A stretch of 64,000 bases of DNA from NCBI GenBank assembly GCA_032027045.1, contig JAVSMU010000001.1, positions 1,387,756 to 1,451,755 of the forward strand. Direction: 5' to 3'. The notes under the pieces are model-generated. The model was given only the letters and a program-made list of their open reading frames with translations, was not told the DNA's origin and ran no database searches. This document shows positions 1 to 64,000 of the stretch, piece by piece. The number at the start of each line of letters is the position of its first letter. Position 1 is the stretch's first letter. Both the position numbers and the translations under genes were made by a program. Origin of the DNA: Truepera sp. (GTDB lineage Bacteria; Deinococcota; Deinococci; Deinococcales; Trueperaceae).

Positions 1-1977
1 ACGCTTGCGCCTTGCTAGCTGCCGACCGAGGAGCACCTCGAGCGCGGCCGCCGGCTCGGCCGCACCGAACGCTTCCAGCAGCTCGTGCTCGGGCGAGTAC
101 GTCTGCACGAGCAGTAGCGGCTGGCGGTCCGCGCTCAGCTCGGCCAGGCGCAACAGGGTGCGCGTCGCCTCCTCCTCCGAGCGGAAGTCGGCGGCTGCCA
201 GGTGGGTATCGAAGTGCGTGACTCCTATGAGGGACAAGCGGGGCAGCGGCGGCAGCCCGAGCACCGAGAGGGTGCCCACGATGATGCCGGGCTCGCCCGC
301 CAGCAACTGGCCGACGTCCTCGCGCTGGTCCTTGTCGTAGCGGTACACGGGGAACCCGCCGAGGCTGGAGCGCAGTTGCGAGGCCACCCACTGCGTGCCT
401 GCCCCACGCAGCGGCCCCACGTGGGTGCCGCCGCAGGCCGGACACCGCTCGGGGGGCCGTTCCTCGTGACCGCACTGGTGGCAGCGCAACATCGCCTCGT
501 CGCGGTGGTAGCGCAGGGTGAGGTCGCAGTTCGGGCAGGGTGCCTGCCAACCGCAGTCCTGGCACCCGAGCGAGCCGGAGTAACCGCGCCGCGGGGCGAG
601 GATGACGGCCTGCCGTTCTCTCTCCACTACCTGCTTGAGGGTGCGCGTCAGGTCCGGGTGCACGGGCCAGTTGCCGCTGCCGTTGAGGTCGGCCACGTGC
701 AGGCGGAGGCGCGGCAGCGGGAGGTCGCGCCGCGCGGCAGCGTGAACCTGCGTCACGAGGTCGGGACCGGCAGCGACGTCGAGGAGAGTAAGCGCGGCGT
801 CGGAGGCGCGCGCAAGGGCCCTGGCCGCCTTCGACACGAGGGTGCGCGAACCGGATTGGAGCTTGTAGGCGCTACTGCCCGCATCGATCAACACCACGCG
901 GCCCAGGTCGGCCAAGGGTGCGAGCAGGGCGAGGTAGGTACCCACCAGTACCTGTGGACCGCCGCCTATGAGCTCGCTCCAGAGCCGCACGCGTTGACGG
1001 TCGGTGGCCTCGCCGGTGAGCAGCGCGACGGGCAGGGAGGCCGAAAGCAGCCCAGCCGTCTCGCTGGCCATGCCCGTCTCCGGCGCCAGAACCAGCACGC
1101 TGCGCCCGTCCTTCAGGTCGGCCCTCAGGCGCGGGAGCAGGGCGGCCAGCCGTGTTCTGCGCTTCCCGCCCACTACGGCGCCGTCACCCGCCGGCGGCAC
1201 GAACTCGGCGGGCGCCTCGGGCAGCGGCTCATGGGGCTGGTCCGGCTGGAGCAGCGGCGGTTCGGGCTCGGGAACCTCCTGGTACTCCGCGTACCCTTTG
1301 GCGACGAGTGTCCTGACGGCGCTCACGCTCACTTCCGCGTCGGCCGCCAGGCCGGTCGCGCTCTCCACTTGGCCCAACTCGAGGAGCCGCTCCAAGGCGA
1401 TCCTCTGCGCCAGCCGCCGGGCGCCCTCCAGGTCGTCATCCGGGGGTCGCACGGGGGCCAGGACGCGCCGCGTGGGCACGGCGGGCACGCCCCGCTCGTC
1501 AACCAGCCCTTGCTTCCTGAGTTCCTCCAGGGCCTTGGCCGGTAACAGCGCGGCCGGCGACCACTCGTCCATGTTCGCCAGTTCGGCCGCGACCTCGACT
1601 CCGAGCGCCAGCAGGTAGGAGGCCGCCGCCTCGTGTAGGCGAACCTGGTGCACGAGTTCCTGCTGGATGCCCGGTGGGTTGAGGGTCGCCAGCACCAAAC
1701 CGGCGGGCAGGCCGGAGTTACGCGCCACGCCCATGATCGTGGCGATGGCCGGCGCGGCCAGCCAACTGTGGGCCTCCAGCGCGTGCAGGGCGTGCCGCAG
1801 CTCCACGCCCCGGCCCGCGTCCACCATGCGCACGTCCACGGCGACGCCGATCCTCACCCCGGCCTGCCAGGGGACCACCACGCGTTGACCAACGCGCGGC
1901 CCGTCGCCTTGCGGCGGCGGTAGGTACGTCAGCGGCGCCAGCGGCAGTGGCAGCAGCACGTCGATGGCATTGGGCAC
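1..1977 (-). CDS. priA: Primosomal protein N' (PriA), helicase-dead type, 3' end outside window
   Basis: PriA recognises stalled forks and reloads the replicative helicase. The reverse strand is open from GTG 1977 to the window edge (about 659 codons). The zinc-binding region is clear around 400-590: paired cysteines in GCQDCGW, CPNCDLTLRYH, CHQCGHEE and CPACGG, followed by the typical G-A-G-T segment. The ATPase signatures are not: the Walker A position reads VVGGKRRTRLAALL (about 1140-1170) instead of GxxGxGKT, and the DEEH box reads VVLIDAGSSAYKLQ (about 865-900). This matches the published description of Deinococcus PriA as a pseudohelicase. A TAGACT -10 lies 7 nt before the GTG, so the mRNA is probably leaderless. 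It is divergent from purM. Confidence 0.92.
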   Translation of the reverse strand, partial: MPNAIDVLLPLPLAPLTYLPPPQGDGPRVGQRVVVPWQAGVRIGVAVDVRMVDAGRGVELRHALHALEAHSWLAAPAIATIMGVARNSGLPAGLVLATLNPPGIQQELVHQVRLHEAAASYLLALGVEVAAELANMDEWSPAALLPAKALEELRKQGLVDERGVPAVPTRRVLAPVRPPDDDLEGARRLAQRIALERLLELGQVESATGLAADAEVSVSAVRTLVAKGYAEYQEVPEPEPPLLQPDQPHEPLPEAPAEFVPPAGDGAVVGGKRRTRLAALLPRLRADLKDGRSVLVLAPETGMASETAGLLSASLPVALLTGEATDRQRVRLWSELIGGGPQVLVGTYLALLAPLADLGRVVLIDAGSSAYKLQSGSRTLVSKAARALARASDAALTLLDVAAGPDLVTQVHAAARRDLPLPRLRLHVADLNGSGNWPVHPDLTRTLKQVVERERQAVILAPRRGYSGSLGCQDCGWQAPCPNCDLTLRYHRDEAMLRCHQCGHEERPPERCPACGGTHVGPLRGAGTQWVASQLRSSLGGFPVYRYDKDQREDVGQLLAGEPGIIVGTLSVLGLPPLPRLSLIGVTHFDTHLAAADFRSEEEATRTLLRLAELSADRQPLLLVQTYSPEHELLEAFGAAEPAAALEVLLGRQLARRKR

Positions 1978-1984
1978 TGCGGTC

Positions 1985-2016
1985 AGTCTAGCCCCGACGC
2001 GCCAGGACGATAGAAT
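1985..2016. promoter_or_regulatory. Divergent leaderless promoters of priA and purM
   Basis: On the minus strand TAGACT (1985-1990) ends 7 nt before the priA GTG. On the plus strand TAGAAT (2011-2016) ends 7 nt before the purM ATG. That spacing puts transcription start at or next to the first codon of both genes. Neither has a Shine-Dalgarno sequence. No convincing -35 boxes are seen. Confidence 0.6.
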
Positions 2017-2023
2017 CGCGGCC

Positions 2024-3070
2024 ATGACGGCTAGTGGCAAGGGCTACAAGGACGCCGGCGTCGACCTGCGCGCCGCGGAGGAAACGCTCACGCGCATCGG
2101 CGAGGTGGTGGCCGGCACCTACACGCCCAACGTGCTCAAGGGCATGGGCGCGTTCGGGGGCCTCTTCGCCATGCCGGAAGGCTACTCCCGGCCCGTGCTA
2201 GTGGCGTCCACCGACGGCGTAGGCACGAAGACCGTCGTAGCCGCCGCCATGGGGCGTTACCGCCAGATCGGCCGCGACCTCGTGAACCACTGCGTGAACG
2301 ACATCCTCGTGCAGGGCGCCGAGCCCCTCTTCTTCCTCGACTACGTTGCCTCCTCCAAGCTGGAGCCTGCCGTGGTCAGCGAGGTGGTCACGGGCGTGGC
2401 CGAAGCGTGCCGCGAGGCGGGGATGGCGCTCCTGGGCGGCGAGACGGCGGAGATGCCCGGGGTCTACGTGCCGGGCCAGTTGGACGTGGCCGGCACGATA
2501 GTGGGCATCGTCGAGCGCTCGGCCGTGGTGGATGGAAGCGCGGTGAGGCCGGGCGATGCCCTACTCGGCCTCGCTTCGGGCGGGCTGCAGACCAACGGCT
2601 TCAGCCTGGCACGCCACCTGGTGGGCGACGCCTTGCATGAACCCCTGCCTGGCGCCGAGCTGGGCCGCAGCGTGGGCGAGGCGCTGATGGCGGAGCACCT
2701 CAGCTTCTTGCCTGTCGTCCGTCCGCTCCTGGCCACCGGACTGGTGAAGTCCATGGCTCACATCACGGGCGGCGGGCTACCCGGCAACCTGCCGCGAGCG
2801 CTGCCGGCCGGCTTGGGCGCGGTGTTGCAGCGCGGCAGCTGGCCCGAACCCACCATCTTCGGCCACCTGGTGCGTCTCGGGAGCCTAGCGGACGCCGAGG
2901 CCTTCGAGGCCCTCAACATGGGCATCGGTTTCGTGCTGGTCGTGAGGGCGGAGGACGTCGAGGAGGTCCGTGCCGTAGCAGGCCCGTTGGACGGCGCCGT
3001 ACCGACCTTCTACGAGGTCGGCACCGTGGTCGAGGGCGCGGGCGTTCGCGTGGTGGACGTTCCCGCCTAG
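2024..3070 (+). CDS. purM: Phosphoribosylformylglycinamidine cyclo-ligase (AIR synthetase)
   Basis: This enzyme closes the imidazole ring in purine synthesis, converting FGAM plus ATP to aminoimidazole ribotide in the cytosol. The 348-residue product has the family hallmarks: YKDAGVD near the N-terminus, STDGVGTKT, NDILVQGAEPLFFLDY, GGETAEMPG and a C-terminal MGIGFVLVV segment. The length is normal for PurM. The reading frame is open upstream to 1964, but ATG 2024 is chosen because homology begins there and a -10 box sits 7 nt before it. It stands alone, divergent from priA and convergent with the histidine kinase gene. Confidence 0.95.
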   Translation: MTASGKGYKDAGVDLRAAEETLTRIGEVVAGTYTPNVLKGMGAFGGLFAMPEGYSRPVLVASTDGVGTKTVVAAAMGRYRQIGRDLVNHCVNDILVQGAEPLFFLDYVASSKLEPAVVSEVVTGVAEACREAGMALLGGETAEMPGVYVPGQLDVAGTIVGIVERSAVVDGSAVRPGDALLGLASGGLQTNGFSLARHLVGDALHEPLPGAELGRSVGEALMAEHLSFLPVVRPLLATGLVKSMAHITGGGLPGNLPRALPAGLGAVLQRGSWPEPTIFGHLVRLGSLADAEAFEALNMGIGFVLVVRAEDVEEVRAVAGPLDGAVPTFYEVGTVVEGAGVRVVDVPA

Positions 3071-3087
3071 GTCGTTCACGCCGTGGC

Positions 3088-3114
3088 CGTTCGCGCCAAG
3101 GGCCGCCGCGAACG
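3088..3114. terminator. Candidate bidirectional terminator hairpin
   Basis: CGTTCGCG (3088-3095) pairs perfectly with CGCGAACG (3107-3114) across an 11-nt loop, in the short gap between the converging purM and histidine kinase genes. There is no U-tract, so efficiency is uncertain. Confidence 0.45.
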
Positions 3115-3121
3115 ACCGCCG

Positions 3122-4597
3122 TTACTGCGGCTGGTTCCGCACGCGCGTCATGACGCTGTCGACGAGGGTCGCCCGCACGTTGGCGGTGAGGTCGCTGGTG
3201 GCGCGAACGTCGAGGGCGGGCAACGTGACCGTGAAGACCGAACCCTCCCCGATCCGCGACTCAACCTCGACGCTCCCGCCGTGCTGCTGGACGATCCAGT
3301 TGACGATGGCCAGTCCGAGCCCACTGCCGTTGCCGCGCACGGAGCGCGCCCCGTCGACCCGGTAGAAGCGGTCGAATAGGTGGGGTAACGCGTCGGCGGG
3401 GATGCCGGAGCCGTCGTCCAGCACCTCGATGTGAACTTGGGTGCGTTCGGGCCTGACGGCGATGGTGATCTTGTTGGCGCCGGCGTTCAAGGCGTTCTGT
3501 ACGAGGTTGAGCAGCACCTGCTTGAGGCGCGTGAAGTCGCCCATGACCTCCGCCAGCGGGGTGGTCGACCTGACCTCGATGCTAGCCGCACCCGCCACCG
3601 GCGCGACCTCCTGCTTGACGGCCTCCACCACCTCGACCACGTTCATGGGCTCGAGGTGCACCGTGAACCCAGCATCGGCGCGCGCAAGCTCAAGCAGGTC
3701 GTTGACGAGCTTGGCCATGCGCTCGCTCTCGCGCTGGATGACCTCCAGCGAATCTAGCTGGTCGGAGGTGGGGTTAGTGCGCCTGAGGAGGTAGCTCACG
3801 TGCCCACCGATGGCCGTCACGGGTGTGCGCAGTTCGTGGCTGGCGTCTGCGGTGAAGCGCCTCTGGGTCTCGAACGACTCCTGCAAGCGGTCGAGCATGT
3901 GGTTGATGGTCACCCCCAGGTCGCGGATCTCGTCGCGGTTGTTGGGCACCGGCACGCGCTTCGAAAGGTCGGATACCGAGACGAGGCCGGCGGCGGCAGT
4001 GACGCGCTTGAGGGGGGTGAGGACCCTCTCCGACAATAGCCAGACCCCGAGCGCGAAGACTATGAAGGCGATCAACACCGTTGCGATGAGGTCCCGGGCC
4101 AGTTGCTCCAAGGTCTGCGACATGAGCGACGCGGGGATGCCCACGAGGAACGCCGCCTGCACGCTGGGGACCCCGGTCGTGAAGTTGACGGTCGACAGCC
4201 TGCCGAGGACCCTGAGCCTCTCCCCCTTCACGTTGACCGTCTCGGTCATCTGCCCGGTGTCGAGCAGCGACTGCACGGCCGAATCGGGAAGCGACGACAC
4301 GATGCCGCTGTTGGAGGCCCACGTGACGCTGCCACGGAAGTCGGATGGGGAGTCGGGAACGCGCCCTGCCGGCCCGACGAGCAGGATTTGATAATGCGCG
4401 TCGCTGGGCAACTTCTCCACGCCCTGAGCGATCGTCGAGGTGCCCGACGTCAGCTCCGCCAACGCTCGATCCGCCTGATCGGTGATGCCTACGCTAAGCG
4501 ACCGTTCGGTGAGCACGTACACCGATACCGCTACCGCCGACAAGATGACGGCGATGAAGGCACCGAAGACGAGCGTCAGTTGTAGCCGAAGTCTCAA
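3122..4597 (-). CDS. Two-component sensor histidine kinase (HAMP type)
   Basis: This is a membrane sensor kinase of 491 residues. An N-terminal membrane helix (about residues 8-30) is followed by a periplasmic sensor region of about 135 residues with no recognised fold. A second helix (about 168-190) leads to a HAMP linker, then HisKA with the phospho-acceptor histidine in DASHELRTPV. The ATPase domain shows the N box (NLVQNALNAG), the G1 box (DDGSGIP) and the G2 box (GSGLGLAIVNW). It follows its response regulator gene by 20 nt and is surely co-transcribed with it. The signal is unknown; the architecture resembles ArlS/BaeS-like envelope sensors. Confidence 0.92.
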   Translation of the reverse strand: MRLRLQLTLVFGAFIAVILSAVAVSVYVLTERSLSVGITDQADRALAELTSGTSTIAQGVEKLPSDAHYQILLVGPAGRVPDSPSDFRGSVTWASNSGIVSSLPDSAVQSLLDTGQMTETVNVKGERLRVLGRLSTVNFTTGVPSVQAAFLVGIPASLMSQTLEQLARDLIATVLIAFIVFALGVWLLSERVLTPLKRVTAAAGLVSVSDLSKRVPVPNNRDEIRDLGVTINHMLDRLQESFETQRRFTADASHELRTPVTAIGGHVSYLLRRTNPTSDQLDSLEVIQRESERMAKLVNDLLELARADAGFTVHLEPMNVVEVVEAVKQEVAPVAGAASIEVRSTTPLAEVMGDFTRLKQVLLNLVQNALNAGANKITIAVRPERTQVHIEVLDDGSGIPADALPHLFDRFYRVDGARSVRGNGSGLGLAIVNWIVQQHGGSVEVESRIGEGSVFTVTLPALDVRATSDLTANVRATLVDSVMTRVRNQPQ

Positions 4598-4617
4598 GGC
4601 TCTACCGTACTGCTCCG

Positions 4618-5295
4618 CTATTCCTCGCGGAGCACGTAGCCGACGCCGCGCACCGTGTGCACCAGGCGCCGCTCGCCATCTTGCTCGAGTTTGCGCCGCA
4701 AGTAACCCACGTAGACGTCCACCACGTTGCTGCCTCCGGTGTACTCGGGCCAGACCTTCTCCTCGATCTCGAAGCGGTTGAAGACCTTGCCGGGGTTCCG
4801 GGCGAACAGTTCGAGCAGCTCGAACTCCTTGGCCGACAGCTCGATGCGCCGGCCGTCACGGAACACCTCGCGACCGTCCAGGTTCATCACCAGGTCGACC
4901 ACGCGCACCTCGCCCGTCACGGCCGGGTTGACGCGCCGCAGGTGGGCGCGAACGCGCGCCAGCAGCTCCTCGATGGAGAAGGGCTTGACCAGGTAGTCGT
5001 CGGCTCCGGAATCGAGCCCCGTAACCTTGTCGTCTACGGAGTCCTTGGCCGTCAGGATGATGATGGGCGTGTTGCTCGTCTTGCGGATGCGCCGCGCTAC
5101 TTCGAGCCCGTCCAACACCGGCAGCATCAGATCGAGAACCACCAGGTCGGGGTTGAGCTCCCGGAACTTGGACAGTCCGGTCACCCCGTCATAACTGACC
5201 ACCGTCTCGTAGCTCTCGGCCTGCAGCTCGAGGTCAATGAACTTGGCGATCTCCTTCTCGTCCTCGACTATCAAGATGAGCGGCTTGCGTTCCAT
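4618..5295 (-). CDS. OmpR/PhoB-family response regulator
   Basis: This 225-residue regulator has a receiver domain with the acidic pocket (VEDE near residue 10), the phospho-acceptor Asp in [13 protein letters not shown], and the switch Lys in LVKPF. A winged-helix DNA-binding domain follows, ending [14 protein letters not shown]. The frame is open upstream to 5505, but the [13 protein letters not shown] start at 5295 matches the family length. The weak -10-like CATGAT 7 nt upstream fits the leaderless pattern seen elsewhere here; no SD is seen. It is the first gene of an operon with the downstream kinase. Confidence 0.93.
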
Positions 5296-5399
5296 GCCGG
5301 AAATCATGTCACGTGTTCTCATGAGAGAATTGATGGCTGCGTGAAACGAGCGCAGACCTACATGTCTTTGTTCAGCAGAGGGCTTGGGGCGACGTGCCC

Positions 5400-5891
5400 T
5401 CAGGCACCGATCGTCACGGTGGGCTGCACGATGATCTCGTGCTCCAGCACGCTGGCTGCCCACGCCCGTGCGCCCTCCAGGTTGTGATCGCGCCAGTTGC
5501 CGCACGTCTTACGGGAGCACCCCGGCACGGGCCCCTCGTGCGCGGCGACCGCGCGCATCGCTGCGGCGAAGCCCTCCAGCACCCGCTCCTCCGCAGGTTC
5601 GCCCAGGACGGTGAGGTAGAAGCCGGTTCGGCAGCCCATGGGGCTGGCGTCCACGATCTCCACCTCGGGTAGCGCTGCCCTCAAGTACCCGGCGATCAGG
5701 TGCTCGATGGTGTGGAGCGCGGCGGTCGGGATCTCGGCCTCGTTAGGCTGCACCAGGCGCAGGTCGAACTTCGTAACGACGTCGCCCTTCTCGCCCGTGT
5801 GCTTTGCCGCCAGGCGCACGTAGGGGGCCCGGACGCGGTCGTGGTCGAGCTCGAAACTCTCGAGTCTGGCTGCTGCAAGATCGTCTCTCAC
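5400..5891 (-). CDS. luxS: S-ribosylhomocysteine lyase
   Basis: LuxS cleaves S-ribosylhomocysteine to homocysteine and DPD, the autoinducer-2 precursor, as part of the activated methyl cycle. The metal-binding [12 protein letters not shown] motif, the GCRTGFYL active-site segment and the later Cys in [10 protein letters not shown] (third metal ligand) are all present. The length (163 aa) is normal. Two GTG codons in tandem could start it (5894 or 5891); the second lies 6 nt after a TATGAT box, the spacing found for other genes here, so it is preferred. It is divergent from the NYN-domain gene. Confidence 0.95.
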
Positions 5892-5897
5892 CACCGA

Positions 5898-5903
5898 ATC
5901 ATA
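5898..5903 (-). promoter_or_regulatory. luxS -10 box (leaderless)
   Basis: TATGAT on the minus strand ends 6 nt before GTG 5891 and 3 nt before GTG 5894. No ribosome binding site fits in that space. Confidence 0.55.
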
Positions 5904-6007
5904 GCGGTGGCCCTGGTTCTTAACGGGTACACTGGCGACCGGCGATGACGGCGTGAGGATCCGAACACGCGCTCACCCTCGAACCAAGGAAGGTATCTCA
6001 CCAAGTT

Positions 6008-6622
6008 ATGGAACGAGACAGCAACGGACGAGCAAAGGCGAAAGAGCGAGCCGAGCCGGCCGGCCAACGCCGCCAGACGGGGCTCCCGCGCGGCGTCGTG
6101 CCGGGCGAGCGCGTCGCCATCTTCGTCGACGGCAGCAACCTCTACAACGGCATGCGCGAGAACTTACGCAACACTCGCGTCAACCTGGCCGAGCTGATCC
6201 AGCAGCTCCTGCGCGACCGGCCCCTCTTCCGCACGTACTACTACAACGCGCCGCTGACCGAGGACTACGACGAGGAGCTCCGCGAGGGCCAGGCGCGCTT
6301 CTTCGACTCGCTGCGGCGCATCCCGTATGTCACCGTGCGGTTCGGCAAGCTTCACCGCCGGCCCGACGGCTCGATGGTCGAGAAGGGCATAGACGTCGCC
6401 ATCGCCGTGGAGGCGCTGTCGCTGGCGTATCAGAACGCCTACGACACGGCGCTCATCGTCTCGGGAGACGGCGACTACGTCGAGCTCGTGGAGGCCGTGA
6501 AGCGCCTCGGGAAGCACGTCGAGGCCGCCATGTTCCGTAACCAGTCGGCAGGGTCACTCCTGGAGCACGTGGACCTGTTCCAGAACTTGGACGAGCTCGA
6601 CTGGAGCAGGATCGTCTTCTAG
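6008..6622 (+). CDS. NYN-domain (LabA/DUF88-type) putative ribonuclease
   Basis: This 204-residue protein has a basic N-terminal tail of about 35 residues and one NYN (PIN-like) domain. The conserved acidic residues are visible: VAIFVDGSNLYNG at the first strand, KGIDVAIAVEAL in the middle and IVSGDGDYVELVEAVKRLGK near the end. NYN proteins of this group are predicted or shown to be RNases or RNA-binding regulators; the target here is unknown. A TACACT box at about 5929 may start a roughly 70-nt leader, and an AAGGAAGG purine run lies just upstream of the ATG. Confidence 0.85.
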   Translation: MERDSNGRAKAKERAEPAGQRRQTGLPRGVVPGERVAIFVDGSNLYNGMRENLRNTRVNLAELIQQLLRDRPLFRTYYYNAPLTEDYDEELREGQARFFDSLRRIPYVTVRFGKLHRRPDGSMVEKGIDVAIAVEALSLAYQNAYDTALIVSGDGDYVELVEAVKRLGKHVEAAMFRNQSAGSLLEHVDLFQNLDELDWSRIVF

Positions 6623-6872
6623 ACCGCGGGAGCGGCGGCAGCCGGCGTGTGCACGATTCATGAGCACGGGTTCGTGCGCTTTGCTTGGACGTCGCCGCTG
6701 TCTAAGCGCTGAGTAAAGACGCCGCCCCGAGCACTCAAGTTGCGTGCCGGGGCATCTGGTATCATCCGAGCGTTACACCACCGCCAGGGCGCACGACTCA
6801 TGACGAGCGAGTTCCCCAGGCGGAATCCGGATTCGGGCAAGACCTCAGATTACGGGAGGAAGACCAACCACT

Positions 6873-7988
6873 ATGCGCAAAATGATCGTTCTACTCGCAG
6901 CACTCCTGCTCACCATGGGCATGGCGCAAGATTACGTCTTCGGTATCGTCTACGACGCCGGCGGCAAGTTCGACCGGTCCTTCAACGAGGGCACGTGGCG
7001 CGGCGTCGAGCGCGCGCAGAAGGAACTCGAGGCCGCGGGCAACGAGGTCGAGGTCATCGAGTTCGAGGGTACCCCCGCCACCGCCGGCGAGGGCCAGCGC
7101 CGCATCGCGCTGCAGGGCGCCGAGCTCATCGTCGCGCCGGGCTTCTCGCAGGCCGACGCCATCACGGCCGCCGCGAAGGAGTTCCCGCGCACCTCGTTCG
7201 AGATCATCGACGCGGTCGCCGAAGGTGACAACGTCCGCAGCGTCCTCTTCAAGGAGCAGGAAGGCTCGTTCCTGGTCGGCTACATCGCCGGCACCCTCAC
7301 CCGCACCGGCATCGTCGGCTTCGTGGGCGGCATGGACGTGCCCCTCATCCGCGCCTTCGACCTCGGTTACCAGGAGGGCGTCAAGGCCGCCTGCGCCGAC
7401 TGCACCATCATCAGCAACTACGTCGGCGTCACGCCCGACGCCTGGAACGACCCGGCACGCGCCAAGGAACTCGCCAGCACCCAGAACGCCCAGGGCGCCG
7501 ACATCATCTACGCGGCCGCCGGCGCTTCCGGTAACGGCGTGATCGACTTCGTCAACGAGAAGCAGTGCTTCGTCCCGAGCGGCGCCACGCGCCCCACCCC
7601 GATCGACGCCCAGCTCGAGAACATCGCCAAGCCGGCCGGTTACGACGCCAAGTGCGGCGGCGACGCCAAGCCGATCTTCTTCATCGGCGTCGACAGCAAC
7701 CAGAACCCGCTCGGCGACACCGATTCCGACCCCACGACCCTCAACTTCGGCCTCACGAGCATGCTCAAGCGCGTCGACGTGGCCTCCTACGAGGCCGTCA
7801 TGGACGTCGTCAACGGCACGTTCACGGGCGGCGTCGTCAACCTCGGCCTCGCCGAGGACGGTGTGGATTACGCGGTCGACGAGTACAACTCGGCCCTCCT
7901 CCCGACCGACCTCGTCGAAGCCGTCAACGACGTCAAGCAGAAGATCATCGACGGCGACATCGTCGTAACCGACTACCGCCAGCAGTAA
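6873..7988 (+). CDS. BMP-family ABC transporter substrate-binding protein
   Basis: This 371-residue secreted protein is of the BMP/PnrA (Med) family, which binds purine nucleosides for ABC import. A signal peptide of about 18 residues (MRKMIVLLAALLLTMGMAQ) ends without a lipobox Cys. The mature protein opens with VFGIVYDAGGKFDRSFNEG, the family's nucleoside-binding start, and has GFVGGMDVPLIRAFDLGYQEG in the hinge region. The SD GGGAGGA lies at 6854-6860 and a TATCAT -10 candidate about 105 nt upstream. No permease or ATPase genes are adjacent, so partners must be elsewhere. Nucleoside specificity is inferred from the family only. Confidence 0.9.
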   Translation: MRKMIVLLAALLLTMGMAQDYVFGIVYDAGGKFDRSFNEGTWRGVERAQKELEAAGNEVEVIEFEGTPATAGEGQRRIALQGAELIVAPGFSQADAITAAAKEFPRTSFEIIDAVAEGDNVRSVLFKEQEGSFLVGYIAGTLTRTGIVGFVGGMDVPLIRAFDLGYQEGVKAACADCTIISNYVGVTPDAWNDPARAKELASTQNAQGADIIYAAAGASGNGVIDFVNEKQCFVPSGATRPTPIDAQLENIAKPAGYDAKCGGDAKPIFFIGVDSNQNPLGDTDSDPTTLNFGLTSMLKRVDVASYEAVMDVVNGTFTGGVVNLGLAEDGVDYAVDEYNSALLPTDLVEAVNDVKQKIIDGDIVVTDYRQQ

Positions 7989-8014
7989 GTCCGGGCTTAG
8001 GGCCTGGTTCGAGG

Positions 8015-8050
8015 CCAAGCGCGTGGGACCTGTCCTGCGCGCTTGGTTTT
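8015..8050 (+). terminator. Rho-independent terminator of the BMP-protein gene
   Basis: CCAAGCGCG (8015-8023) pairs with CGCGCTTGG (8038-8046), with GGAC/GTCC pairing inside the loop, followed by TTTT. It lies 27 nt past the stop codon and just upstream of the RNase P promoter. Confidence 0.75.
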
Positions 8051-8067
8051 GTGCTGGTCGGCTCTGC

Positions 8068-8073
8068 TACACT
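8068..8073 (+). promoter_or_regulatory. RNase P RNA promoter (-10)
   Basis: TACACT ends 7 nt before the first base of the P1 stem. A weak -35 (GGTTTT-like) lies 17 nt further upstream, inside the preceding terminator's T-rich arm. Confidence 0.55.
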
Positions 8074-8079
8074 ACTAGG

Positions 8080-8516
<437 letters not shown>

Positions 8517-8517
<1 letters not shown>

Positions 8518-8543
8518 CGGCCCCGCAAGGGGCCGCAACTATT
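8517..8543 (+). terminator. RNase P RNA terminator
   Basis: GCGGCCCC, a GCAA tetraloop and GGGGCCGC form a perfect 8-bp hairpin (8517-8536), followed by an A/T-rich AACTATTT. Confidence 0.8.
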
Positions 8544-8726
8544 TCCTCCCCCTGCCCCCACTTACTCCACGCAACGACCGCGGCCAAGCGCAAGCGTGGC
8601 GCTACCTGGCGCCCATGGCGCGAGGGCGGCGCGGCTTCGCTGCAGCCCTCGAGTGGGGTGCGGGTGGGGAGGAAACGGGCGAAGCCCAAGCGTAAGTGGG
8701 AGACATCGTACATTTCAGGCTTTCTC

Positions 8727-8762
8727 TGGGTTGAGGGTGGGAAAACGTGGGGGAGTGTGGTA
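8727..8762 (+). promoter_or_regulatory. MraZ operator boxes upstream of the dcw cluster
   Basis: Four TGGGN-type direct repeats lie head to tail: TGGGT (8727), TGGGA (8738), TGGGG (8748) and TGGTA (8758), with 10-11 nt periods. MraZ is known to bind TGGGN repeats spaced 10 nt apart in front of its own gene. A TAGAGT -10 candidate (8761-8766) overlaps the last box, so binding would block the promoter. The rest of the 8544-8851 interval holds further G-rich runs but no gene. Confidence 0.8.
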
Positions 8763-8851
8763 GAGTCTCGCATCTCGGTCGACGAGCAAGGTAACCGCGT
8801 GTAGGACGACACGAACGCACCTTGGTCGGCGCTAGGAGCAGAGCCGCAAAG

Positions 8852-9280
8852 ATGCCTTTCGGGGAGTACCAGTACAGCGTCGACGACAAGGGGCGCGTCA
8901 TCGTCCCCCCGGCCTTCCGCGACTTCGTCGCGGACGGCATGATCGTCACGCGCGGCCTCGACGCCTGCCTCTTCGTGTTCCCTCTGACCAACTGGGAGCG
9001 CATCGAACAGTACCTGACCACCCTGCCCCTCACCGACCCCGAATCGCGCAGCTTCGTGCGCTTCTTCTATTCGGGCGCCGCGAAGGCCAAGCTCGACTCG
9101 GCCGGCCGCATCACCCTCCCTCCGCCACTGCGCAAGTTCGCCCGCGCCGACGGCAACGTCGTGGTGGTCGGCGCGCCCAACCGACTCGAGATCTGGAACG
9201 AGGACCTGTGGCTCACGAGCTTGGACGCCGTGCAGGAGAACCCCCCGGCTCCCGAGCTCCTGAGGGAGTTGATCGGATGA
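8852..9280 (+). CDS. mraZ: Transcriptional regulator MraZ
   Basis: MraZ is a 142-residue regulator with two AbrB-like DNA-binding halves. It autoregulates the division/cell-wall cluster. Both halves are seen: YSVDDKGRVIVPPAFRDF near residue 7 and KLDSAGRITLPPPLRKFA near residue 80. The frame is open 30 nt upstream, but ATG 8852 fits the family start and follows AGGAG at 8834. Its stop codon overlaps the rsmH start (ATGA). Confidence 0.95.
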   Translation: MPFGEYQYSVDDKGRVIVPPAFRDFVADGMIVTRGLDACLFVFPLTNWERIEQYLTTLPLTDPESRSFVRFFYSGAAKAKLDSAGRITLPPPLRKFARADGNVVVVGAPNRLEIWNEDLWLTSLDAVQENPPAPELLRELIG

Positions 9281-10176
9281 GCGTTGCCACCGAGCAGCTC
9301 CACGTGAAAACGCCGCACGTCAGCGTCATGGCCGCTCAGACCTGGGAGGGTCTCGCGCTGCGCCAGGGGGCCTGGTGCGTGGACGGCACCTTCGGGGCCG
9401 GCGGCCACGCGCGGCTCCTCCTTGGCCGCGGCGTGAACGTCGCCGCCATAGACCAAGACCCCGCGGCCCTCGATTACGCCACTGCCATCGGTGCAGAAGC
9501 GTTGCCCGGCGAACTGCGCTTCGCGGCGGGCAACTTCCGCGACATGGAGGGCCTGGTCGCCGCCCTTGGGGTCGACGAGGTCCATGGCGTGCTCCTCGAC
9601 CTGGGCGTTTCGTCCATGCAGCTCGACGAGGGCGACCGCGGCTTCGCCTTCCGCAAGGACGGACCCCTCGACATGCGCATGGGGACCGAGGGCCCGAGCG
9701 CCGCGGACGTGGTGAACGACTACTCCTTCGAGGACCTGGCGGCCATCATCTTCCGCTTCGGCGAGGAACGCCACAGCCGCCGGGTGGCCAGGCGCATAGT
9801 CGAGGGCCGCGAGGCGTCCAAGATCACCACGACCAGCCGGCTGGCCGAGCTCGTGAGTTCGGCCTACCCCCCCGGCCCCCGGCGCGAGCACCCGGCAAGG
9901 CGCACCTTCCAGGCGTTACGGATCTACGTCAACGACGAGCTCGGGGCCCTACAGGAGGGCCTCGAGGCGGCGGCCCGGCTGCTGGAGCCGGCGGGCCGCC
10001 TCGTCGTTCTCTCGTACCACTCCCTCGAGGACCGCATCGTCAAGCAGTTCCTCAAGGACTCGCCTCGCATGGCGCCGGTTCACAAGCGGCCACTGGAGCC
10101 CACCCCCGAAGAGATCGAGGCCAACCCCCGCGCGCGCAGCGCGAAGCTCCGCGTTGGCGAGAAGGTCGCGCCATGA
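9277..10176 (+). CDS. rsmH: 16S rRNA (cytosine-N4) methyltransferase RsmH
   Basis: RsmH methylates N4 of C1402 in the 16S rRNA P site using SAM. The 299-residue product shows the SAM-binding VDGTFGAGGHARLLL, the GVLLDLGVSSMQLDE active-site region, DGPLDMRM, RRTFQALRIYVNDEL and LSYHSLEDRIVKQFL. The start ATG 9277 overlaps the mraZ stop by 4 nt, although the frame is open upstream. It is the second gene of the cluster. Confidence 0.96.
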   Translation: MSVATEQLHVKTPHVSVMAAQTWEGLALRQGAWCVDGTFGAGGHARLLLGRGVNVAAIDQDPAALDYATAIGAEALPGELRFAAGNFRDMEGLVAALGVDEVHGVLLDLGVSSMQLDEGDRGFAFRKDGPLDMRMGTEGPSAADVVNDYSFEDLAAIIFRFGEERHSRRVARRIVEGREASKITTTSRLAELVSSAYPPGPRREHPARRTFQALRIYVNDELGALQEGLEAAARLLEPAGRLVVLSYHSLEDRIVKQFLKDSPRMAPVHKRPLEPTPEEIEANPRARSAKLRVGEKVAP

Positions 10177-10505
10177 ACCGGCAACTGCCCGCCGCCTTCC
10201 GCCTCGCGCTGCCCGCCTACCTGGTGCTCCTCCTCGTGTTGGCGGTCATGGGCAGCATCAACCAGGGCCTCCTTCATAGGCAGCTCGACCTGATGGCGCA
10301 GAAGACCGACCTCACCACCTCAGTGGCGCGGGCGCGTCTCGGCGCCAACGCGGTCACAGGCCCGCCGGCCGTTGCCGAGTGGGCGCGCACCGCCGGGATG
10401 GTGCCCGTTCCCGAGGGCGGCCCGACGATCATGGTCGCGCGCGACACCGTAGAACTCCCGCCCCTGCCCGCCCCCTCGCTGGAGGTCAGAACCGTATGGC
10501 GCTGA
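10173..10505 (+). CDS. ftsL: FtsL-like division protein
   Basis: This small bitopic protein of 110 residues sits exactly where FtsL is encoded in dcw clusters. A short basic cytoplasmic N-terminus leads to one membrane helix (about residues 12-30, LPAYLVLLLVLAVMG), then a short outer segment with a weak heptad pattern (LLHRQLDLMAQKTDL) and a proline-rich end. FtsL is poorly conserved, so the call rests on topology, length and position. The start overlaps the rsmH stop (ATGA); the end overlaps the next gene by 10 nt. Confidence 0.75.
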   Translation: MNRQLPAAFRLALPAYLVLLLVLAVMGSINQGLLHRQLDLMAQKTDLTTSVARARLGANAVTGPPAVAEWARTAGMVPVPEGGPTIMVARDTVELPPLPAPSLEVRTVWR

Positions 10506-11986
10506 CGACCCCCACCGGAGCGACTCCCGCCACCTTTCCCCGGTCCGGCGGCTCCCACGCCTGGAACGACCACGCCGACCCGGCGAAGCTCCGCACCGGC
10601 GCCTCGCGCAAGGCCGCCGCTGCCCCGGCACCGCTCAGGTTCAAGCGCGTCTGGTTCCTCTTGCCCGGCACGCTGCTCCCCCTGCTGGCGGCCTTCGTGG
10701 GCTTCCTGTTACAGCAACGCGGCTTCACGGACCTGCCGCCCATGCCCACGGAGCCGATCGTGCGCGGCAGGCTACTGGCGGGCGACGGCAGCGTGCTGGC
10801 CGAAGGCAGCGCGCTGGAACGCACTTACCCACAGGGCGGCCTGGCGGCGCCGATCCTCGGCTTCACGGGCGCCCTGCAGCCCGACGGCCGCTACGGCCTC
10901 GAAGGCGTGGAGTACACCCTCGACAGCGTCTTGGCCACGGGCCAGGACGTTAGGCTCACCATCGACCCAGTCCTGCAAGCCACGACCGAGGCCCACCTGG
11001 CGGCCGCGGCCGCCCAGCACTCCGCCGAGAGCGGCGCCGCCGTGGTGCTCGAGGTCGGTACGGGGCGCGTGCTCGCCGCCGCCAGCTACCCGAGCTACGA
11101 CCCCAACGACTGGCAGTCGGCGAGCCGCACACAGATGCTCAACCGCCCATTCCAGCAGGTGTACGAACCCGGTTCCGTCATCAAGCCCCTGGTGGTGGCG
11201 GGCCTGCTCCAATCGGGGCTGCTGTCACCGGACGAACTAATCGAGGCGCCCATGACCCTGCGCGTGGGCACCAAGACGTTCCGCGACGTTGCCCGCCACG
11301 ACGCGCTCCTGGGCGTGCCCGACGTGCTCGCGTACTCCAGCAACTCGGCGATGATCCACCTGGGGTCGCGCTTCCAGCCCGCCCAGCTTCACGACTGGTT
11401 CTGGCGCTTCGGCCTGGGCCACGATCTGGACCAGCAGAGCATCCCGAGCCGCACGGGCATCGTCAACGACTGGACTCGCTGGGTGCCCCAGGACCAGGCG
11501 TCGAACAGCATCGGCCAGAACGTCTCCCTCACGCCGCTGCAGCTCGCGGCCGCGTACAGCGTCTTCGCCAACGACGGCATCTACGTGCCGCCGAGCATGG
11601 TCGAAGGGGAGCAGTTGCCTGCCCCGCACCGCGTTCTGGCGCCCGAGGTGGCACAGGGCGTCCGCAGCATGCTTGCTCACGTGATGGACACGGGGGGCCT
11701 GCGTCAGGCGCGGATCCCCGGCGTCAACTCCGGTGGGAAGACCGGCACCGCCGACGTCTACGACGCCGCCGCCGGCACCTACCTGCCGGACGACTACGCG
11801 CTGACGTTCGCCGGGATGTTCCCGATCGAGAAGCCCGAGGTCGTCATGGTCGTCATGCTCATGAAGCCCGAGGCGAAGAGCACCAGCACCTACGTCGCGG
11901 CACCGATCTTCCGCGCTGTCGGCAGTGAGGTGGTGGCGCACTGGGGCGTTGCGCCGAAGGTCGAGGCCGTGGCGAGCGCCCCCTGA
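10496..11986 (+). CDS. ftsI: Penicillin-binding protein 2/3-like transpeptidase (FtsI-type)
   Basis: This septal peptidoglycan transpeptidase has 496 residues, short for FtsI. An unusual proline/alanine/serine-rich cytoplasmic tail of about 55 residues precedes the single membrane helix (VWFLLPGTLLPLLAAFVGFLL). A reduced N-terminal module follows, then the transpeptidase domain with SxxK in EPGSVIKPLVV, SxN in YSSNSAMIHLG and KTG in GGKTGTADVY. The short linker between membrane and catalytic domain means the usual dimerisation region is much reduced. The start ATG 10496 lies inside the end of ftsL. The gene name is given from position and motifs. Confidence 0.88.
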   Translation: MALTTPTGATPATFPRSGGSHAWNDHADPAKLRTGASRKAAAAPAPLRFKRVWFLLPGTLLPLLAAFVGFLLQQRGFTDLPPMPTEPIVRGRLLAGDGSVLAEGSALERTYPQGGLAAPILGFTGALQPDGRYGLEGVEYTLDSVLATGQDVRLTIDPVLQATTEAHLAAAAAQHSAESGAAVVLEVGTGRVLAAASYPSYDPNDWQSASRTQMLNRPFQQVYEPGSVIKPLVVAGLLQSGLLSPDELIEAPMTLRVGTKTFRDVARHDALLGVPDVLAYSSNSAMIHLGSRFQPAQLHDWFWRFGLGHDLDQQSIPSRTGIVNDWTRWVPQDQASNSIGQNVSLTPLQLAAAYSVFANDGIYVPPSMVEGEQLPAPHRVLAPEVAQGVRSMLAHVMDTGGLRQARIPGVNSGGKTGTADVYDAAAGTYLPDDYALTFAGMFPIEKPEVVMVVMLMKPEAKSTSTYVAAPIFRAVGSEVVAHWGVAPKVEAVASAP

Positions 11987-12036
11987 GCGGTTCGGCCAGC
12001 GACCCATGAGCCATGACCTATAAGCAGTATGTTGTG

Positions 12037-12045
12037 TAAGATAAT
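12037..12045 (+). promoter_or_regulatory. Possible internal promoter before murF
   Basis: The 66-80 nt gap between the transpeptidase gene and murF is the longest gap inside the cluster before ftsA and is clearly A/T-rich. It contains overlapping TAAGAT and GATAAT -10 candidates. GGAGG at 12055-12059 serves the ATG at 12067. A clear -35 is not seen. Confidence 0.4.
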
Positions 12046-12066
12046 CAACGTGTGGAGGATGTTGTC

Positions 12067-13470
12067 ATGCCGCTCCTGAGTGTTCGCGCGCTTGTGAGGC
12101 TCCTGAACACGGTCGAGCCCGTCGAGGAGCTGCCCGACGCCACCGGCATCGCCTTCGACAGCCGCTCGGTCCGACCCGGCGACGCCTTCTTCGCGCTCCC
12201 AGGCGCCAGCGGTCATGGCATCGACTTCGCCGGCTCGGCCCTCGAACGGGGCGCAGCCTTCGTCGTGTCGGACCGCCCCCACCGGCGCGGGTTGCTCGTC
12301 GACGATGCCCGCGGGGCCCTCCTCGCCCTCGGGCGCGCCGCCCGCGAACGCCTGAGCGCGCCCGTCATCGCGGTCAGCGGCTCCGCCGGCAAGACCAGCA
12401 CCAAGGCGATGCTTGCCGCCGCGCTCCAGGCCAGGACCACGCCCGGCAACCTCAACACCCACTTCGCCCTCGCACGCCTGCTGGTGGACGCGGCGCTCGA
12501 GGACGAGGAGACGCCGAGCGGCGGCGCGCCCCTCGTCCTCGAACTCGGCATCGACCACCCCGGCGAGATGGCTGAGCTGGTCGACCTCACGCGGCCCGAC
12601 CACGCGGCGCTCACCGCCATCGCCGCCAGCCACCTGAGCGCCCTCGGCGACGTGGCGGGCGTCGCGCGCGAGAAGACCCTGCTCCTCGACCGCACCCCCG
12701 GCGTGACGGTAGCCGCGGCCGACGCCGCCGCCTACCTCGGCAAGGAGACGCTGGAGCGAACCGTGGTCGTCAGCGTGGGGCGCGGCGACAAGGCGCTGCC
12801 CGCCGGCGCGAGGGCGAGCGTCGTGGGCGTCAGCGCACCGCTAGCCGACGGCGCCCTGCTCACCTGGGAGGCCGGCGGCGAGCGCGCGTCCGCCACCCTC
12901 CCCTGGCCCGGGCGCGCCATGGCGCAGAACGCCCTGATCGCCCTCACCATGGCCCGCGAGCTGGGCGTCACCACGGCAGCGGCCGTGGAGCGCGTGCGCC
13001 AGGCGCGCCTCGAGCCCGGCAGGCTGGAACGCCTGCGCCTGCAGGGCGTCACGCTGCTGGACGACTCCTACAACTCCAACCCCGCGTCCCTCGAGGAGGC
13101 GCTGGCAGTGCTGCGGGAAGCGCCCGCCCCCCGCGCCGCGTTCCTGGCCGACATGCTCGAACTGGGCACCCAGGAGCGAGGCGCCCACCTGCGCGCCGGT
13201 GAGCTCAGCCGCGGCATCGACCTCGTGGTCGCCGTGGGGCGGGCCAGCGCCGCCCTGCTTGAAACGAACCCCGAGGCCGTCCGCGCCGTCGACGCCCTCG
13301 CGGCTTCGGACCTGCTGGGCCGGGTTCCCAAAGGCGCCACGGTGCTGGTGAAGGGTTCCAGGTCGATGGGCATGGAGCGCCTCGCTGCCGCGATAAAGGA
13401 ACGCGCGGCGCGTGGGACCTGGGCCACTACCGAGGCCACGGCCGAGGCCGCGGCGGTGGAACCGTGCTGA
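12067..13470 (+). CDS. murF: UDP-MurNAc-tripeptide--D-Ala-D-Ala ligase (MurF)
   Basis: MurF adds D-Ala-D-Ala to the UDP-MurNAc tripeptide in the cytosol, using ATP. The 467-residue product begins with the substrate-binding domain (GIAFDSRSVRPGDAFFALPG). The P-loop is VSGSAGKTSTK, followed by TPGNLNTHFALA and the ligase-family DDSYNSNPASLEEAL, then a C-terminal domain. The frame also has a GTG at 12052, but ATG 12067 is 8 nt from GGAGG and is preferred. Its end overlaps mraY. No murE precedes it, which is unusual because murE and murF are commonly neighbours. Confidence 0.92.
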   Translation: MPLLSVRALVRLLNTVEPVEELPDATGIAFDSRSVRPGDAFFALPGASGHGIDFAGSALERGAAFVVSDRPHRRGLLVDDARGALLALGRAARERLSAPVIAVSGSAGKTSTKAMLAAALQARTTPGNLNTHFALARLLVDAALEDEETPSGGAPLVLELGIDHPGEMAELVDLTRPDHAALTAIAASHLSALGDVAGVAREKTLLLDRTPGVTVAAADAAAYLGKETLERTVVVSVGRGDKALPAGARASVVGVSAPLADGALLTWEAGGERASATLPWPGRAMAQNALIALTMARELGVTTAAAVERVRQARLEPGRLERLRLQGVTLLDDSYNSNPASLEEALAVLREAPAPRAAFLADMLELGTQERGAHLRAGELSRGIDLVVAVGRASAALLETNPEAVRAVDALAASDLLGRVPKGATVLVKGSRSMGMERLAAAIKERAARGTWATTEATAEAAAVEPC

Positions 13471-14387
13471 GCCTCCTGGTGGCGGGCGCCGCCAGCCTAG
13501 TGTTCACGGGCGTCTTCGTGCAGCTTGCGAAGCACGCGGGCTGGGGCAAGGCCATAAGGCCCCAGGGGCCCCAGAGCCACCTCGGGAAGTCCGGCACCCC
13601 GACCATGGCCGGGGTGGCGTTCCTCGCCGCCACCGTACTCGTGTGGGCGGCGTTCGGCGGCCTCGCATCGGGCAGTGAGACCGCGCTCGTGCTGCTCGTG
13701 ATCGGGTCGGGCCTCTTGGGGCTCTTCGACGACTGGCTGGGCCTCGCGCGCAAGCGCCGCGCGGCGCTGGGACAATCGACCGAAGACGGTGGGGGCCTTG
13801 GCGCGCGCTACCGGCTGATCGTCCAGGGACTGCTGGCCGTTGCGTTCTCGTGGTGGGCCGTAAGCACGGGAGCCGCGCTCCTGGGCGTGGGCTGGCTCGA
13901 CGTCATAGCGTTCGCCCTGGTAATCGTCGGCGCCATCAACGCCTTCAACTTCACCGACGGGCTCGACGGGTTGGCTGCCGGCGTCACCGCCATCGTGCTC
14001 CTCTTCTTCATCGGGTCGCCGCTCGCCGCCGCCCTGCTGGGGGCGCTGCTCGGGTTCCTCTGGTACAACGGCCACCCGGCGCGCACCATCATGGGCGGGG
14101 TGGGCGCCGAGGCGCTGGGTGCCGCCGTGGCGGGCCTGGCCATCTTGCAGGGCACCGTCTGGTACCTGCCCCTCGTGGCGGCCATCCCCGTGCTCGAAGT
14201 CCTCTCCGTGATCGTCCAGGTCAGCTACTTCCGCCGCACCGGCGGCAAGCGCCTCCTGCGCATGAGCCCCCTGCATCACCACTTCGAGCTGAGCGGCTGG
14301 AGCGAGACGCGCGTGGTCACGCGCTTCTACCTCGTCACGGCGTTCTGCGTCGCCCTCGCCCTCGCCATCCGCCAGGTGCCCGCGTGA
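13464..14387 (+). CDS. mraY: Phospho-MurNAc-pentapeptide transferase (MraY)
   Basis: MraY transfers phospho-MurNAc-pentapeptide to undecaprenyl phosphate, making lipid I at the membrane. The 307-residue protein is almost entirely hydrophobic helices (about ten). Conserved loops are seen: GKSGTPTMAGVAF, LFDDWLG, NFTDGLDGLAAG and the cytoplasmic PLHHHFELSGW with three histidines. The GTG start at 13464 overlaps the end of murF by 7 nt. It is slightly shorter than the E. coli enzyme (360 aa), like many Gram-positive-type MraY proteins. Confidence 0.96.
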   Translation: MLSLLVAGAASLVFTGVFVQLAKHAGWGKAIRPQGPQSHLGKSGTPTMAGVAFLAATVLVWAAFGGLASGSETALVLLVIGSGLLGLFDDWLGLARKRRAALGQSTEDGGGLGARYRLIVQGLLAVAFSWWAVSTGAALLGVGWLDVIAFALVIVGAINAFNFTDGLDGLAAGVTAIVLLFFIGSPLAAALLGALLGFLWYNGHPARTIMGGVGAEALGAAVAGLAILQGTVWYLPLVAAIPVLEVLSVIVQVSYFRRTGGKRLLRMSPLHHHFELSGWSETRVVTRFYLVTAFCVALALAIRQVPA

Positions 14388-15769
14388 GGGGCGAGGTGCT
14401 CGTCTACGGCCTCGGCCGTTCGGGCCTGGCCGTGCTCAGGCGCTTGGGCAAGGAGAGTAGGACCGCCTTCTTCGAGCTGCGCGAGGGCGGTGCCGACGTC
14501 GCGGAGGCCCTCGACCTCGGTTCCCGCCGCGCCGCCGCACCCTCGGCCTCGGAATCGGGCCAAGACTACGACTACGACCTGGTCATAGCCGCCCCGGGCG
14601 TACCCATCGACCACCCCGACCTGAACGCGCTGCGCTCGCGGGGTGCCCTGGTCATCGGCGAGGTCGAGTGGGTCTGGCGCACCACGCCCGGCGTCTACAT
14701 CGGCATCAGCGGGACGGCCGGGAAGGGCAGCGTCACGCGCTGGACGGCGGATACCCTGGCGGCGGCCGGCATGGACGCCGTGGCGGGCGGCAACATCGAG
14801 CCGGCGTTGGCGGCGGTCGCCAGGCCGGGCGCCGTTCACGTAGTCGAGATGTCCTCGTTCCAACTGGAGCGCTGCCCCACCTTCAAACCCGACGTGGCCG
14901 TGCTCCTGAACCTGGGCGAGGACCACATCGACCGCCACGGTTCGGTGAGCGCCTACCACGCCGCCAAGCGCAACCTGCTGGCCAACCTAGGCGCCGGCAC
15001 CACTTTCGTCGCCAACGACGACGATGAGATCTTGAGGCTCTGGGCCGCCGAGGCGGAGGCCGCCGGCGTCAACGTCCGCCGCTTCTCCCTTACCCACGAG
15101 GCCGACGCCTACCGCAACCTGGGAGGGCGCCTGGTGATGGACGGCGCGCCCCTGGTGCACTCGGACGAACTTCACGTCCTGGGCGAGCATCAGGTCGCCA
15201 ACGCGCTCGCCGTGGCCTTGACTTGCGCGGCCGTGGGCGCCGACCCCAGCGCCATCACGGCGGGCCTCCGCGCCTTCACCGGGCTGCCGGGGCGCTACTC
15301 GGCAGCGGGGCAGGTGGGCGGCGTGCGCTTCCTCGAAGACTCCATCGCCACCCGGCCCCTGGCGGTGGCCGCGGCGCTCAGGTCCACGCCCAAACCACTC
15401 GTGTGGCTCGCCGGGGGCCAGGCGAAGGGAGCCGACGTCAGCGGCCTGGCTGGCCTGGTGGCCGAGAAGGTCGACCTCCTCGTTGCCCTGGGAGCGAGCG
15501 GGCCCGCCCTGCAGGCAGCCTTCGGCGACCTCGTGCCCACCGTCTTGGTAAGCGAGCCGCGCGGCCGCCCCGCCATGCGCGCCGCCGTCGCGGCCGCGCT
15601 CGAGCACCTGAACGCCCACCACGGGGGCGCCGGAAACGTCCTCCTCGCGCCGCTCGCGGCCTCGTTCGACCAGTTCGAGGACTACGCCGATCGCGCGGCG
15701 GCTTTCCGGGAGGCCGTCGCCGCCAACGCCGCCAACGCCAGGCGCCCACCACTCGAGGCCGACGCATGA
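14384..15769 (+). CDS. murD: UDP-MurNAc-L-alanine--D-glutamate ligase (MurD)
   Basis: MurD adds D-glutamate to UDP-MurNAc-L-Ala with ATP. The 461-residue product has an N-terminal Rossmann-like domain (VLVYGLGRSGLAVLRRL), the P-loop GISGTAGKGSVTRW, GGNIEPALA, VVEMSSFQLE and the LNLGEDHIDRHGS segment. The P-loop carries Gly-Ser after the Lys where most MurD have Thr/Ser-Thr. The GTG start (14384) overlaps the mraY stop as GTGA. The frame is open far upstream but those residues are the antisense-like shadow of mraY. Confidence 0.94.
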   Translation: MRGEVLVYGLGRSGLAVLRRLGKESRTAFFELREGGADVAEALDLGSRRAAAPSASESGQDYDYDLVIAAPGVPIDHPDLNALRSRGALVIGEVEWVWRTTPGVYIGISGTAGKGSVTRWTADTLAAAGMDAVAGGNIEPALAAVARPGAVHVVEMSSFQLERCPTFKPDVAVLLNLGEDHIDRHGSVSAYHAAKRNLLANLGAGTTFVANDDDEILRLWAAEAEAAGVNVRRFSLTHEADAYRNLGGRLVMDGAPLVHSDELHVLGEHQVANALAVALTCAAVGADPSAITAGLRAFTGLPGRYSAAGQVGGVRFLEDSIATRPLAVAAALRSTPKPLVWLAGGQAKGADVSGLAGLVAEKVDLLVALGASGPALQAAFGDLVPTVLVSEPRGRPAMRAAVAAALEHLNAHHGGAGNVLLAPLAASFDQFEDYADRAAAFREAVAANAANARRPPLEADA

Positions 15770-16875
15770 ACGACCGACTCCTACTGTCGATCCAGGTGAC
15801 GCTCGGCGTGCTGGGCATCGTGGGCGTGACCGCGGCGAAACCCGAAGAGGCGCTCCCCCAGGCGCTGAGGGTCGTGGCGGCCCTCGCCATCACCCTGATA
15901 GTTGGTCGGCTAAGGGCGAAGCAAGTCGTGAAGCTCTCACCGTACGCCTTCGTAGCGCTACTGGTCGCCCTGGTGCTCGTGCTCGTCGTCGGCGTCTCGC
16001 CGGCCGGCAGCGACAGCAAGCGCTGGCTGCTGATCGGCGGTTTCAGCGTGCAGCCGTCGGAGCTCATGAAGGTCGCGGTGATCGCGTACCTGGCGGCCTT
16101 CTTCCACAACCACCTGGGCAACTGGGAGATCTGGCGGCCCATGCTGGTGATCGGCGTTACCGCGGGCCTGATCGTCATCGAACCCGACCTCAGCACGGCC
16201 GCGTTCGTCTTCGTCCTCGCGGTCGCGATCATGATCGCCGCAGGCGCCACGCTCGGCCGCGTCATCGCCATCATGTTCACGGCGGCCGTCACGGCGTCGC
16301 TCCTGGCGGGCACGGTGCTCAGCCAGTTCACCTACATCGGCGAGCGGATGGTGGGCTACTTCGACCGCTGGGGCACGCAGTCGCAGGCTGCGGACCTCTC
16401 GTACCAGGCACTTCGCGCGCTCGCCGCCATCGGTCGCGGCGGCCTGCTGGGGGTCGGCGCAGGCCGGGGCGTCCCCGTGCCGGAGGCCGAAACGGACTTC
16501 GTGGCGGTCTCCATCGCCCACTCTCTCGGCTTCCTTGGGGTGATCACGCTCATCGCGCTGTACGCGCTACTCGCCTGGTACGGGTTCTCCATCGCCCGCA
16601 GCGTCACGGGCCCCGCCGCCCTGCTGGCCGCCGGCGCCACCGCGTACGTCTGCGGCCAGGCGGGCATCAACCTGCTCGTGGCGTCCGGCATGTTCCCCGT
16701 GACCGGCATGCCGCTCCCCGGAGTGAGTTACGGGGTGAACTCGCAGATCTCGGTGGCGATCGCCTTCGGGTTCTTGCACCTCGCAAGCCGCCAAGCGCGC
16801 GAGGCGGGGGCAGCGGCGGAGCAAGGCTCGCACCCCGGGGCGCGGGCCACTCGCGGCGCCGCGCAACGCGCGTGA
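15766..16875 (+). CDS. ftsW: Lipid II glycosyltransferase / division protein FtsW
   Basis: This SEDS-family protein polymerises septal glycan with its cognate transpeptidase, presumably the FtsI-type protein in this cluster. It has 369 residues and about ten membrane helices. Conserved SEDS segments are present: GSDSKRWLLIGGFSVQPSEL, the EPDLSTAA region with the key Asp, ETDFVAVSIAHSLGFLG and PLPGVSYGVNSQ. The ATG start overlaps the murD stop (ATGA). The C-terminus is a short basic tail. Confidence 0.95.
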   Translation: MNDRLLLSIQVTLGVLGIVGVTAAKPEEALPQALRVVAALAITLIVGRLRAKQVVKLSPYAFVALLVALVLVLVVGVSPAGSDSKRWLLIGGFSVQPSELMKVAVIAYLAAFFHNHLGNWEIWRPMLVIGVTAGLIVIEPDLSTAAFVFVLAVAIMIAAGATLGRVIAIMFTAAVTASLLAGTVLSQFTYIGERMVGYFDRWGTQSQAADLSYQALRALAAIGRGGLLGVGAGRGVPVPEAETDFVAVSIAHSLGFLGVITLIALYALLAWYGFSIARSVTGPAALLAAGATAYVCGQAGINLLVASGMFPVTGMPLPGVSYGVNSQISVAIAFGFLHLASRQAREAGAAAEQGSHPGARATRGAAQRA

Positions 16876-17948
16876 GCGGGCCTCTCAAGCTGCTGCTCGC
16901 CACGGGAGGCAGCGGTGGGCACATCTACCCCGCCCTGGCGGTGGGACGAGAGGCGCTCTCGCGCGGCGTTCGGGTGGCCGTCATGGGGGGTGTGGGTGGC
17001 ATGGAGGAGCGTCTGACGGCAGAGGCGGGCTTCGAGTTCATGGGGGTGAGCACGGGCAAGTGGGACCGGCAGCGTCCGGACCCGAGGCAGGCCTACCGGG
17101 CCGCCGCCGGACTGTGGACCGCCAGGCGCCTCGCCCGGTCCTTCGCACCCGACCTCGTGATGGGCTTCGGCGGTTTCGCGTCCCTGCCCGGTTGCGTCGC
17201 CGCACGCACGCTGGGCGTGCCGCTCGTGCTGCACGAAGGTAACGCCTACCCGAGCCGCGTGAACCGCTGGTTCGCCTCCTCGTCCAGGCTATTCGTGGCC
17301 GCCCAGGAAGAGGCGCTGGCGCACGTGCGGCCGCGGCGCTCCCTGGTGGTGCCTTACCCGGTGCGCGAGGACAGCGTCGAGAAGAACGAGGCGCTCGAGC
17401 GCCTCGGCCTGCCGCGCGGCGCCGTCGTCACGCTCGTGATGGGCGGGTCTCAAGGCTCCCTGGCCCTTAACCGAGCCGTCCCGGCGGCGTTCGACGAGTT
17501 GGAGGCCCCGGCAACCCTCGAGGGCCCGCACGTCGTGCTGCACTCGACGGGCCCACGCTGGATCCAGGACGTGCGCCACACCGTCACCAGCCCCGCCTAT
17601 CACGCAGAACCCTACTTGGACGCCACCCTGGCGTGGTCCGCGGCCGCGTTGGCCATCACCCGGGCGGGGGTGGGCACGCTCTCGGAGGCCGCCTACCACG
17701 GCGTGCCGACCGTCATGGTGCCGCTGCCCACCGCGGCCGAGAACCACCAGCTGCATAACGCCCGCGCTGTGGAGGGCGCTGGGGCCGGGCTGGTGGTCGA
17801 GGAGCGGGAACTCGCCCGCCTTCCCGAGGCCTGGGCAAGCGCACTGGAGCCCGGCTGGAGGCGCACGGCGGCGGCAGCCGCCAGAGCACGCACACCGGCC
17901 GGCGCCGCGCGTCGTATCGTTGACGCCGTCTTGGAGTTGGTGACCTAA
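16872..17948 (+). CDS. murG: UDP-GlcNAc:lipid I GlcNAc transferase (MurG)
   Basis: MurG converts lipid I to lipid II on the inner membrane face. The 358-residue GT-B enzyme has the glycine-rich TGGSGGHIYPALAV near the N-terminus, GFGGFASLPG, HEGNAYPSRVNR, the second glycine loop MGGSQGSLALNR and the nucleotide-binding RAGVGTLSEAAYHGVPTVMVP. The GTG start (16872) overlaps the ftsW stop. Confidence 0.95.
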   Translation: MSGPLKLLLATGGSGGHIYPALAVGREALSRGVRVAVMGGVGGMEERLTAEAGFEFMGVSTGKWDRQRPDPRQAYRAAAGLWTARRLARSFAPDLVMGFGGFASLPGCVAARTLGVPLVLHEGNAYPSRVNRWFASSSRLFVAAQEEALAHVRPRRSLVVPYPVREDSVEKNEALERLGLPRGAVVTLVMGGSQGSLALNRAVPAAFDELEAPATLEGPHVVLHSTGPRWIQDVRHTVTSPAYHAEPYLDATLAWSAAALAITRAGVGTLSEAAYHGVPTVMVPLPTAAENHQLHNARAVEGAGAGLVVEERELARLPEAWASALEPGWRRTAAAAARARTPAGAARRIVDAVLELVT

Positions 17949-17951
17949 CAG

Positions 17952-19400
17952 ATGAACCACGCCGCAACGACAGACACGAACGACAACGCCTCGGTAGGGG
18001 CACCGGGGCCCGCCTCGCAGCACATCCACTTCATGGGGATAGGCGGCGTGAGCATGGCCGCGCTGGCGCGCTGGTGCCGCGAGGAGGGCTTCGACGTGAG
18101 CGGCTGCGACGCCGCCGGGGGCGCCGTCCTCGAAGACCTGAAACTGCAAGGCATCAGCACCTGCAAGGGTCACGACCCGAGCCACGTCAAAGGCGCCGAC
18201 GTGCTCGTGCACAGCATGGCCGTGCCGCACGACCATCCGGAACTCTTGGCTGCTCGCGCGGCCGGGGCGCAGGTCCTGCGCCGGATCGCGCTTCTCGGGC
18301 AGCTCTTCGGCCGCCGCCAGGCGATAGGCGTGACGGGCACGCATGGCAAGAGCACCACCACCGCCATGGTCGCCACTCTCCTGCTGGCACTCGATCCCGA
18401 CACCTCCGTACAACTAGGGGCGTCGTTGCCGATCATCGGCGGAAGCATGCGCTACGGGCGGGGCCGCTGGCTGGCAGCCGAGGTCGACGAGTCGGACCCC
18501 GGCTTCGCCGACCTGGTGAGCGAGGTAGCGGTCATCACAAACCTCGACGACGACCACGTGGCCGGCGAGTACGACGAGCGCCGCAACTACCACGCCTCCT
18601 TCGGCGACCTCCAGGCAGCGGCGCAACGCTTCGCGCTGGCGGCGAACCGGCTCGTCTACTGCCACGACTGGCCCGGCCTGGCCGAGCTGGTGCACGCGCA
18701 CCCCAGGGCGGTCTCGTACGGCACGGGGGTGGGCGCCGACTACCGGGTGAGCGACGTCCGCCTGGAGCCCACCGGAAGCTCCTTCAGGCTGAGCCGACCG
18801 GGCGCGGAGCCCATCGACGTCGTGATGTCGGTGCCAGGCACTCACAACGTGCTGAACGCCGCAGCGGCGATCACCGCGGTCGACTTCGCGGGCCTCGACC
18901 CGCTGCCCGCGCTCCCGGCCCTGACCTCGTTCAAAGGCGTCGGTCGCAGGTGGCAGTCGTACGGCCAACTGAACGGCGCCATGATCATCGACGACTACGC
19001 CCATCACCCCACCGAGGTGGCGGCCACCCTGCAGGCCGCGCGCGCCACGGGGCGCCGCGTCCGCGCCGTCTTGCAGCCCCACCGCTGGGTGCGCACGGCC
19101 CGCCAGTGGCCCGCCCTGGCGCAGGCGGCGGCCCTGGCAGACGAGGTCGTCGTGCTCGACGTCTATGGCGCCGGCGAGCTACCGATAGCGGGGGTCTCTC
19201 CCGAACTCATCGCAGAGCGCATCAACCGCCTGGGGGTGCCGGCGCGCGTGGACGACCTCGCGCACGCCGAGGCCTACTTCGCGGCCACCGCCCTGCCCGG
19301 CGACTTGGTGATCACCCTCGGCGCCGGCGATGTGTGGCGGGTCGCGGCCGGGCTCGGTGCACGCGCCGTTGCCGCCGGCAGCCCAGCGGCCGGCAGCTAG
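17952..19400 (+). CDS. murC: UDP-MurNAc--L-alanine ligase (MurC)
   Basis: MurC adds the first L-Ala to UDP-MurNAc. The 482-residue protein has the N-terminal HFMGIGGVSMAALARW, the P-loop GVTGTHGKSTTTAM, EVDESDPGFADL, TNLDDDHV and the C-terminal DDYAHHPTEVAATL, which includes the conserved MurC His-His. It starts 3 nt after murG. The order murG-murC-murB-ftsQ-ftsA-ftsZ is a standard dcw arrangement. Confidence 0.96.
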   Translation: MNHAATTDTNDNASVGAPGPASQHIHFMGIGGVSMAALARWCREEGFDVSGCDAAGGAVLEDLKLQGISTCKGHDPSHVKGADVLVHSMAVPHDHPELLAARAAGAQVLRRIALLGQLFGRRQAIGVTGTHGKSTTTAMVATLLLALDPDTSVQLGASLPIIGGSMRYGRGRWLAAEVDESDPGFADLVSEVAVITNLDDDHVAGEYDERRNYHASFGDLQAAAQRFALAANRLVYCHDWPGLAELVHAHPRAVSYGTGVGADYRVSDVRLEPTGSSFRLSRPGAEPIDVVMSVPGTHNVLNAAAAITAVDFAGLDPLPALPALTSFKGVGRRWQSYGQLNGAMIIDDYAHHPTEVAATLQAARATGRRVRAVLQPHRWVRTARQWPALAQAAALADEVVVLDVYGAGELPIAGVSPELIAERINRLGVPARVDDLAHAEAYFAATALPGDLVITLGAGDVWRVAAGLGARAVAAGSPAAGS

Positions 19401-19410
19401 GGGCGTCCGC

Positions 19411-20247
19411 ATGGCCGCCTCCGCACCCCGGGTACGCACCGTCTTGCTGCGCGACTTCACCACGCTGCGCGTGGGCGGCGAGGCCGAGCTGTGGGAGGTG
19501 AACGACGAGGCCCAACTCAAGGAGGCGACGTCCGAGCCGTTCCTGGTGCTTGGTTCCGGCGCCAACCTGTTCGTTTCGGACGCCGGGGTCGACCGCCGGG
19601 TCGTGCGCTTGGGCCGCGCATACAACGACATGGCGGGCTTCGGCGCAGACGCCACGGTCTGGGTCGGCGCGGCCACCCCGCTTCCGGGCATGGTGCGCCG
19701 CGCGCAGCGCGCGGGCCTCTCCGGCCTGGAAGGGCTATCGGGGGTACCCGCCGTTCTCGGCGGCGCCATCGCGATGAACGCGGGCACGCGCTTCGGGGAG
19801 ATGTCGGACACGGTGGCCGAGGTCGAGCTGTTCGTTAACGGCGCGCTCGAGGTCGTCCCCGCCGGCGCCCTCGGCTTCCGCTATCGCCACTCCGAGCTGC
19901 CGGAGGGCGCGGTCGTCACGCGGGCGCGGCTCGAACTGACCCCCTCCTCGCCGGAGGCCGTGTCGCGGACGATGAACGCCGTCGACGCCGCCCGCGCGGG
20001 CCAACCGAAGATCAAGTCGGCGGGTTGCGCCTTCAAGAACCCCCCTGGCGATTCGGCCGGTCGCCTCATCGACGTCGCCGGCCTCAAGGGCCTCACGGTC
20101 GGCGACGCCATGGTCGCCCACGAACACGGCAACTTCATCATCAACCTGGGGAACGCCTCCTCCGACGACGTGGCGGCGCTCATCGCGCTGGTTCAGGAAC
20201 GCCTGCAGCAACCGCTCGAGTTGGAGTGGCGCCTGTGGGGGTTCTGA
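19411..20247 (+). CDS. murB: UDP-N-acetylenolpyruvoylglucosamine reductase (MurB)
   Basis: This flavoprotein reduces UDP-GlcNAc-enolpyruvate to UDP-MurNAc. It has 278 residues, the short class of MurB. FAD-binding LRVGGEAELWEV, LGSGANLFVSDAG and GVPAVLGGAIAMNAG are present, followed by FRYRHSELPEGAVVTRARLE. The proton-donor site reads SAGCAFKNP, a Cys in place of the E. coli Ser, as in many Gram-positive-type enzymes. The final Glu lies in VAHEHGNFIINLG. The start at ATG 19411 was chosen over the longer open frame because homology starts there. Confidence 0.94.
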   Translation: MAASAPRVRTVLLRDFTTLRVGGEAELWEVNDEAQLKEATSEPFLVLGSGANLFVSDAGVDRRVVRLGRAYNDMAGFGADATVWVGAATPLPGMVRRAQRAGLSGLEGLSGVPAVLGGAIAMNAGTRFGEMSDTVAEVELFVNGALEVVPAGALGFRYRHSELPEGAVVTRARLELTPSSPEAVSRTMNAVDAARAGQPKIKSAGCAFKNPPGDSAGRLIDVAGLKGLTVGDAMVAHEHGNFIINLGNASSDDVAALIALVQERLQQPLELEWRLWGF

Positions 20248-20248
20248 A

Positions 20249-20848
20249 GTGCGCCGGTTATTACTGGTACTGCTGGTCCTGCTGGGAGCGGGCCTCATCA
20301 CGAGCCGGTTCGTGCCCAAGGTCGAGTACGTGACCGTCACGGGTAACGTCCACCACGACGTCGACCAGGTCATGCGCTTGGCCGACGTGGCGCCGGGAAC
20401 GCCGTTCCTGTGGGTAACGGCGGGCCGCGTGCGGGGCCTCGTGAGCGACCCCTGGGTGCTCCAGGCGGTAGTGGTCAGGCAGTGGCCGGACCGCGTGAGC
20501 ATCGCCGTGCGCGAGCGCGTACCGGCCATAACGAACGGCGCGGTCACGTGGGCGGACGATGGTACAGTCCTTGACGGCGCCACCCCGGCCGAAACGGCGG
20601 GGCTACCCCGGCTGGAGGGCTGGGGCCCGGAGCGCACCGCGGAGGCCATCACGCTACTTAGGCTCCTGCGACCGTTCGGGGTTCAGGTGATAAGCTACTC
20701 GCCGGAAGGATTCGACATCCTGTTGAACGATGCACAGCTATTCACGGCGAGTGCGAAGGCTCTGCGCGAGCATTGGTCGGCATTCGTAGGTCACCGCGGG
20801 GGCCGCATGGCGGTCTACCCCTGGGGAGTGAGCAAGGCAGATGAGTGA
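20249..20848 (+). CDS. ftsQ: Division protein FtsQ (POTRA domain)
   Basis: This is a bitopic protein of 199 residues: a very short cytoplasmic tail, one membrane helix (LLLVLLVLLGAGLITS) and a POTRA domain. The POTRA core is recognisable in VEYVTVTGNVHHDVDQVMRL and in DPWVLQAVVVRQWPDRVSI. A beta domain follows. FtsQ links early divisome proteins to the septal synthase. It is shorter than the E. coli protein, which is common outside Proteobacteria. The GTG start comes 1 nt after the murB stop; the end overlaps ftsA by 8 nt. Confidence 0.88.
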   Translation: MRRLLLVLLVLLGAGLITSRFVPKVEYVTVTGNVHHDVDQVMRLADVAPGTPFLWVTAGRVRGLVSDPWVLQAVVVRQWPDRVSIAVRERVPAITNGAVTWADDGTVLDGATPAETAGLPRLEGWGPERTAEAITLLRLLRPFGVQVISYSPEGFDILLNDAQLFTASAKALREHWSAFVGHRGGRMAVYPWGVSKADE

Positions 20849-22079
20849 CGAACGCATAATCGTCGGGCTCGACATTGGCACCACCAAGATCTGTACGGTG
20901 ATCGGCGAGGTAGCGTCCGACGGCGTTCTGGACATCATCGGCGAGGGAACCGTCCCATCCGACGGGCTGCGCAAGGGCGTGGTCGTGAACCTCGAGCGCA
21001 CCATAGCGGCCGTGAGACAGTCCGTGGCCGCCGCCCAGCGCGTGGCGGGCGTGGAGGTGCACTCGGCCTGGGTGGGGGTGGCCGGCAGCCACCTCAAGGC
21101 GCTGACGAGCCACGGCATGACGGCCATCCGCCGCGGCTACGACGTCACGCGCAACGACGTGGACCGCACCATCGAGAACGCCCGCGCCGTGCCACTTGAG
21201 GCGAACATGGAAGTCCTCCACGTGATCCCACAGGAGTACGTGGTGGACGGCAACGACGGCATAAAGGACCCGCTCGGCATGTCGGGCGTGCGCCTCGAGG
21301 TCGACGTTCACATCGTCGCCGGCGCGCAAGGGCCGCTGCAGAACCTCAGGCGCTGCGCCACCGACGCCGGAGTGGGGGTCGAGGGGATGGTCGTCCAGGC
21401 GCTCGCCTCGGGCCTCGCCGTCCTCAACCGCAGCGAGCAGGAGCTGACCACCCTCCTCATCGACATAGGCGGGGGCACCACCGACGTCGGCGTGTTCCGC
21501 CGCGGCACCCTCTCGCACTCGGCGGTCATCCCGTTGGGCGGCGATCACATCACGCAGGACATCAGCCAGCTGTTGCGCATCCCGCCCGACGAGGCGGAGC
21601 GCGTCAAGCGGCGCTACGGTGTCGCGTTACCCGAGCTGGCCGACCGCGACGTAGAGCTAGAAGTGGCCAACCCCAGTTACACGGCCAGCATCTCCACTTT
21701 CGAGCTGGCACAGGTCATCAGGCCGCGCGTGGTGGAGATCCTCGACATGGTGCGGCGCGACATAGAGCAGCGCATGGGCGCCCTCGAGCTCCTGGCAGGC
21801 AACGTGGTCATCACGGGCGGCGCGTCGCTCATGCCGGGCGTCGAGCAGGTGGCGAACGACCGCTTCAGGCTGCCCGTACGCCTCGGTAAGCCGGACGGCG
21901 TTTCCGGCCTCTCCGACGTGGTCGCCAGCCCCGCGCATGCCACCGCCGTCGGCCTGGTACGTTACGGCATGGCGCAGGGTCCGGTCGCTTCCCCTACCAG
22001 TCGCCGAACTCGCTCCGGCGACGAGACGGACGAGAGCTTCATAGGGCGCATTCGCAAGATCCTCAAGGATTTCTTCTGA
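20841..22079 (+). CDS. ftsA: Cell division protein FtsA
   Basis: FtsA is an actin-like ATPase that anchors FtsZ to the membrane. The 412-residue protein has the phosphate-1 loop GLDIGTTKICTVIGE, the SHUT/1C domain, the second phosphate loop IDIGGGTTDVGVF and the adenosine motif ITGGASLMPG. The C-terminus (IGRIRKILKDFF) is an amphipathic membrane-targeting helix. It starts inside the end of ftsQ and is followed by ftsZ after 29 nt. Confidence 0.96.
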   Translation: MSDERIIVGLDIGTTKICTVIGEVASDGVLDIIGEGTVPSDGLRKGVVVNLERTIAAVRQSVAAAQRVAGVEVHSAWVGVAGSHLKALTSHGMTAIRRGYDVTRNDVDRTIENARAVPLEANMEVLHVIPQEYVVDGNDGIKDPLGMSGVRLEVDVHIVAGAQGPLQNLRRCATDAGVGVEGMVVQALASGLAVLNRSEQELTTLLIDIGGGTTDVGVFRRGTLSHSAVIPLGGDHITQDISQLLRIPPDEAERVKRRYGVALPELADRDVELEVANPSYTASISTFELAQVIRPRVVEILDMVRRDIEQRMGALELLAGNVVITGGASLMPGVEQVANDRFRLPVRLGKPDGVSGLSDVVASPAHATAVGLVRYGMAQGPVASPTSRRTRSGDETDESFIGRIRKILKDFF

Positions 22080-22108
22080 GTTCGGGCAAGAGAGAGGCGG
22101 ACAAGGTG

Positions 22109-23182
22109 ATGGGATACGTCGACAACGCGGTCATCCGGGTGATCGGCTTGGGCGGTGGCGGCAACAACGCCGTCAACCGCATGATCGAGACGGGCTTGCG
22201 TGGGGTGGAGTTCGTTGCGGCGAACACCGACGCGCAAGTGCTCGCCACATCGCTGGCGGACGTGCGCATCCAGATGGGCGACCACCTGACCAAGGGGCTC
22301 GGCGCCGGTGCCAACCCCGAGGTCGGCGAGAAGGCAGCCCTCGAGGACCGCGACCGCGTCGCGGAGGCACTCCGCGGCTCCGACCTCGTCTTCATCACCG
22401 CCGGCATGGGTGGCGGCACGGGTACGGGCAGCGCGCCGATCGTGGCGGAGGTTGCCCGCGAGTTGGGCGCCCTGGCCATCGCCGTCGTTACCTCCCCGTT
22501 CCTGATGGAGGGCCCCCGCCGCATGGCGCAGGCGCAAGAGGGCCTGAGGCGGCTCGAGGACAAGGTCGACGCGCTCATCGTGGTCGAGAACCAGCGCCTC
22601 ATCTCGGCGCTCGACCGCAAGGTGCGCCTGCAGGACGCGTTCCGTGTGGCCGACCGCGTGCTGTACCACGGCGTGAGGGGCATCAGCGACGTCATCAACG
22701 TGCCGGGCCAGATCAACGTCGACTTCGCCGACGTCAAGGCGCTGCTACAGGGGGCGGGCACGGTGCTCATGGGCATCGGGGCCGGTCGAGGGGAGAACCT
22801 CGCCGAGGAGGCCGCCGAGAGCGCCACGCACTCGCCGCTCCTCGCGCGCGGCGTCGAGGGCGCGCGCAACCTGCTCATCAACATCACGGCCTCCGACGGC
22901 CTAACGCTCCACGACGCGCACGAGATCGTCACCAAGATCAGTGAGGCGACCGAGATCGACGATCCCAACGTCCTCTTCGGCATCACCTACGACGAGGACG
23001 CCGGCGACGAGGTGCGGGTGACGGTCATCGCGGCCGGCTTCGATCAGGCCCCGCAGACCCGCATCCTGCGCCCCACGCACCTGCGCGGCGGCCTGGGCGC
23101 CGGCGGCAACAAGACCTACGACCCGAGCAACTACGACATCCCCGCCTTCCTCCGCTACAACCCGGACGGCAGCGAGAACTGA
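22109..23182 (+). CDS. ftsZ: Cell division protein FtsZ
   Basis: FtsZ is the tubulin-like GTPase that forms the Z ring. The protein has the N-terminal VIGLGGGGNNAVNRM, the tubulin signature GGGTGTGSAP and the T7 loop VINVPGQINVDFADV. The C-terminal linker is short (about 25 residues) and ends in the FtsA/partner-binding peptide YDIPAFLRYN. A GTG at 22106 directly precedes the chosen ATG; either could start. A purine run (AGAGAGG) lies upstream. It ends the cluster. Confidence 0.97.
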   Translation: MGYVDNAVIRVIGLGGGGNNAVNRMIETGLRGVEFVAANTDAQVLATSLADVRIQMGDHLTKGLGAGANPEVGEKAALEDRDRVAEALRGSDLVFITAGMGGGTGTGSAPIVAEVARELGALAIAVVTSPFLMEGPRRMAQAQEGLRRLEDKVDALIVVENQRLISALDRKVRLQDAFRVADRVLYHGVRGISDVINVPGQINVDFADVKALLQGAGTVLMGIGAGRGENLAEEAAESATHSPLLARGVEGARNLLINITASDGLTLHDAHEIVTKISEATEIDDPNVLFGITYDEDAGDEVRVTVIAAGFDQAPQTRILRPTHLRGGLGAGGNKTYDPSNYDIPAFLRYNPDGSEN

Positions 23183-23215
23183 ACGAGGAAGCGGTAGCGC
23201 CCGGCAACGTTCCGG

Positions 23216-23725
23216 GTGAGCACGGCACAGCGCATGCGTGAGGTGAAGTTCCGCGGAAGGTTGATCACCGTGGCCGTCCTGGACGGCCATTGGGAGGTAG
23301 TGGAGCACCCGGACGCCGTGGCGGTGATGGTCGTCCGTGGCCGAGAACTGCTCGGGGTGAGGCAGCCGCGGCCGGCCGTGGGCGCAAGCACGTGGGAGAT
23401 CCCCGCCGGCCTGATCGAGGACGGCGAGGCCCCAGAGGACGCCGCCCGGCGCGAGCTGGCCGAGGAAGTGCAACTCGGCGGCCGCCTCAAGCTCGTCTCG
23501 CGCCTGTACGCATCGCCCGGCTTCACCGACGAGCAGTGTTATTTGTACGAACTCTCCGGCGCGCACCAGGCGGCAGGTACTCCGGATGCCGGCGAGGACC
23601 TCGTCCTGGAATGGCGCGACGCCCTGGAGGTATGGAACGGGGTGCTCGCCGGCACGGAGTCGACGTCGGGGGTGACGCTGCTGGCCGTGAGGCACGTGCT
23701 GGCACGCTCCGGCGTTACTCTATGA
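23216..23725 (+). CDS. Nudix hydrolase, ADP-ribose pyrophosphatase-like
   Basis: This is a 169-residue Nudix protein. The Nudix box is read as GLIEDGEAPEDAARRELAEE, with VQL at the end where the consensus has xGU. The preceding WEIPAGL and following YASPGFTDEQCYLYEL are typical of the ADP-ribose pyrophosphatase subgroup, which clears ADP-ribose and similar metabolites. It starts at GTG 23216 or possibly ATG 23234. It lies 33 nt after ftsZ and overlaps ribF by 4 nt (ATGA), so it is probably co-transcribed with ribF. Confidence 0.85.
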   Translation: MSTAQRMREVKFRGRLITVAVLDGHWEVVEHPDAVAVMVVRGRELLGVRQPRPAVGASTWEIPAGLIEDGEAPEDAARRELAEEVQLGGRLKLVSRLYASPGFTDEQCYLYELSGAHQAAGTPDAGEDLVLEWRDALEVWNGVLAGTESTSGVTLLAVRHVLARSGVTL

Positions 23726-24639
23726 ACGCGCGCGAAGCCATACCGATCAGCGTCGACTCGCTCGCGGCCGTGGAACCTCGTGGGGCCGTGCTGTGCATCG
23801 GGAACTTCGACGGCGTGCACCTGGGCCACCGCACGTTGCTCAGGCGCATGCACGACCTGGCCAGCGACCTTGCCGCGCCCGCCGTCGTCGTCACGTTCTT
23901 CCCTCCCGCGCGGGTGCTGTTCGAGGGAGCAACCTTCCTCATGACCCCCGAGGAGAAGCTGCTGGCGCTCGGGGAGTTCCACCCCGACGTCGTAGTGAAC
24001 ATCGCGTTCGACCGCGAGTTCGCCGCCACCGACAAGTCGTCGTGGCTCGCCGAGCTCGCCGAACTGCAACCCGCCGCCATAATCGTGGGCAAGGACTTCC
24101 GCTTCGGCCGGGGGCGCCAGGGCGGCATCGCCGACCTGGGCACCGTGACCGACAAGCTGGAAGTGTTCCCCCTCGTCGAGAAGGACGGCGCACCGGTGAA
24201 GTCCTCGGACATCAGGAGACTGCTGGCCGAGGGCGACGTCAAGGGTGCGGCAAGGTTGCTTGGAGCGCCGTACCTGGTCCGGGGCGTGGTCGTCAAGGGT
24301 CAGCGGCGCGGTGCCGGCATCGGCTACCCCACCGCCAACCTGAGCGTCCCGGCGGGCAAGGCGGTACCTCTCGGCGTGTTCGCGGTGCGCGTGAGCGTGG
24401 CGGGCGAGACCTTCGGCGGCATGGCGAACGCGGGTCCGCGGCCGAGCTTCGAGGAGGCGCCGCCGGCGCTCGAGGTCTACCTCTTCGACTTCGACCGGAA
24501 CCTCTACGGAGCCGAGTTGGACGTGCGGTTCGTCGAGCACTTGCGCGCTCAGCTGAAGTTCGCCGGTCTCGAGGAGCTCAGGGCGCAGTTGGCCGCGGAC
24601 GAGACCGCGGCTCGGGAGATCCTCGCGACCTCGGCGTAG
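23722..24639 (+). CDS. ribF: Bifunctional riboflavin kinase / FAD synthetase
   Basis: RibF makes FMN and then FAD from riboflavin. The 305-residue protein has the N-terminal adenylyltransferase with CIGNFDGVHLGHRTLL and the later FRFGRGRQG (about residues 126-134). The C-terminal kinase domain contains VVKGQRRGAGIGYPTANL and GVFAVRVSVAG. The ATG start (23722) overlaps the Nudix stop; the frame upstream is only a shadow. Confidence 0.95.
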   Translation: MNAREAIPISVDSLAAVEPRGAVLCIGNFDGVHLGHRTLLRRMHDLASDLAAPAVVVTFFPPARVLFEGATFLMTPEEKLLALGEFHPDVVVNIAFDREFAATDKSSWLAELAELQPAAIIVGKDFRFGRGRQGGIADLGTVTDKLEVFPLVEKDGAPVKSSDIRRLLAEGDVKGAARLLGAPYLVRGVVVKGQRRGAGIGYPTANLSVPAGKAVPLGVFAVRVSVAGETFGGMANAGPRPSFEEAPPALEVYLFDFDRNLYGAELDVRFVEHLRAQLKFAGLEELRAQLAADETAAREILATSA

Positions 24640-24684
24640 GCGCGACCCGGGCGCCACTACCGATCCGAGCGCCACTTCCGCCCG

Positions 24685-24690
24685 TATACT
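24685..24690 (+). promoter_or_regulatory. rlmB -10 box (leaderless)
   Basis: TATACT ends exactly 6 nt before the ATG at 24697, leaving no room for a leader or SD. It is one of the clearest leaderless promoters in the window. Confidence 0.6.
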
Positions 24691-24696
24691 CCCCGC

Positions 24697-25452
24697 ATGT
24701 GGATCTACGGACGCAACGCCGTCTTGGAGGCCCTTCGCGACTCGACGGTCGAGCGCGTCGCCGTGGCCAAGGGCGTGCAGCCCGGAATCCTGAAGGAGCT
24801 GAGGCGCGCCACGGCGGCGGCGGACGTGCCGCTCGACGAGGTCCCGCGCATCCAGCTCGACCAGGCCCTGAAGACGACCCAGCACCAGGGCGTGGCAGCG
24901 CTCATGCCGGAGGTGACCACCGCCCCGCTCGAAGCGGCATTCGAACGCGCCGAGAGCCGCGACGAACAGCTCCTGTTGGTGCTTCTCGACCACCTCACCG
25001 ATCCCCGCAACGTGGGCGCCATCATCCGTAGCGCCGAGGCCCTGGGCGCTCACGGCGTGGTGATGGAAGAGCGACGCTCGGCCCCCCTCTCGGCCGTGGT
25101 CGTCAAGGCCGCGGCGGGAGCCACCGCGCACTTGCCCCTGATCGTGGTCACGAACCTGCCCCGGACCATCGAAGACCTAAAGGAGCGTGGGGTCTGGGTG
25201 TACGGCGCAGACGGGGCCGCCACCGCCACCCCGGCAGACATCGACTGGGAGCGTAAGGTGGCGCTCGTCATCGGCTCCGAGGGGGACGGCATGCGGCGCC
25301 TGGTGCGCGAACGCTGCGACGAGCTCGTCGCCGTGCCCCTGTCGGGCAGGATCACCTCACTCAACGCCTCCGTGGCCGCCGGGATACTGCTGTTCGCCGC
25401 AGTGACCGCGCGCGCGAGGGCCAATGCGCCAGCCGGTGGCGCGGAACGGTAG
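24697..25452 (+). CDS. rlmB: SpoU/TrmH-family rRNA 2'-O-methyltransferase (RlmB-like)
   Basis: This 251-residue SPOUT methyltransferase probably methylates the 2'-O of a 23S rRNA guanosine. An N-terminal substrate-binding domain opens with MWIYGRNAVLEALRD. The three SpoU motifs are visible: DHLTDPRNVGAIIRSAEA (motif 1 with the catalytic Arg), ALVIGSEGDGM (motif 2) and VPLSGRITSLNASVAAGI (motif 3). The exact target (G2251 as in RlmB) is inferred from overall family resemblance. Confidence 0.85.
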   Translation: MWIYGRNAVLEALRDSTVERVAVAKGVQPGILKELRRATAAADVPLDEVPRIQLDQALKTTQHQGVAALMPEVTTAPLEAAFERAESRDEQLLLVLLDHLTDPRNVGAIIRSAEALGAHGVVMEERRSAPLSAVVVKAAAGATAHLPLIVVTNLPRTIEDLKERGVWVYGADGAATATPADIDWERKVALVIGSEGDGMRRLVRERCDELVAVPLSGRITSLNASVAAGILLFAAVTARARANAPAGGAER

Positions 25453-25458
25453 TAAGCC

Positions 25459-27432
25459 ATGGCAAGAGCCCCCAAGAGCACCGACCTACTATCCCTCAGC
25501 TTCGTCTCCGACGTGGTCGCGGGCCCGGACGGCGACTCGGCCGCCTGGGTCGTCACAGACATCGTCCCAGGCAAGGATGGTGACGAGTACACCCCGCCTC
25601 GCTACCGCAGCCGCGTCCACCTGCGCCGCGGCCTGGCCAAGAAGGCGCCCAGCGAGTTCACCCGCGGGGAGTACTCCGACACGGCGCCGCGCTTCTCCCC
25701 TAGCGGCGACCGCCTGGCGTTCCTGCGCTTGACGGAGGCCAAGGGTCGTCCGCAACTTCACGTCATGCCGATAGATGGCGGCGAACCCGAGCGCGTCAGC
25801 GACCACGAGGCCGGGGTGCAGGCCTTCGCCTGGGCGCCGTCTGGCAAGCAGATCGCGTACGTGACCCTGGACGACTACCAGGATCTGGCCGCCAAGAACG
25901 GCCTGCCTCGGCGCATAACCAAGCGCTTCTGGCGGATCGACGGCCTTGGCGTATTACCCAGCCAGCCGGCTCAGGTCCACCTGCTTGACCTGGCCACGGG
26001 CCGGTCCCGCAAGCTGACGGAGCTTCCCGAATCGGCGGAGTTCCTGGCCTTCGCGCCTGACGGTGAGACCCTCTGGGTCACGCTGCAGTCGGCGGCCAGG
26101 GGCTCCGGCGAGATCCTCACCGACGTGGCGAGCGTCGACGTGACCAGCGGCGAGCACAAGGTGCGTATTCCCGGGCTGATGGGCGTCTCGACTCTCTCGC
26201 CGTCTCCGGACGGTAAGTGGCTGGCGTACTGTGCCAGCCAGGTACAAGGGGACATCGCGTCGGATAGTGGCGTGTGGCTCCTGGACCTCACCAAGCCACG
26301 CAGCAAACCCAAGCTGTTGTCGGGGGCGCACGTCACGCCACCGAGCGCCGGTGGCGACAGCCGCTACGGCAGCTACGTGAACGCGGCGGCCTGGAGCGCG
26401 GACTCAGGCTCCATGACCTTGAACGTGAACGACCGAGGCGCCAGCGGCCTGGCGCGGCTGCGGCTCGACGGGTCTCTCGAGCCTCTGGGCGCCGAGCGGC
26501 GGGTGGTCACGGGCTTCAGTGCTCCCACGGTCGCTGGCGAACTCGAGGCGCTCTTCATCGCCGAGCACCCCGACCGGCCCGGCGAAGTCTACGCCCGCTG
26601 GCGGGGCGGGAGGGAAACGCGGGTCAGCCACGCCAACGACTCGTGGTCCAGGCGCCTCGCCCTCGTCAAGCCTGAGGGCCCCTTCACTGCCGGCGAGGCC
26701 GACGCGGAGTACTGGTTGCTGCGCCCCCGCGAACCACGCAAGGACGGCGCGGCCGTGGTCGAGGTGCACGGCGGACCTCACACGAACTACGGTTACGGCT
26801 TCCAGTTCGAGTTCCAACTGCTGGCCGCCAAGGGTTACGCCGTCATCTACGGCAACCCGCGGGGCAGCAGCAGCTACGGGTTCACGTTCGCGACGAGCTT
26901 CCTCGGCAACTACGGCTCGGTGGACGCCGACGACGTGATGGCCATCGCCAGGGCCGGCCAGGCGCGGCTTGGACGCAAGAAGGTGCCGCTGCACCTCACG
27001 GGTGGCAGCTACGGCGGCTTCATGACCAACTGGCTGCTGGGCCAGACGACCCTCTTCAGGTCGGCGGTCACCCAGCGCAGCATCAGTAACTGGACCAGCA
27101 TGTACGGCACCTCCGACATCGGGCCGTGGTTCGTGGAACGCGAGGTCGCCGGCGTGCCGTGGGGCGACGTCGACGCGCTGTGGCGCCAGAGTCCCATCCG
27201 CAACGCCGACAAGATAGTGACGCCCCTCCTCATCGTCCACTCGGAGGAGGACTACCGCTGCCCGATCGAGCAGGCCGACCAGCTGTTCTCGGTCCTCAAG
27301 CGGCTCGGCAAGGCGGAGACCGAGTTCTTCCGGGTGCCGGGCGAAGGCCACGACCTCTCCCGCTCCGGGCGGCCCGACCGGCGCGTCCTCAGGCTCGACG
27401 CCATCGTCGACTGGTTCGAGCGCCACGCCTGA
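25459..27432 (+). CDS. S9-family prolyl oligopeptidase-like serine peptidase
   Basis: This 657-residue cytosolic acyl-peptide hydrolase-like enzyme has an N-terminal beta-propeller of WD/PD40-like repeats (for example PRFSPSGDRLAFLRL, LSPSPDGKWLAYCAS) over about 400 residues. The alpha/beta-hydrolase domain follows, with the nucleophile Ser in GGSYGGFMTNW (about residue 515), the Asp in HSEEDYRCP and the His in GEGHDLSRSG. It lies 6 nt after rlmB. The substrate is unknown; the family cleaves short peptides or acylated N-termini. Confidence 0.9.
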   Translation: MARAPKSTDLLSLSFVSDVVAGPDGDSAAWVVTDIVPGKDGDEYTPPRYRSRVHLRRGLAKKAPSEFTRGEYSDTAPRFSPSGDRLAFLRLTEAKGRPQLHVMPIDGGEPERVSDHEAGVQAFAWAPSGKQIAYVTLDDYQDLAAKNGLPRRITKRFWRIDGLGVLPSQPAQVHLLDLATGRSRKLTELPESAEFLAFAPDGETLWVTLQSAARGSGEILTDVASVDVTSGEHKVRIPGLMGVSTLSPSPDGKWLAYCASQVQGDIASDSGVWLLDLTKPRSKPKLLSGAHVTPPSAGGDSRYGSYVNAAAWSADSGSMTLNVNDRGASGLARLRLDGSLEPLGAERRVVTGFSAPTVAGELEALFIAEHPDRPGEVYARWRGGRETRVSHANDSWSRRLALVKPEGPFTAGEADAEYWLLRPREPRKDGAAVVEVHGGPHTNYGYGFQFEFQLLAAKGYAVIYGNPRGSSSYGFTFATSFLGNYGSVDADDVMAIARAGQARLGRKKVPLHLTGGSYGGFMTNWLLGQTTLFRSAVTQRSISNWTSMYGTSDIGPWFVEREVAGVPWGDVDALWRQSPIRNADKIVTPLLIVHSEEDYRCPIEQADQLFSVLKRLGKAETEFFRVPGEGHDLSRSGRPDRRVLRLDAIVDWFERHA

Positions 27433-27473
27433 CGCCGGTAAGCCGCGTTTCGCGCCGCCGCGGACGCGTGTGT

Positions 27474-27479
27474 TACACT
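27474..27479 (+). promoter_or_regulatory. rpsO promoter (-10) and leader
   Basis: TACACT at 27474-27479 would start an mRNA near 27486 and give a leader of about 75 nt before rpsO. The leader can fold into GC-rich stems around 27490-27530. S15 leaders often bind S15, but no specific S15 motif could be confirmed by eye. Confidence 0.4.
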
Positions 27480-27561
27480 CCAACGTTGATACCTGGGCCG
27501 GCATCGACACTTATCCCCGGATCCGGCTCGGGAGTGCAGATTTGAAAGGTAGACCCTGATC

Positions 27562-27831
27562 ATGACGATGAACGCAGAACAGAAGCTCGACGTCGTAAAG
27601 CAGTACGGCAAGGACGCTCAAGACACCGGCTCCACGGCCGTGCAGGTTGCCTTGCTAACCAAGCGCATTCAGGAACTCAGCGAGCACCTGCAGATCCATA
27701 GGAAGGATCACCACAGCCGGCGCGGCCTCCTCATGATGGTCGGCAAGCGTAAGCGGCTTCTCACCTATCTAGAGCGCACGGATTACGACGCCTACAAGGA
27801 ACTGATCGCCAGCCTCGGCCTGCGACGCTGA
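27562..27831 (+). CDS. rpsO: 30S ribosomal protein S15
   Basis: S15 is a primary 16S rRNA-binding protein of the small subunit platform. The 89-residue product has the classic DTGSTAVQVALLTKRI, HLQIHRKDHHSRRGLLMMV and YLERTDYDAYKELI segments. ATG 27562 or ATG 27568 could start it. It is followed by pnp, the common rpsO-pnp arrangement. Confidence 0.97.
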   Translation: MTMNAEQKLDVVKQYGKDAQDTGSTAVQVALLTKRIQELSEHLQIHRKDHHSRRGLLMMVGKRKRLLTYLERTDYDAYKELIASLGLRR

Positions 27832-27915
27832 GGTGGGGCATTAGGAAGCAGTCCAGTGTGCGAGGGGCCCCGAACGCGGCTCATCGTGCAGGTTCGTTGC
27901 TCATTGGACTGATAG

Positions 27916-27942
27916 ACGGCGAGGCCGACTTGGCCTCGCCGT
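27916..27942 (+). terminator. Hairpin between rpsO and pnp
   Basis: ACGGCGAGGCC (27916-27926) pairs perfectly with GGCCTCGCCGT (27932-27942) around GACTT. There is no U-tract. It could be an attenuating terminator or an RNase processing stem, as known for rpsO-pnp transcripts. Confidence 0.55.
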
Positions 27943-28113
27943 TCGTAAAACAAAGGGGCGCGGCCATGGCCGACGCCCCACGTCCCGGTGCGATGCCCAA
28001 GGGCGTCGTCCACTTTCAGCCCCCAGCCGGGGGCACTCAGATGCGCGGTCGACGCCCCCACCCGGGCGCCCTAGCCGTGCTCAGCGGGTAACGAAGCAGT
28101 CGAAGGAGAGAGC

Positions 28114-30309
28114 GTGAACCTACCCAACCACCGCGTTTACACCACCCAGTTCGGGGGCCGCGAGCTGGTCATCGAGACCGGCAAGCTCGCCAAGCAAGTG
28201 TCCGGCAGCGTCACCGTGCGCTACGGCGACACCCTCGTGCTCGTCACGGCCCAGATGAACGACAGCGCCTCGCCTTTGTCGTTCCTCCCCCTGACGGTCG
28301 AGTACGAGGAGCGCCACTACGCCATCGGCAAGATCCCCGGCTCGTTCATGCGCCGCGAAGGCCGCCCCGGCATCCAGGGCACCCTGAACGCGCGCCTGAT
28401 CGACCGCCAGATCCGCCCGCTCTTCCCTAAGGGCCTGCGCAACGAGGTCCAGGTGATCGTCACCATCCTGTCGGCGGATCAGGTCAACGACCCGGCGCCG
28501 CTCGCGGCCATCGGCGCGTCGGCGGCACTCTCCATCTCCGACATCCCCTGGGCCGGGCCGACCGCCTGCGCCACCGTGGGCTATGACGGCGGCCAGTACC
28601 TCGCCAACCCGAGCATGCGCCGGCTGCACGACGGGGGCTCCCAGCTGGAGCTGACCGTGGCCGCGTCCAAGGACGCCGTCTTGATGGTCGAGGCGGCGGC
28701 AACCGAGCTCCAAGAGGACGTCATGGTGGGCGCCATCGAGTTCGCTCAGGAGCAGCTGGCCCCGGTCGTCGCACTCATCGAACGCATGCGCGAGGACGTC
28801 GGCGCCGTGAAGCGCGGCTTCGTCCCAGCCATGGAACTCTCGCAAGAGGTCGTCGAGAAGGTCCAGCAGGCCGCCGTCGGCCGCTTGAAGGGCGTGCTGC
28901 TCACCCAGGGCAAGCACGAGCGTTCGGTGGCCATCAAGGCGCTGCGCAGTGAGATCATCGAGTCGTTCGTGCCCGACGTCGGGGCGGAGGGCGCCGAGCA
29001 GCAGGTCAACGAGCTCAAGGCCGCCTTCGCCAAGGCGGAGCAGGCGGAGATGCGTCGCCTGGTGCTGGCCGAGAACCTCCGGACCGACGGCCGCCGCTCC
29101 GACCAGGTGCGCCCCATCTGGATCGAAACTGGCGTGCTGCCGACGGCGCACGGCTCCGCCGTGTTCACGCGTGGCGAAACGCAGGTCCTGGGCGTGGCCA
29201 CGCTCGGCACCGGCCGGGACAACAGGCTGGTGGACGACCTGGGGCTCGACGACAGCGAAGAGTTCATGCTCCACTACAACTTCCCGCCCTTCTCCACCGG
29301 CGAGGTAAAGCGCCTGCGCGGCACCGGCCGCCGCGAGCTGGGCCACGGCAACCTGGCGCGCCGCGCCCTCCTCGACGTGATGCCCAGCCAGGAGAGCTTC
29401 CCTTACGTCGTGCGCGTGGTCGGCGAGACCCTCGAGTCGAACGGTTCATCCTCCATGGCCACCGTGTGCGCCGGCTGCCTGGCGCTCATGGACGCGGGCG
29501 TGCCGCTGCGCGCTCCCGTGGCGGGCATCGCCATGGGGCTGGTTAAGGAGGGTTCCGACTACCGGATTCTCACCGACATCCTGGGCTCCGAGGACGCCCT
29601 GGGCGACATGGACTTCAAGGTCACCGGCACCCGCGACGGCGTGACGGCGCTGCAGATGGACATCAAGATCGGCGGCATAACGGCCGACCTCATGCGTGAG
29701 GCCCTGGCTCAGGCCCGTGAGGGTCGACTGCATATCCTCGACCAGATGGCGCAGGTACTGCCGGCGCCTCGCGGCGAGATCTCGGCGCGCGCGCCACGCA
29801 TCCTCCAGGTCAAGATCCCGACCGACAAGATCGGCACGGTCATCGGGCCCGGCGGCAAGCAGATCCGCGAGCTGGAGGCCATGGGCGCCACCGTCGAGGT
29901 TCAAGAGGACGGCACGGTGCGCATCTACTCCGAGGACTCGGACGCGGCCCAGGCGGTCAAGTCACAGATAGAGGCGCTCACGGCGTCGGCCGAGGTGGGC
30001 AAGGAGTACGACGGCGTGGTCGCCAAGACCACCGAGTTCGGCGCGTTCATCACGCTCTTCGCCGGCACCGATGGGCTCTTGCACATCAGCCAGATAGCCG
30101 AGGAGCGGGTCGAGAACGTCGAGGACTTCCTCAAGCAGGGCGATCATGTCCGCGTGAAGGTCAACGGCATCGACGACCGCGGCAAGATCGACCTCGTGCG
30201 CCCCGAACTCGAGGGCAAGGTCGCCCCGCGCGGCCCACGCAGGGGCCCGGCCGGCGACCGTGGCCCACGCGGCCGTAACGACCGCGGTCCCAGGCGCGAC
30301 CGCTTCTGA
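28114..30309 (+). CDS. pnp: Polynucleotide phosphorylase
   Basis: PNPase is a phosphate-dependent 3'-5' exoribonuclease. The 731-residue protein has two RNase PH domains (first starting at [20 protein letters not shown]; second with [14 protein letters not shown] and the catalytic region LLTDILG-like [20 protein letters not shown]). A KH domain follows ([16 protein letters not shown]) and an S1 domain ([21 protein letters not shown]). The tail is rich in Arg, Gly and Pro. The GTG start is preceded by AAGGAGAG. It lies 282 nt after rpsO. Confidence 0.97.
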
Positions 30310-30321
30310 AGCAACTTTCGA

Positions 30322-30345
30322 GGGCGGCGAGAGTGATCGCCGCCC
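30322..30345 (+). terminator. Hairpin after pnp
   Basis: GGGCGGCGA (30322-30330) pairs with TCGCCGCCC (30337-30345), 12 nt beyond the pnp stop. No U-tract follows. The remaining 130 nt before RNase J may hold its leader; no clear promoter is seen. Confidence 0.5.
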
Positions 30346-30474
30346 CACCAGGCACTTCCCCCACTTGTACGAAATAGGTGGCGCCCTCCTGGGCGCTGCA
30401 ACACCGATCAGCGAAAGGAGTTCGAGCGATGCGATATGCGGACGCTGCGAAGCGCCGATCGAACGTAGCTCGAG

Positions 30475-32427
30475 ATGAACCAGATGCCAGACGACGAGCG
30501 CAAGCCCAACAACCGACGCCGGCCCCGTAGGGCCGGACCCAAAGACAAGGGGGCGGGAGCGTCGAGCGGCGACAAGCCCTCAAGCAGCGCCGCCCCGACG
30601 CAGCCCGAGACCAACACTGCCGCAGCGCCACGCATCCGCCGCGGCACCGATGAAGCCGGCCGCGGCGGCAAGTCGAGCACCGCGGATGGCGGGGGACGCT
30701 CTCGGCGCCCCCGTGGTCACAAGAGCGCGACCAGCGAGGGCCGCCCCGATCACGACGGCGGAGCGCACCATGGCTCAACGGCCGACGGAAAGCTCAAGGT
30801 CATCGCCCTGGGCGGCATGGGCGAGATCGGCAAGAACATGTTCGCCTTCGAGTATGACGACGAGATCCTCCTGATCGACGGGGGACTCGCGTTCCCCGAG
30901 ACCGAGATGCTCGGGGTCGACATCATCGTGCCGAAGATCGACTGGGTGGTGGAGAACGCCCACAAGATCAAGGGCTGGGTGCTCACCCACGGGCACGAGG
31001 ACCATATCGGCGGACTGCCATACATGTTGAGGCTTCTGCCAAAGATCCCCATGTACGGTGCGCGCCTCACCCTCGGTCTGTTGCGCGGCAAGTTCGACGA
31101 GTTCAAGCTGCGCGAGGCGGACGTCGACCTGCGCGAGATAAGTACGGACGACCGCGTGAAGATCAGCAAGAACTTCACGGTCGACTTCTTCCGCATGACG
31201 CACTCCATCCCCGACAACTCGGGCGTGATCATCCACACCCCCATCGGCCGGGTAGTGCACTCCGGCGACTTCAAGCTCGACTACAACCCCTCCGACGGCA
31301 AGACGAGCCACCTGCACAAGCTGGCGCAGGCCGGAGCCGACGGTGTCTTGCTGCTCATCTCCGACAGCACGAACGCCGAGAGGCCGGGCTACACGCCAAG
31401 CGAGCACGACGTGGCCATGGCCGTCGACGAGATCGTTGCCAAGGCCAAGGGCCGCGTCGTCGTCACGACCTTCTCGAGCCACGTGCACAGGCTGCAGAAC
31501 TTCGTGCGCATCGCCGAACGCTACGACCGCCGCGTGGTGGCAGAAGGCCGCTCGATGGTCAAGGCGATCGGCATAGCTCAGGAACTCGGCTACCTCGAGG
31601 CGAAGAACCCGCTCCTGAGCACGGACGACATCAACGACCTTCAGGACGACAAGGTCCTGTTCTTGTGCACCGGCTCACAAGGCCAGCCCATGGCGGCGCT
31701 GTCGCGGCTCGCCAACGGCACGCACCGCAAGATCCGCCTCAAGCCGGGCGACACGGTGATCCTCTCCTCCAACCCCATCCCTGGCAACGAGGAGGCCGTC
31801 GGCAGGGTCATAAACCAGCTCTACGCCAGCCGTGTCAACGTGCTCTACCCGCCCGCCTACAAGGTGCACGCGTCGGGCCACGCCAGCCGCGAGGAACTGA
31901 AGCTGATCCTCGACCTCACCCGGCCCAAGTTCTTCCTGCCGTGGCACGGCGAGATGCGCCACCAGGTGCACCACCAACGCCTGGCAGACGGCATGAGCGA
32001 TCCGCCCACCAAGAGCCTCATCGTGGCCAACGGCGACGTGGTCGAGTTGAGCCGCGACGACATGAAGGTGACGGGCAGCGTGGATGCGGGGGTCGTGCTC
32101 ATCGACACCGTGGGCAAGGCCGGCGACGAGGTCACGGAACCGATCATCCGCGACCGCCAGACGCTCTCCGCCGAGGGCGTGGTCGTCATCATGGCCCTCG
32201 CCAGCAAGACGCCCACAGTGGAGGTCATCATGCGCGGGGTGGCGTCGGGCAACAACGGCCTGAAGGACGAAGTGGTGAAGATCGCGCTGGAGAGCCTGCA
32301 GAAGGGCGTGCGCGAGAAGCGGCGCCTGGGCGACATCCGCGACGACATCTTCTATCCCGTGAGGCGCTACATCAGGAAGGCCACCGGGCGCAACCCGCTC
32401 ATCGTGCCGACGGTCATCGAGAACTAG
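30475..32427 (+). CDS. rnj: Ribonuclease J
   Basis: RNase J is a metallo-beta-lactamase-fold endo- and 5'-3' exoribonuclease that works in mRNA decay and rRNA maturation. The catalytic core begins near residue 103 (KVIALGGMGEIGKNMFAFEY); the zinc-binding THGHEDHIGG lies at about residue 170 and the beta-CASP region contains CTGSQGQPMAALSRL and HASGHASREELKL. A disordered, Arg/Gly/Ser-rich N-terminal extension of about 100 residues precedes it, as seen in some actinobacterial and deinococcal RNases J. With pnp just upstream, this forms an RNA-decay gene neighbourhood. Confidence 0.93.
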   Translation: MNQMPDDERKPNNRRRPRRAGPKDKGAGASSGDKPSSSAAPTQPETNTAAAPRIRRGTDEAGRGGKSSTADGGGRSRRPRGHKSATSEGRPDHDGGAHHGSTADGKLKVIALGGMGEIGKNMFAFEYDDEILLIDGGLAFPETEMLGVDIIVPKIDWVVENAHKIKGWVLTHGHEDHIGGLPYMLRLLPKIPMYGARLTLGLLRGKFDEFKLREADVDLREISTDDRVKISKNFTVDFFRMTHSIPDNSGVIIHTPIGRVVHSGDFKLDYNPSDGKTSHLHKLAQAGADGVLLLISDSTNAERPGYTPSEHDVAMAVDEIVAKAKGRVVVTTFSSHVHRLQNFVRIAERYDRRVVAEGRSMVKAIGIAQELGYLEAKNPLLSTDDINDLQDDKVLFLCTGSQGQPMAALSRLANGTHRKIRLKPGDTVILSSNPIPGNEEAVGRVINQLYASRVNVLYPPAYKVHASGHASREELKLILDLTRPKFFLPWHGEMRHQVHHQRLADGMSDPPTKSLIVANGDVVELSRDDMKVTGSVDAGVVLIDTVGKAGDEVTEPIIRDRQTLSAEGVVVIMALASKTPTVEVIMRGVASGNNGLKDEVVKIALESLQKGVREKRRLGDIRDDIFYPVRRYIRKATGRNPLIVPTVIEN

Positions 32428-32430
32428 GCC

Positions 32431-32490
32431 GGGGTCTGGTTACCGGGGTGTAGTTGCCCGGGGTCAGGTTTACCGGAGTCTAGTTGCCCG
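32431..32490. repeat. Two-copy tandem repeat of about 30 bp
   Basis: Two adjacent copies (32431-32460 and 32461-32490) share the pattern GGGTCWGGTT-ACCGGRGTSTAGTTGCCCG, with three substitutions and one indel. Each copy itself looks like two related 15-nt halves. It sits between the converging RNase J and Nudix genes. Confidence 0.6.
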
Positions 32491-33166
32491 GATCCCCGCC
32501 AGGGGTTAGGAAGGGGCGTTCGGCGATGTCGGACGCCTCTTCGCCGTTCACGTAGGCGGCCACGCGCTCGAGGGCCTGCGCGAGCGTCTCTCTCCCCCGC
32601 GCCGGTAGGTCCGCCTCTATGAGCAGCGCGTTGCTGGGCCGCCGCATGCTGTCATAGCCGGCCGCCGCCACGTACTCGCCGTTCCGGAACAGACGGATGG
32701 CGGCGCCCAACGGCACCTCGTAGAGCGTATCGACCTCGTCGATCTGCAACTGGTAATCGTGCAGGGCCCTGTCCTCCAGCACCACGTACACGTCTTGATG
32801 CTCGCGGTCGACGATGGGCGCTGGGCCGTCGTCGTAGCGCCTGACGGCCGCGGCCGTACCGAGGTACGCGAGTTGGCCCGGCCGCAGCACGAGCCCGAGC
32901 TCCTCCTCGGCCTCCCGGATGGCTTCCAGGAAGTGCTCGCCGGCGCGCACGTGACCCCCGACGCTGACGTCGAGCTTGCCGGGCTCCAAGCCCTTCGTGA
33001 GGGCCCGCCGCTGCAGCAGCACCAGGCGCTCCTCCCGGACGATCCAGATGTGGATGGCGCGGTGCCAGTCACCATCACGGTGGACCTCTCCCCGCGGCTT
33101 CACCACGTCCGTGGGATTGCCGTACTCGTCCAAGACGTCCAGTAACTCGAGGGTAGCGTCGCCCAC
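32480..33166 (-). CDS. Nudix hydrolase, isopentenyl-diphosphate isomerase-like
   Basis: This Nudix protein has 228 residues from GTG 33166. The first half (LDVLDEYGNPTDVVKPRGEVHRDGDWHRAIHIW) resembles the IPP-isomerase/YfcD-like Nudix group; the Nudix box is GGHVRAGEHFLEAIREAEEELGL. A C-terminal helical region of about 80 residues follows. The frame is open to 33184, but a TATCAT -10 box (33173-33178) overlaps that region and ends 6 nt before GTG 33166, so a leaderless start there is preferred. The substrate is not known. Confidence 0.85.
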   Translation of the reverse strand: MGDATLELLDVLDEYGNPTDVVKPRGEVHRDGDWHRAIHIWIVREERLVLLQRRALTKGLEPGKLDVSVGGHVRAGEHFLEAIREAEEELGLVLRPGQLAYLGTAAAVRRYDDGPAPIVDREHQDVYVVLEDRALHDYQLQIDEVDTLYEVPLGAAIRLFRNGEYVAAAGYDSMRRPSNALLIEADLPARGRETLAQALERVAAYVNGEEASDIAERPFLTPGGDPGN

Positions 33167-33172
33167 GCCGTG

Positions 33173-33178
33173 ATGATA
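33173..33178 (-). promoter_or_regulatory. Nudix gene -10 box (leaderless)
   Basis: TATCAT on the minus strand ends 6 nt before GTG 33166. Confidence 0.5.
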
Positions 33179-33205
33179 AGTCACGGCGTCACCAGGCGTC
33201 GCAGC

Positions 33206-33618
33206 CTAGCCGGCGCCCTTTCCCAGCAGGACGTCGCGCACGTTCACCTTGCGCGAGTACTCGATGGAACCGTACTGGAAGAGCTTGACGGCCAGGCGGA
33301 GCACGAGCGCCGCGAGGCCGAACAGGATCGCGATGATCAAGATCGCCTGCCGCGACGGCAACGTCCCGAACGCGTTGCGAAGTAGAGCGGTGATAGGCGC
33401 CGAGTAGGGGAAGTAGCTGAACACTTCCACTATCAGTGCGTTCGGGTCGCCGATCGTCAATGGCAGGATGTAGAACGGGATGAAGATCAGCGCCATCATG
33501 GCGCCGAAGATCGGTCCTGCGTCCTTCGCCGTGGGCATCGCGGCCCCCAGGGCCACGAGCGTGGCCGTGAACAGGGCGAACCCGCCAAGCTCGCTCCGGC
33601 TTGCACGAACCCACCCTA
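33206..33618 (-). pseudogene. 3' remnant of an ABC-2/NatB-type permease
   Basis: The minus-strand frame reads as the C-terminal part of an ABC-2 permease: LGGFALFTATLVALGAAMP, a PFYILPL helix, APITALLRNAF and a final helix AILIIAILFGLAALVLRL. It covers only about 130 residues where such permeases have about 400. Upstream the frame runs into a TGA at about 33617-33619, and no ATP-binding subunit gene is present. The upstream part appears to have been deleted, with the lipid kinase promoter now next to the break. Confidence 0.7.
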
Positions 33619-33738
33619 AATGTCATAGGGCTGGTGAACACGTCTGTGCCGGGAAGCCGTGAGCAGGCGCGATGGGCCGCGACCTTGCGGGTCGAGAACC
33701 GTCCCAACGGTCGTCTATCACGGCAGTAGCCGGCAAGG

Positions 33739-33744
33739 TACTAT
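33739..33744 (+). promoter_or_regulatory. Lipid kinase gene -10 box (leaderless)
   Basis: TACTAT ends 5 nt before the ATG at 33750. Confidence 0.45.
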
Positions 33745-33749
33745 CGGCA

Positions 33750-34664
33750 ATGTTCGAGAGCAAGAGGATCTGCGTCATCCTCAACCCGTCCAGTGGCGCG
33801 GAGTCGGCGCGTGAACTGAGCGATGTCATCCAGGACACCCTTCGCGCCGACGGGGCCGCTGAACTGCATATGCGCCTCACGACCGGCGCCGAGGACGCGC
33901 GCAACTGGGGCAAAGAGGCAGCCAACGACGGCTTCGACTTCGTGATCGCCGGTGGCGGCGACGGTACGGTCACCGAGGTTGCCCACGGGGTACTGCGATC
34001 TGCAAGGTCGCCCGCGATCGGCATCGTCCCGCTGGGCACCGGCAACGGCATGGCGCGCGTCCTCCGACTGACGCAAGACCCTAGGCGGTCCCTCGCGGCC
34101 ATGCAGACAGGCAAGATCGTCACGCTGGACGCCCTCGACGTGGTTTCTCACGATAGGGCCTGCCTGTTGTTCCTGGGCGCGGGGCTCGACGCCGAGATCA
34201 ACCGCGATGCCGACGCCGAGCAGAAGGCCCGGCTGGGCTTCCTGGCCTATGTCAAAGCCACCATCGCCAACCTGTCCGGCCGGAAGAATCGACCGGTGAC
34301 CCTGGTCGTGGATGGCCAGGAGCGACAGCTTCTGGCTCACACCGTGAACGTCTTCAACGCGACGCACTTGGCGGTCCTGGGCTTCGATATCGGCCCCGAT
34401 GCCCACCCGCACGACGGCGTCGCCGAGCTATCGGTGATGTCCTCACCGGGCTTCTGGCCCTTAGTCGGCCAAGTGCTGAGCATCTTGGGGCGCCGCACCA
34501 GCAAGCCGGAGCTCGAGCCGATGCGTACCCTGAAACTCAGTGCCGAGCCGCCGATGCTGGTGCACGTCGACGGCGACGTTATCGGGAAGACGCCCGTGGA
34601 AGTCAGGCTGTTGCCTGCCGCGCTGCGCTTCATCGCCGACGCTGGTTACGAGATCCCGGATTAG
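33750..34664 (+). CDS. Diacylglycerol kinase-family lipid kinase (DagK/LCB5-like)
   Basis: This 304-residue soluble lipid kinase has the opening VILNPSSGAESAREL, the nucleotide-binding GGGDGTVTEVAHG, PLGTGNGMARVL and a C-terminal beta domain ending HVDGDVIGKTPVEVRLLP. The family phosphorylates diacylglycerol or related lipids at the membrane; the actual substrate is not predictable. ATG 33750 fits both the family start and a -10 box 5 nt upstream, so the longer frame from 33672 is not used. It is the last host gene before the tRNA-Pro integration site. Confidence 0.9.
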   Translation: MFESKRICVILNPSSGAESARELSDVIQDTLRADGAAELHMRLTTGAEDARNWGKEAANDGFDFVIAGGGDGTVTEVAHGVLRSARSPAIGIVPLGTGNGMARVLRLTQDPRRSLAAMQTGKIVTLDALDVVSHDRACLLFLGAGLDAEINRDADAEQKARLGFLAYVKATIANLSGRKNRPVTLVVDGQERQLLAHTVNVFNATHLAVLGFDIGPDAHPHDGVAELSVMSSPGFWPLVGQVLSILGRRTSKPELEPMRTLKLSAEPPMLVHVDGDVIGKTPVEVRLLPAALRFIADAGYEIPD

Positions 34665-34705
34665 GTCGAGAGCCGGCAAAGGCAACCAGGGAGTGCTGCC
34701 TTGCC

Positions 34706-34735
34706 TTGACGGCCGCAAGCGCCCGAACGTAGACT
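34706..34735 (+). promoter_or_regulatory. tRNA-Pro promoter
   Basis: TTGACG (34706-34711) and TAGACT (34730-34735) are separated by 18 nt. The predicted start lies about 57 nt before the mature tRNA. Confidence 0.6.
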
Positions 34736-34798
34736 TGCCTTTGCGTACTGCGAAGGACGCCCGTGCCAAGGCGGTCCCCACCGCAACCACGGACACCT

Positions 34799-34875
34799 CG
34801 GGGTGTAGCGCAGCCTGGTAGCGCACTTGACTGGGGGTCAAGTGGTCGTCAGTTCAAATCTGGCCACCCCGACCA
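34799..34875 (+). tRNA. tRNA-Pro (anticodon GGG)
   Basis: A full cloverleaf can be drawn. The acceptor stem CGGGGTG pairs with CACCCCG; the D arm is GCGC...GCGC; the anticodon stem CTTGA/TCAAG closes the loop CTGGGGG with anticodon GGG; the T arm GTCAG/CTGGC closes TTCAAAT. CCA is encoded. The 3' part from 34831 is duplicated at 60376-60420, marking this gene as the attachment site of the island. Confidence 0.96.
34831..34875. repeat. Left attachment repeat of the island (attL)
   Basis: This 45-bp direct repeat covers the anticodon loop to CCA of tRNA-Pro. The copy at 60376-60420 differs at only two bases (34851 A versus G, 34861 T versus C), which are paired with each other in the T stem. 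The intact tRNA and the integrase lie on this side. Confidence 0.85.
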
Positions 34876-34907
34876 TGAGGAAACGACGTCCAGGACGTCA
34901 TGCACGA

Positions 34908-34943
34908 GAATCCCGCGCTGAGCACATCAGCGCGGGATTCTTC
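34908..34943 (+). terminator. tRNA-Pro terminator, duplicated at the other island end
   Basis: GAATCCCGCGCTGA pairs perfectly with TCAGCGCGGGATTC around GCACA, followed by TTC. A diverged version of the same hairpin follows the right-hand att copy (60453-60487). The following 34944-35203 shows no gene. Confidence 0.7.
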
Positions 34944-35203
34944 AAACTGTCCCAAACTCGTCCCGACGTGTCAGCAGCAGGCGCGGAATGAGCAGCCGCA
35001 GCATTCTCATGACGGGCTTGAGCCTGTTCGGGTAAGGGGCCCAGGAAAAGCGTAGGGACTTTCCGTCGGCTTCCCACGACAGCCCGAGACGCTACGGTCT
35101 CCCCCGGCCTGAAGACGGCTACGAACCTCTCCTGCAGATGTCGCAAATAGCGCGACTCGGCGTACCTTCCTTGCTCTGCGGTGAGCTCCGGAACACCAGG
35201 ACC

Positions 35204-35233
35204 GCCTCCACGCGGACGAGTCCGCGTGGAGGC
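35204..35233 (-). terminator. Inverted repeat after the integrase gene
   Basis: GCCTCCACGCGGAC and GTCCGCGTGGAGGC form a perfect 14-bp inverted repeat with a 2-nt centre, 26 nt beyond the integrase stop. It is a likely terminator, although there is no U-tract on either strand and so tight a loop would need to open at the tip. Confidence 0.5.
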
Positions 35234-35259
35234 CCAAGGTCGTGAGGACCGAGCCAGGT

Positions 35260-36000
35260 CTAGTCGGCAGCCGTAGCACCTTCCTCGTCGTCCCCACTAT
35301 CGTCCAGGAACGCATCCATCGGGAGGGTGCTGCGACGCAGCGCCTCGTCGTCTGGGTCCTCGTAGACGTTCTGGGAGAAAGCAACGTCCTTGTGGCCCAT
35401 CACGCGGCTCGTCAGCTTCGGTGCCCCCGTGTCGTTGGTGGACAAGGTCATGAACGTGTGCCGGAACGAGTAGAGGGTGACGCTCCCCCGGATGCCAGCC
35501 TTCGCCGCGATCGGCTTGAGATGCCGGTTCAGAATGTTACGGGAGTCGGCCGGCTGACCATCCAGGCCACAGAACACCAGTTCGAGGTTCTCGTCGTAGG
35601 CGCGTAATTCCTCCTGGGGGGACAGGTGCTCCAGGAGGATCTGCTCCAAGCCGGGCGAGATCGGAACCTTGCGCTTGCTGCTCAGGGTCTTCGGCGGGTC
35701 GAACTGGTACAGGCCCCCGGGCAACAGGGTCAGCTTCCGTTCGACGTGGATCCACCCGGCACCGAAGTCAACGTGCTCCCAGGAGAGCGCCAGGGCCTCG
35801 GAGGGACGGAGACCGGTGCTGGCGAGGAGCGCGAAAAACGAGTACCAGTAGTTGCCACGTGCTGCTTCCATTAACGCTGCGAGTTCCGCGGCCGTGAGGG
35901 CGCGCTTCTTGGATTCTGCTACGTCGCTCTGGCGGCGCTTGAGATCGTGCAGGACGTTCGTAGCCACGAACTTGGAGTGACCCCTGCTCCACCCCCTACC
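35260..36000 (-). pseudogene. Tyrosine recombinase (integrase), 5'-truncated
   Basis: This is the island integrase. The catalytic domain is complete: Arg I in TGLRPSEALAL, box II YSFRHTFMT (Tyr in place of the first His of HxxRH), GHKDVAFSQNVYED with the nucleophile Tyr, and an acidic tail. Homology starts only at about 35975 (SKFVATNVLHDLKRRQ), which corresponds to the end of the usual core-binding domain. The open frame continues to 36153, but those residues are a low-complexity Gly/Arg run and not the SAM-like N-terminal domain. It is probably inactive or dependent on another integrase. Orientation towards the tRNA is typical for tRNA-integrated islands. Confidence 0.82.
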
Positions 36001-36018
36001 TCCCCCGCCTGACCGGCC

Positions 36019-36038
36019 GCCGGATAACGTTATCCGGC
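36019..36038. promoter_or_regulatory. 20-bp perfect palindrome upstream of the ParB gene
   Basis: GCCGGATAACGTTATCCGGC is a perfect palindrome 114 nt before the ParB start, between divergent integrase and ParB genes. It is not the canonical chromosomal parS sequence. It could be an autoregulatory operator or an element-specific ParB site. Confidence 0.5.
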
Positions 36039-36151
36039 CCACGACCAACCCCCACGGCCGCCCCCCTCTGACAGAGCGTCGCGAGAAGCGACTAGTAGGA
36101 ATCGCTAGCCTTCCACAGAGGCCACTCCTACGCTGGCCAAGAGGACTGACC

Positions 36152-37225
36152 ATGCAGAAAGAGCAAGAGCAACAAGAGCAGGAGAAACAGGAGAAGCGGC
36201 CGCAGCCGACGCGGTACCGCTCGGAGATGCCGCTTGATCAGCTCATGCCGTCGCCGGAGAACGCCCGCAGGCGCTTCGAGGACGGCCCGCTACGCGACCT
36301 CGCCGACTCGATCCGCTCCCAAGGCGTCACCAACCCGCTCACTGTTGTCCTGCGGGAAAGCGCCTCAGACGAGAAGCCTACCTACACTGTGATCGCCGGC
36401 GAACGGCGTCGCCGCGCCGCCATCCTCGCCGGCCTCACAGAAGTACCCGTCATCTGCCTGTTCGACCCTCACCTTATCGACCAAGCCCCGCAGATCGCCC
36501 TCGCCGAGAACCTCCTCCGCCAGCCGCTCAACCCCTACGAGGAGACGATGGCGATCCTCGACCTCGTCGCCAACCGCCTAGCGCGCCAGTCCAAGTGGCC
36601 CACATACCGTGAGCATTACCCTTCCGACCGGCACGCCGCCGCTGAGGCCCTCCGTCTGCTAGCCCTCGGCGGCAAGAACCATGAAGCGCTCCGCACCTCC
36701 CTGAAGATCGAACCGAGCGAACTCGAGAAACTCCTCACCGGCCTCCTCGGGGAGCGCGACGGGATGAGCTTCACCAGCTTCGTCAAGAACCGCCTGAAAC
36801 TGCTGAAGCTCCCGCCCGACGTCCAACGCGCCTGCGAAACGGGCGCACTCGACTACACCAAGGCGAACCTACTGTCCGAGGTCCAGGACGCGGCCCATCG
36901 CCAGTCTCTCCTCGACCGAACCCTCGAGCAGAACCTCCCCCACGCTCAGCTACGCCGCCTCGTTAACGAGGTGAAAGGTTCGAAGTCGCCCAGGACCGAT
37001 CTCTTCACCCGACTCGATCAGGTGAAGCGCGACCTCAAGACAGCATGGCCAGACCTGGGCTCCAAGGACCGTGCTCGCGCCGAACGCCTGGCCAACGAAC
37101 TCGAACAGCTCGCGGGTCGTGAAACCTCCGAGCGACGTCCTCAGCTCAAGAAAGCCGGAGAGGACCGCAAGCTGTCTACCAACAGCGACGCCACCTACTC
37201 GACGTCGACCGCCTCAGGCACGTAG
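36152..37225 (+). CDS. ParB/Spo0J-family protein, orphan
   Basis: This 357-residue ParB-like DNA-binding protein starts with a Gln/Glu-rich tail of 17 residues. The ParB/Srx CTPase domain then shows DQLMPSPENARRRFED, VIAGERRRRAAILAGL (GxRRxxA box) and IALAENLLRQPLNPYEE. A helix-turn-helix region follows and a basic C-terminal part. No ParA partner is encoded next to it. In mobile elements such ParBs serve partition of an excised form or gene regulation; here it is divergent from the integrase. Its 3' end overlaps the convergent nuclease pseudogene. Confidence 0.87.
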   Translation: MQKEQEQQEQEKQEKRPQPTRYRSEMPLDQLMPSPENARRRFEDGPLRDLADSIRSQGVTNPLTVVLRESASDEKPTYTVIAGERRRRAAILAGLTEVPVICLFDPHLIDQAPQIALAENLLRQPLNPYEETMAILDLVANRLARQSKWPTYREHYPSDRHAAAEALRLLALGGKNHEALRTSLKIEPSELEKLLTGLLGERDGMSFTSFVKNRLKLLKLPPDVQRACETGALDYTKANLLSEVQDAAHRQSLLDRTLEQNLPHAQLRRLVNEVKGSKSPRTDLFTRLDQVKRDLKTAWPDLGSKDRARAERLANELEQLAGRETSERRPQLKKAGEDRKLSTNSDATYSTSTASGT

Positions 37226-38180
37226 ACGCGCCGCAATGGGAGCAACCCCTTGTACTTCGAGTCGAGCTGCTCGTACCGGTCAAGCACCAAGCTCACGAGC
37301 TGCTCGCCGTCGATCAACCGCAGGTTCGCCTTGCTATTGGCGAAGTTGCGCGCCTGCGGCGTGAAGTCACCTAGCGTCACCAGAAGGCCGAACTCCGAGC
37401 TCGCCACGTTGCCGTAGAGCGCCTGCACCGCCGGCGCTCCGACGCTGCCCTCCGTGGACTTCACCTGCACCTTGATGATCGGCGGCTCGAACCCGAGCTC
37501 GTCGCGGTGCGCCAAGATGTCGACACCGCCGTCGGGGCCCGGCGGAGAAACGCGCGTCCGGTAGCCAAGCACCGAGCAGGTCGGCAACGAACGCCGAGTA
37601 CGGATGGCCCTTGAGCTCGCGCCCGATCGTCTTGAGGACGAAGTGACGCGTCGTCGCCTCGATCTCCTCTGCTACCAGCGCCACCGTCTCGTCCTGCTCT
37701 GCCGCAGGTGTCACCACCTGCCCCTGAAGCGCTGCCAAGTGCTCGTCGAGGTAGTTGCGCACCTGGAACAGCGTCAACGCCAATCCCAGCTCGAACAGCG
37801 CCCGTTGCGAGTAGCTGCTGCGCGGCACACGCTTCAGCCACTGGGCCCGCCGTTGGTGGCAGAAGCGGTAAGGCGCCTCAAGTGCGAATCGGTAGTCACT
37901 CTTGACGCGCCCCAGGTGCACTTGCTGATCGAGCTTCGACGGGTACGCCACCAGGTCCCCAACCTGCATCTCGTGCACGAAACGGTCGAGCCAACTCGCG
38001 CCCGTCACGACGCTGCCATCCGAGGGCTCCGGGAAGACCTGGCGGTAGACCTGCTTGAACGCCTCGCGGTCGTTCGGCAGCGCTGCCAGGTCCGGCGTGC
38101 CGGGCCAGGCCAGCGCCACGACGCCGTTCTTGGCAAATACCTAGTAAGCCTCTTCCCCATGGCCTGCGAGAATCTCCAAC
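37195..38180 (-). pseudogene. Mrr-like restriction endonuclease, frameshifted and with an early stop
   Basis: Two overlapping minus-strand frames together encode one protein. The N-terminal part (38119 downward) begins KNGVVALAWPGTPDL and ends at GHPYSAFVADLLGA. The C-terminal part continues in another frame from LGYRTRVSPPGPDGGVDI to QVKSTEG and FGLLVTLGDFTPQA, a PD-(D/E)xK Mrr catalytic core with Asp and Gln-x-Lys. The switch is at about 37563-37575. Upstream, the first frame continues past a TAG (38141-38143) into WLEILAGHGEEAY, which looks like the missing N-terminus. So at least two lesions are present. It lies 32-92 bp downstream of the methyltransferase gene on the same strand. Confidence 0.72.
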
Positions 38181-38211
38181 CATGGCAACTGTGATGCAGC
38201 GATGTTTGAAA

Positions 38212-41200
38212 TCAGGCAAACTTCGGCCTAGTACTCGCACAATGGGTGACACTTGCATCAGCAGGGGGCGGATGGAGGACCGAGGTGAACTTAGAAACGT
38301 CAGACCCGCAATCCGATAGTGCGGAGAAAGCCTCCAGTGTCGCTTCTTTAGTACGAAAACGACCGTAGGCTTCCTCGTCAAGCCTTCGAAGTATGGGAAA
38401 CGCGTCGAGCACGTGCTCCACTTCAGTCTTGTTGAGGCCATAACGGAGGAAGAAGTATGCGTCTAGCTCAGCAAGAATAGTCAAGCGGCGCTCTTCATTC
38501 AAAATGAACGGAGGGCCACCGTATCCGTGTGCCTTGGCAAAGCCCTCGAGGTCCCAAGAAGTGAAACTCAACTCCAATACTCGTGGGATTACAAAGTCTA
38601 GGTCATGCGACCCGTACGAACTCGGAGGAAGCGCAGGTAACTGCCTTACTATGAAGTAGGATAAGTGACTCCCGCCCAGCTTTTGCCTGGTAACGTAGTC
38701 GAAGACTAGGCTGTTAAGGTTGGCTAACAATGCGGCTAATGGCACCTGCGTTTCTTCAACAATCAGGAACTGCACTACGTGGTTTGCTGCAGCCCTTGGC
38801 AATGCGGTAAATATCGCCGTGCGTCGATTTGTGTTGACATTGACGATGTCGCGGAAGACTAGTGCCTTCCACCAGTCGTGTCTTACGACACGCTCAACCT
38901 CTTGACGTTCGACCCAGTACCGAGGAAGTGGCGCTAGCGCTGGATCACAGAGAGAGTCCGCGGTAATGCGCTGCGTTTGGGGCTTTACACCGAAGCGCTT
39001 CTCTGGTGGGATTCCCTCGAACGTACCATACCTATGGTTGTATTGATGGAACATCTTTGCCTCGTAAAGGGGTAGCAATTCTTCGTTTCCTTCTCTCGCG
39101 AATCGGTTCCCCTGAAGTGCGTACCCCTCGGCTTCAAGTTCTTCGAGTGTGCGAAAGTATCCTGAGTCGTTCGCCATGTCGAACATACGCATGAACGAGA
39201 CTCCCCACGGATTCTCCCCGCTCAGCTCGTTCACCAGCACCGGCACGCGCCGGTAAATGTCTTTAGTAATATTAGCGTCCCGCCGAGCCCGAAAAACTGG
39301 ACAGGTTCCTGTGTTCGGGTTCAGCAATCTGATCTCCTCGGGGGTAAGCACGAACCGTTTTTCTGAGTCTTGAACCTCTTCTACGCTAAGCATGAAGAAT
39401 GCCAGTTCTGATTCAGTAACCGGATTCCCAGCTCCAGTTAGCGTAATAAGGCAGAATTTCTGGGGTGGCGCCACTGCTGGGAAGATTCGGCGCTTGTTCT
39501 CGAAGTCGAATATTCGAACTAGTGCACGCTCATCGATTAGATTCTGGAAAAAGTACTTTGTCGTGTCATCAGTAGCAATCCCGGTAGGCAACACCATCCC
39601 CAACCGCCCGCGTGTGCTTTGAACGCTCCGACCCAGTTCCGCGAAGAGAGGATAGGTGTTTATGTCGCCACGGCCGGTGAGTGGGTAGCGACCTGAGTTG
39701 CGGGCATAGTGGCTTTCGCCCTCTGCTCTACGTTTGTCCTCGAGGAAGGCTGCGTGCAGGCTCGGGTCGGACTGGGTGAGAGCCCGGATGAGACGGCCGC
39801 GTTCGCTGGCGTTGCGGGCGTTAGCGATGGCCGGGTCGCGGGCGGCGAACCACTCCTTCTCCTGGAGCTTGACGCGCTCCCACGGCGGGTTGCCGAGCAC
39901 GACGTCGAAGCCGCTCCTCTCGCCCCCGAACACCTCTGGGAAGGTCAGCTCCCAGGCGAAGAAGCCGTACAAGGTCGCGAGCCGCTCGACCTCGCGACGC
40001 CGGACCTCATCGAGCCCGCCGGCCTGCAGCACCCGCCGCACCGTGCCGGTCGTGACAGGCAAGGGCGCCCCCTCTACCTTGCGCCACACGAACGCCGCAC
40101 ACCAGGCATCGTGGGCGAGCTGCTCCCGGGACAGGCGCTCGTCCTCCAGCAACCGCTCGTAGGCCGCCTGCTTAGCTTGCACCTGCTCGGGCGTGTCCGT
40201 GGGCATGTTCGACAGTTCCGTGAAGGCCGTGGCGAGGGCCGTTGCTGAAGCGCTGGGCGCGGTGTCGAACAGGGCCCCTTGGCCGCCGCGCTCCTCGCGG
40301 TTGCGCCGCTTCACGCCCGAGGCGTACTTCTTGTCGTCCCCCTCGATTGGGTTGAAGGCGTTGTCTGGAAGACCCTCCGCAACCAGCTTCCTTGTGGTGC
40401 CGAAAAGGCTGTTACCGACCCGGATGTGGTGCTCGAGGAACGTGAGCGGCTTGCCGGGCTCCATCGCCTCCATCCACAGGGCGACCTTGCACAGCTCCGC
40501 GGCCATCTCGTTGACGTCTACGCCGTAGATGCAGTTGCCGATCACGTCGCGCAGCGCGCGCCGCACTTCGTCGGGGGCCGGCTCGTCGTCACCGGTGCGC
40601 ACGGCGGCGAGGCGCTTGGCGATGCGCTGGGCGGCGGCTATCAGGAAGTGGCCGCTCCCAGCGGCCGGGTCAACGACCTTGAGGTCGAGGAGCGCGCGCT
40701 CGGCGTCCTCCCGGTCCTTGCCGCGCACGGCCTCGTCGACGACGGGATCCAGCGCGGAGTCGAGCAGTAGGCTTATGAGGCTCGAGGGCGTGTAGTATGA
40801 GCCGGTTGTCTTGCGCTCGTTGCCCGCCGCCGACTTCAGCTCGAAGTCGCTCGCGGAGGCGTCCACCTCGGGGTGGAGCTCGAGCAGGCTCTCGTAGACG
40901 CTGCCGAGCTCCTCGGAGCCGAGGTTCTTGTAGTCGACCGGCCGCCGCACCCCGTTGGTGTGGGTGTAGGCCAGCGCCCGCACCGCCTGCAGCAGGTAGG
41001 CGTTCGGCAGGTTCGCATCGTTAAGCTCGGGAAGCGCGCGCTCCGCGAACAGGAAGCCGCCGAGCTCGGGCAGGCCGAGGCGCGGCTCGCCGCCGCTGCC
41101 CAGCGCTCGCATCACCACCTTGAGTGCCTCGTACAGGTCGCCGTGTCGGCTGCCGCGCAGCTCCGCCGCCAGTTCCCGCAGGCGCTGGGTGGAGTAGTGC

Positions 41201-42153
41201 CGGTACCTCTCACGCGCCTCCGTCCTAGCGCCGGGGGCGTGGAGCAGGTCCCGGTCTTCCGCGACGAACAGGAACAGCAGGCGGTAGACGAGGCGCAGGA
41301 GCTGCCGATAGTAGTCCTGGGGCGAGAGCTCCCCCTCCTGCAGCTTGCGCTTCAGTTCGCAGTTGGTGCCGCGCAGGAAGCCCTTGCCGAGCGCGGTGAT
41401 GGCGCGCTCCACGCCGTCGCGCAGGCCGTCGAGCGCCCTGGCGCCCGTCTCGGCGGCCTCGCGCGACCACTGCTCGAGCACGCACTCCTCGGGCTTGTTG
41501 CTCTCCAGGCGGCTTTGGTGGAGTAGCAAGTAGAGCAGCACGAAGTCGGAGTACTGCTCGCCCTCCATCATCGCCTCGAGCTCGAACTCGAGGAACGCCT
41601 GCCGGGTGAGGCTCTTGTTGTCGCGCAGCACGCGCAGCCGCAGCCCGTTAGTGACGACACCCCACAGGTGCTCGTCGCTGCGGTTCAGGAGTTCCTGCAC
41701 CAGGGAGTGCGGGCTGGCCGTGGCGGCGCCCGCCACCCCGCGCGTGCGACGGTCCAGGTCGACGTTGCAACCCACCAGGTGAATGGGCGCGTGCCCGTAG
41801 CCGTGCGATACCGCGTAGCTCTTGCCGTCGATCTCGACGGCGGTCCGCGCTTGGAGGCGGCCGTAGTTGAGCTCCTGGAAGAGCGGCAGCAGCCAGCGCT
41901 CGCGCGTGATCGTGGTGCCGAGGTCGCCTTCGGGCAGGCGCTCGCGCGCCTCCTGGAACGTCGTCCAGGCGCCGAGCAGGGCGTTCCAGGCGCGGCTGGC
42001 GGCTTCGTTGAGGCGCATCCCGCCTGGCAGGTGGTAGGCCTCTGGCGTGAGAGCGGGCAGCGTGCGGTCGCCAGCTTGGACGCGGCGTAGCAGGTCGGCG
42101 GGGAGCAGCGCCCCCTCGGTCTTGATAGTGGTGGCGAAAGCGCTGTCCTTCAT
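38212..42153 (-). CDS. Large N6-adenine DNA methyltransferase (DrmMI/PglX/Eco57I-like)
   Basis: This 1313-residue class I SAM-dependent DNA methyltransferase has an N-terminal helical region of about 450 residues, motif I in VVDPAAGSGHFLIAA (about residue 491) and the catalytic NPPW in VVLGNPPWERVKL (about residue 754). A C-terminal specificity-like region follows (TLTEIRLLN-type, ending SSYGSHDLDFVIPRVLEL). The last 500 codons, up to about 39720, are visibly poorer in G+C than the rest, suggesting a replaced recognition domain. It would protect host DNA by methylation. It overlaps the SNF2 helicase gene by 4 nt (ATGA) as third gene of the operon. Whether it is type IIG-like with its own nuclease is not apparent. 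Confidence 0.88.
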   Translation of the reverse strand: MKDSAFATTIKTEGALLPADLLRRVQAGDRTLPALTPEAYHLPGGMRLNEAASRAWNALLGAWTTFQEARERLPEGDLGTTITRERWLLPLFQELNYGRLQARTAVEIDGKSYAVSHGYGHAPIHLVGCNVDLDRRTRGVAGAATASPHSLVQELLNRSDEHLWGVVTNGLRLRVLRDNKSLTRQAFLEFELEAMMEGEQYSDFVLLYLLLHQSRLESNKPEECVLEQWSREAAETGARALDGLRDGVERAITALGKGFLRGTNCELKRKLQEGELSPQDYYRQLLRLVYRLLFLFVAEDRDLLHAPGARTEARERYRHYSTQRLRELAAELRGSRHGDLYEALKVVMRALGSGGEPRLGLPELGGFLFAERALPELNDANLPNAYLLQAVRALAYTHTNGVRRPVDYKNLGSEELGSVYESLLELHPEVDASASDFELKSAAGNERKTTGSYYTPSSLISLLLDSALDPVVDEAVRGKDREDAERALLDLKVVDPAAGSGHFLIAAAQRIAKRLAAVRTGDDEPAPDEVRRALRDVIGNCIYGVDVNEMAAELCKVALWMEAMEPGKPLTFLEHHIRVGNSLFGTTRKLVAEGLPDNAFNPIEGDDKKYASGVKRRNREERGGQGALFDTAPSASATALATAFTELSNMPTDTPEQVQAKQAAYERLLEDERLSREQLAHDAWCAAFVWRKVEGAPLPVTTGTVRRVLQAGGLDEVRRREVERLATLYGFFAWELTFPEVFGGERSGFDVVLGNPPWERVKLQEKEWFAARDPAIANARNASERGRLIRALTQSDPSLHAAFLEDKRRAEGESHYARNSGRYPLTGRGDINTYPLFAELGRSVQSTRGRLGMVLPTGIATDDTTKYFFQNLIDERALVRIFDFENKRRIFPAVAPPQKFCLITLTGAGNPVTESELAFFMLSVEEVQDSEKRFVLTPEEIRLLNPNTGTCPVFRARRDANITKDIYRRVPVLVNELSGENPWGVSFMRMFDMANDSGYFRTLEELEAEGYALQGNRFAREGNEELLPLYEAKMFHQYNHRYGTFEGIPPEKRFGVKPQTQRITADSLCDPALAPLPRYWVERQEVERVVRHDWWKALVFRDIVNVNTNRRTAIFTALPRAAANHVVQFLIVEETQVPLAALLANLNSLVFDYVTRQKLGGSHLSYFIVRQLPALPPSSYGSHDLDFVIPRVLELSFTSWDLEGFAKAHGYGGPPFILNEERRLTILAELDAYFFLRYGLNKTEVEHVLDAFPILRRLDEEAYGRFRTKEATLEAFSALSDCGSDVSKFTSVLHPPPADASVTHCASTRPKFA

Positions 42154-44984
42154 GCGACACCCGGCGCTGGGGGGAGGAAGACGTAGATCCCGAGGACGTC
42201 GACGGGCAGCAGCGGTTCCACCGCGTAGCGCAGGCCCTTGGCGCCCGCCGCGGTGCGCACGCGCCGGTGCGCGTCCAGTAGCCCCTCGGCCCGTTCGTGG
42301 GCGAGGTCCCCCAGGTAACCAGCCAAGTCGTCGAGGTCCGCGATCGCGGCCTCCACGAACTGCTGGGCCTGAACCGGCGCCAGGTTGCCCGCCGGCTCCG
42401 CGTGGAGCAGCGGCTCTGCAGACGCGAACTCCAGCCAGCGGCGGTCGCTGCCGGCGCCAGCGAACGCCAGCGGCAGCGTCTCCTCAGCCAGCGTCTGCCA
42501 CGCCTCGGACCCCTTGGTGGTGGCCACGTGGTAGCGCAGCCGGGCCAGCAGCAGCGTGGTGCGGGTGGCCACAGAGCGGGTACGCATGGCGCCCGCGCGC
42601 TTGGCCTTGCCATCGGCGAGCGGGTCGAGGGCCGTGTCCAGCACGAAGCTGGCCAGGCCCTCGGTGAACGGGTGGGTGCGGCTGAGGTAGGTCTCGCCGT
42701 CGCGAGCCGGAAGCTCGAAGCGCGCCGTCAACCGCTCGGTCTTGACGCTCTCGCGCAGCCCCTCGGGGGCGTACTGCAGGTCGAACCCCAGCGCCCCGAA
42801 GCGGTCTGGGCTGACGGTGCCGCCGTGCGCCCGCACGGCGTCGGTCACGAAGCGCTCAACCACCTCGGCGCCGCCCACGGCCGCCTTGGCTTCTTCGAGT
42901 TCGCGTGCGACCTCGTCGACCTTGATGGTCTCCTGCGCGAACACCGTGCGGGAGCGCCGCTCCCGCTCCGCCACCGCGTCCCACCGGCGGTTGAAGTCGG
43001 CGGTCTTGGGCTTCAGGTACTGCTCCAGGTCGGCGAAGAGCACGCCCTGCTCGGCGCTGCGGTTGGCGAGGCCGCGCAGCAGCAGCCCCTCGAAGATCGC
43101 CTCCACCACCTGGTCGGAGTCGGTCGGCACCGGCACGCTGATGCCCAGGCTGGTTCGGATGGTGCGGTGCTTGCGCAGCAGCACGTCGAGAACGATGCCG
43201 TCGATCTGGTTGTCGGTGCCGTACATGGTGCGCACCAGCACGCGCTCGCGCGGCTGGCCGTAGCGGTCCACGCGCCCCTCGCGCTGCTCGTGCCGGGTGG
43301 GGTTCCAGCTCAGGTCGTAGTGCAGCACGCTGTCGAAGTGAGACTGCAAGTTGATGCCCTCGCTCAGGCAGTCCGTGGCAACCAGCACGCGCTTGTCGTG
43401 CTCGGCCAGCGCCAGCACCCGCGCCTCGCGCTCCTCGGGCGGCAGGTTGCCGGTAATGGCCGCGACCTCGACCCCGCGCGGCAGGCGCGAGCGCAGCTCC
43501 TCCGCCACGTACTCGGCCGTGTCGATGAAGCGGCAGAAGACGATGGGCGCGTGCCCGGCCTCGAGCTGCTCCTTGAGGAGCCCCGCGAGCGTCGTCAGCT
43601 TCTGGTCCTTCGCGCCTTTGAGGCGCTCGGCTTCCTCGGCCAGCTCCAGCAGCCGCCGGCGCGAGGCGTTGGCCGCCTGCTCGCCTTCCACCTGGCTGCC
43701 GGGGGTGACGTCGACGCCCTCGGCGGCATCTTCCTCCATCAGGTCGAGGACGGTGCGCCGCCCGACCTCATCGGCTTCGGCCACCGAGTCGGTGTCGGCC
43801 GGCGCCGCGCGGTTGCGCAGCGTGGCGGCAGCCGCGGCAGGCGAGCTGGCTAGGGCGCGCAGCAGGCCGAGCATGGCCCACCAGCGCACGCGCTGGCGGT
43901 GCGAGCCGTCATCCTGCTTGAGCTCCTCGCGCGCGAAGGCGAGCACTCTATCGAACAGCGCCTTGGCCTCGCGTCCGATCTGGTAGGGCACGTCGGCCTC
44001 GTCACGCTCCGGGAAGAAGGTGGCAGCGCCCAGATACTGCTTGATGTCACCGCGCTTGCGCTGCACGAAGTGCTTCGCGAGCTCGCGCCGCACCGGCTCG
44101 TTCTCCCGGCCCGACAGATCCTCGGGCAGGCGCGCGAACTCCGGCCTGAGCAGCGCCAGCAGCGACCGGAACGCCCCCTCGTTGCCCGAGTGCGGCGTGG
44201 CGGTGACCAGCACCAGGTGCCGCGCCTCGTCCTCCGCCAGGCCCTTCAGCAGGCGGTGGCGCTGGTGCCGGCCGCCTCTCCCTTCGCCCGCGTCGGCGCA
44301 GGTGTGGGCCTCGTCGACGATCACCAGCTCGGGGGCGGAGCGCAGGAACTCGTCGCGGCGCCGGTCGCTCTTTATGAAGTCGGTGGAGACGATGGTGTAG
44401 GGGTAGCGCTCGAAGATCGACTGCGCGAATCCCACGTCGCGCTCCAGACGGGATGCGGTGCTGGGCAGCACCAGTACGGGGTCGATGTGGAACTTCTCGC
44501 TCAGCTCCGTGCGCCACTGGTCGGCCAGGTGCGGCGGGCAGAGCACGCTGAAGCGGCTCACCTCACCCCGGTCCGAGAGCTCGCGCGCGATCAGGAGCGC
44601 CTCGACCGTCTTGCCGATGCCCACGTCGTCGGCGATGAGCAGTCTGACCGGGTCGAGCTTCAGCGCCATGAGCAGCGGCACGAGCTGGTAGGGCCGCGGT
44701 TCGACAGCGATACGCCCGAAGCTCCGGAACGGCCCCGCGCTCGAGCGGAACGACAGCAGGGCGGCGTCGCGCAGCAGCCCGGCCGAGCGCGCGTCCCCAA
44801 CATCGTCAGGGTTTGGGAGCCCGAATGTGGCCTCGCGGACCTCCTCGAGCCCGAGGAGCAAGCCCGTCACCTCGTCGTCGCGGCCGCCCAACGGCTTGAG
44901 CACCAGGAACTCCTCGTCGGAGCCCGGTTGCACCACCCAGTCGCGCCCGCGCGCGTTCACCAGGGATCCTGCTTGGAACGTCAC
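42150..44984 (-). CDS. SNF2-family helicase (DrmD-like)
   Basis: This 944-residue superfamily 2 ATPase has the Walker A segment LLIADDVGIGKTVEALL, the DEAH box in LVIVDEAHTCAD, motif III in VLVTATPHSGNEGAF and motif VI in QREGRVDRYGQPRERV. A C-terminal region of about 300 residues has no recognised fold. This COG0553-type protein resembles DrmD of class 1 DISARM. The frame is open to 45032, but GTG 44984 overlaps the stop of the upstream helicase (GTGA) and begins right before the conserved GSLVNARGRDWVV, so it is chosen. Its own stop overlaps the methyltransferase start. Confidence 0.88.
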   Translation of the reverse strand: MTFQAGSLVNARGRDWVVQPGSDEEFLVLKPLGGRDDEVTGLLLGLEEVREATFGLPNPDDVGDARSAGLLRDAALLSFRSSAGPFRSFGRIAVEPRPYQLVPLLMALKLDPVRLLIADDVGIGKTVEALLIARELSDRGEVSRFSVLCPPHLADQWRTELSEKFHIDPVLVLPSTASRLERDVGFAQSIFERYPYTIVSTDFIKSDRRRDEFLRSAPELVIVDEAHTCADAGEGRGGRHQRHRLLKGLAEDEARHLVLVTATPHSGNEGAFRSLLALLRPEFARLPEDLSGRENEPVRRELAKHFVQRKRGDIKQYLGAATFFPERDEADVPYQIGREAKALFDRVLAFAREELKQDDGSHRQRVRWWAMLGLLRALASSPAAAAATLRNRAAPADTDSVAEADEVGRRTVLDLMEEDAAEGVDVTPGSQVEGEQAANASRRRLLELAEEAERLKGAKDQKLTTLAGLLKEQLEAGHAPIVFCRFIDTAEYVAEELRSRLPRGVEVAAITGNLPPEEREARVLALAEHDKRVLVATDCLSEGINLQSHFDSVLHYDLSWNPTRHEQREGRVDRYGQPRERVLVRTMYGTDNQIDGIVLDVLLRKHRTIRTSLGISVPVPTDSDQVVEAIFEGLLLRGLANRSAEQGVLFADLEQYLKPKTADFNRRWDAVAERERRSRTVFAQETIKVDEVARELEEAKAAVGGAEVVERFVTDAVRAHGGTVSPDRFGALGFDLQYAPEGLRESVKTERLTARFELPARDGETYLSRTHPFTEGLASFVLDTALDPLADGKAKRAGAMRTRSVATRTTLLLARLRYHVATTKGSEAWQTLAEETLPLAFAGAGSDRRWLEFASAEPLLHAEPAGNLAPVQAQQFVEAAIADLDDLAGYLGDLAHERAEGLLDAHRRVRTAAGAKGLRYAVEPLLPVDVLGIYVFLPPAPGVA

Positions 44985-47900
44985 CCTTCGCCTCCGAAAA
45001 GCGCAGCGTGCTCCTGCAGCAGCCGCGCCCAATCATCCTTGTGGTGGAACCGCAGCACGGAGATCCCGACGTCGAGCATCGCCGCCGTCAACGTGCGGTC
45101 CCGTTCCTGCCGGTCGGGGTAGTCGTGCGGCGGGCCATCGATGTAGACCGCCACGCCCTGCTCGGCGTAGTAGAAGTCCGGGACCGTCATCCCGCCAGGG
45201 AGCTCGAGGCAGTGCTGCGCGGCGTCCGGCAGGCGCAGGCCCTGAGCCTCCAGCAGGTCGAGGAACGAGCGCTCCAGCTCGCTGTCGCACGCCTTACGCA
45301 ACCGCGCCAGGTGCGCCGCGCGCGGCTCGGCGGATGGCGAGGCGGCCACCGCCGCGCGCGTGAGGCTGAGCAGCAGGTCACGTACCGCGAAGCGGTCCAC
45401 GTGCTCGTGATCGCGCTGGTTGCCGTAGCTCATCAGGCAGTCGTAGCAGGCGGCCTCGCAGCGCTCGCGCGCCCCCGGGGCCTTACCGAGGTCCGTGCCG
45501 GTGTCGGGGTCGAAGTGGGCGATCTCCAGCGCTCGGCGCGCTACCCGCGCGATGGCGCCGGGGTCCTCGACCAGCGACCGCAGCACGCCCGCGCCGCCCT
45601 CGGCCGCCTCGAAGAACAGGATCGCGCGGCGCTCGTCCCGGCTCGGCAGCGGCTCCGCCGCCAGCTCGTTGTCCTCGAGCTGGTACTCGACCTGGATGGC
45701 CGTCTTCAGGGCCGCCTGCAGCGAGGCCATCACGCCGACCTCGAGATGCTCGGTGGGCCGCCACACCAGCAGGTTCCGGCGGTCCTCGACGTACGGGACC
45801 ACCTTGCGCACGCTCTTGGAGAGCGGGTCGTCGGCCTCCTCGAGGTGCGGTTCTTCCCCGCTAAGCTCGGACTCCTTCGCCCAGAAGCCGCGCTCGACGT
45901 CGAGCGCGAAGCCGATGTCGTTGGGGTTCTGGCGGTGGCGCCAGCCCAGGTTGATGCGCCAGATGGTCGCGGCTTGGCCGAACTCAAGGTTCGCCACTGC
46001 TTGCCCGTCGACCGTCACGCCGGCCGAGCGCGCCTGCAGGACGCCCTGCTCCACCGCGAAGCGGTAGCCGGTCATGACCTCGTAGCCGAGGCGCTGGCGC
46101 TCCTCCTCGTCGCTGGAGATGCGCTCGACGCGCTTGGTGGTCACGTTCTGCATGCGCAGTAGCGAGGTGAGCGCGGTGGGCAGCCGCGCGCCGCAGCGCT
46201 CGCAGTTCTCGTAATCGAGCTTGTCGGTCACCGGGTGGAAGTAGCCGCACGCCTCGCAGCGCTTGGCCGCCTGCTCGGCAACACCGTCCCGTCCCTCGGG
46301 GTCGGGCGGCAGCAGCACCCGGTTCACGCGGTACTTGGCCCCATCGTGGTAGACGATCGCTTGCGGCCCGAACTCGCTGATCGCCAGGAACCGCGGCCGC
46401 GAGACGTACTCGTCGCGGCCGGTGCGGTTCATGCGCCCGGGGATGAACGCCGACAGCGGCAACCTCGGGAACGAGTAACCCGGCAGGAAGCCCTCGCTGG
46501 CGAAGTAGCGGTAGGAGAAGAAGTCCGATGCCATCGCCGACTCAGAGTCGATGAGCAGGTCGCGCTGCATGCGCGCCTCGCGGTAGAGCCGCTCCGCCTG
46601 CCGGCGCTTTTGCACCGGGGCGCTGGCGTCGAGGATCACCGCGTGCTGCCTGGCCATCTGGTCGACCGCCGCGAGGTAGAGGCCGCGCCAGCGGTCGGCC
46701 GTCCGATCGAACCGCGCGCGCACCTGCTTGAGGGTCTCGTCGAGCCAGCCAGCGTGGTACCAGGGCGCCTGCACCAGCTCGCCTTCGATGCTCGCTAGGA
46801 CGCGCTCGGCCCGCTGGCGCGAGCGGATGAGCGCGTTCTGGTGCGAGGTCTCGGTGGCCACCCGGTCGTTGACGGGCAGGTTCGGCGCCTCGAGGTCGAG
46901 CACGTCGGCCAGGCTGCGGCCGAGGTCCGTGCCGGTCTCCGACAGCCAGATGGCGTGAACGTGCGCGCGCACCAGGTCCTCGTTGCTTAGGTCTAACCGG
47001 GGCGGCGCCACGGCGCCCGCCACCATCTGGTCCTGGCGCTTGAAGAAGTACGCGTCGTGCGAGTTCCAGTTCAGGCAGTAGGTGAACACCAGCGCCGGCT
47101 GGCCGCTGCGGCCCGCGCGCCCGCTGCGCTGCGCGTAGTTGGCCGGCGTCGGCGGCACGTTGCGCATGTTCACGACGTTCAGCGACGCGATGTCGACCCC
47201 GAGCTCCATGGTGGGCGAGCAGTACAGCACCGGCAGGTCCCCGGTGCGGAACGCCTGCTCGCGCTCCTCACGCTCGTCGGCCGACACCTGCGCCGTGTGC
47301 TCCGCGGCATGCACGCCACCGAGGTTGCGGGCGACCTCCTGGTAGTAGCGCTCGAAGAACTCGTTGGCCTTCCGCTCGCCCACGGGCGGGTCGACCACCC
47401 GCAGCGGGTCGTGATAGGGGGTGCCGTCACCGGCGTGCCAGCGCAGCGAGGCCGCGTAGACCTGGTAGCCCGGCACTTGGCCCGGCTTGCCTGGCGGCAG
47501 CACCTCCGCCACCAGGCCCGCCCGCTGCAGGATCTTCAAGAGCTCGCAGATGATGACCTCGGTCTGCTCAATGCTCGGCCGCTCGGCGAGGTGCGGCAGG
47601 GTACCGTCTCGCCGGAGGAAGCGGCCAAAGCCGCCGCGGCCGGAGAGGTAGACCCATTCGCGGGTGTCGCCCTTGCTCTGGGCGCGCGGCAGCGCCACGC
47701 TGGCGTACTCCAGGCGCTCGCGCTCGTTGAGCGCCCATTCGCCGGTCAGGCGCTGGCCGCTCCGCGCTTTGAGCTGCTCCAGGAAGTCCTTGTCGAGAGG
47801 ATCGGCCTTGATCGCCAGGCTGCGGCGCATCAGGTCCAGCAGTGCCTTGGCTACACCGTAGCGCGCTTCAGGCGCCGCGCCTGACAACGCCGGGTGCAGG

Positions 47901-50161
47901 CCCTGCCAGTACTCGTCGCTGGCGCACAGTTCCTCAATGTCCTGGTAGCGGATTTCGAGGAGGCCCACCTGCTCCAGGTTGGGGGCGTTCAGGCGCCAGC
48001 CGCGTTTCAGGTCTTGGAAGATGCGGTACGCCAGCACGTCCCGCAAGGTCTCCTCTGTCTGGCGCTTCGCGGCCAGGAACACGGTGGGGTCGGCGGCGTA
48101 CTCCTCGAACTCCAGGTTCATCACTCCGAAGACCTTCTGCGCCACCTCGTGGTGCTGCAGGCCGTTCGCGCCCGCCTCGTACGCCGCCTGGTAGAGCGCG
48201 CCACGCAACAACCCGACCTCGACGAAGTCGTTGAAGTGCCCCGCCTGCAGCGCCGCGTCCTGCCGGTTGTCGGTGAATGAGAGCAGCTTGCGCGCCTCGG
48301 CATCCAGGTCTGACTCCATCAACCGGCGCACCGCCGACAGGCTCAGGATGGTGGTGGAGGTCGCCCGGCCCTCGCTGGAGAAGACGTTCAGCTTCGAGAA
48401 GTCGCCCTGGCGCCCCGGGTAGGTCACCCCGCACGCCAGGCAGAACTTGAACGGCGCGGCGACGAACTGGTAGGTCTTGCCGCCCGCACCCTGACGGCCC
48501 TCGGGCAGCACGGAGACCGTGAGCGGCCGGTCGGTGCGCCGGTGGGAGCGCAGCCTGGTCTGGCCGTCACGCTCCTCGAGCCAGTCGTCAGGAAGCCGGG
48601 CGTAGTAGTCGTCCGAGTCCTCCTCCGGCCACGGCCGGTCCTCGCTGGCGTACAGGAACCCGGCAGTGAGGCCGGCCTGCCCTTTGGAGTCGGCCAGGCG
48701 CCGCGCCGAGAAGCGCTCGGTGGCCGGGTCGCGCCAGACCGTGTAGTACTCGTGGCCGCATTCACGACAGAACGCCAGCGGCAACAGCAGCGCTTCACGA
48801 TCACGCCCGGGCGCGAACTGCTGGGCGGCCATCGTCACGTGCCGCTGCGCCGGGTCCTCGGCGGTGGCGTATATCGCGTCGCCCTTGCTAATGAACTGGT
48901 GCAACCGGAACGCGAACAGCGGGCGGCCGCTCGCCGCGTCACGCGCCTCGCTCCCCGCCAAGAGCGTGCTCCTCAACGCCCGCTCGCACGCTTCGGGCTC
49001 CAGGCCCGTGAGCCTAGCCAGCTCTTCCGCTGCGCCGTTTTCACCACCCAGTCGGCGCGGTAGGGCGCGCACCAACCGGCCGGTGCCGGGCTCCTGGGTC
49101 ACACCGAAGGTCGTCTCGATCCACGACGCGAGCGCCGTCGACTTGAGCTGAGCGTGGCTGAGCTCCTTCAAGCGCGTGTACCCGACGACGTTGCCTCGCA
49201 GCGCTTGGAGCTCGCCAGGCTCTTCGAAGCCCAACTCGGGCGTTTCGCGCTGTAGGGTCTCGCCGATCACGTGGTCGGCGGCGACCGGCACGCCGAAGAT
49301 GCGGCTGGCCACTTCGGCCACCTTGGCCTGCCGGTCGGCCAACGTGCCTTCGCTGGCCATGGTGGCCGATGTGCCGATGCACTGCAGCTCCGGCCCTCCC
49401 GCACGCTCGCGAACGCGCCGTATCAGCATGGCCACGTCGGAGCCCTGCCGGCCACGGTACGTGTGCAGCTCGTCGAACACCAAGAAACGCAGGCCCTCGG
49501 CCGCCTCGACCAGGCGCCGCTCCTGCGGGCGCGTGAGGATCAGCTCCAGCATCACGTAGTTCGTCAGCAGCACATCCGGCGGGTTCTGGATGATCTCCTG
49601 CTTCTCCTCGTGCGACTCCTGTCCCGTGTAGCGCCTGAACGTCACCGGCGGCTTGTCGAAGCCCTTCACGAGGAACTTCTCTAGCTCCCCCTCTTGGCTG
49701 TTGGCTAAGGCGTTCATCGGGTAGACCACGATCGCCTTCAGGCCCTTGCCGCTCCCAGCCCGCAGGACGTGATCGACGATTGGGATGATGTACGTCAGGC
49801 TCTTACCCGAGCCCGTGCCGGTCGTGACTACGTAGTCATGGCCACCGCGGGCCACGTCGATCGCCTCGACCTGGTGGCGGTGCAGGCGCATGGGGCTGCC
49901 GATGGGATCTTCGTCGGTCTTGCCCGCACGGAAGACTCGGCCGCACTGCTCGTGCAGCGCGCCGGACGCCACCAGGTCGTCCAGCACGGCGCCCGGGGCG
50001 AAGGACGGGTTCAGTTGGAGCAGCGGCTCGGGCCACAGGCTCCCGCGACGCAGGCTCTCCTCCACCCCGCTCCGGATGCGCTCGTCGCGGATGCGGATGA
50101 AGCTCTTTACATAGTCTGCGTAGTCCGCGACCAACCCGTCGCGAAACTCGAAAACGTCCAT
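44981..50161 (-). CDS. DEAD/DEAH helicase with DUF1998 and C-terminal Vsr/DUF559-like domain
   Basis: This 1726-residue protein has helicase motifs TTGTGSGKS (residues 113-121), LVFDELHTYRG (DELH at 230-233), GTSATM, then the helicase C half with SPTMELGVDIASLNVVN and YAQRSGRAGRSG. Zinc-ribbon-like Cys pairs occur at about 467, 577 and 1304. The DUF1998 (MZB) region has FFEAAEGGAGVLRSLVED and the Cys cluster CEAACYDCLMSYGN near 1577. The last 100 residues (SELERSFLDLLEAQG, TVPDFYY, VAVYIDGPPHDYPDR) look like a Vsr/DUF559 endonuclease fold. It combines roles split between DrmA and DrmB in DISARM and resembles DruE of Druantia. First gene of the operon; AGAGGGG precedes the ATG. Confidence 0.88.
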   Translation of the reverse strand: MDVFEFRDGLVADYADYVKSFIRIRDERIRSGVEESLRRGSLWPEPLLQLNPSFAPGAVLDDLVASGALHEQCGRVFRAGKTDEDPIGSPMRLHRHQVEAIDVARGGHDYVVTTGTGSGKSLTYIIPIVDHVLRAGSGKGLKAIVVYPMNALANSQEGELEKFLVKGFDKPPVTFRRYTGQESHEEKQEIIQNPPDVLLTNYVMLELILTRPQERRLVEAAEGLRFLVFDELHTYRGRQGSDVAMLIRRVRERAGGPELQCIGTSATMASEGTLADRQAKVAEVASRIFGVPVAADHVIGETLQRETPELGFEEPGELQALRGNVVGYTRLKELSHAQLKSTALASWIETTFGVTQEPGTGRLVRALPRRLGGENGAAEELARLTGLEPEACERALRSTLLAGSEARDAASGRPLFAFRLHQFISKGDAIYATAEDPAQRHVTMAAQQFAPGRDREALLLPLAFCRECGHEYYTVWRDPATERFSARRLADSKGQAGLTAGFLYASEDRPWPEEDSDDYYARLPDDWLEERDGQTRLRSHRRTDRPLTVSVLPEGRQGAGGKTYQFVAAPFKFCLACGVTYPGRQGDFSKLNVFSSEGRATSTTILSLSAVRRLMESDLDAEARKLLSFTDNRQDAALQAGHFNDFVEVGLLRGALYQAAYEAGANGLQHHEVAQKVFGVMNLEFEEYAADPTVFLAAKRQTEETLRDVLAYRIFQDLKRGWRLNAPNLEQVGLLEIRYQDIEELCASDEYWQGLHPALSGAAPEARYGVAKALLDLMRRSLAIKADPLDKDFLEQLKARSGQRLTGEWALNERERLEYASVALPRAQSKGDTREWVYLSGRGGFGRFLRRDGTLPHLAERPSIEQTEVIICELLKILQRAGLVAEVLPPGKPGQVPGYQVYAASLRWHAGDGTPYHDPLRVVDPPVGERKANEFFERYYQEVARNLGGVHAAEHTAQVSADEREEREQAFRTGDLPVLYCSPTMELGVDIASLNVVNMRNVPPTPANYAQRSGRAGRSGQPALVFTYCLNWNSHDAYFFKRQDQMVAGAVAPPRLDLSNEDLVRAHVHAIWLSETGTDLGRSLADVLDLEAPNLPVNDRVATETSHQNALIRSRQRAERVLASIEGELVQAPWYHAGWLDETLKQVRARFDRTADRWRGLYLAAVDQMARQHAVILDASAPVQKRRQAERLYREARMQRDLLIDSESAMASDFFSYRYFASEGFLPGYSFPRLPLSAFIPGRMNRTGRDEYVSRPRFLAISEFGPQAIVYHDGAKYRVNRVLLPPDPEGRDGVAEQAAKRCEACGYFHPVTDKLDYENCERCGARLPTALTSLLRMQNVTTKRVERISSDEEERQRLGYEVMTGYRFAVEQGVLQARSAGVTVDGQAVANLEFGQAATIWRINLGWRHRQNPNDIGFALDVERGFWAKESELSGEEPHLEEADDPLSKSVRKVVPYVEDRRNLLVWRPTEHLEVGVMASLQAALKTAIQVEYQLEDNELAAEPLPSRDERRAILFFEAAEGGAGVLRSLVEDPGAIARVARRALEIAHFDPDTGTDLGKAPGARERCEAACYDCLMSYGNQRDHEHVDRFAVRDLLLSLTRAAVAASPSAEPRAAHLARLRKACDSELERSFLDLLEAQGLRLPDAAQHCLELPGGMTVPDFYYAEQGVAVYIDGPPHDYPDRQERDRTLTAAMLDVGISVLRFHHKDDWARLLQEHAALFGGEG

Positions 50162-50322
50162 CTTTAGACCCCTCTGGCCGTTCTACCCCGGAAACACCGC
50201 TAATAGGCCTGTGTTAGGGCAAGGTTACCGAACACACGGTTACGGGGTTCTCACAACGTCAAGGCGCTGGCTTCGTTCTGACCGCTCATGGGCTCGCACC
50301 CAGCAGCCTCACTCTTACCCAG

Positions 50323-51042
50323 CTAGTCAGACACCGCCAACGTCGCTTGCTCAACGATAGTGAAACCGCGTCGTTTCATCTGCGCATCCAGCGTCTCCCA
50401 CTCCTGTCGCTCCCCGGACTTGTCCCCAAGCTCGAATATCCTTGCGAGCACATACTGCAAGCGGGTGACACGCCGATCGTGGTCCCGCAAGGGGAGCGGG
50501 AACGTGTAACGGCCGCCATCAACCGTGACCATCGTGAATGAGGCGATCGGAGTCGTGGCCAACATGATGTGGTACTCGTCCGCGTACGAACCACTAGCGT
50601 CGGGAAACTGGCTCGTCCACTCCTCACTGAAGTTGTCACGTAACTCACGGACGCGCTCTACGCGAAGGTTGCTATCCCATCGGAAGTAAAACAGGTCACC
50701 CTTCCTTCCGGCGCCCGTCTCCCAGTCCGCCACCGGATCGGAGTCAGCGATCCGGCGGAAGACATCATCACGGCCGAGGCCCGAAAGGGACGGGTTTGCC
50801 CAAGCTGCAAACGTGTTGACAATGGAGCCAAAAAGGCCGACCAGGACTACCACGGGCTCGAGATCGTCTCTCTGCGGATCTAGTGCCCACCAAGCGGCGA
50901 GACCGATCGTTAAGGCCGTGAGAATCCATCCCGTCCGCCTCAGCCATGGGAGCCGCGGCAACATGAAACGCCGGAGGTACCGATTGGTGGTCCTCCACCA
51001 ACCTGTAAACCCACGCCTCCAAGCGCTAAGGGGCTTGGCCAT
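50323..51042 (-). CDS. Hypothetical protein with two membrane helices
   Basis: I do not recognise this protein. From ATG 51042 it has 239 residues: a basic N-terminus of about 30 residues, two adjacent hydrophobic helices (TGWILTALTIGLAAWW; LEPVVVLVGLFGSIVNTFAAW), then a soluble domain of about 150 residues rich in charged residues. The frame is open to 51120, so a longer start is possible. It lies 162 nt upstream of the DUF1998 helicase on the same strand and might be a membrane component or unrelated cargo. Confidence 0.55.
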   Translation of the reverse strand: MAKPLSAWRRGFTGWWRTTNRYLRRFMLPRLPWLRRTGWILTALTIGLAAWWALDPQRDDLEPVVVLVGLFGSIVNTFAAWANPSLSGLGRDDVFRRIADSDPVADWETGAGRKGDLFYFRWDSNLRVERVRELRDNFSEEWTSQFPDASGSYADEYHIMLATTPIASFTMVTVDGGRYTFPLPLRDHDRRVTRLQYVLARIFELGDKSGERQEWETLDAQMKRRGFTIVEQATLAVSD

Positions 51043-51120
51043 GCTTCTATACCTCGGGAACCGCAACAAAACGCGGCGACAAAGGGGCCCGATGAAGTCC
51101 CAATGAGATCGGAAACTCAA

Positions 51121-51850
51121 GTGAGATCGCCGGTTGAACTTGAGGCTCCGACGAGCAGGCCTGCAGACGACGCATCACAGCACCGACAGCCAGCGGTGCC
51201 GTCGCACGCACCGCAGAGAGCCAGCGCCAACAGTAGCTAATAAAGACCGCGAAGTAGTGCCGAAACCAGCCAAGGGACCGCCTCCAAGGACTTGACGCGC
51301 AGCCACGAATCAGACCTGGTTCGGCCGGACATCTCGTGCTCAAATGCCGCTGGAGTGCGGTCGTCACCAAGCTGTGGGCCTCCGACGAGGATAACCCGGT
51401 AAGGCGCAGCGCGCGCTCACCTATTCGGCCGCCAGCGATGAGAACTGCACGCTCGGCGACTCTGGCAAATGCGGTTTGGAGTTCGCCCGCCTTGATGGAC
51501 AAATGACGGCTTCCACCCAGTTGGTTGAAAGGTACAGCCTGAACCCTAAGATGACGAGCTCTTCACGAGCCCGAGCCGGTGGGGGTCGGATAACCCTCCT
51601 TATCATGTGGCGCCCGTAGGAGGGAGCGTCTCAAACGGCGGCAGAGCACAACGAAACTGCGAGCGCCTTACTCCAGGACGAGGGCGTGCCCAGCGAGCCG
51701 GTGCTCGACGTCCGCAAGGTATCCCCTGCCGCGGCCGTCGTACGCGGAGGTGGTTGAGCGTAAAGCACTGCGCGTGACGCCGCAGTTCCCGATAACCAAA
51801 GGGCGCGTTCGGCCCGTGCTCCTGCTGGGTGCGCAGCGCTGGCAGCAGAC
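51121..51850. other. Stretch without a convincing gene
   Basis: Short frames exist on both strands (for example 51047-51502 minus, 151 codons) but none has recognisable motifs or codon use like the neighbours. G+C is lower than in the core. Possibly a remnant junction between the defence and arsenic cargo. Confidence 0.4.
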
Positions 51851-52396
51851 CTACGCGCAGCAGGCCGATGACGTCGAGCCGCTCACCGCGGGCGCGCAGC
51901 AGCCGGTAGCTTGGACCGCTTGAGCGCGGGAGCCATCCACGAGCGCTGCGTGAGCGGCCACCGTGGGGACGTTGCCCACGGTGTGGTCGTTGGCCTTGCA
52001 GGCGACGGTCGGCGCCGTCAGCTCGACTATCACGCCCTCGGCACGTGTCGCTATGGCAGCGACCGGGTAGCTGACGGCGCGCTCACCGGCTGCGCCGTAT
52101 TCGATCCGCACCAACGCGCCCTCTGGAACGGGCAGGGCGTTGGCCACGCGCCGGTAGATCGAGAGGAACTTACCGACGCTCATGGGCGCCTCTACCTCGT
52201 CAGCGGCGGGCGGCAACACCTGCAGAACGAGCTCATGCCAGTCGGCGGCACGGCCGCCGCAGTCCATGGCATTGACGCTCGTGGCCTTGAACTCGGTCAC
52301 GTGGTAGCCGCCCGGCACGCGGGCGCCGGCGGCACTGAAGATGAGGGGCTCGTCAGTGTGGGATTCGAGTCGAGCGATGAACTCCGCAGTGGTCAT
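51851..52396 (-). CDS. DUF6428-like protein of the arsenic cassette
   Basis: This 181-residue protein begins MTTAEFIARLESHTDEPLIF, then GGYHVTEFKATSVNAMDCGG and HELVLQVL, which I associate with the DUF6428 family often found next to arsR. The C-terminus is Cys-rich (ATGCCAPAV, SACCA), suggesting metalloid binding; function is not established. AGGAG lies 6-10 nt before ATG 52396; the frame runs further upstream but across the arsR operators. It is divergent from arsR and shares its control region. Confidence 0.65.
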   Translation of the reverse strand: MTTAEFIARLESHTDEPLIFSAAGARVPGGYHVTEFKATSVNAMDCGGRAADWHELVLQVLPPAADEVEAPMSVGKFLSIYRRVANALPVPEGALVRIEYGAAGERAVSYPVAAIATRAEGVIVELTAPTVACKANDHTVGNVPTVAAHAALVDGSRAQAVQATGCCAPAVSGSTSSACCA

Positions 52397-52493
52397 GGAT
52401 GGCTCCTGCCTGTCCGTAAGGTGTCTTGGCGGCGGTCTATCGTCACGAGCCGCTTGAAAGAGGATCGCGGGCTCGGGACGCCATCGGCCGCCA

Positions 52494-52577
52494 CATAGAC
52501 AGTAGTCTATGCATTGACGCTCGTCAATGCCCGTTGCGGAGTTGGCGGGGCTTCCGCCCCATAGACACCTGTCTATG
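52494..52577. promoter_or_regulatory. ArsR operators: three palindromes in the divergent control region
   Basis: Two copies of CATAGAC-N4-GTCTATG occur at 52494-52511 (spacer AGTA) and 52560-52577 (spacer ACCT). Between them is GCATTGACG-CT-CGTCAATGC at 52511-52530, also perfect. Two identical half-site sets bracketing the divergent promoters are what an ArsR dimer operator would look like. The right copy sits about where the -35 of arsR would be. Confidence 0.75.
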
Positions 52578-52585
52578 CCATCGAT

Positions 52586-52591
52586 TAGCAT
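52586..52591 (+). promoter_or_regulatory. arsR -10 box (leaderless)
   Basis: TAGCAT ends 7 nt before ATG 52599, immediately downstream of the right operator. Confidence 0.5.
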
Positions 52592-52598
52592 CGATGCC

Positions 52599-52922
52599 AT
52601 GGACGAGTACCCCGACAAGCTGAAGCTGCTGGGCGATCCCACGCGCTTCAAGATCCTGCAGTTCCTCGCCGCGCCGGTGGAGAGCTACTGCACCCGTGAC
52701 GACGGCGTGTGCGGCTGCGACCTGGAGACCTACCTCGAGCTCACCCAGCCCACTGTCAGCCACCACATGAAGCAGCTCGTCGACGCCGGCCTGGTAACGG
52801 GCGAGCGCCGCGGACGCTGGGTCTACTACGAGCTGGTCCCTGAGGCGCTCCGGGAGCTGGCCACCACCCTCGAGGGCTTCGCCGCCGCGGCCGAAGCACG
52901 CTCCGAATTGGCCCCCGCATGA
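52599..52922 (+). CDS. arsR: ArsR-family metalloregulator
   Basis: This is a winged-helix repressor of 107 residues from ATG 52599: [23 protein letters not shown], a metal-site region with Cys residues ([15 protein letters not shown]), and the recognition helix in [19 protein letters not shown] followed by the wing [12 protein letters not shown]. It probably senses arsenite and controls this cassette from the palindromes upstream. The frame is open to 52527, but that part overlaps the operator. Its stop overlaps the pump gene start (ATGA). Confidence 0.9.
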
Positions 52923-54046
52923 CCAAGCGCCTCTCACTCCTCGACCGCTACCTGACGGTGTGGATCTTCGCCGCCATGGCCTTGGGCGTGGCGCTGGGCG
53001 CGAGCGCGCCCAGCTTCGGGCGCCTCCTCGACGGCCTGTCGGTGGGCGCCACCAACATCCCCATCGCCATCGGCCTCATCGTGATGATGTACCCACCGTT
53101 AGCCAAGGTGCGCTACGGCAAGCTGCCGCAGGTGTTCCGCAACGGGCGCCTGCTGGGCCTGTCGCTACTGCAGAACTGGCTCATCGGGCCCGTGCTGATG
53201 TTCGCACTGGCCGTCATCTTCCTACGCGGCCACCCCGAGTACATGACGGGCCTCATCCTCATCGGCCTGGCGCGCTGCATCGCCATGGTGCTGGTGTGGA
53301 ACGAGCTCGCCGAAGGCGACAACGACTACGCCGCCGGCCTGGTGGCGTTCAACAGCGTCTTCCAGATCCTCTTCTTCGGCGCCTACGCCTGGCTCTTCAT
53401 CACCGTGCTGCCGGGCCTCCTCGGCCTGCAGGGCAGCGTGGTCGACATCTCCATGGGCGAGATCGCCGGCGCCGTGCTCATCTACCTGGGCGTCCCCTTC
53501 GCCGCCGGGCTCCTCACCCGCGCGCTGCTCATCCCCCGCAAGGGCCAGGCGTGGTTCGACGACGTCCTCCTCCCCCGCATCAGCCCCCTCACCCTCATAG
53601 CGCTGCTCTTCACCATCGTGATGATGTTCGGCCTCCAGGGCGGCACGCTCCTGACGAGCCCGCTGGACGTGCTCCTCATCGCCGCGCCGCTGGTGCTCTA
53701 CTTCGTGATCATGTTCCTGGTGTCGTTCCTCATGGGCAAGGCGGTAGGCGCCGACTACTCGAAGACGGCCACCCTGTCGTTCACCGCCGCCAGCAACAAC
53801 TTCGAGCTCGCCCTCGCCGTGGCCGTCAGCGTCTTCGGCCTCGGCTCCGGCGTCGCCTTCGCCGCCGTCATCGGCCCGCTCGTGGAGGTGCCCCTGCTCA
53901 TCGGCCTGGTGGGCGCGGCGCTGTGGCTGCGCGGCCGCCTCTTTAAGCCCCCCACCCCCGCGCCGGCGGGCGTGCTGGCCGCCGCCGAGGAAGCGTGCGC
54001 CCCCACCGCCGCGTTAGCCGAACGCCTCGAAGGAGCATCGCGATGA
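52919..54046 (+). CDS. acr3: ACR3-family arsenite efflux permease
   Basis: This 375-residue membrane protein has ten predicted helices. Family signatures are present: [21 protein letters not shown] with the Met-Met-Pro, [17 protein letters not shown] with the conserved Cys, and the late [23 protein letters not shown]3 exports As(III) using the proton gradient. It overlaps arsR and arsC by 4 nt at each end. Confidence 0.95.
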
Positions 54047-54504
54047 GGATCCTGGTCCTGTGCACCCACAACAGCGCCCGCAGCCAGATGGCCGAGGGCT
54101 GGCTCCGCCACCACGCAGCCGAAGCCGGGCTCACCGCCGAGGTGCACTCCGCCGGCACCGAGGCCACGCGCGTCAAGCCCGAAGCCATCCAGGTCATGCG
54201 CGAGGTGGGCATCGACATCTCGGCCCACGCCTCCAAGACGCTCCACGACCTGCCCGACCCCTGGGAGTTCGACCTGGTGCTGACCGTGTGCGACGCCGCC
54301 AACGAGGCCTGCCCCGCCTACCCCGCGCGCACCACGCGCCTGCACGTATCCTTCCCCGACCCCAGCGGCCAGGGCCTCGAGCGCTGGCGCGAGGTGCGCG
54401 ACGCCATCGGCGCCACCAGCCGTGCGCTCGTGCACGCCCTGGCCGGGGGCCGCACGCCGACCGAGACCGACCTCGGGGCCGCCGCCAAGGGGGCGAGCGC
54501 GTGA
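54043..54504 (+). CDS. arsC: Arsenate reductase, low-molecular-weight phosphatase type
   Basis: This 153-residue enzyme reduces As(V) to As(III) for export by the ACR3 pump. The CX5R loop is [15 protein letters not shown]; the Asp of the phosphatase fold lies in SFPDPSGQ. Two further Cys occur in [15 protein letters not shown], the redox pair of thioredoxin-linked ArsC. AGGAG precedes ATG 54043. The longer upstream frame is a shadow of the pump gene. Confidence 0.93.
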
Positions 54505-54665
54505 TGAGCAAGCCAAGCGTGCCGTTCCTCTGCAGCCACAACAGCGTCCGCAGCCAGAAGGGCTGGCGCGACGAAATGGACGGCACGAACCCGGCCCAGA
54601 GCCTCCCGGGTCGCGCCAATACTGGAGGACACCCCGCCGCCAGCCGACCTACGCGAGGCCGGTGA
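54504..54665 (+). pseudogene. Fragment of a second arsC
   Basis: The frame starting ATG 54504 (overlapping the arsC stop) reads SVPFLCSHNSVRSQKGW, the CX5R loop region of another LMW-type arsenate reductase. It then loses similarity and stops after 53 codons. Likely the leftover of a deleted duplicate gene, now bridging arsC and the OsmC gene. Confidence 0.65.
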
Positions 54666-55102
54666 TGGCCCAGCCCGACCAGAAGCTAAGGTTCTCGGTG
54701 GCCGCCGTGCGCCAAGACGCCCACGGCAGTGCGGCGCGCACGAAGCAGGCCGAGATCACCCTCGATACCGACCTAAAGGGCCGCGTCGACGCCTTCAACC
54801 CCGCCGAACTCCTCCTCGCCGCCCTGGCCGCCTGCATCATCAAAGGCATCGAGCGCGTCACGCCCACCATCGGCTTCCAGGCGCGTGGCCTCGAGGTGCG
54901 CGTCAGTGGCGTGAGACAGGATGTGCCGCCGCGCATGGAGTCGATCGAGTACGAGATCATCCTCGACACCGACGAGGACGACCGGCGCCTCGCGCTGCTG
55001 CACGAGAACGTCAAGCGCTTCGGCACCGTATTCAACACCATCGCGCCCGGCACCCACCTCACGGGCGTCATCAGGCGCGCCGACGCGCGGAGTGAGCCGT
55101 GA
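54665..55102 (+). CDS. OsmC-family protein
   Basis: This 145-residue OsmC/Ohr-fold protein has NPAELLLAALAACIIKGIERVTP, containing the single conserved Cys, and a C-terminal HENVKRFGTVFNTIAPGTHLTG. Ohr/OsmC proteins detoxify organic hydroperoxides with two Cys; only one is clear here, so peroxidase activity is uncertain. It is embedded in the arsenic cassette with overlapping starts and stops. Confidence 0.83.
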   Translation: MAQPDQKLRFSVAAVRQDAHGSAARTKQAEITLDTDLKGRVDAFNPAELLLAALAACIIKGIERVTPTIGFQARGLEVRVSGVRQDVPPRMESIEYEIILDTDEDDRRLALLHENVKRFGTVFNTIAPGTHLTGVIRRADARSEP

Positions 55103-55128
55103 GCCCACGGCCGCCCCCACGAGGAGCA

Positions 55129-55461
55129 ATGATCACCACCGATACGAGTAATCGTCCGGCGCTGGCGTGCGACCTGACCGCCCTCACCCTAGAGGAGCGC
55201 GAGCGCCACGCCAGCCTGTGGAAGCAGGTGCGCGCCCTCGCGCCCGAGCCGCAGGCGACCGCGAGCGGGGTCGCCTTCCGCCTCCCGGCTCGGCCGGACC
55301 TCGCGCGTGACCTGGTGGAGCTGGCCGCCCTCGAACAGCGTTGCTGCCCGTTCCTGCGTATCGTCGTCGCGTTCGAGCCCGATGGCGCCACCCTCACGCT
55401 TACGCTCGAAGGGGACGACGGCGTGCGGGAGTTCCTTGCCGGCGACGTCCTTCCTAGGTGA
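55129..55461 (+). CDS. Small Cys-Cys protein of unknown function
   Basis: This is a 110-residue acidic protein from ATG 55129, which follows GAGGAG. It contains ALEQRCCPFLRIVVAF, a motif I recall from small proteins in mercury and arsenic cassettes, with the Cys pair a possible metal ligand. No named family can be assigned with certainty. The frame is open to 55099. Confidence 0.65.
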   Translation: MITTDTSNRPALACDLTALTLEERERHASLWKQVRALAPEPQATASGVAFRLPARPDLARDLVELAALEQRCCPFLRIVVAFEPDGATLTLTLEGDDGVREFLAGDVLPR

Positions 55462-55496
55462 GGCCCGGCCGGGGCGCCACCCCCTAGAGTTAGAGC

Positions 55497-55826
55497 ATGG
55501 ACCTCGTCCGATCCTTGAGCCTCTTCCTGCTGGCCGGCCTGTGCGAGATCGGCGGCGGCTACCTCATCTGGGTCTCGCTCCGGGACGGCAAACCCGCTTG
55601 GCTAGGCGTGGCCGGGGGTGTGGCGCTCGCGCTGTACGGTGTGGTCGCCGCCTTCCAGCCAGCCAACTTCGGTCGCGTCTACGCCGCCTACGGCGGCGTC
55701 TTCATCGCGATGGCGCTGGCCTGGGGCTGGCTGGTCGACGACGTGCGGCCCGACCGCTTCGACCTGCTCGGCGCCGGCCTCGCCCTCGCAGGGGTGCTCG
55801 TCATCATGTACGCCCCACGAACCTAG
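55497..55826 (+). CDS. YnfA-family membrane protein
   Basis: This 109-residue protein has four membrane helices with the YnfA signatures [13 protein letters not shown] and [16 protein letters not shown]. The family resembles small multidrug resistance transporters and is often found in metal-resistance loci. It ends the plus-strand arsenic cassette and converges on the metal-sensor gene. Confidence 0.9.
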
Positions 55827-55852
55827 GGCGGCGGGGTCGCCTCGCGCACGGG

Positions 55853-56226
55853 CTAGCTCGTCGCGAGGGCTTTGGTTATTAGCGGTCCGACAGCGTCGTC
55901 GACCAAGCGGTAGTAGGCCATGCGGCCCTCCTTGCGGAAGGTGACCAGCCCGTGGGCGCGCAGTAGCCGGAGCTGGTGGCTCATGCTGCTCTCGTTGACG
56001 CCCGCGACGGCGGCGAGGTCGCAGACGCACAGCTCTTCATGCGCCAGGGCGCTCAGGACGCGGAAGCGGGTGGGGTCGGCGAGGAGCTTGAGGCGCTCGG
56101 TGGCTGCCTCGACTTCCTGCGGGCTGGGCAGGGCGGCCTGGACGCGCGCCACGGCGTCGGGGTGCATGAGGCGCACCTCGCACTCGCCGCTAGTGTCGAC
56201 GGTAGGGCTGGGCAGCGTGCTGGTGT

Positions 56227-56230
<4 letters not shown>
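55853..56230 (-). CDS. ArsR/SmtB-family metal-sensing repressor (CadC/CmtR-like)
   Basis: This 125-residue winged-helix repressor has ERLKLLADPTRFRVLSALAHEELCVCDLAAV, with the ELCVCD Cys pair of the alpha-3 metal site, NESSMSHQLRLLRAHGLV as recognition helix, and a wing (RKEGRMAYYRL). ATG 56230 overlaps the ATPase stop (ATGA), so the two are one operon. It most likely represses this operon through the palindrome at 58409-58432. Confidence 0.9.
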
Positions 56231-58392
<2,162 letters not shown>

Positions 58393-58398
58393 GCAAGT

Positions 58399-58432
58399 AT
58401 TTTATGTCATATCTGTACAGCCCTACAGATAT
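58399..58432 (-). promoter_or_regulatory. P-type ATPase promoter and metal-sensor operator
   Basis: TAAAAT (minus strand, 58399-58404) ends 6 nt before the GTG start. Just upstream, ATATCTGT and ACAGATAT (58409-58432) form a perfect 8-bp inverted repeat with an 8-nt centre, overlapping the -10/-35 spacer. The spacing and A/T-rich arms resemble SmtB/ArsR operators. Confidence 0.7.
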
Positions 58433-58477
58433 CGGTCGGCGCGGCGGCCACTTTTCCCCAGGGACGGTGTCATCCTT

Positions 58478-59317
58478 TCAGGTCAGTAAGGCCTCTTCGG
58501 CGGCGATGCGTTCGATGAACTCGTTCACCCATGTCACCGCTTCCTCCACTGTGGGCAGCACACTCAGGCCTTCGGCCGCCTCCAGGTAGAGGGTGTCCCA
58601 GCCAGCTCCCGCCTGGACGGCCGGCGGCCACGCCTGCTGCTGGCGGTAACGGAAGAGCCGGGCGCACGTCGCAGCGACTGCGGCAGGATCGAGGTTCTCG
58701 CGCTGCTCCAGCAGTTGCAGGTCTACCAGGTCGCGTGCACGTTCGCTTCCATCAACCGACAACGCGTGGAGCTTCTGCGCGATCTGGTGCTCAGCGCGCA
58801 GGACCGGCACGGGCCGCGGCGCCTCGAGCCCAACCTCCGTGAAGAGGTCCACAAGGTCCGCGGCGAGCTGGTACTCAGGCTCGTCCGCGTCACCAAGCTC
58901 ATTGTGTCCCAACTCGAACTTCACCGTGCACCACGACCGCCCTTGGTAATCGAGCTTCACCTCGAACGGCTGCATTACGTAGGCGGCGGGTACGGCCGGC
59001 GGCTTCGGAGCGGTCCGCTTGATCAACCTGCCGGTGAACCCTTCCCAGCCGACAGCAAGGAACTCCTCGAAGTCGCCCTGGAACAGGTCGAGCGACCGCA
59101 CCCTGGCGGCATCCACGTCCTGGGTGAAGCGCGTGTTCCGGCCGTACCGCAGCGCCATGGCGCTGCAACCCTTGATCGCGCCCTCGGGCAGCATCTGGCT
59201 GACCACTACCAGCGCCATGCTGGTCCGGCGCCGCAACGCCAGGTCGGCGCCGCCGGCCAAGTTGCGAATCCGCTGATCGAGGGAGCGCACGGTCTTCGGC
59301 ACGCCGACGTAGCTCAC
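58478..59317 (-). CDS. abiEii: AbiEii-type nucleotidyltransferase toxin
   Basis: This 279-residue type IV toxin has a nucleotidyltransferase fold. The active-site motif is AIKGCSAMALRYG (Cys-Ser where GG-T/S is usual), followed by RFTQDVDAAR with the acidic pair; a later HQIAQKLHAL and RARDLVDLQLLE supply the conserved Lys and Asp. AbiEii toxins block growth by transferring nucleotides to targets such as tRNA. GTG 59317 overlaps the AbiEi stop (GTGA), so it replaces the upstream ATG of the open frame. The altered first Gly could affect activity. Confidence 0.87.
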   Translation of the reverse strand: MSYVGVPKTVRSLDQRIRNLAGGADLALRRRTSMALVVVSQMLPEGAIKGCSAMALRYGRNTRFTQDVDAARVRSLDLFQGDFEEFLAVGWEGFTGRLIKRTAPKPPAVPAAYVMQPFEVKLDYQGRSWCTVKFELGHNELGDADEPEYQLAADLVDLFTEVGLEAPRPVPVLRAEHQIAQKLHALSVDGSERARDLVDLQLLEQRENLDPAAVAATCARLFRYRQQQAWPPAVQAGAGWDTLYLEAAEGLSVLPTVEEAVTWVNEFIERIAAEEALLT

Positions 59318-59856
59318 GCTCCCAACACCTGCCTCACGCGCCGCCACTCGGCCATCGTTAGCAGGCCTTCTGCTCGCGCTTGCAGGGCCGCCTCACGGAG
59401 CCGCCCGGTCTCGATTCGTCCCCGCGAGGCCAGGATCGCCTCAACGACCGGCTGCGCCGTGAGCCCCTCGTAAGAGGTCGTGCGCTCATCCGCCTTGACT
59501 TGAACCAGTTCGATGTAAGGTGGCAGGTTCGGGCGCGCCCGGCGGTTGACCGCCACCTTGATGGTCCGCGGGTTGACATCAGCGAGCCTGAACAGGGCCA
59601 GCACCGACTCGCCGTACAGGTACGCCCCCTCGCCCACACGCAAGAGCGCTTCAGCGAACTGGTCGAAGGCAGTCCCCGGCACGTCCGTCACCCGGTACAG
59701 CCCGTATGCCACGTTCTCGAGGCCACCGCGCGCGGCGAGCTTGGGGAGCTCGATGGCCGGCACGCCGGCCTCAGCGGCCTCCCTGGTAGTCACGAAGCCG
59801 TAGTTGTCGAGCGCGATCTCACGCACGATCTCTCGGTATTTCGTTGTTGCAGCCAT
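59314..59856 (-). CDS. abiEi: AbiEi-type antitoxin and autorepressor
   Basis: This 180-residue antitoxin has an N-terminal winged helix (IVREIALDNYGFVTTREAAEAGVPAIELPKL, then GLENVAYGLYRV) and a C-terminal antitoxin domain. AbiEi proteins counter AbiEii without direct binding and repress their own promoter. ATG 59856 is 6 nt after TATAGT; the frame upstream crosses the operator. The pair is the last intact cargo before the right island end. Confidence 0.86.
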   Translation of the reverse strand: MAATTKYREIVREIALDNYGFVTTREAAEAGVPAIELPKLAARGGLENVAYGLYRVTDVPGTAFDQFAEALLRVGEGAYLYGESVLALFRLADVNPRTIKVAVNRRARPNLPPYIELVQVKADERTTSYEGLTAQPVVEAILASRGRIETGRLREAALQARAEGLLTMAEWRRVRQVLGA

Positions 59857-59890
59857 GTCACAACTATACCGGAAACGGTAGAGTTGTGAC
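59857..59890 (-). promoter_or_regulatory. abiE operator-promoter palindrome
   Basis: The 34-bp element directly abuts the abiEi start codon. Outer arms GTCACAACT and AGTTGTGAC are perfect, inner arms TACCG and CGGTA are perfect, with one mismatched pair between and a 4-nt centre. It contains the -10 TATAGT; a TTGTCA -35 lies 18 nt further upstream. AbiEi binds inverted repeats in its promoter in characterised systems, so this is very likely its operator. Confidence 0.82.
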
Positions 59891-59892
59891 AA

Positions 59893-60375
59893 AAGCCTGT
59901 AGTGGACTATGACAAGGTCGATCGCCTCTGTTCGTCCGATCCCAGACTCTCAACTACCTTGTCCAGAGCGCCGTGGGCAGGTCCCTCTCCACAATCTCAG
60001 GAGTGCAGAGGCAGTTCGAGAGACCACTACGCCTCACGTTTCCAGTTGCCGTGTGCCTCAACCCGCTGGGCGAAAAGATGCAACGAGGTACGCTCGACGC
60101 GTCGAGCGTACAACCACCCAAGAAAACCACACTATTCGGCAGCGACTTCAAGACGATGGGGGCCGACGCATGGGCTTCGATGAACCTGGCGGCGGGAAAG
60201 CATCCGCCATGGAACCTCAAAGTCGACCGTCGTTCGAGTGTCCCAGAAACTGTCCCAAATCCCCGGAAACTGACCCCGATGCACACGCAGTCCCCGGGCA
60301 GCGAGGCCTCAGTTATAGCGTCAGGGACGCGCCTACTGACACCAAATGGAACTGGAGTGAAAAGCAGGAAAGGGC
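59893..60375. other. Right end of the island without an intact gene; contains a 24-bp palindrome
   Basis: No frame here shows recognisable motifs. At 60088-60111 a perfect 24-bp palindrome is present, half-site GTACGCTCGACG. Near 60240-60260 CAGAAACTGTCCCAAA resembles the CAAACTGTCCCAAA found just beyond the left att copy. Such end-specific repeats may be recombinase arm sites. Confidence 0.55.
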
Positions 60376-60420
60376 CTGGGGGTCAAGTGGTCGTCGGTTC
60401 AAATCCGGCCACCCCGACCA
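60376..60420. repeat. Right attachment repeat of the island (attR)
   Basis: This partial copy of tRNA-Pro (anticodon loop to CCA) matches 34831-34875 at 43 of 45 bases. The two differences make a G-C pair in the T stem in place of A-T, so both versions can fold. Upstream of it no tRNA 5' half exists. It is probably the host gene's original 3' end, displaced by integration. Confidence 0.85.
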
Positions 60421-60452
60421 CGCTTGAAACACGTGAAGGACATGTACGACGA

Positions 60453-60487
60453 GAATCCCGCGCTACGCACTTCGGCGCGGGATTCTT
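60453..60487 (+). terminator. Diverged copy of the tRNA-Pro terminator
   Basis: GAATCCCGCGC pairs with GCGCGGGATTC, followed by TTC. It corresponds to the hairpin after the left tRNA, with changes in the loop and flanks. The following 60488-60639 holds no gene. Confidence 0.6.
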
Positions 60488-60639
60488 CGAACTGTCGCAA
60501 CCACCGTCCCGAACTCGTCCCGGCAACCACTCGTTCACACCGGGCGGGCGGCTATGCCCGCAGTACCGCATGACCGTCCCAAGTCACCTGTCACCAAACT
60601 AGGACGCAAACCCCACTCTTACCGGCTCCGATTGGACTG

Positions 60640-61251
60640 TTACGGGGCAAGTTTTCGCTTCCGTGGCGGCACTATGCAAGCATCCAGCACTTCCCGTAAC
60701 AGGCTGTCGTCATGAGAAACGCCATGGCTCATGGCTTCGACGATCCTCTCTGGTACGACCCGGCCCCAATCCAACTTGAGGCCTATCGAGTTGGCCCATA
60801 GTTCGACGAACAATCGCATCGTTCGTCCGTTGCCGTCCCTGAACGGGTGTATTACGTTCAGCTCGATGAGGAAGGGCGCAGCCGTGTCGATGAACCACTG
60901 CCGCTCGGCGCCTGAATCCGAGGCCGGCTCCGCCCCGGTGGAGTCGAACAACCTCTCCGCTTCTGACTCGACCTGTTCCCATACGGCGAAGCGAGTCTGG
61001 CCCTTGGCCATGTCTACCCGCCTCGCCCTACCGGCCCACTCATACACGTCCCTGAATAGGCGACGGTGTAACTCCTTCAAGAACTCGAAATCGAAGGCGA
61101 AGCCGGAAGGCCCACGGACCACCTCAGCCATCCTGAGGCCAACGATGTAACCCTCGACTTCGGCCAGAGCGGCAGCGTCTCGGATGTCGAGTAGGTTCTT
61201 GAGGGTCTAGCTATCTGGATAGCAGTAGAGCCTATCTTCGGAGCTGTACAC
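60640..61251 (-). pseudogene. Fic-domain toxin interrupted by an amber codon
   Basis: The Fic motif HPFRDGNGRTMR is intact (about 60814-60849), and GFAFDFEFLKELHRRLFRDVYEWAGRARRVDM carries the typical Fic N-terminal helices. The frame extends upstream of ATG 61131 through LKNLLDIRDAAALAEVEGYIV to a TAG at 61207-61209, and beyond it reads VYSSEDRLYCYPDS from a GTG at 61251. This matches the usual Fic beginning (D-x-YxYPG-x-x-LKN). The TAG therefore interrupts the gene at codon 15, and the GTG overlaps the antitoxin stop by 20 nt. Translation restart at 61131 would give a shortened protein. Fic enzymes AMPylate target proteins such as gyrase. Confidence 0.78.
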
Positions 61252-61429
61252 GCGCTGCCAGGCTGGCCTTGAGTTCGAGGATCTCGCGCCCCGCGTCCCG
61301 CTTACCGTCTATCACGTCAGCTATAGTTCCGACCTGCTTAGGGGTCAGGCTACAACCCTCGACCCTCAGGCTGGCCGCAATGGAACGAGCCTGAGACCGC
61401 GCGTGAACAGTAGGCTTCTTACCGGGCAT
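61232..61429 (-). CDS. VbhA-like antitoxin of the Fic protein
   Basis: This is a 65-residue protein. The segment AASLRVEGCSLTP contains SLRVEG, matching the (S/T)xxxE(G/N) inhibitory motif by which VbhA-type antitoxins block the Fic ATP site. The following KQVGTIADVIDGKRDAGREI resembles the rest of the VbhA domain. Its position directly before and overlapping a Fic gene supports the call (class I Fic inhibition). ATG 61429 is 6 nt after TAAAGT (61436-61441, minus), so the mRNA is probably leaderless. Confidence 0.75.
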   Translation of the reverse strand: MPGKKPTVHARSQARSIAASLRVEGCSLTPKQVGTIADVIDGKRDAGREILELKASLAARVQLRR

Positions 61430-61435
61430 TCACAT

Positions 61436-61441
61436 ACTTTA
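61436..61441 (-). promoter_or_regulatory. Antitoxin -10 box (leaderless)
   Basis: TAAAGT on the minus strand ends 6 nt before ATG 61429. The stretch from 61442 to 61751 has no recognisable gene; a 127-codon minus frame (61439-61822) has no motif and overlaps the AbiEi remnant. Confidence 0.5.
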
Positions 61442-61751
61442 CCCGGGAACGCAGTGACACATCGAGCCGCACATCACTTCCCCAGCGACCGAAAGGCTCA
61501 CTACCCCGGAGGCGGTGTTGCGCCGGACTGTCTCGCGTAGTTCCGCAACAGCCCCCCTTGAGCCGGACGCATCCCTTGCTGCTCGTAGAACGGTTGAGTA
61601 CGCGGCGTCGGCAGCCTCTGGGGTGTGAAGCCAAGGCTTGGATCGAACTGCTGAACCGGCGGGTTGCACACTCAAATTCCAGAGTCCCATCGCAAAGCGA
61701 CTGGAGTCTTTGCAGGCCAACGGACGAGAGTTGAAGATCCGGATAGAATAG

Positions 61752-62264
61752 CTGCCAGGGAGCCGCGAGCTGGCAACACATGTATCCACCAATGGGCTGG
61801 CGCTGCCGGCTACGTTCACCACCCGCGCAGCGCTGGACGCTGGTGTTCACCCTCGCGTGCTCTACCGACTTCACGACGAGGGCGAAATCATCGAACTGTC
61901 GCGCGGCGTGTTCCGCCGGGCGGACGCGCCAGCGGCTTCCTGGCCGGACCTGCTAGCGGTGCAGGTGCGCTCCCCGGTGGCTATCGCGTGTTGCTTGACG
62001 GCCGCGTCGGTTCACGGCCTGACAGACGAGCTGCCTGGCAAGGTGCAGATCGCCGTTCCCAGGGGCACGCGCACGCCGCAGATCGCGTACCCTCCCACTC
62101 AGGCCTTGAGGTTCGACGCGCCAACTTTTGAGCTGGGCCTGTCTCAAGTGGAGGCCGCTCCCGGCGAGAGCGTCCGCGTGTACGACCCCTCACGTACCGT
62201 GGTGGACCTGTTTCGCCTCCGGCACCGCTTCGGCGAGGCGGCCGCCTATGGCGTGCTTCGCTAG
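61752..62264 (+). pseudogene. Degraded AbiEi-type antitoxin gene
   Basis: The open frame encodes a clear AbiEi-like winged helix (LPATFTTRAALDAGVHPRV, LYRLHDEGEIIELSRGVFRR), then HGLTDELPGKVQIAVPRGT and SVRVYDPSRTVVDLFRLRHRFGE. There is no good start codon between the upstream stop (61749-61751) and the homology, and a TAG at 62262-62264 ends it at GVLR where homologues continue; beyond the TAG the frame reads YLRTQAC. So it lacks a start and the C-terminus. Confidence 0.68.
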
Positions 62265-62281
62265 TACTTACGTACCCAGGC

Positions 62282-62661
62282 GTGCGATTCGAAACAGGCA
62301 GCGTCAAGACCCACGTGATACGGGAGTCTGACCGCTACGCAGGCGTGAGGGCATCGCTGACAGCACATATCGGTTCCGCCAAGTTGAGTGTGCGGCTGGG
62401 CGTCAACTTCGGAGATCCGATCGTACCCGAGCCACGCGCGAATCGGTCTCTCAGCCGACCCATGGGTTCACCGAACTCCCCAGTGCGGCGTACCACACCT
62501 ACCGGGCGAACCTCGCAGGACAAGGCGAGCACCGACCGCTCTAGCTACGTTCTCTGGCCGATCTCATCACGCAGTTCATTGCACCGCTAGTTGAGAACGG
62601 CGTTTCCATGCCGGCAACGTGGGACCCCATCACAAGGCAGTGGCAAGATCGTCAGAACTGA
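62282..62661 (+). pseudogene. Degraded AbiEii-type toxin gene
   Basis: Two pieces in different frames resemble the middle and end of an AbiEii toxin. From GTG 62282: ETGSVKTHVIRESDRYAGVR and SVRLGVNFGDPIVPEP. From about 62446 in another frame: THGFTELPSAAYHTYRANL, then past a TAG (62542-62544) SLADLITQFIAPLVENG and ATWDPITRQW. The catalytic N-terminal half is missing and at least one frameshift and one stop are present. With the preceding AbiEi remnant this is a dead AbiE operon. Confidence 0.6.
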
Positions 62662-62982
62662 CATCTCGACTTGCCCTTAGCCACTGCCTAACTGAGTCAT
62701 GGTCGGCAAGCGCCGACCAGCCGGCAGCCGAAATCGCGCCAAAGCGCTCGCGAGCTCAGGCCCAGCCGCTGCCGCTACTAACCGAGCAGCGCCTCCCGAG
62801 CACCACCTCCTCAAGACTACCGGCGTGTCAGTGCCGCCTGTCCTCTCGCAAGCGCCGTGCTAGCTTGTCGCCAAGCACGACGGCGATGGCGTCCGCCGCG
62901 AACCGCCCGCGAGGCTGACGACGCCTGATCATGCGCGGCGTCGAGCGGCGCGCGAGCAGCGAGAAGGCGACGTGCGCTCGCA
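62662..62982. other. Stretch without a recognised gene
   Basis: No supported coding frame. A small hairpin GGTCGG/CCGACC occurs around 62702-62719. The segment must contain the promoter of the following transporter gene, but no convincing -10 or SD is seen. Confidence 0.4.
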
Positions 62983-64000
62983 ATGACCTCCAAGCCCCAG
63001 TCACCGGATAACTCGGCCGCAATGCGCTTCGTCATCGGCTTCGGCATGGTGAGCCTCTTCGCCGACTTCACCTACGAGGGGGGCCGGAGCATCGTCGGCC
63101 CTTACCTGGCGGTGTTGGGCGCGAGCCCGTTCCTCGTAGGCGCCATTGCAGGAGCGGGGGAGTTCCTCGGATACGCCCTGCGGTTGGCGTCGGGCAGCTT
63201 CGTGGACCGCAGAGGTCATGCCTGGCCCCTGATCTACCTCGGTTACGCGGTGAACCTGCTGGCGCTACCCGCGCTCGCGCTGGTGTCGGCCGTGGCGCCC
63301 GCCGCGGCGCTCGTGTTCGCCGAGAGGCTCGGCAAGGGCATCAGGAACCCCCCGCGTGACACACTGCTGGCCGACGTCGGCGGCGGCATCGGGCGCGGCA
63401 AGGCCTTCGGTATTCACGAGTTGCTCGACCAGATCGGTGCTACGATCGGTCCGCTCGCAGTCGCCGGCGCCGTCGCCTGGAGCGGCTACAGGCTCGGGTT
63501 CGGCGTCCTCCTGCTCCCCGCGCTGGTGGCCCTGGCCATCCTCGTCACCGTGCGCCGCCTCCAACCGCCGCGCGAGCCCACGGCAGCCACGGCGCCCACG
63601 GAACCCGCGGCGGTAGGGTTCTCGCCCACCTACTGGCGTTACCTGATCTTCGTGACCCTGGGCGTAACCGGGCTCGCACACTTCGTGCTGATCGCGTACC
63701 GCCTCGAGACCGCGCACGTCGTGGCGGCTGGCACCATCCCGCTGCTCTTCGCGCTCGCGATGGGCGTGGACGCCGTCGCCTCATACGTCGCCGGGCGCGA
63801 GTACGACCGCGTCGGCTTGCGTGTCCTCTACGGCCTGCCGCTACTGACGCTGCCTACGGCACCTCTGTTGTTCCTCGGTAACCGCGCTTGGCCAATAGTC
63901 CTTGGGATGGTTCTATGGGGCGCCGCCATGGGACTGCAGGAGAGCGTCATGCGCGCTGCCGTCGCCGAGCTCGTCCCCGCGGTCCGGCGCGGGACCGCCT
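62983..64000 (+). CDS. MFS transporter, 3' end outside window
   Basis: The frame from ATG 62983 is open to the window edge (339 codons). It starts with a short polar tail and SAAMRFVIGFGMVSLFADFTYEGGRS, then repeated hydrophobic helices. The MFS loop between helices 2 and 3 appears as SGSFVDRRGHAWPLI, and FAERLGKGIRNPPRDTLLADV is typical of a group of uncharacterised MFS permeases. A central cytoplasmic loop (RRLQPPREPTAATAPTEPA) separates the two six-helix halves. The substrate is unknown. Confidence 0.85.
   Translation, partial: MTSKPQSPDNSAAMRFVIGFGMVSLFADFTYEGGRSIVGPYLAVLGASPFLVGAIAGAGEFLGYALRLASGSFVDRRGHAWPLIYLGYAVNLLALPALALVSAVAPAAALVFAERLGKGIRNPPRDTLLADVGGGIGRGKAFGIHELLDQIGATIGPLAVAGAVAWSGYRLGFGVLLLPALVALAILVTVRRLQPPREPTAATAPTEPAAVGFSPTYWRYLIFVTLGVTGLAHFVLIAYRLETAHVVAAGTIPLLFALAMGVDAVASYVAGREYDRVGLRVLYGLPLLTLPTAPLLFLGNRAWPIVLGMVLWGAAMGLQESVMRAAVAELVPAVRRGTA

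Follow-up and report, generated by a model that had tools for sequence, protein, structure and literature searches.

Organisation of the locus

The window, by which we mean the whole stretch of 64,000 nucleotides from Truepera sp. that was analysed, carries three minus-strand genes for a YprA/DruE-like helicase, an SNF2 translocase and an adenine methyltransferase, given in the ORF list as 1726, 960 and 1313 aa. If translated from a GTG at 44984, the SNF2 protein has 944 aa and its gene shares 4 nt with the end of the helicase gene; we consider this the more likely start since the SNF2 protein of a second locus in the same genome begins with MTFETGSL. There is another 4-nt overlap between the SNF2 stop and the start of the methyltransferase at 42153, in agreement with the three overlapping genes of a preliminary description of this DNA. 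The interval that it gave, 44981-50161, covers the helicase gene but not the whole operon.

The operon lies within an island of about 25.6 kb, inserted in a tRNA-Pro gene and flanked by a repeat (Table 1). It is followed by a fourth gene, an Mrr-type gene broken by a frame interruption. In the five other genomes of the genus, a kinase gene that flanks the island has matches of only 28-30% identity. Scans for neighbouring functions covered a subset of the window's ORFs, ten with Pfam and seven with PADLOC.

Table 1. Features of the operon and of the island that carries it
Feature	Position	Strand	Evidence
tRNA-Pro(GGG), island integration site	34799..34875	+	contains the attachment repeat 34831..34875
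Attachment repeat within tRNA-Pro	34831..34875	+	43/45 identical to 60376-60420; next best in window 25/45
Tyrosine integrase catalytic domain, N-terminal domain unrecognised, looks truncated	35260..36153	-	Pfam scan
ParB-like gene	36152..37225	+	Pfam scan
Mrr_cat C-terminal part of the Mrr-type gene, other frame	37195..37587	-	PDC-S02 profile 211-331
Mrr-type restriction gene, N-terminal part, frame-interrupted	37367..38119	-	PADLOC PDC-S02 profile 27-211
PglX/DrmMI-like N6-adenine methyltransferase, 1313 aa, DPAAGSG and NPPW motifs	38212..42153	-	PADLOC, Pfam, NCBIfam, motifs
Methyltransferase C-terminal (presumed target-recognition) part, GC3 0.57 vs 0.91	38212..39735	-	GC3 profile
SNF2/RapA/BrxHII-like translocase; likely GTG start 44984 (944 aa), listed TTG start 45032 (960 aa)	42150..44984	-	PADLOC, Pfam, NCBIfam, motifs
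YprA/DruE-like SF2 helicase with DUF1998/MZB and C-terminal putative Vsr-type nuclease, 1726 aa (ARMADA-I helicase)	44981..50161	-	Pfam, PADLOC DruE3 2.6e-107, tree, motifs
Putative Vsr/DUF559-type PD-(D/E)xK nuclease domain, aa 1627-1726 (SELE, PDF, DGPPH)	44984..45283	-	DUF559 profile, motifs, Foldseek, VIA
MZB/DUF1998 zinc-binding domain, aa 1481-1576	45434..45721	-	Pfam 38.3 bits, cut-off 24.2
DEAD (RecA1) domain, aa 95-270	49352..49879	-	Pfam DEAD 4.1e-27
Second attachment-repeat copy, far end of island	60376..60420	+	repeat comparison

Domains and motifs of the three proteins

The identification of the three proteins as a DUF1998 helicase, an SNF2 protein and an N6-adenine methyltransferase was borne out by Pfam domains and motifs. 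The helicase scored above the Pfam gathering scores for DEAD, Helicase_C, MZB (= DUF1998) and ResIII, and contains the catalytic motifs GTGSGKS, DELH and QRSGRAGR. Its best PADLOC models were those of DruE; the NCBIfam DrmA model gave 14.6 bits against a cut-off of 950. At the level of motifs, the CxxC pairs CREC 465 and CLAC 574 in a RecA2 insertion match the expectation for ARMADA Type I, a predicted zinc module (CEAC 1302, CERC 1320) is inserted ahead of DUF1998, and CYDC 1572 lies inside DUF1998. A BrxA-like helical insertion after RecA1 counts as a lineage synapomorphy. A search for it in the model of the helical region (mean pLDDT 62.5) gave no Foldseek match at E<=0.001 and a best VIA Z of 3.5.

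The nuclease-like domain that had been noted on the helicase is real and looks to be of Vsr/DUF559 type. Its DUF559 score of 19.8 bits is slightly below the cut-off of 20.6, and 28 of the 33 helicases in the alignment, the window's own among them, carry the DGxxH motif. The structural model is of moderate confidence (mean pLDDT 72.5), and its best Foldseek match was I-Bth0305I (probability 0.92, E only 0.13). In VIA, I-Bth0305I gave Z 8.0 and E. coli Vsr (1cw0) Z 7.3 with an rmsd of 2.8 over 91, in a range (Z 7-8) that unrelated models can also reach. Judging from its motifs, the nuclease is predicted to be active.

The SNF2 protein exceeded the Pfam gathering scores for SNF2-rel_dom, ResIII, DEAD and Helicase_C, carries the motifs DVGIGKT and DEAH, and is matched by RapA chains at 8.7e-19. 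PADLOC models of DrmD (3.4e-88) and BrxHII (2.0e-53) recognised it, and NCBIfam DrmD gave 318.9 bits (cut-off 610). The methyltransferase was above the gathering scores for Eco57I and N6_Mtase, has its NPPW motif at residue 755 and matched the PADLOC model of DrmMI at 7.3e-68. BREX PglX models of NCBIfam matched it weakly (43.9 bits against the BREX-2 cut-off of 400), and a comparison of its sequence with the PDB gave nothing at E 1e-5.

Gene order and phylogeny of related loci

We compared 35 related loci: the window, the second locus of its own genome, three found by searching genome contigs with a single helicase query, 18 chosen places and 12 of 71 plasmid records. Among these loci, which were chosen for fetching and whose partner genes were sought within the fetched stretch, the order YprA-SNF2-MTase was seen in 18, and in nine the methylase lies upstream of YprA; two are cut by a contig end and six have no clear partner, including two (L052 and L055) with a methylase match just beyond the fetched stretch. 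One locus (L043) was excluded from the tree and from part of the gene-order analysis, and another with a split helicase (L046) from the tree. The conservation of gene order for which the preliminary description had proposed a search is evident, with representatives in Deinococcus, Nocardioides, Rhodococcus, Roseomonas, Sphingomonas, Acidithiobacillus, Hydrogenimonas, Chlorohelix and Binatota. The phage collection yielded one weak partial match.

In the tree, the helicases of the window and of the second locus form a pair (99% SH-aLRT), nested in clades of 13 rows (98%) and 18 rows (99%) which hold most of the YprA-SNF2-MTase loci. ArmC of E. coli (Type II), DruE-III and DrmA fall outside these clades, and the window helicase is also separate from YprA-only; the branches of DrmA, YprA-only, ArmC and DruE are long and their placement is unsure.

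Probable assignment to ARMADA Type I

ARMADA Type I is described as a YprA homologue, a BrxHII-like helicase and a PglX-like methylase in this order, with a Vsr nuclease joined to the C-terminus of YprA (Bell et al. 2025, bioRxiv 2025.09.15.676423, PMC12458937). Since the domains and gene order of the operon match this description, we very probably have here an anti-phage system of ARMADA Type I, residing on an island that is probably immobilised. The assignment was made through the published description, the published Type I helicase WP_108720193.1 not being among the rows of the tree. The nuclease type and the placing of the CxxC pairs agree with it, and no ArmD was seen. The window differs in its fourth gene, the broken Mrr-type nuclease ('Mrr' does not occur in the main text of PMC12458937), and in the foreign-looking base composition of the methylase recognition half. 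The system type itself is already described and the locus is a fresh instance of it: a complete operon with its motifs present, accompanied by another elsewhere in its genome.

ARMADA Type II, represented by E. coli ATCC 8739, shares three homologous proteins and a tRNA-associated island with the window. However, its order is ArmA(SNF2)-ArmB(MTase)-ArmC(YprA)-ArmD, the last being GajB/RelE-like, and no ArmD-like gene was found beside the window operon; GajB, which the reference ArmD does match, had no match in the seven window ORFs scanned with PADLOC.

The preliminary description had called the operon related to DISARM but non-canonical, and this holds. The SNF2 protein and the methylase are DrmD-like and DrmMI-like as in DISARM class 1, but helicase and DUF1998 form one chain instead of separate drmA and drmB, and a Vsr nuclease is present. 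The absence of drmC is upheld as well, no drmC-like PLD gene being found among the neighbouring ORFs scanned (ten by Pfam, seven by PADLOC), and the NCBIfam DISARM equivalog cut-offs were missed. The proposal that drmA-like and drmB-like parts had been fused is probably backwards: the YprA family usually keeps the helicase and OB-CON-DUF1998 in one chain, and DISARM is reported as the consistently split branch (PMC12458937). BREX shares the adenine methylase architecture of PglX with its NPPW motif, but no further BREX gene was recognised among the scanned neighbours.

Four other readings were weighed against ARMADA Type I. The operon could be an ARMADA-I locus that has lost its function or been repurposed, as the truncated-looking integrase and the frame-split Mrr gene might indicate; all three core genes are nevertheless full length with catalytic motifs present, and we regard this as improbable. 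That the operon represents a DISARM-like type of system not described before is very unlikely. The best PADLOC-DB 2.0.0 models of the three proteins do come from different systems and none of the three reached an NCBIfam cut-off, but the mixed DruE, DpdE and DrmMI labels arise because the PADLOC library, of 2023, is older than the description of ARMADA, and that library scatters ARMADA Type I over all three. The exact architecture is found in one named system in PMC12458937 though not in PADLOC-DB, and its gene order is widespread. The earlier suggestion of a distinct system type thus stands as to distinctness and falls as to novelty, the type having been named and its sister type tested.

A diverged Druantia system, to which DruE3 as the best PADLOC model of the helicase might point, is equally hard to credit. 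The helicase-nuclease is DruE-like, but DruE-III has PLD nucleases where the window has the Vsr type, the SNF2 and MTase partners are additional and recurrent in the family, and neither DruH nor any other Druantia partner was found in the seven window ORFs scanned around the operon (PADLOC), so that the earlier exclusion of Druantia is sustained. A Dpd/BRIGADE-like modification system is extremely unlikely: the PADLOC DpdE model PDLC02853 does span the whole length of the SNF2 protein (residues 17-956, 1.7e-248, 825 bits), but NCBIfam DpdE gives 182.6 bits against a cut-off of 500, no 7-deazaguanine genes were found among the neighbouring ORFs scanned (ten by Pfam, seven by PADLOC), the window keeps DUF1998 while canonical Dpd is reported without its zinc cluster (PMC12458937), and the PADLOC model was more likely built from ARMADA-I relatives.

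Proposed mechanism

Phage tests reported in PMC12458937 concern ARMADA Type II in E. coli, where all four genes were needed for defence, as were the ATPase and methylase motifs (only partly for two point mutants), and where protection was non-abortive. The defence role of the Type I operon is predicted, and the mechanism outlined here, likely in our view, is drawn mainly from Type II. The C-terminal half of the PglX-like enzyme would recognise a short DNA site and methylate host adenine as a self mark. On unmarked phage DNA, the two motors, SNF2/RapA-like translocase and YprA-like helicase, may assemble, travel and open the DNA. The helicase would move 3'-to-5', by analogy with MrfA, SftH and DruE; DruE is reported to load on 3' ssDNA, consistent with a family-wide role in DNA processing. 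The Vsr-type domain at the helicase end would then cut the phage DNA, and phage replication would be halted with the host cell not killed. Genes, domains, motifs, conserved gene order and the likely fold type of the nuclease are shown here; for target site, rule of self and non-self, helicase direction and cutting step in Type I, we infer from related systems only.

The recognition half of the methylase and a second locus

GC3 of the methylase drops close to codon 807, which suggests that the recognition half was imported. In a comparison of 24 methylases (28 rows minus four below 900 aa), 20 had lower GC3 in the C-terminal part, by a median of 0.10; the drop of 0.33 in the window ties for the second largest. 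Part of the drop thus follows a trend of the family, which weakens it as sole proof of import. The evidence points to the recognition half as the fast-changing part of the methylase. Candidate donors were sought in the plasmid collection, where the best match had 48% identity over 93% of the half, and among the phylum's genomes (111, the window's own included), where the best matches reached roughly 53% across 364 of its 483 residues and 63% across its first 190; no close donor was found in either set.

The second ARMADA-I locus of the genome carries an intact alternative C-terminal methylase segment, inverted and downstream of the methylase, together with an inverted repeat (39 nt at 90%, 20 nt exact). 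One recombination could therefore replace the end of the methylase. It is conceivable, albeit doubtful, that swaps of the methylase recognition half, made in some loci by inversion, alter the DNA specificity of ARMADA Type I. With the last 550 residues of each of the 28 methylase rows as query, an opposite-strand recognition copy was found beside the methylase of the second own locus only, and the words 'inversion' and 'invert' do not occur in the main text of PMC12458937. If this were true, the self-mark and the target of a defence system would switch together via inversion, and an active inverted segment would make the switching of specificity directly testable. At one other locus (L044), a 36-residue fragment of the recognition segment lies beside the methylase on the same strand.

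Extra genes beside the ARMADA-I core

The extra genes recorded beside the core are of the Mrr, McrBC, HNH and EVE/DUF2357 kinds. McrBC comes next after the operon in Deinococcus radiodurans MP1 and in Nocardioides.

Operon layout and assignment to ARMADA Type I

The three minus-strand genes encoding a YprA/DruE-like helicase, an SNF2 translocase and a PglX/DrmMI-like methylase form a real and well conserved defence operon. It fits ARMADA Type I, a type already described (Bell et al. 2025, PMC12458937), of which it is a new member with small new features. On motif reading, Walker A, DEAx, motif VI, DPAAGSG and NPPW were all found in the operon proteins. For the SNF2 gene, the GTG at 44984 is a likelier start than the listed TTG, since the genome's second ARMADA-I locus begins at the matching residue; given this start both gene junctions show 4-nt overlaps, which bears out the overlaps between the three genes reported in the preliminary description.

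Features of the operon, its island and the second locus (window positions unless a locus handle is named)
Feature	Position	Strand	Remarks
YprA-like helicase ORF	44981-50161	minus	1726 aa
SNF2 ORF as listed	42150-45032	minus	960 aa from TTG
Methylase ORF	38212-42153	minus	1313 aa
Mrr-type gene split between two frames	37195-38119	minus	parts match PADLOC candidate family PDC-S02 at adjoining 27-211 and 211-331
tRNA-Pro	34799-34875		integration site
Second ARMADA-I locus	L038 13261-13800; L037 1-3359	plus (L038); minus (L037)	inverted alternative recognition segment and unbroken Mrr-type ORF behind methylase

DEAD, Helicase_C and MZB (DUF1998) were detected in the helicase above Pfam cut-offs. 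Its best PADLOC match was DruE3 (2.6e-107), with DrmA at only 6e-15, and a sequence search of solved chains returned 9tu7_Y and 9wae_A as best (named 'DEAD/DEAH box helicase' and 'Helicase', respectively), followed by YprA 6znp. The methylase matched DrmMI (7.3e-68) and also type IIG enzymes in PADLOC, and Eco57I and N6_Mtase in Pfam. For the SNF2 protein, PADLOC gave DpdE first, over the full length, then DrmD and BrxHI/II; it scored 318.9 bits against NCBIfam DrmD, below the cut-off of 610, and matched RapA in the PDB. The DpdE label is an annotation trap: PADLOC-DB 2.0.0 applies it to the whole protein (42150-44984) at 825 bits, and no Dpd genes were found among the scanned neighbours.

A tree of 37 helicases was built by a quick method with SH-aLRT support only, the Type II reference genes being taken from E. 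coli ATCC 8739. The window helicase pairs with that of the second own-genome locus (99%), and a 13-row clade (98%) unites these two with helicases from Deinococcus, Nocardioides, Rhodococcus, Binatota and same-order genomes. A wider 18-row clade (99%) takes in Roseomonas, Hydrogenimonas, Acidithiobacillus and Sphingomonas, and stands apart from ArmC (the Type II YprA-like helicase), DruE-III and DrmA, whose exact places are unsure because of long branches. Helicases of L051-L056, loci in same-order genomes, form a separate, well supported clade, L051 having the order SNF2-MTase-YprA. The helicase of L049, also from a same-order genome, is almost identical in the tree to that of T. thermophilus (L063), a likeness that points to Deinococcota as the probable phylum of the host.

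Conservation of gene order and neighbouring genes

Gene order was counted over 35 loci with a related helicase, chosen for retrieval and excluding the E. coli reference. YprA-SNF2-MTase lies on a single strand in 18, and YprA-SNF2 runs to a contig end in two (L039, L045). A methylase or fragment is upstream of YprA in nine (L047-L051, L053, L056, L063, L072), with SNF2 also present in L049, L051 and L072. The remaining six (L035, L036, L043, L052, L054, L055) have no clear partner gene within the retrieved stretch, L052 and L055 having a methylase match just beyond it. Type II, in the available text of PMC12458937, has a strict gene order unlike Type I, with ArmD nearly always next. The helicase matched 71 of 72,556 plasmid records at E<=1e-40, and in 68 of them a single place spans 80% or more of the query.

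The core adjoins McrBC in D. radiodurans MP1 and Nocardioides, HNH genes in Acidithiobacillus and Sphingomonas, EVE and DUF2357 genes in Chlorohelix, and Mrr in the window and second own locus; none of these lies beside it in several loci, e.g. D. radiophilus and both Rhodococcus. In the accessible part of an earlier paper, a DISARM-like system is often beside McrBC, and a legend lists YprA, DUF1998, SWI2/SNF2 and PglX. In D. radiodurans MP1 (L061 22946-27975) ARMADA-I is followed by McrBC; the annotation splits the methylase in two, and another piece resembling its end sits past an IS630 element. On Nocardioides plasmid pNOCA01 (L062 3685-30000), DISARM drmA/drmB adjoin ARMADA-I and McrBC. 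The Binatota helicase has an in-frame stop (L034 2369-2371), that of L046 (3266-8483) is split over two overlapping frames, and L043, from the same genus, has a helicase that is truncated and lacks partners in the retrieved stretch.

C-terminal nuclease of the helicase

The final ~100 residues of the helicase hold E (SELE), PDF and DGPPH, the Vsr/DUF559 nuclease pattern. With the DUF559 profile the window helicase falls just short of the 20.6-bit cut-off, at 19.8 bits, and that of L034 passes it. A model of this region (mean pLDDT 72.5) matched I-Bth0305I with a Foldseek probability of 0.92, though at E 0.13, and a VIA Z of 8.0; against E. coli Vsr it gave a VIA Z of 7.3 and rmsd 2.8 over 91 residues at 23% identity. 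Among 33 aligned helicases, 28 retain DGxxH, that of the window being one of them; the motif is gone from L042, L071, L073, L074 and L075. Downstream genes could be seen for three of these five (L042 and L075 being unannotated there or ending at the record start): an HNH gene lies 3' of L073 and of L074, and EVE/DUF2357 genes 3' of L071. The sample is small for relating DGxxH loss to these downstream genes, and McrBC adjoins DGxxH-keeping helicases too.

Recognition half of the methylase and the second locus

By analogy with its family, the C-terminal half of the methylase would recognise target DNA. GC3 is 0.92 in the YprA and SNF2 genes; along the methylase it is 0.93 and 0.90 in the first two parts, then 0.57 and 0.55 in the last two, and codon 807 is the best change point (0.91 to 0.57; low-GC3 part 38212-39735). 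Across residues 831-1180, the other methylase rows are 27-57% identical per bin; L042, L070 and E. coli ArmB are at 14-30%. By this identity, the C-terminal part is in most rows a homologous recognition half with another composition, not an unrelated insert. The GC3 drop recurs in the corresponding part of 20 of 24 related methylases, so an imported origin of the window recognition half is likely but not proven.

The contig ends of the genome share exactly 100 nt, located within the second ARMADA-I methylase; counting this overlap once leaves the methylase ORF intact (1285 codons stop to stop). The inverted C-terminal segment that follows is stop-free and, over 158 residues, shares 43% identity with the end of the methylase itself, with an inverted repeat of 39 nt at 90% and 20 nt exact. 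This layout, seen in one of 28 methylase rows, resembles that of BREX pglX specificity switching. It also resembles specificity switching of type I RM systems, as far as the available account of them goes; from the layout, inversion here is a candidate.

Mechanism

In Type II of E. coli, the available text of PMC12458937 reports that all four genes are required for protection, which is non-abortive. It is lost in Walker mutants of ArmA (SNF2), ArmC and ArmD (GajB/RelE-like; Walker A) and in an ArmB (methylase) NPPW mutant, and just partly in two other mutants. In the part of the source available, DruE, a relative, is called a helicase-nuclease and loads onto 3' ssDNA. For Type I, we infer that the mechanism would comprise marking, loading and cutting steps.

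The tRNA-Pro island

The last 45 nt of tRNA-Pro recur as an attachment repeat at 60376-60420 (43/45 identical; the runner-up place in the window gives 25/45), delimiting an island of ~25.6 kb (34831-60420). ARMADA II islands sit in tRNA genes and are often immobilised, according to the available text of PMC12458937. Besides ARMADA-I, the cargo comprises an integrase, ParB, a broken Mrr, an SBF-family transporter and AbiEi/AbiEii, these named by Pfam or PADLOC. The integrase looks truncated, its catalytic domain alone being recognised. Reading of translations placed ArsR- and ArsC-like ORFs beside the transporter, an arsenic-type neighbourhood, and a metal P-type ATPase-like ORF in the island.
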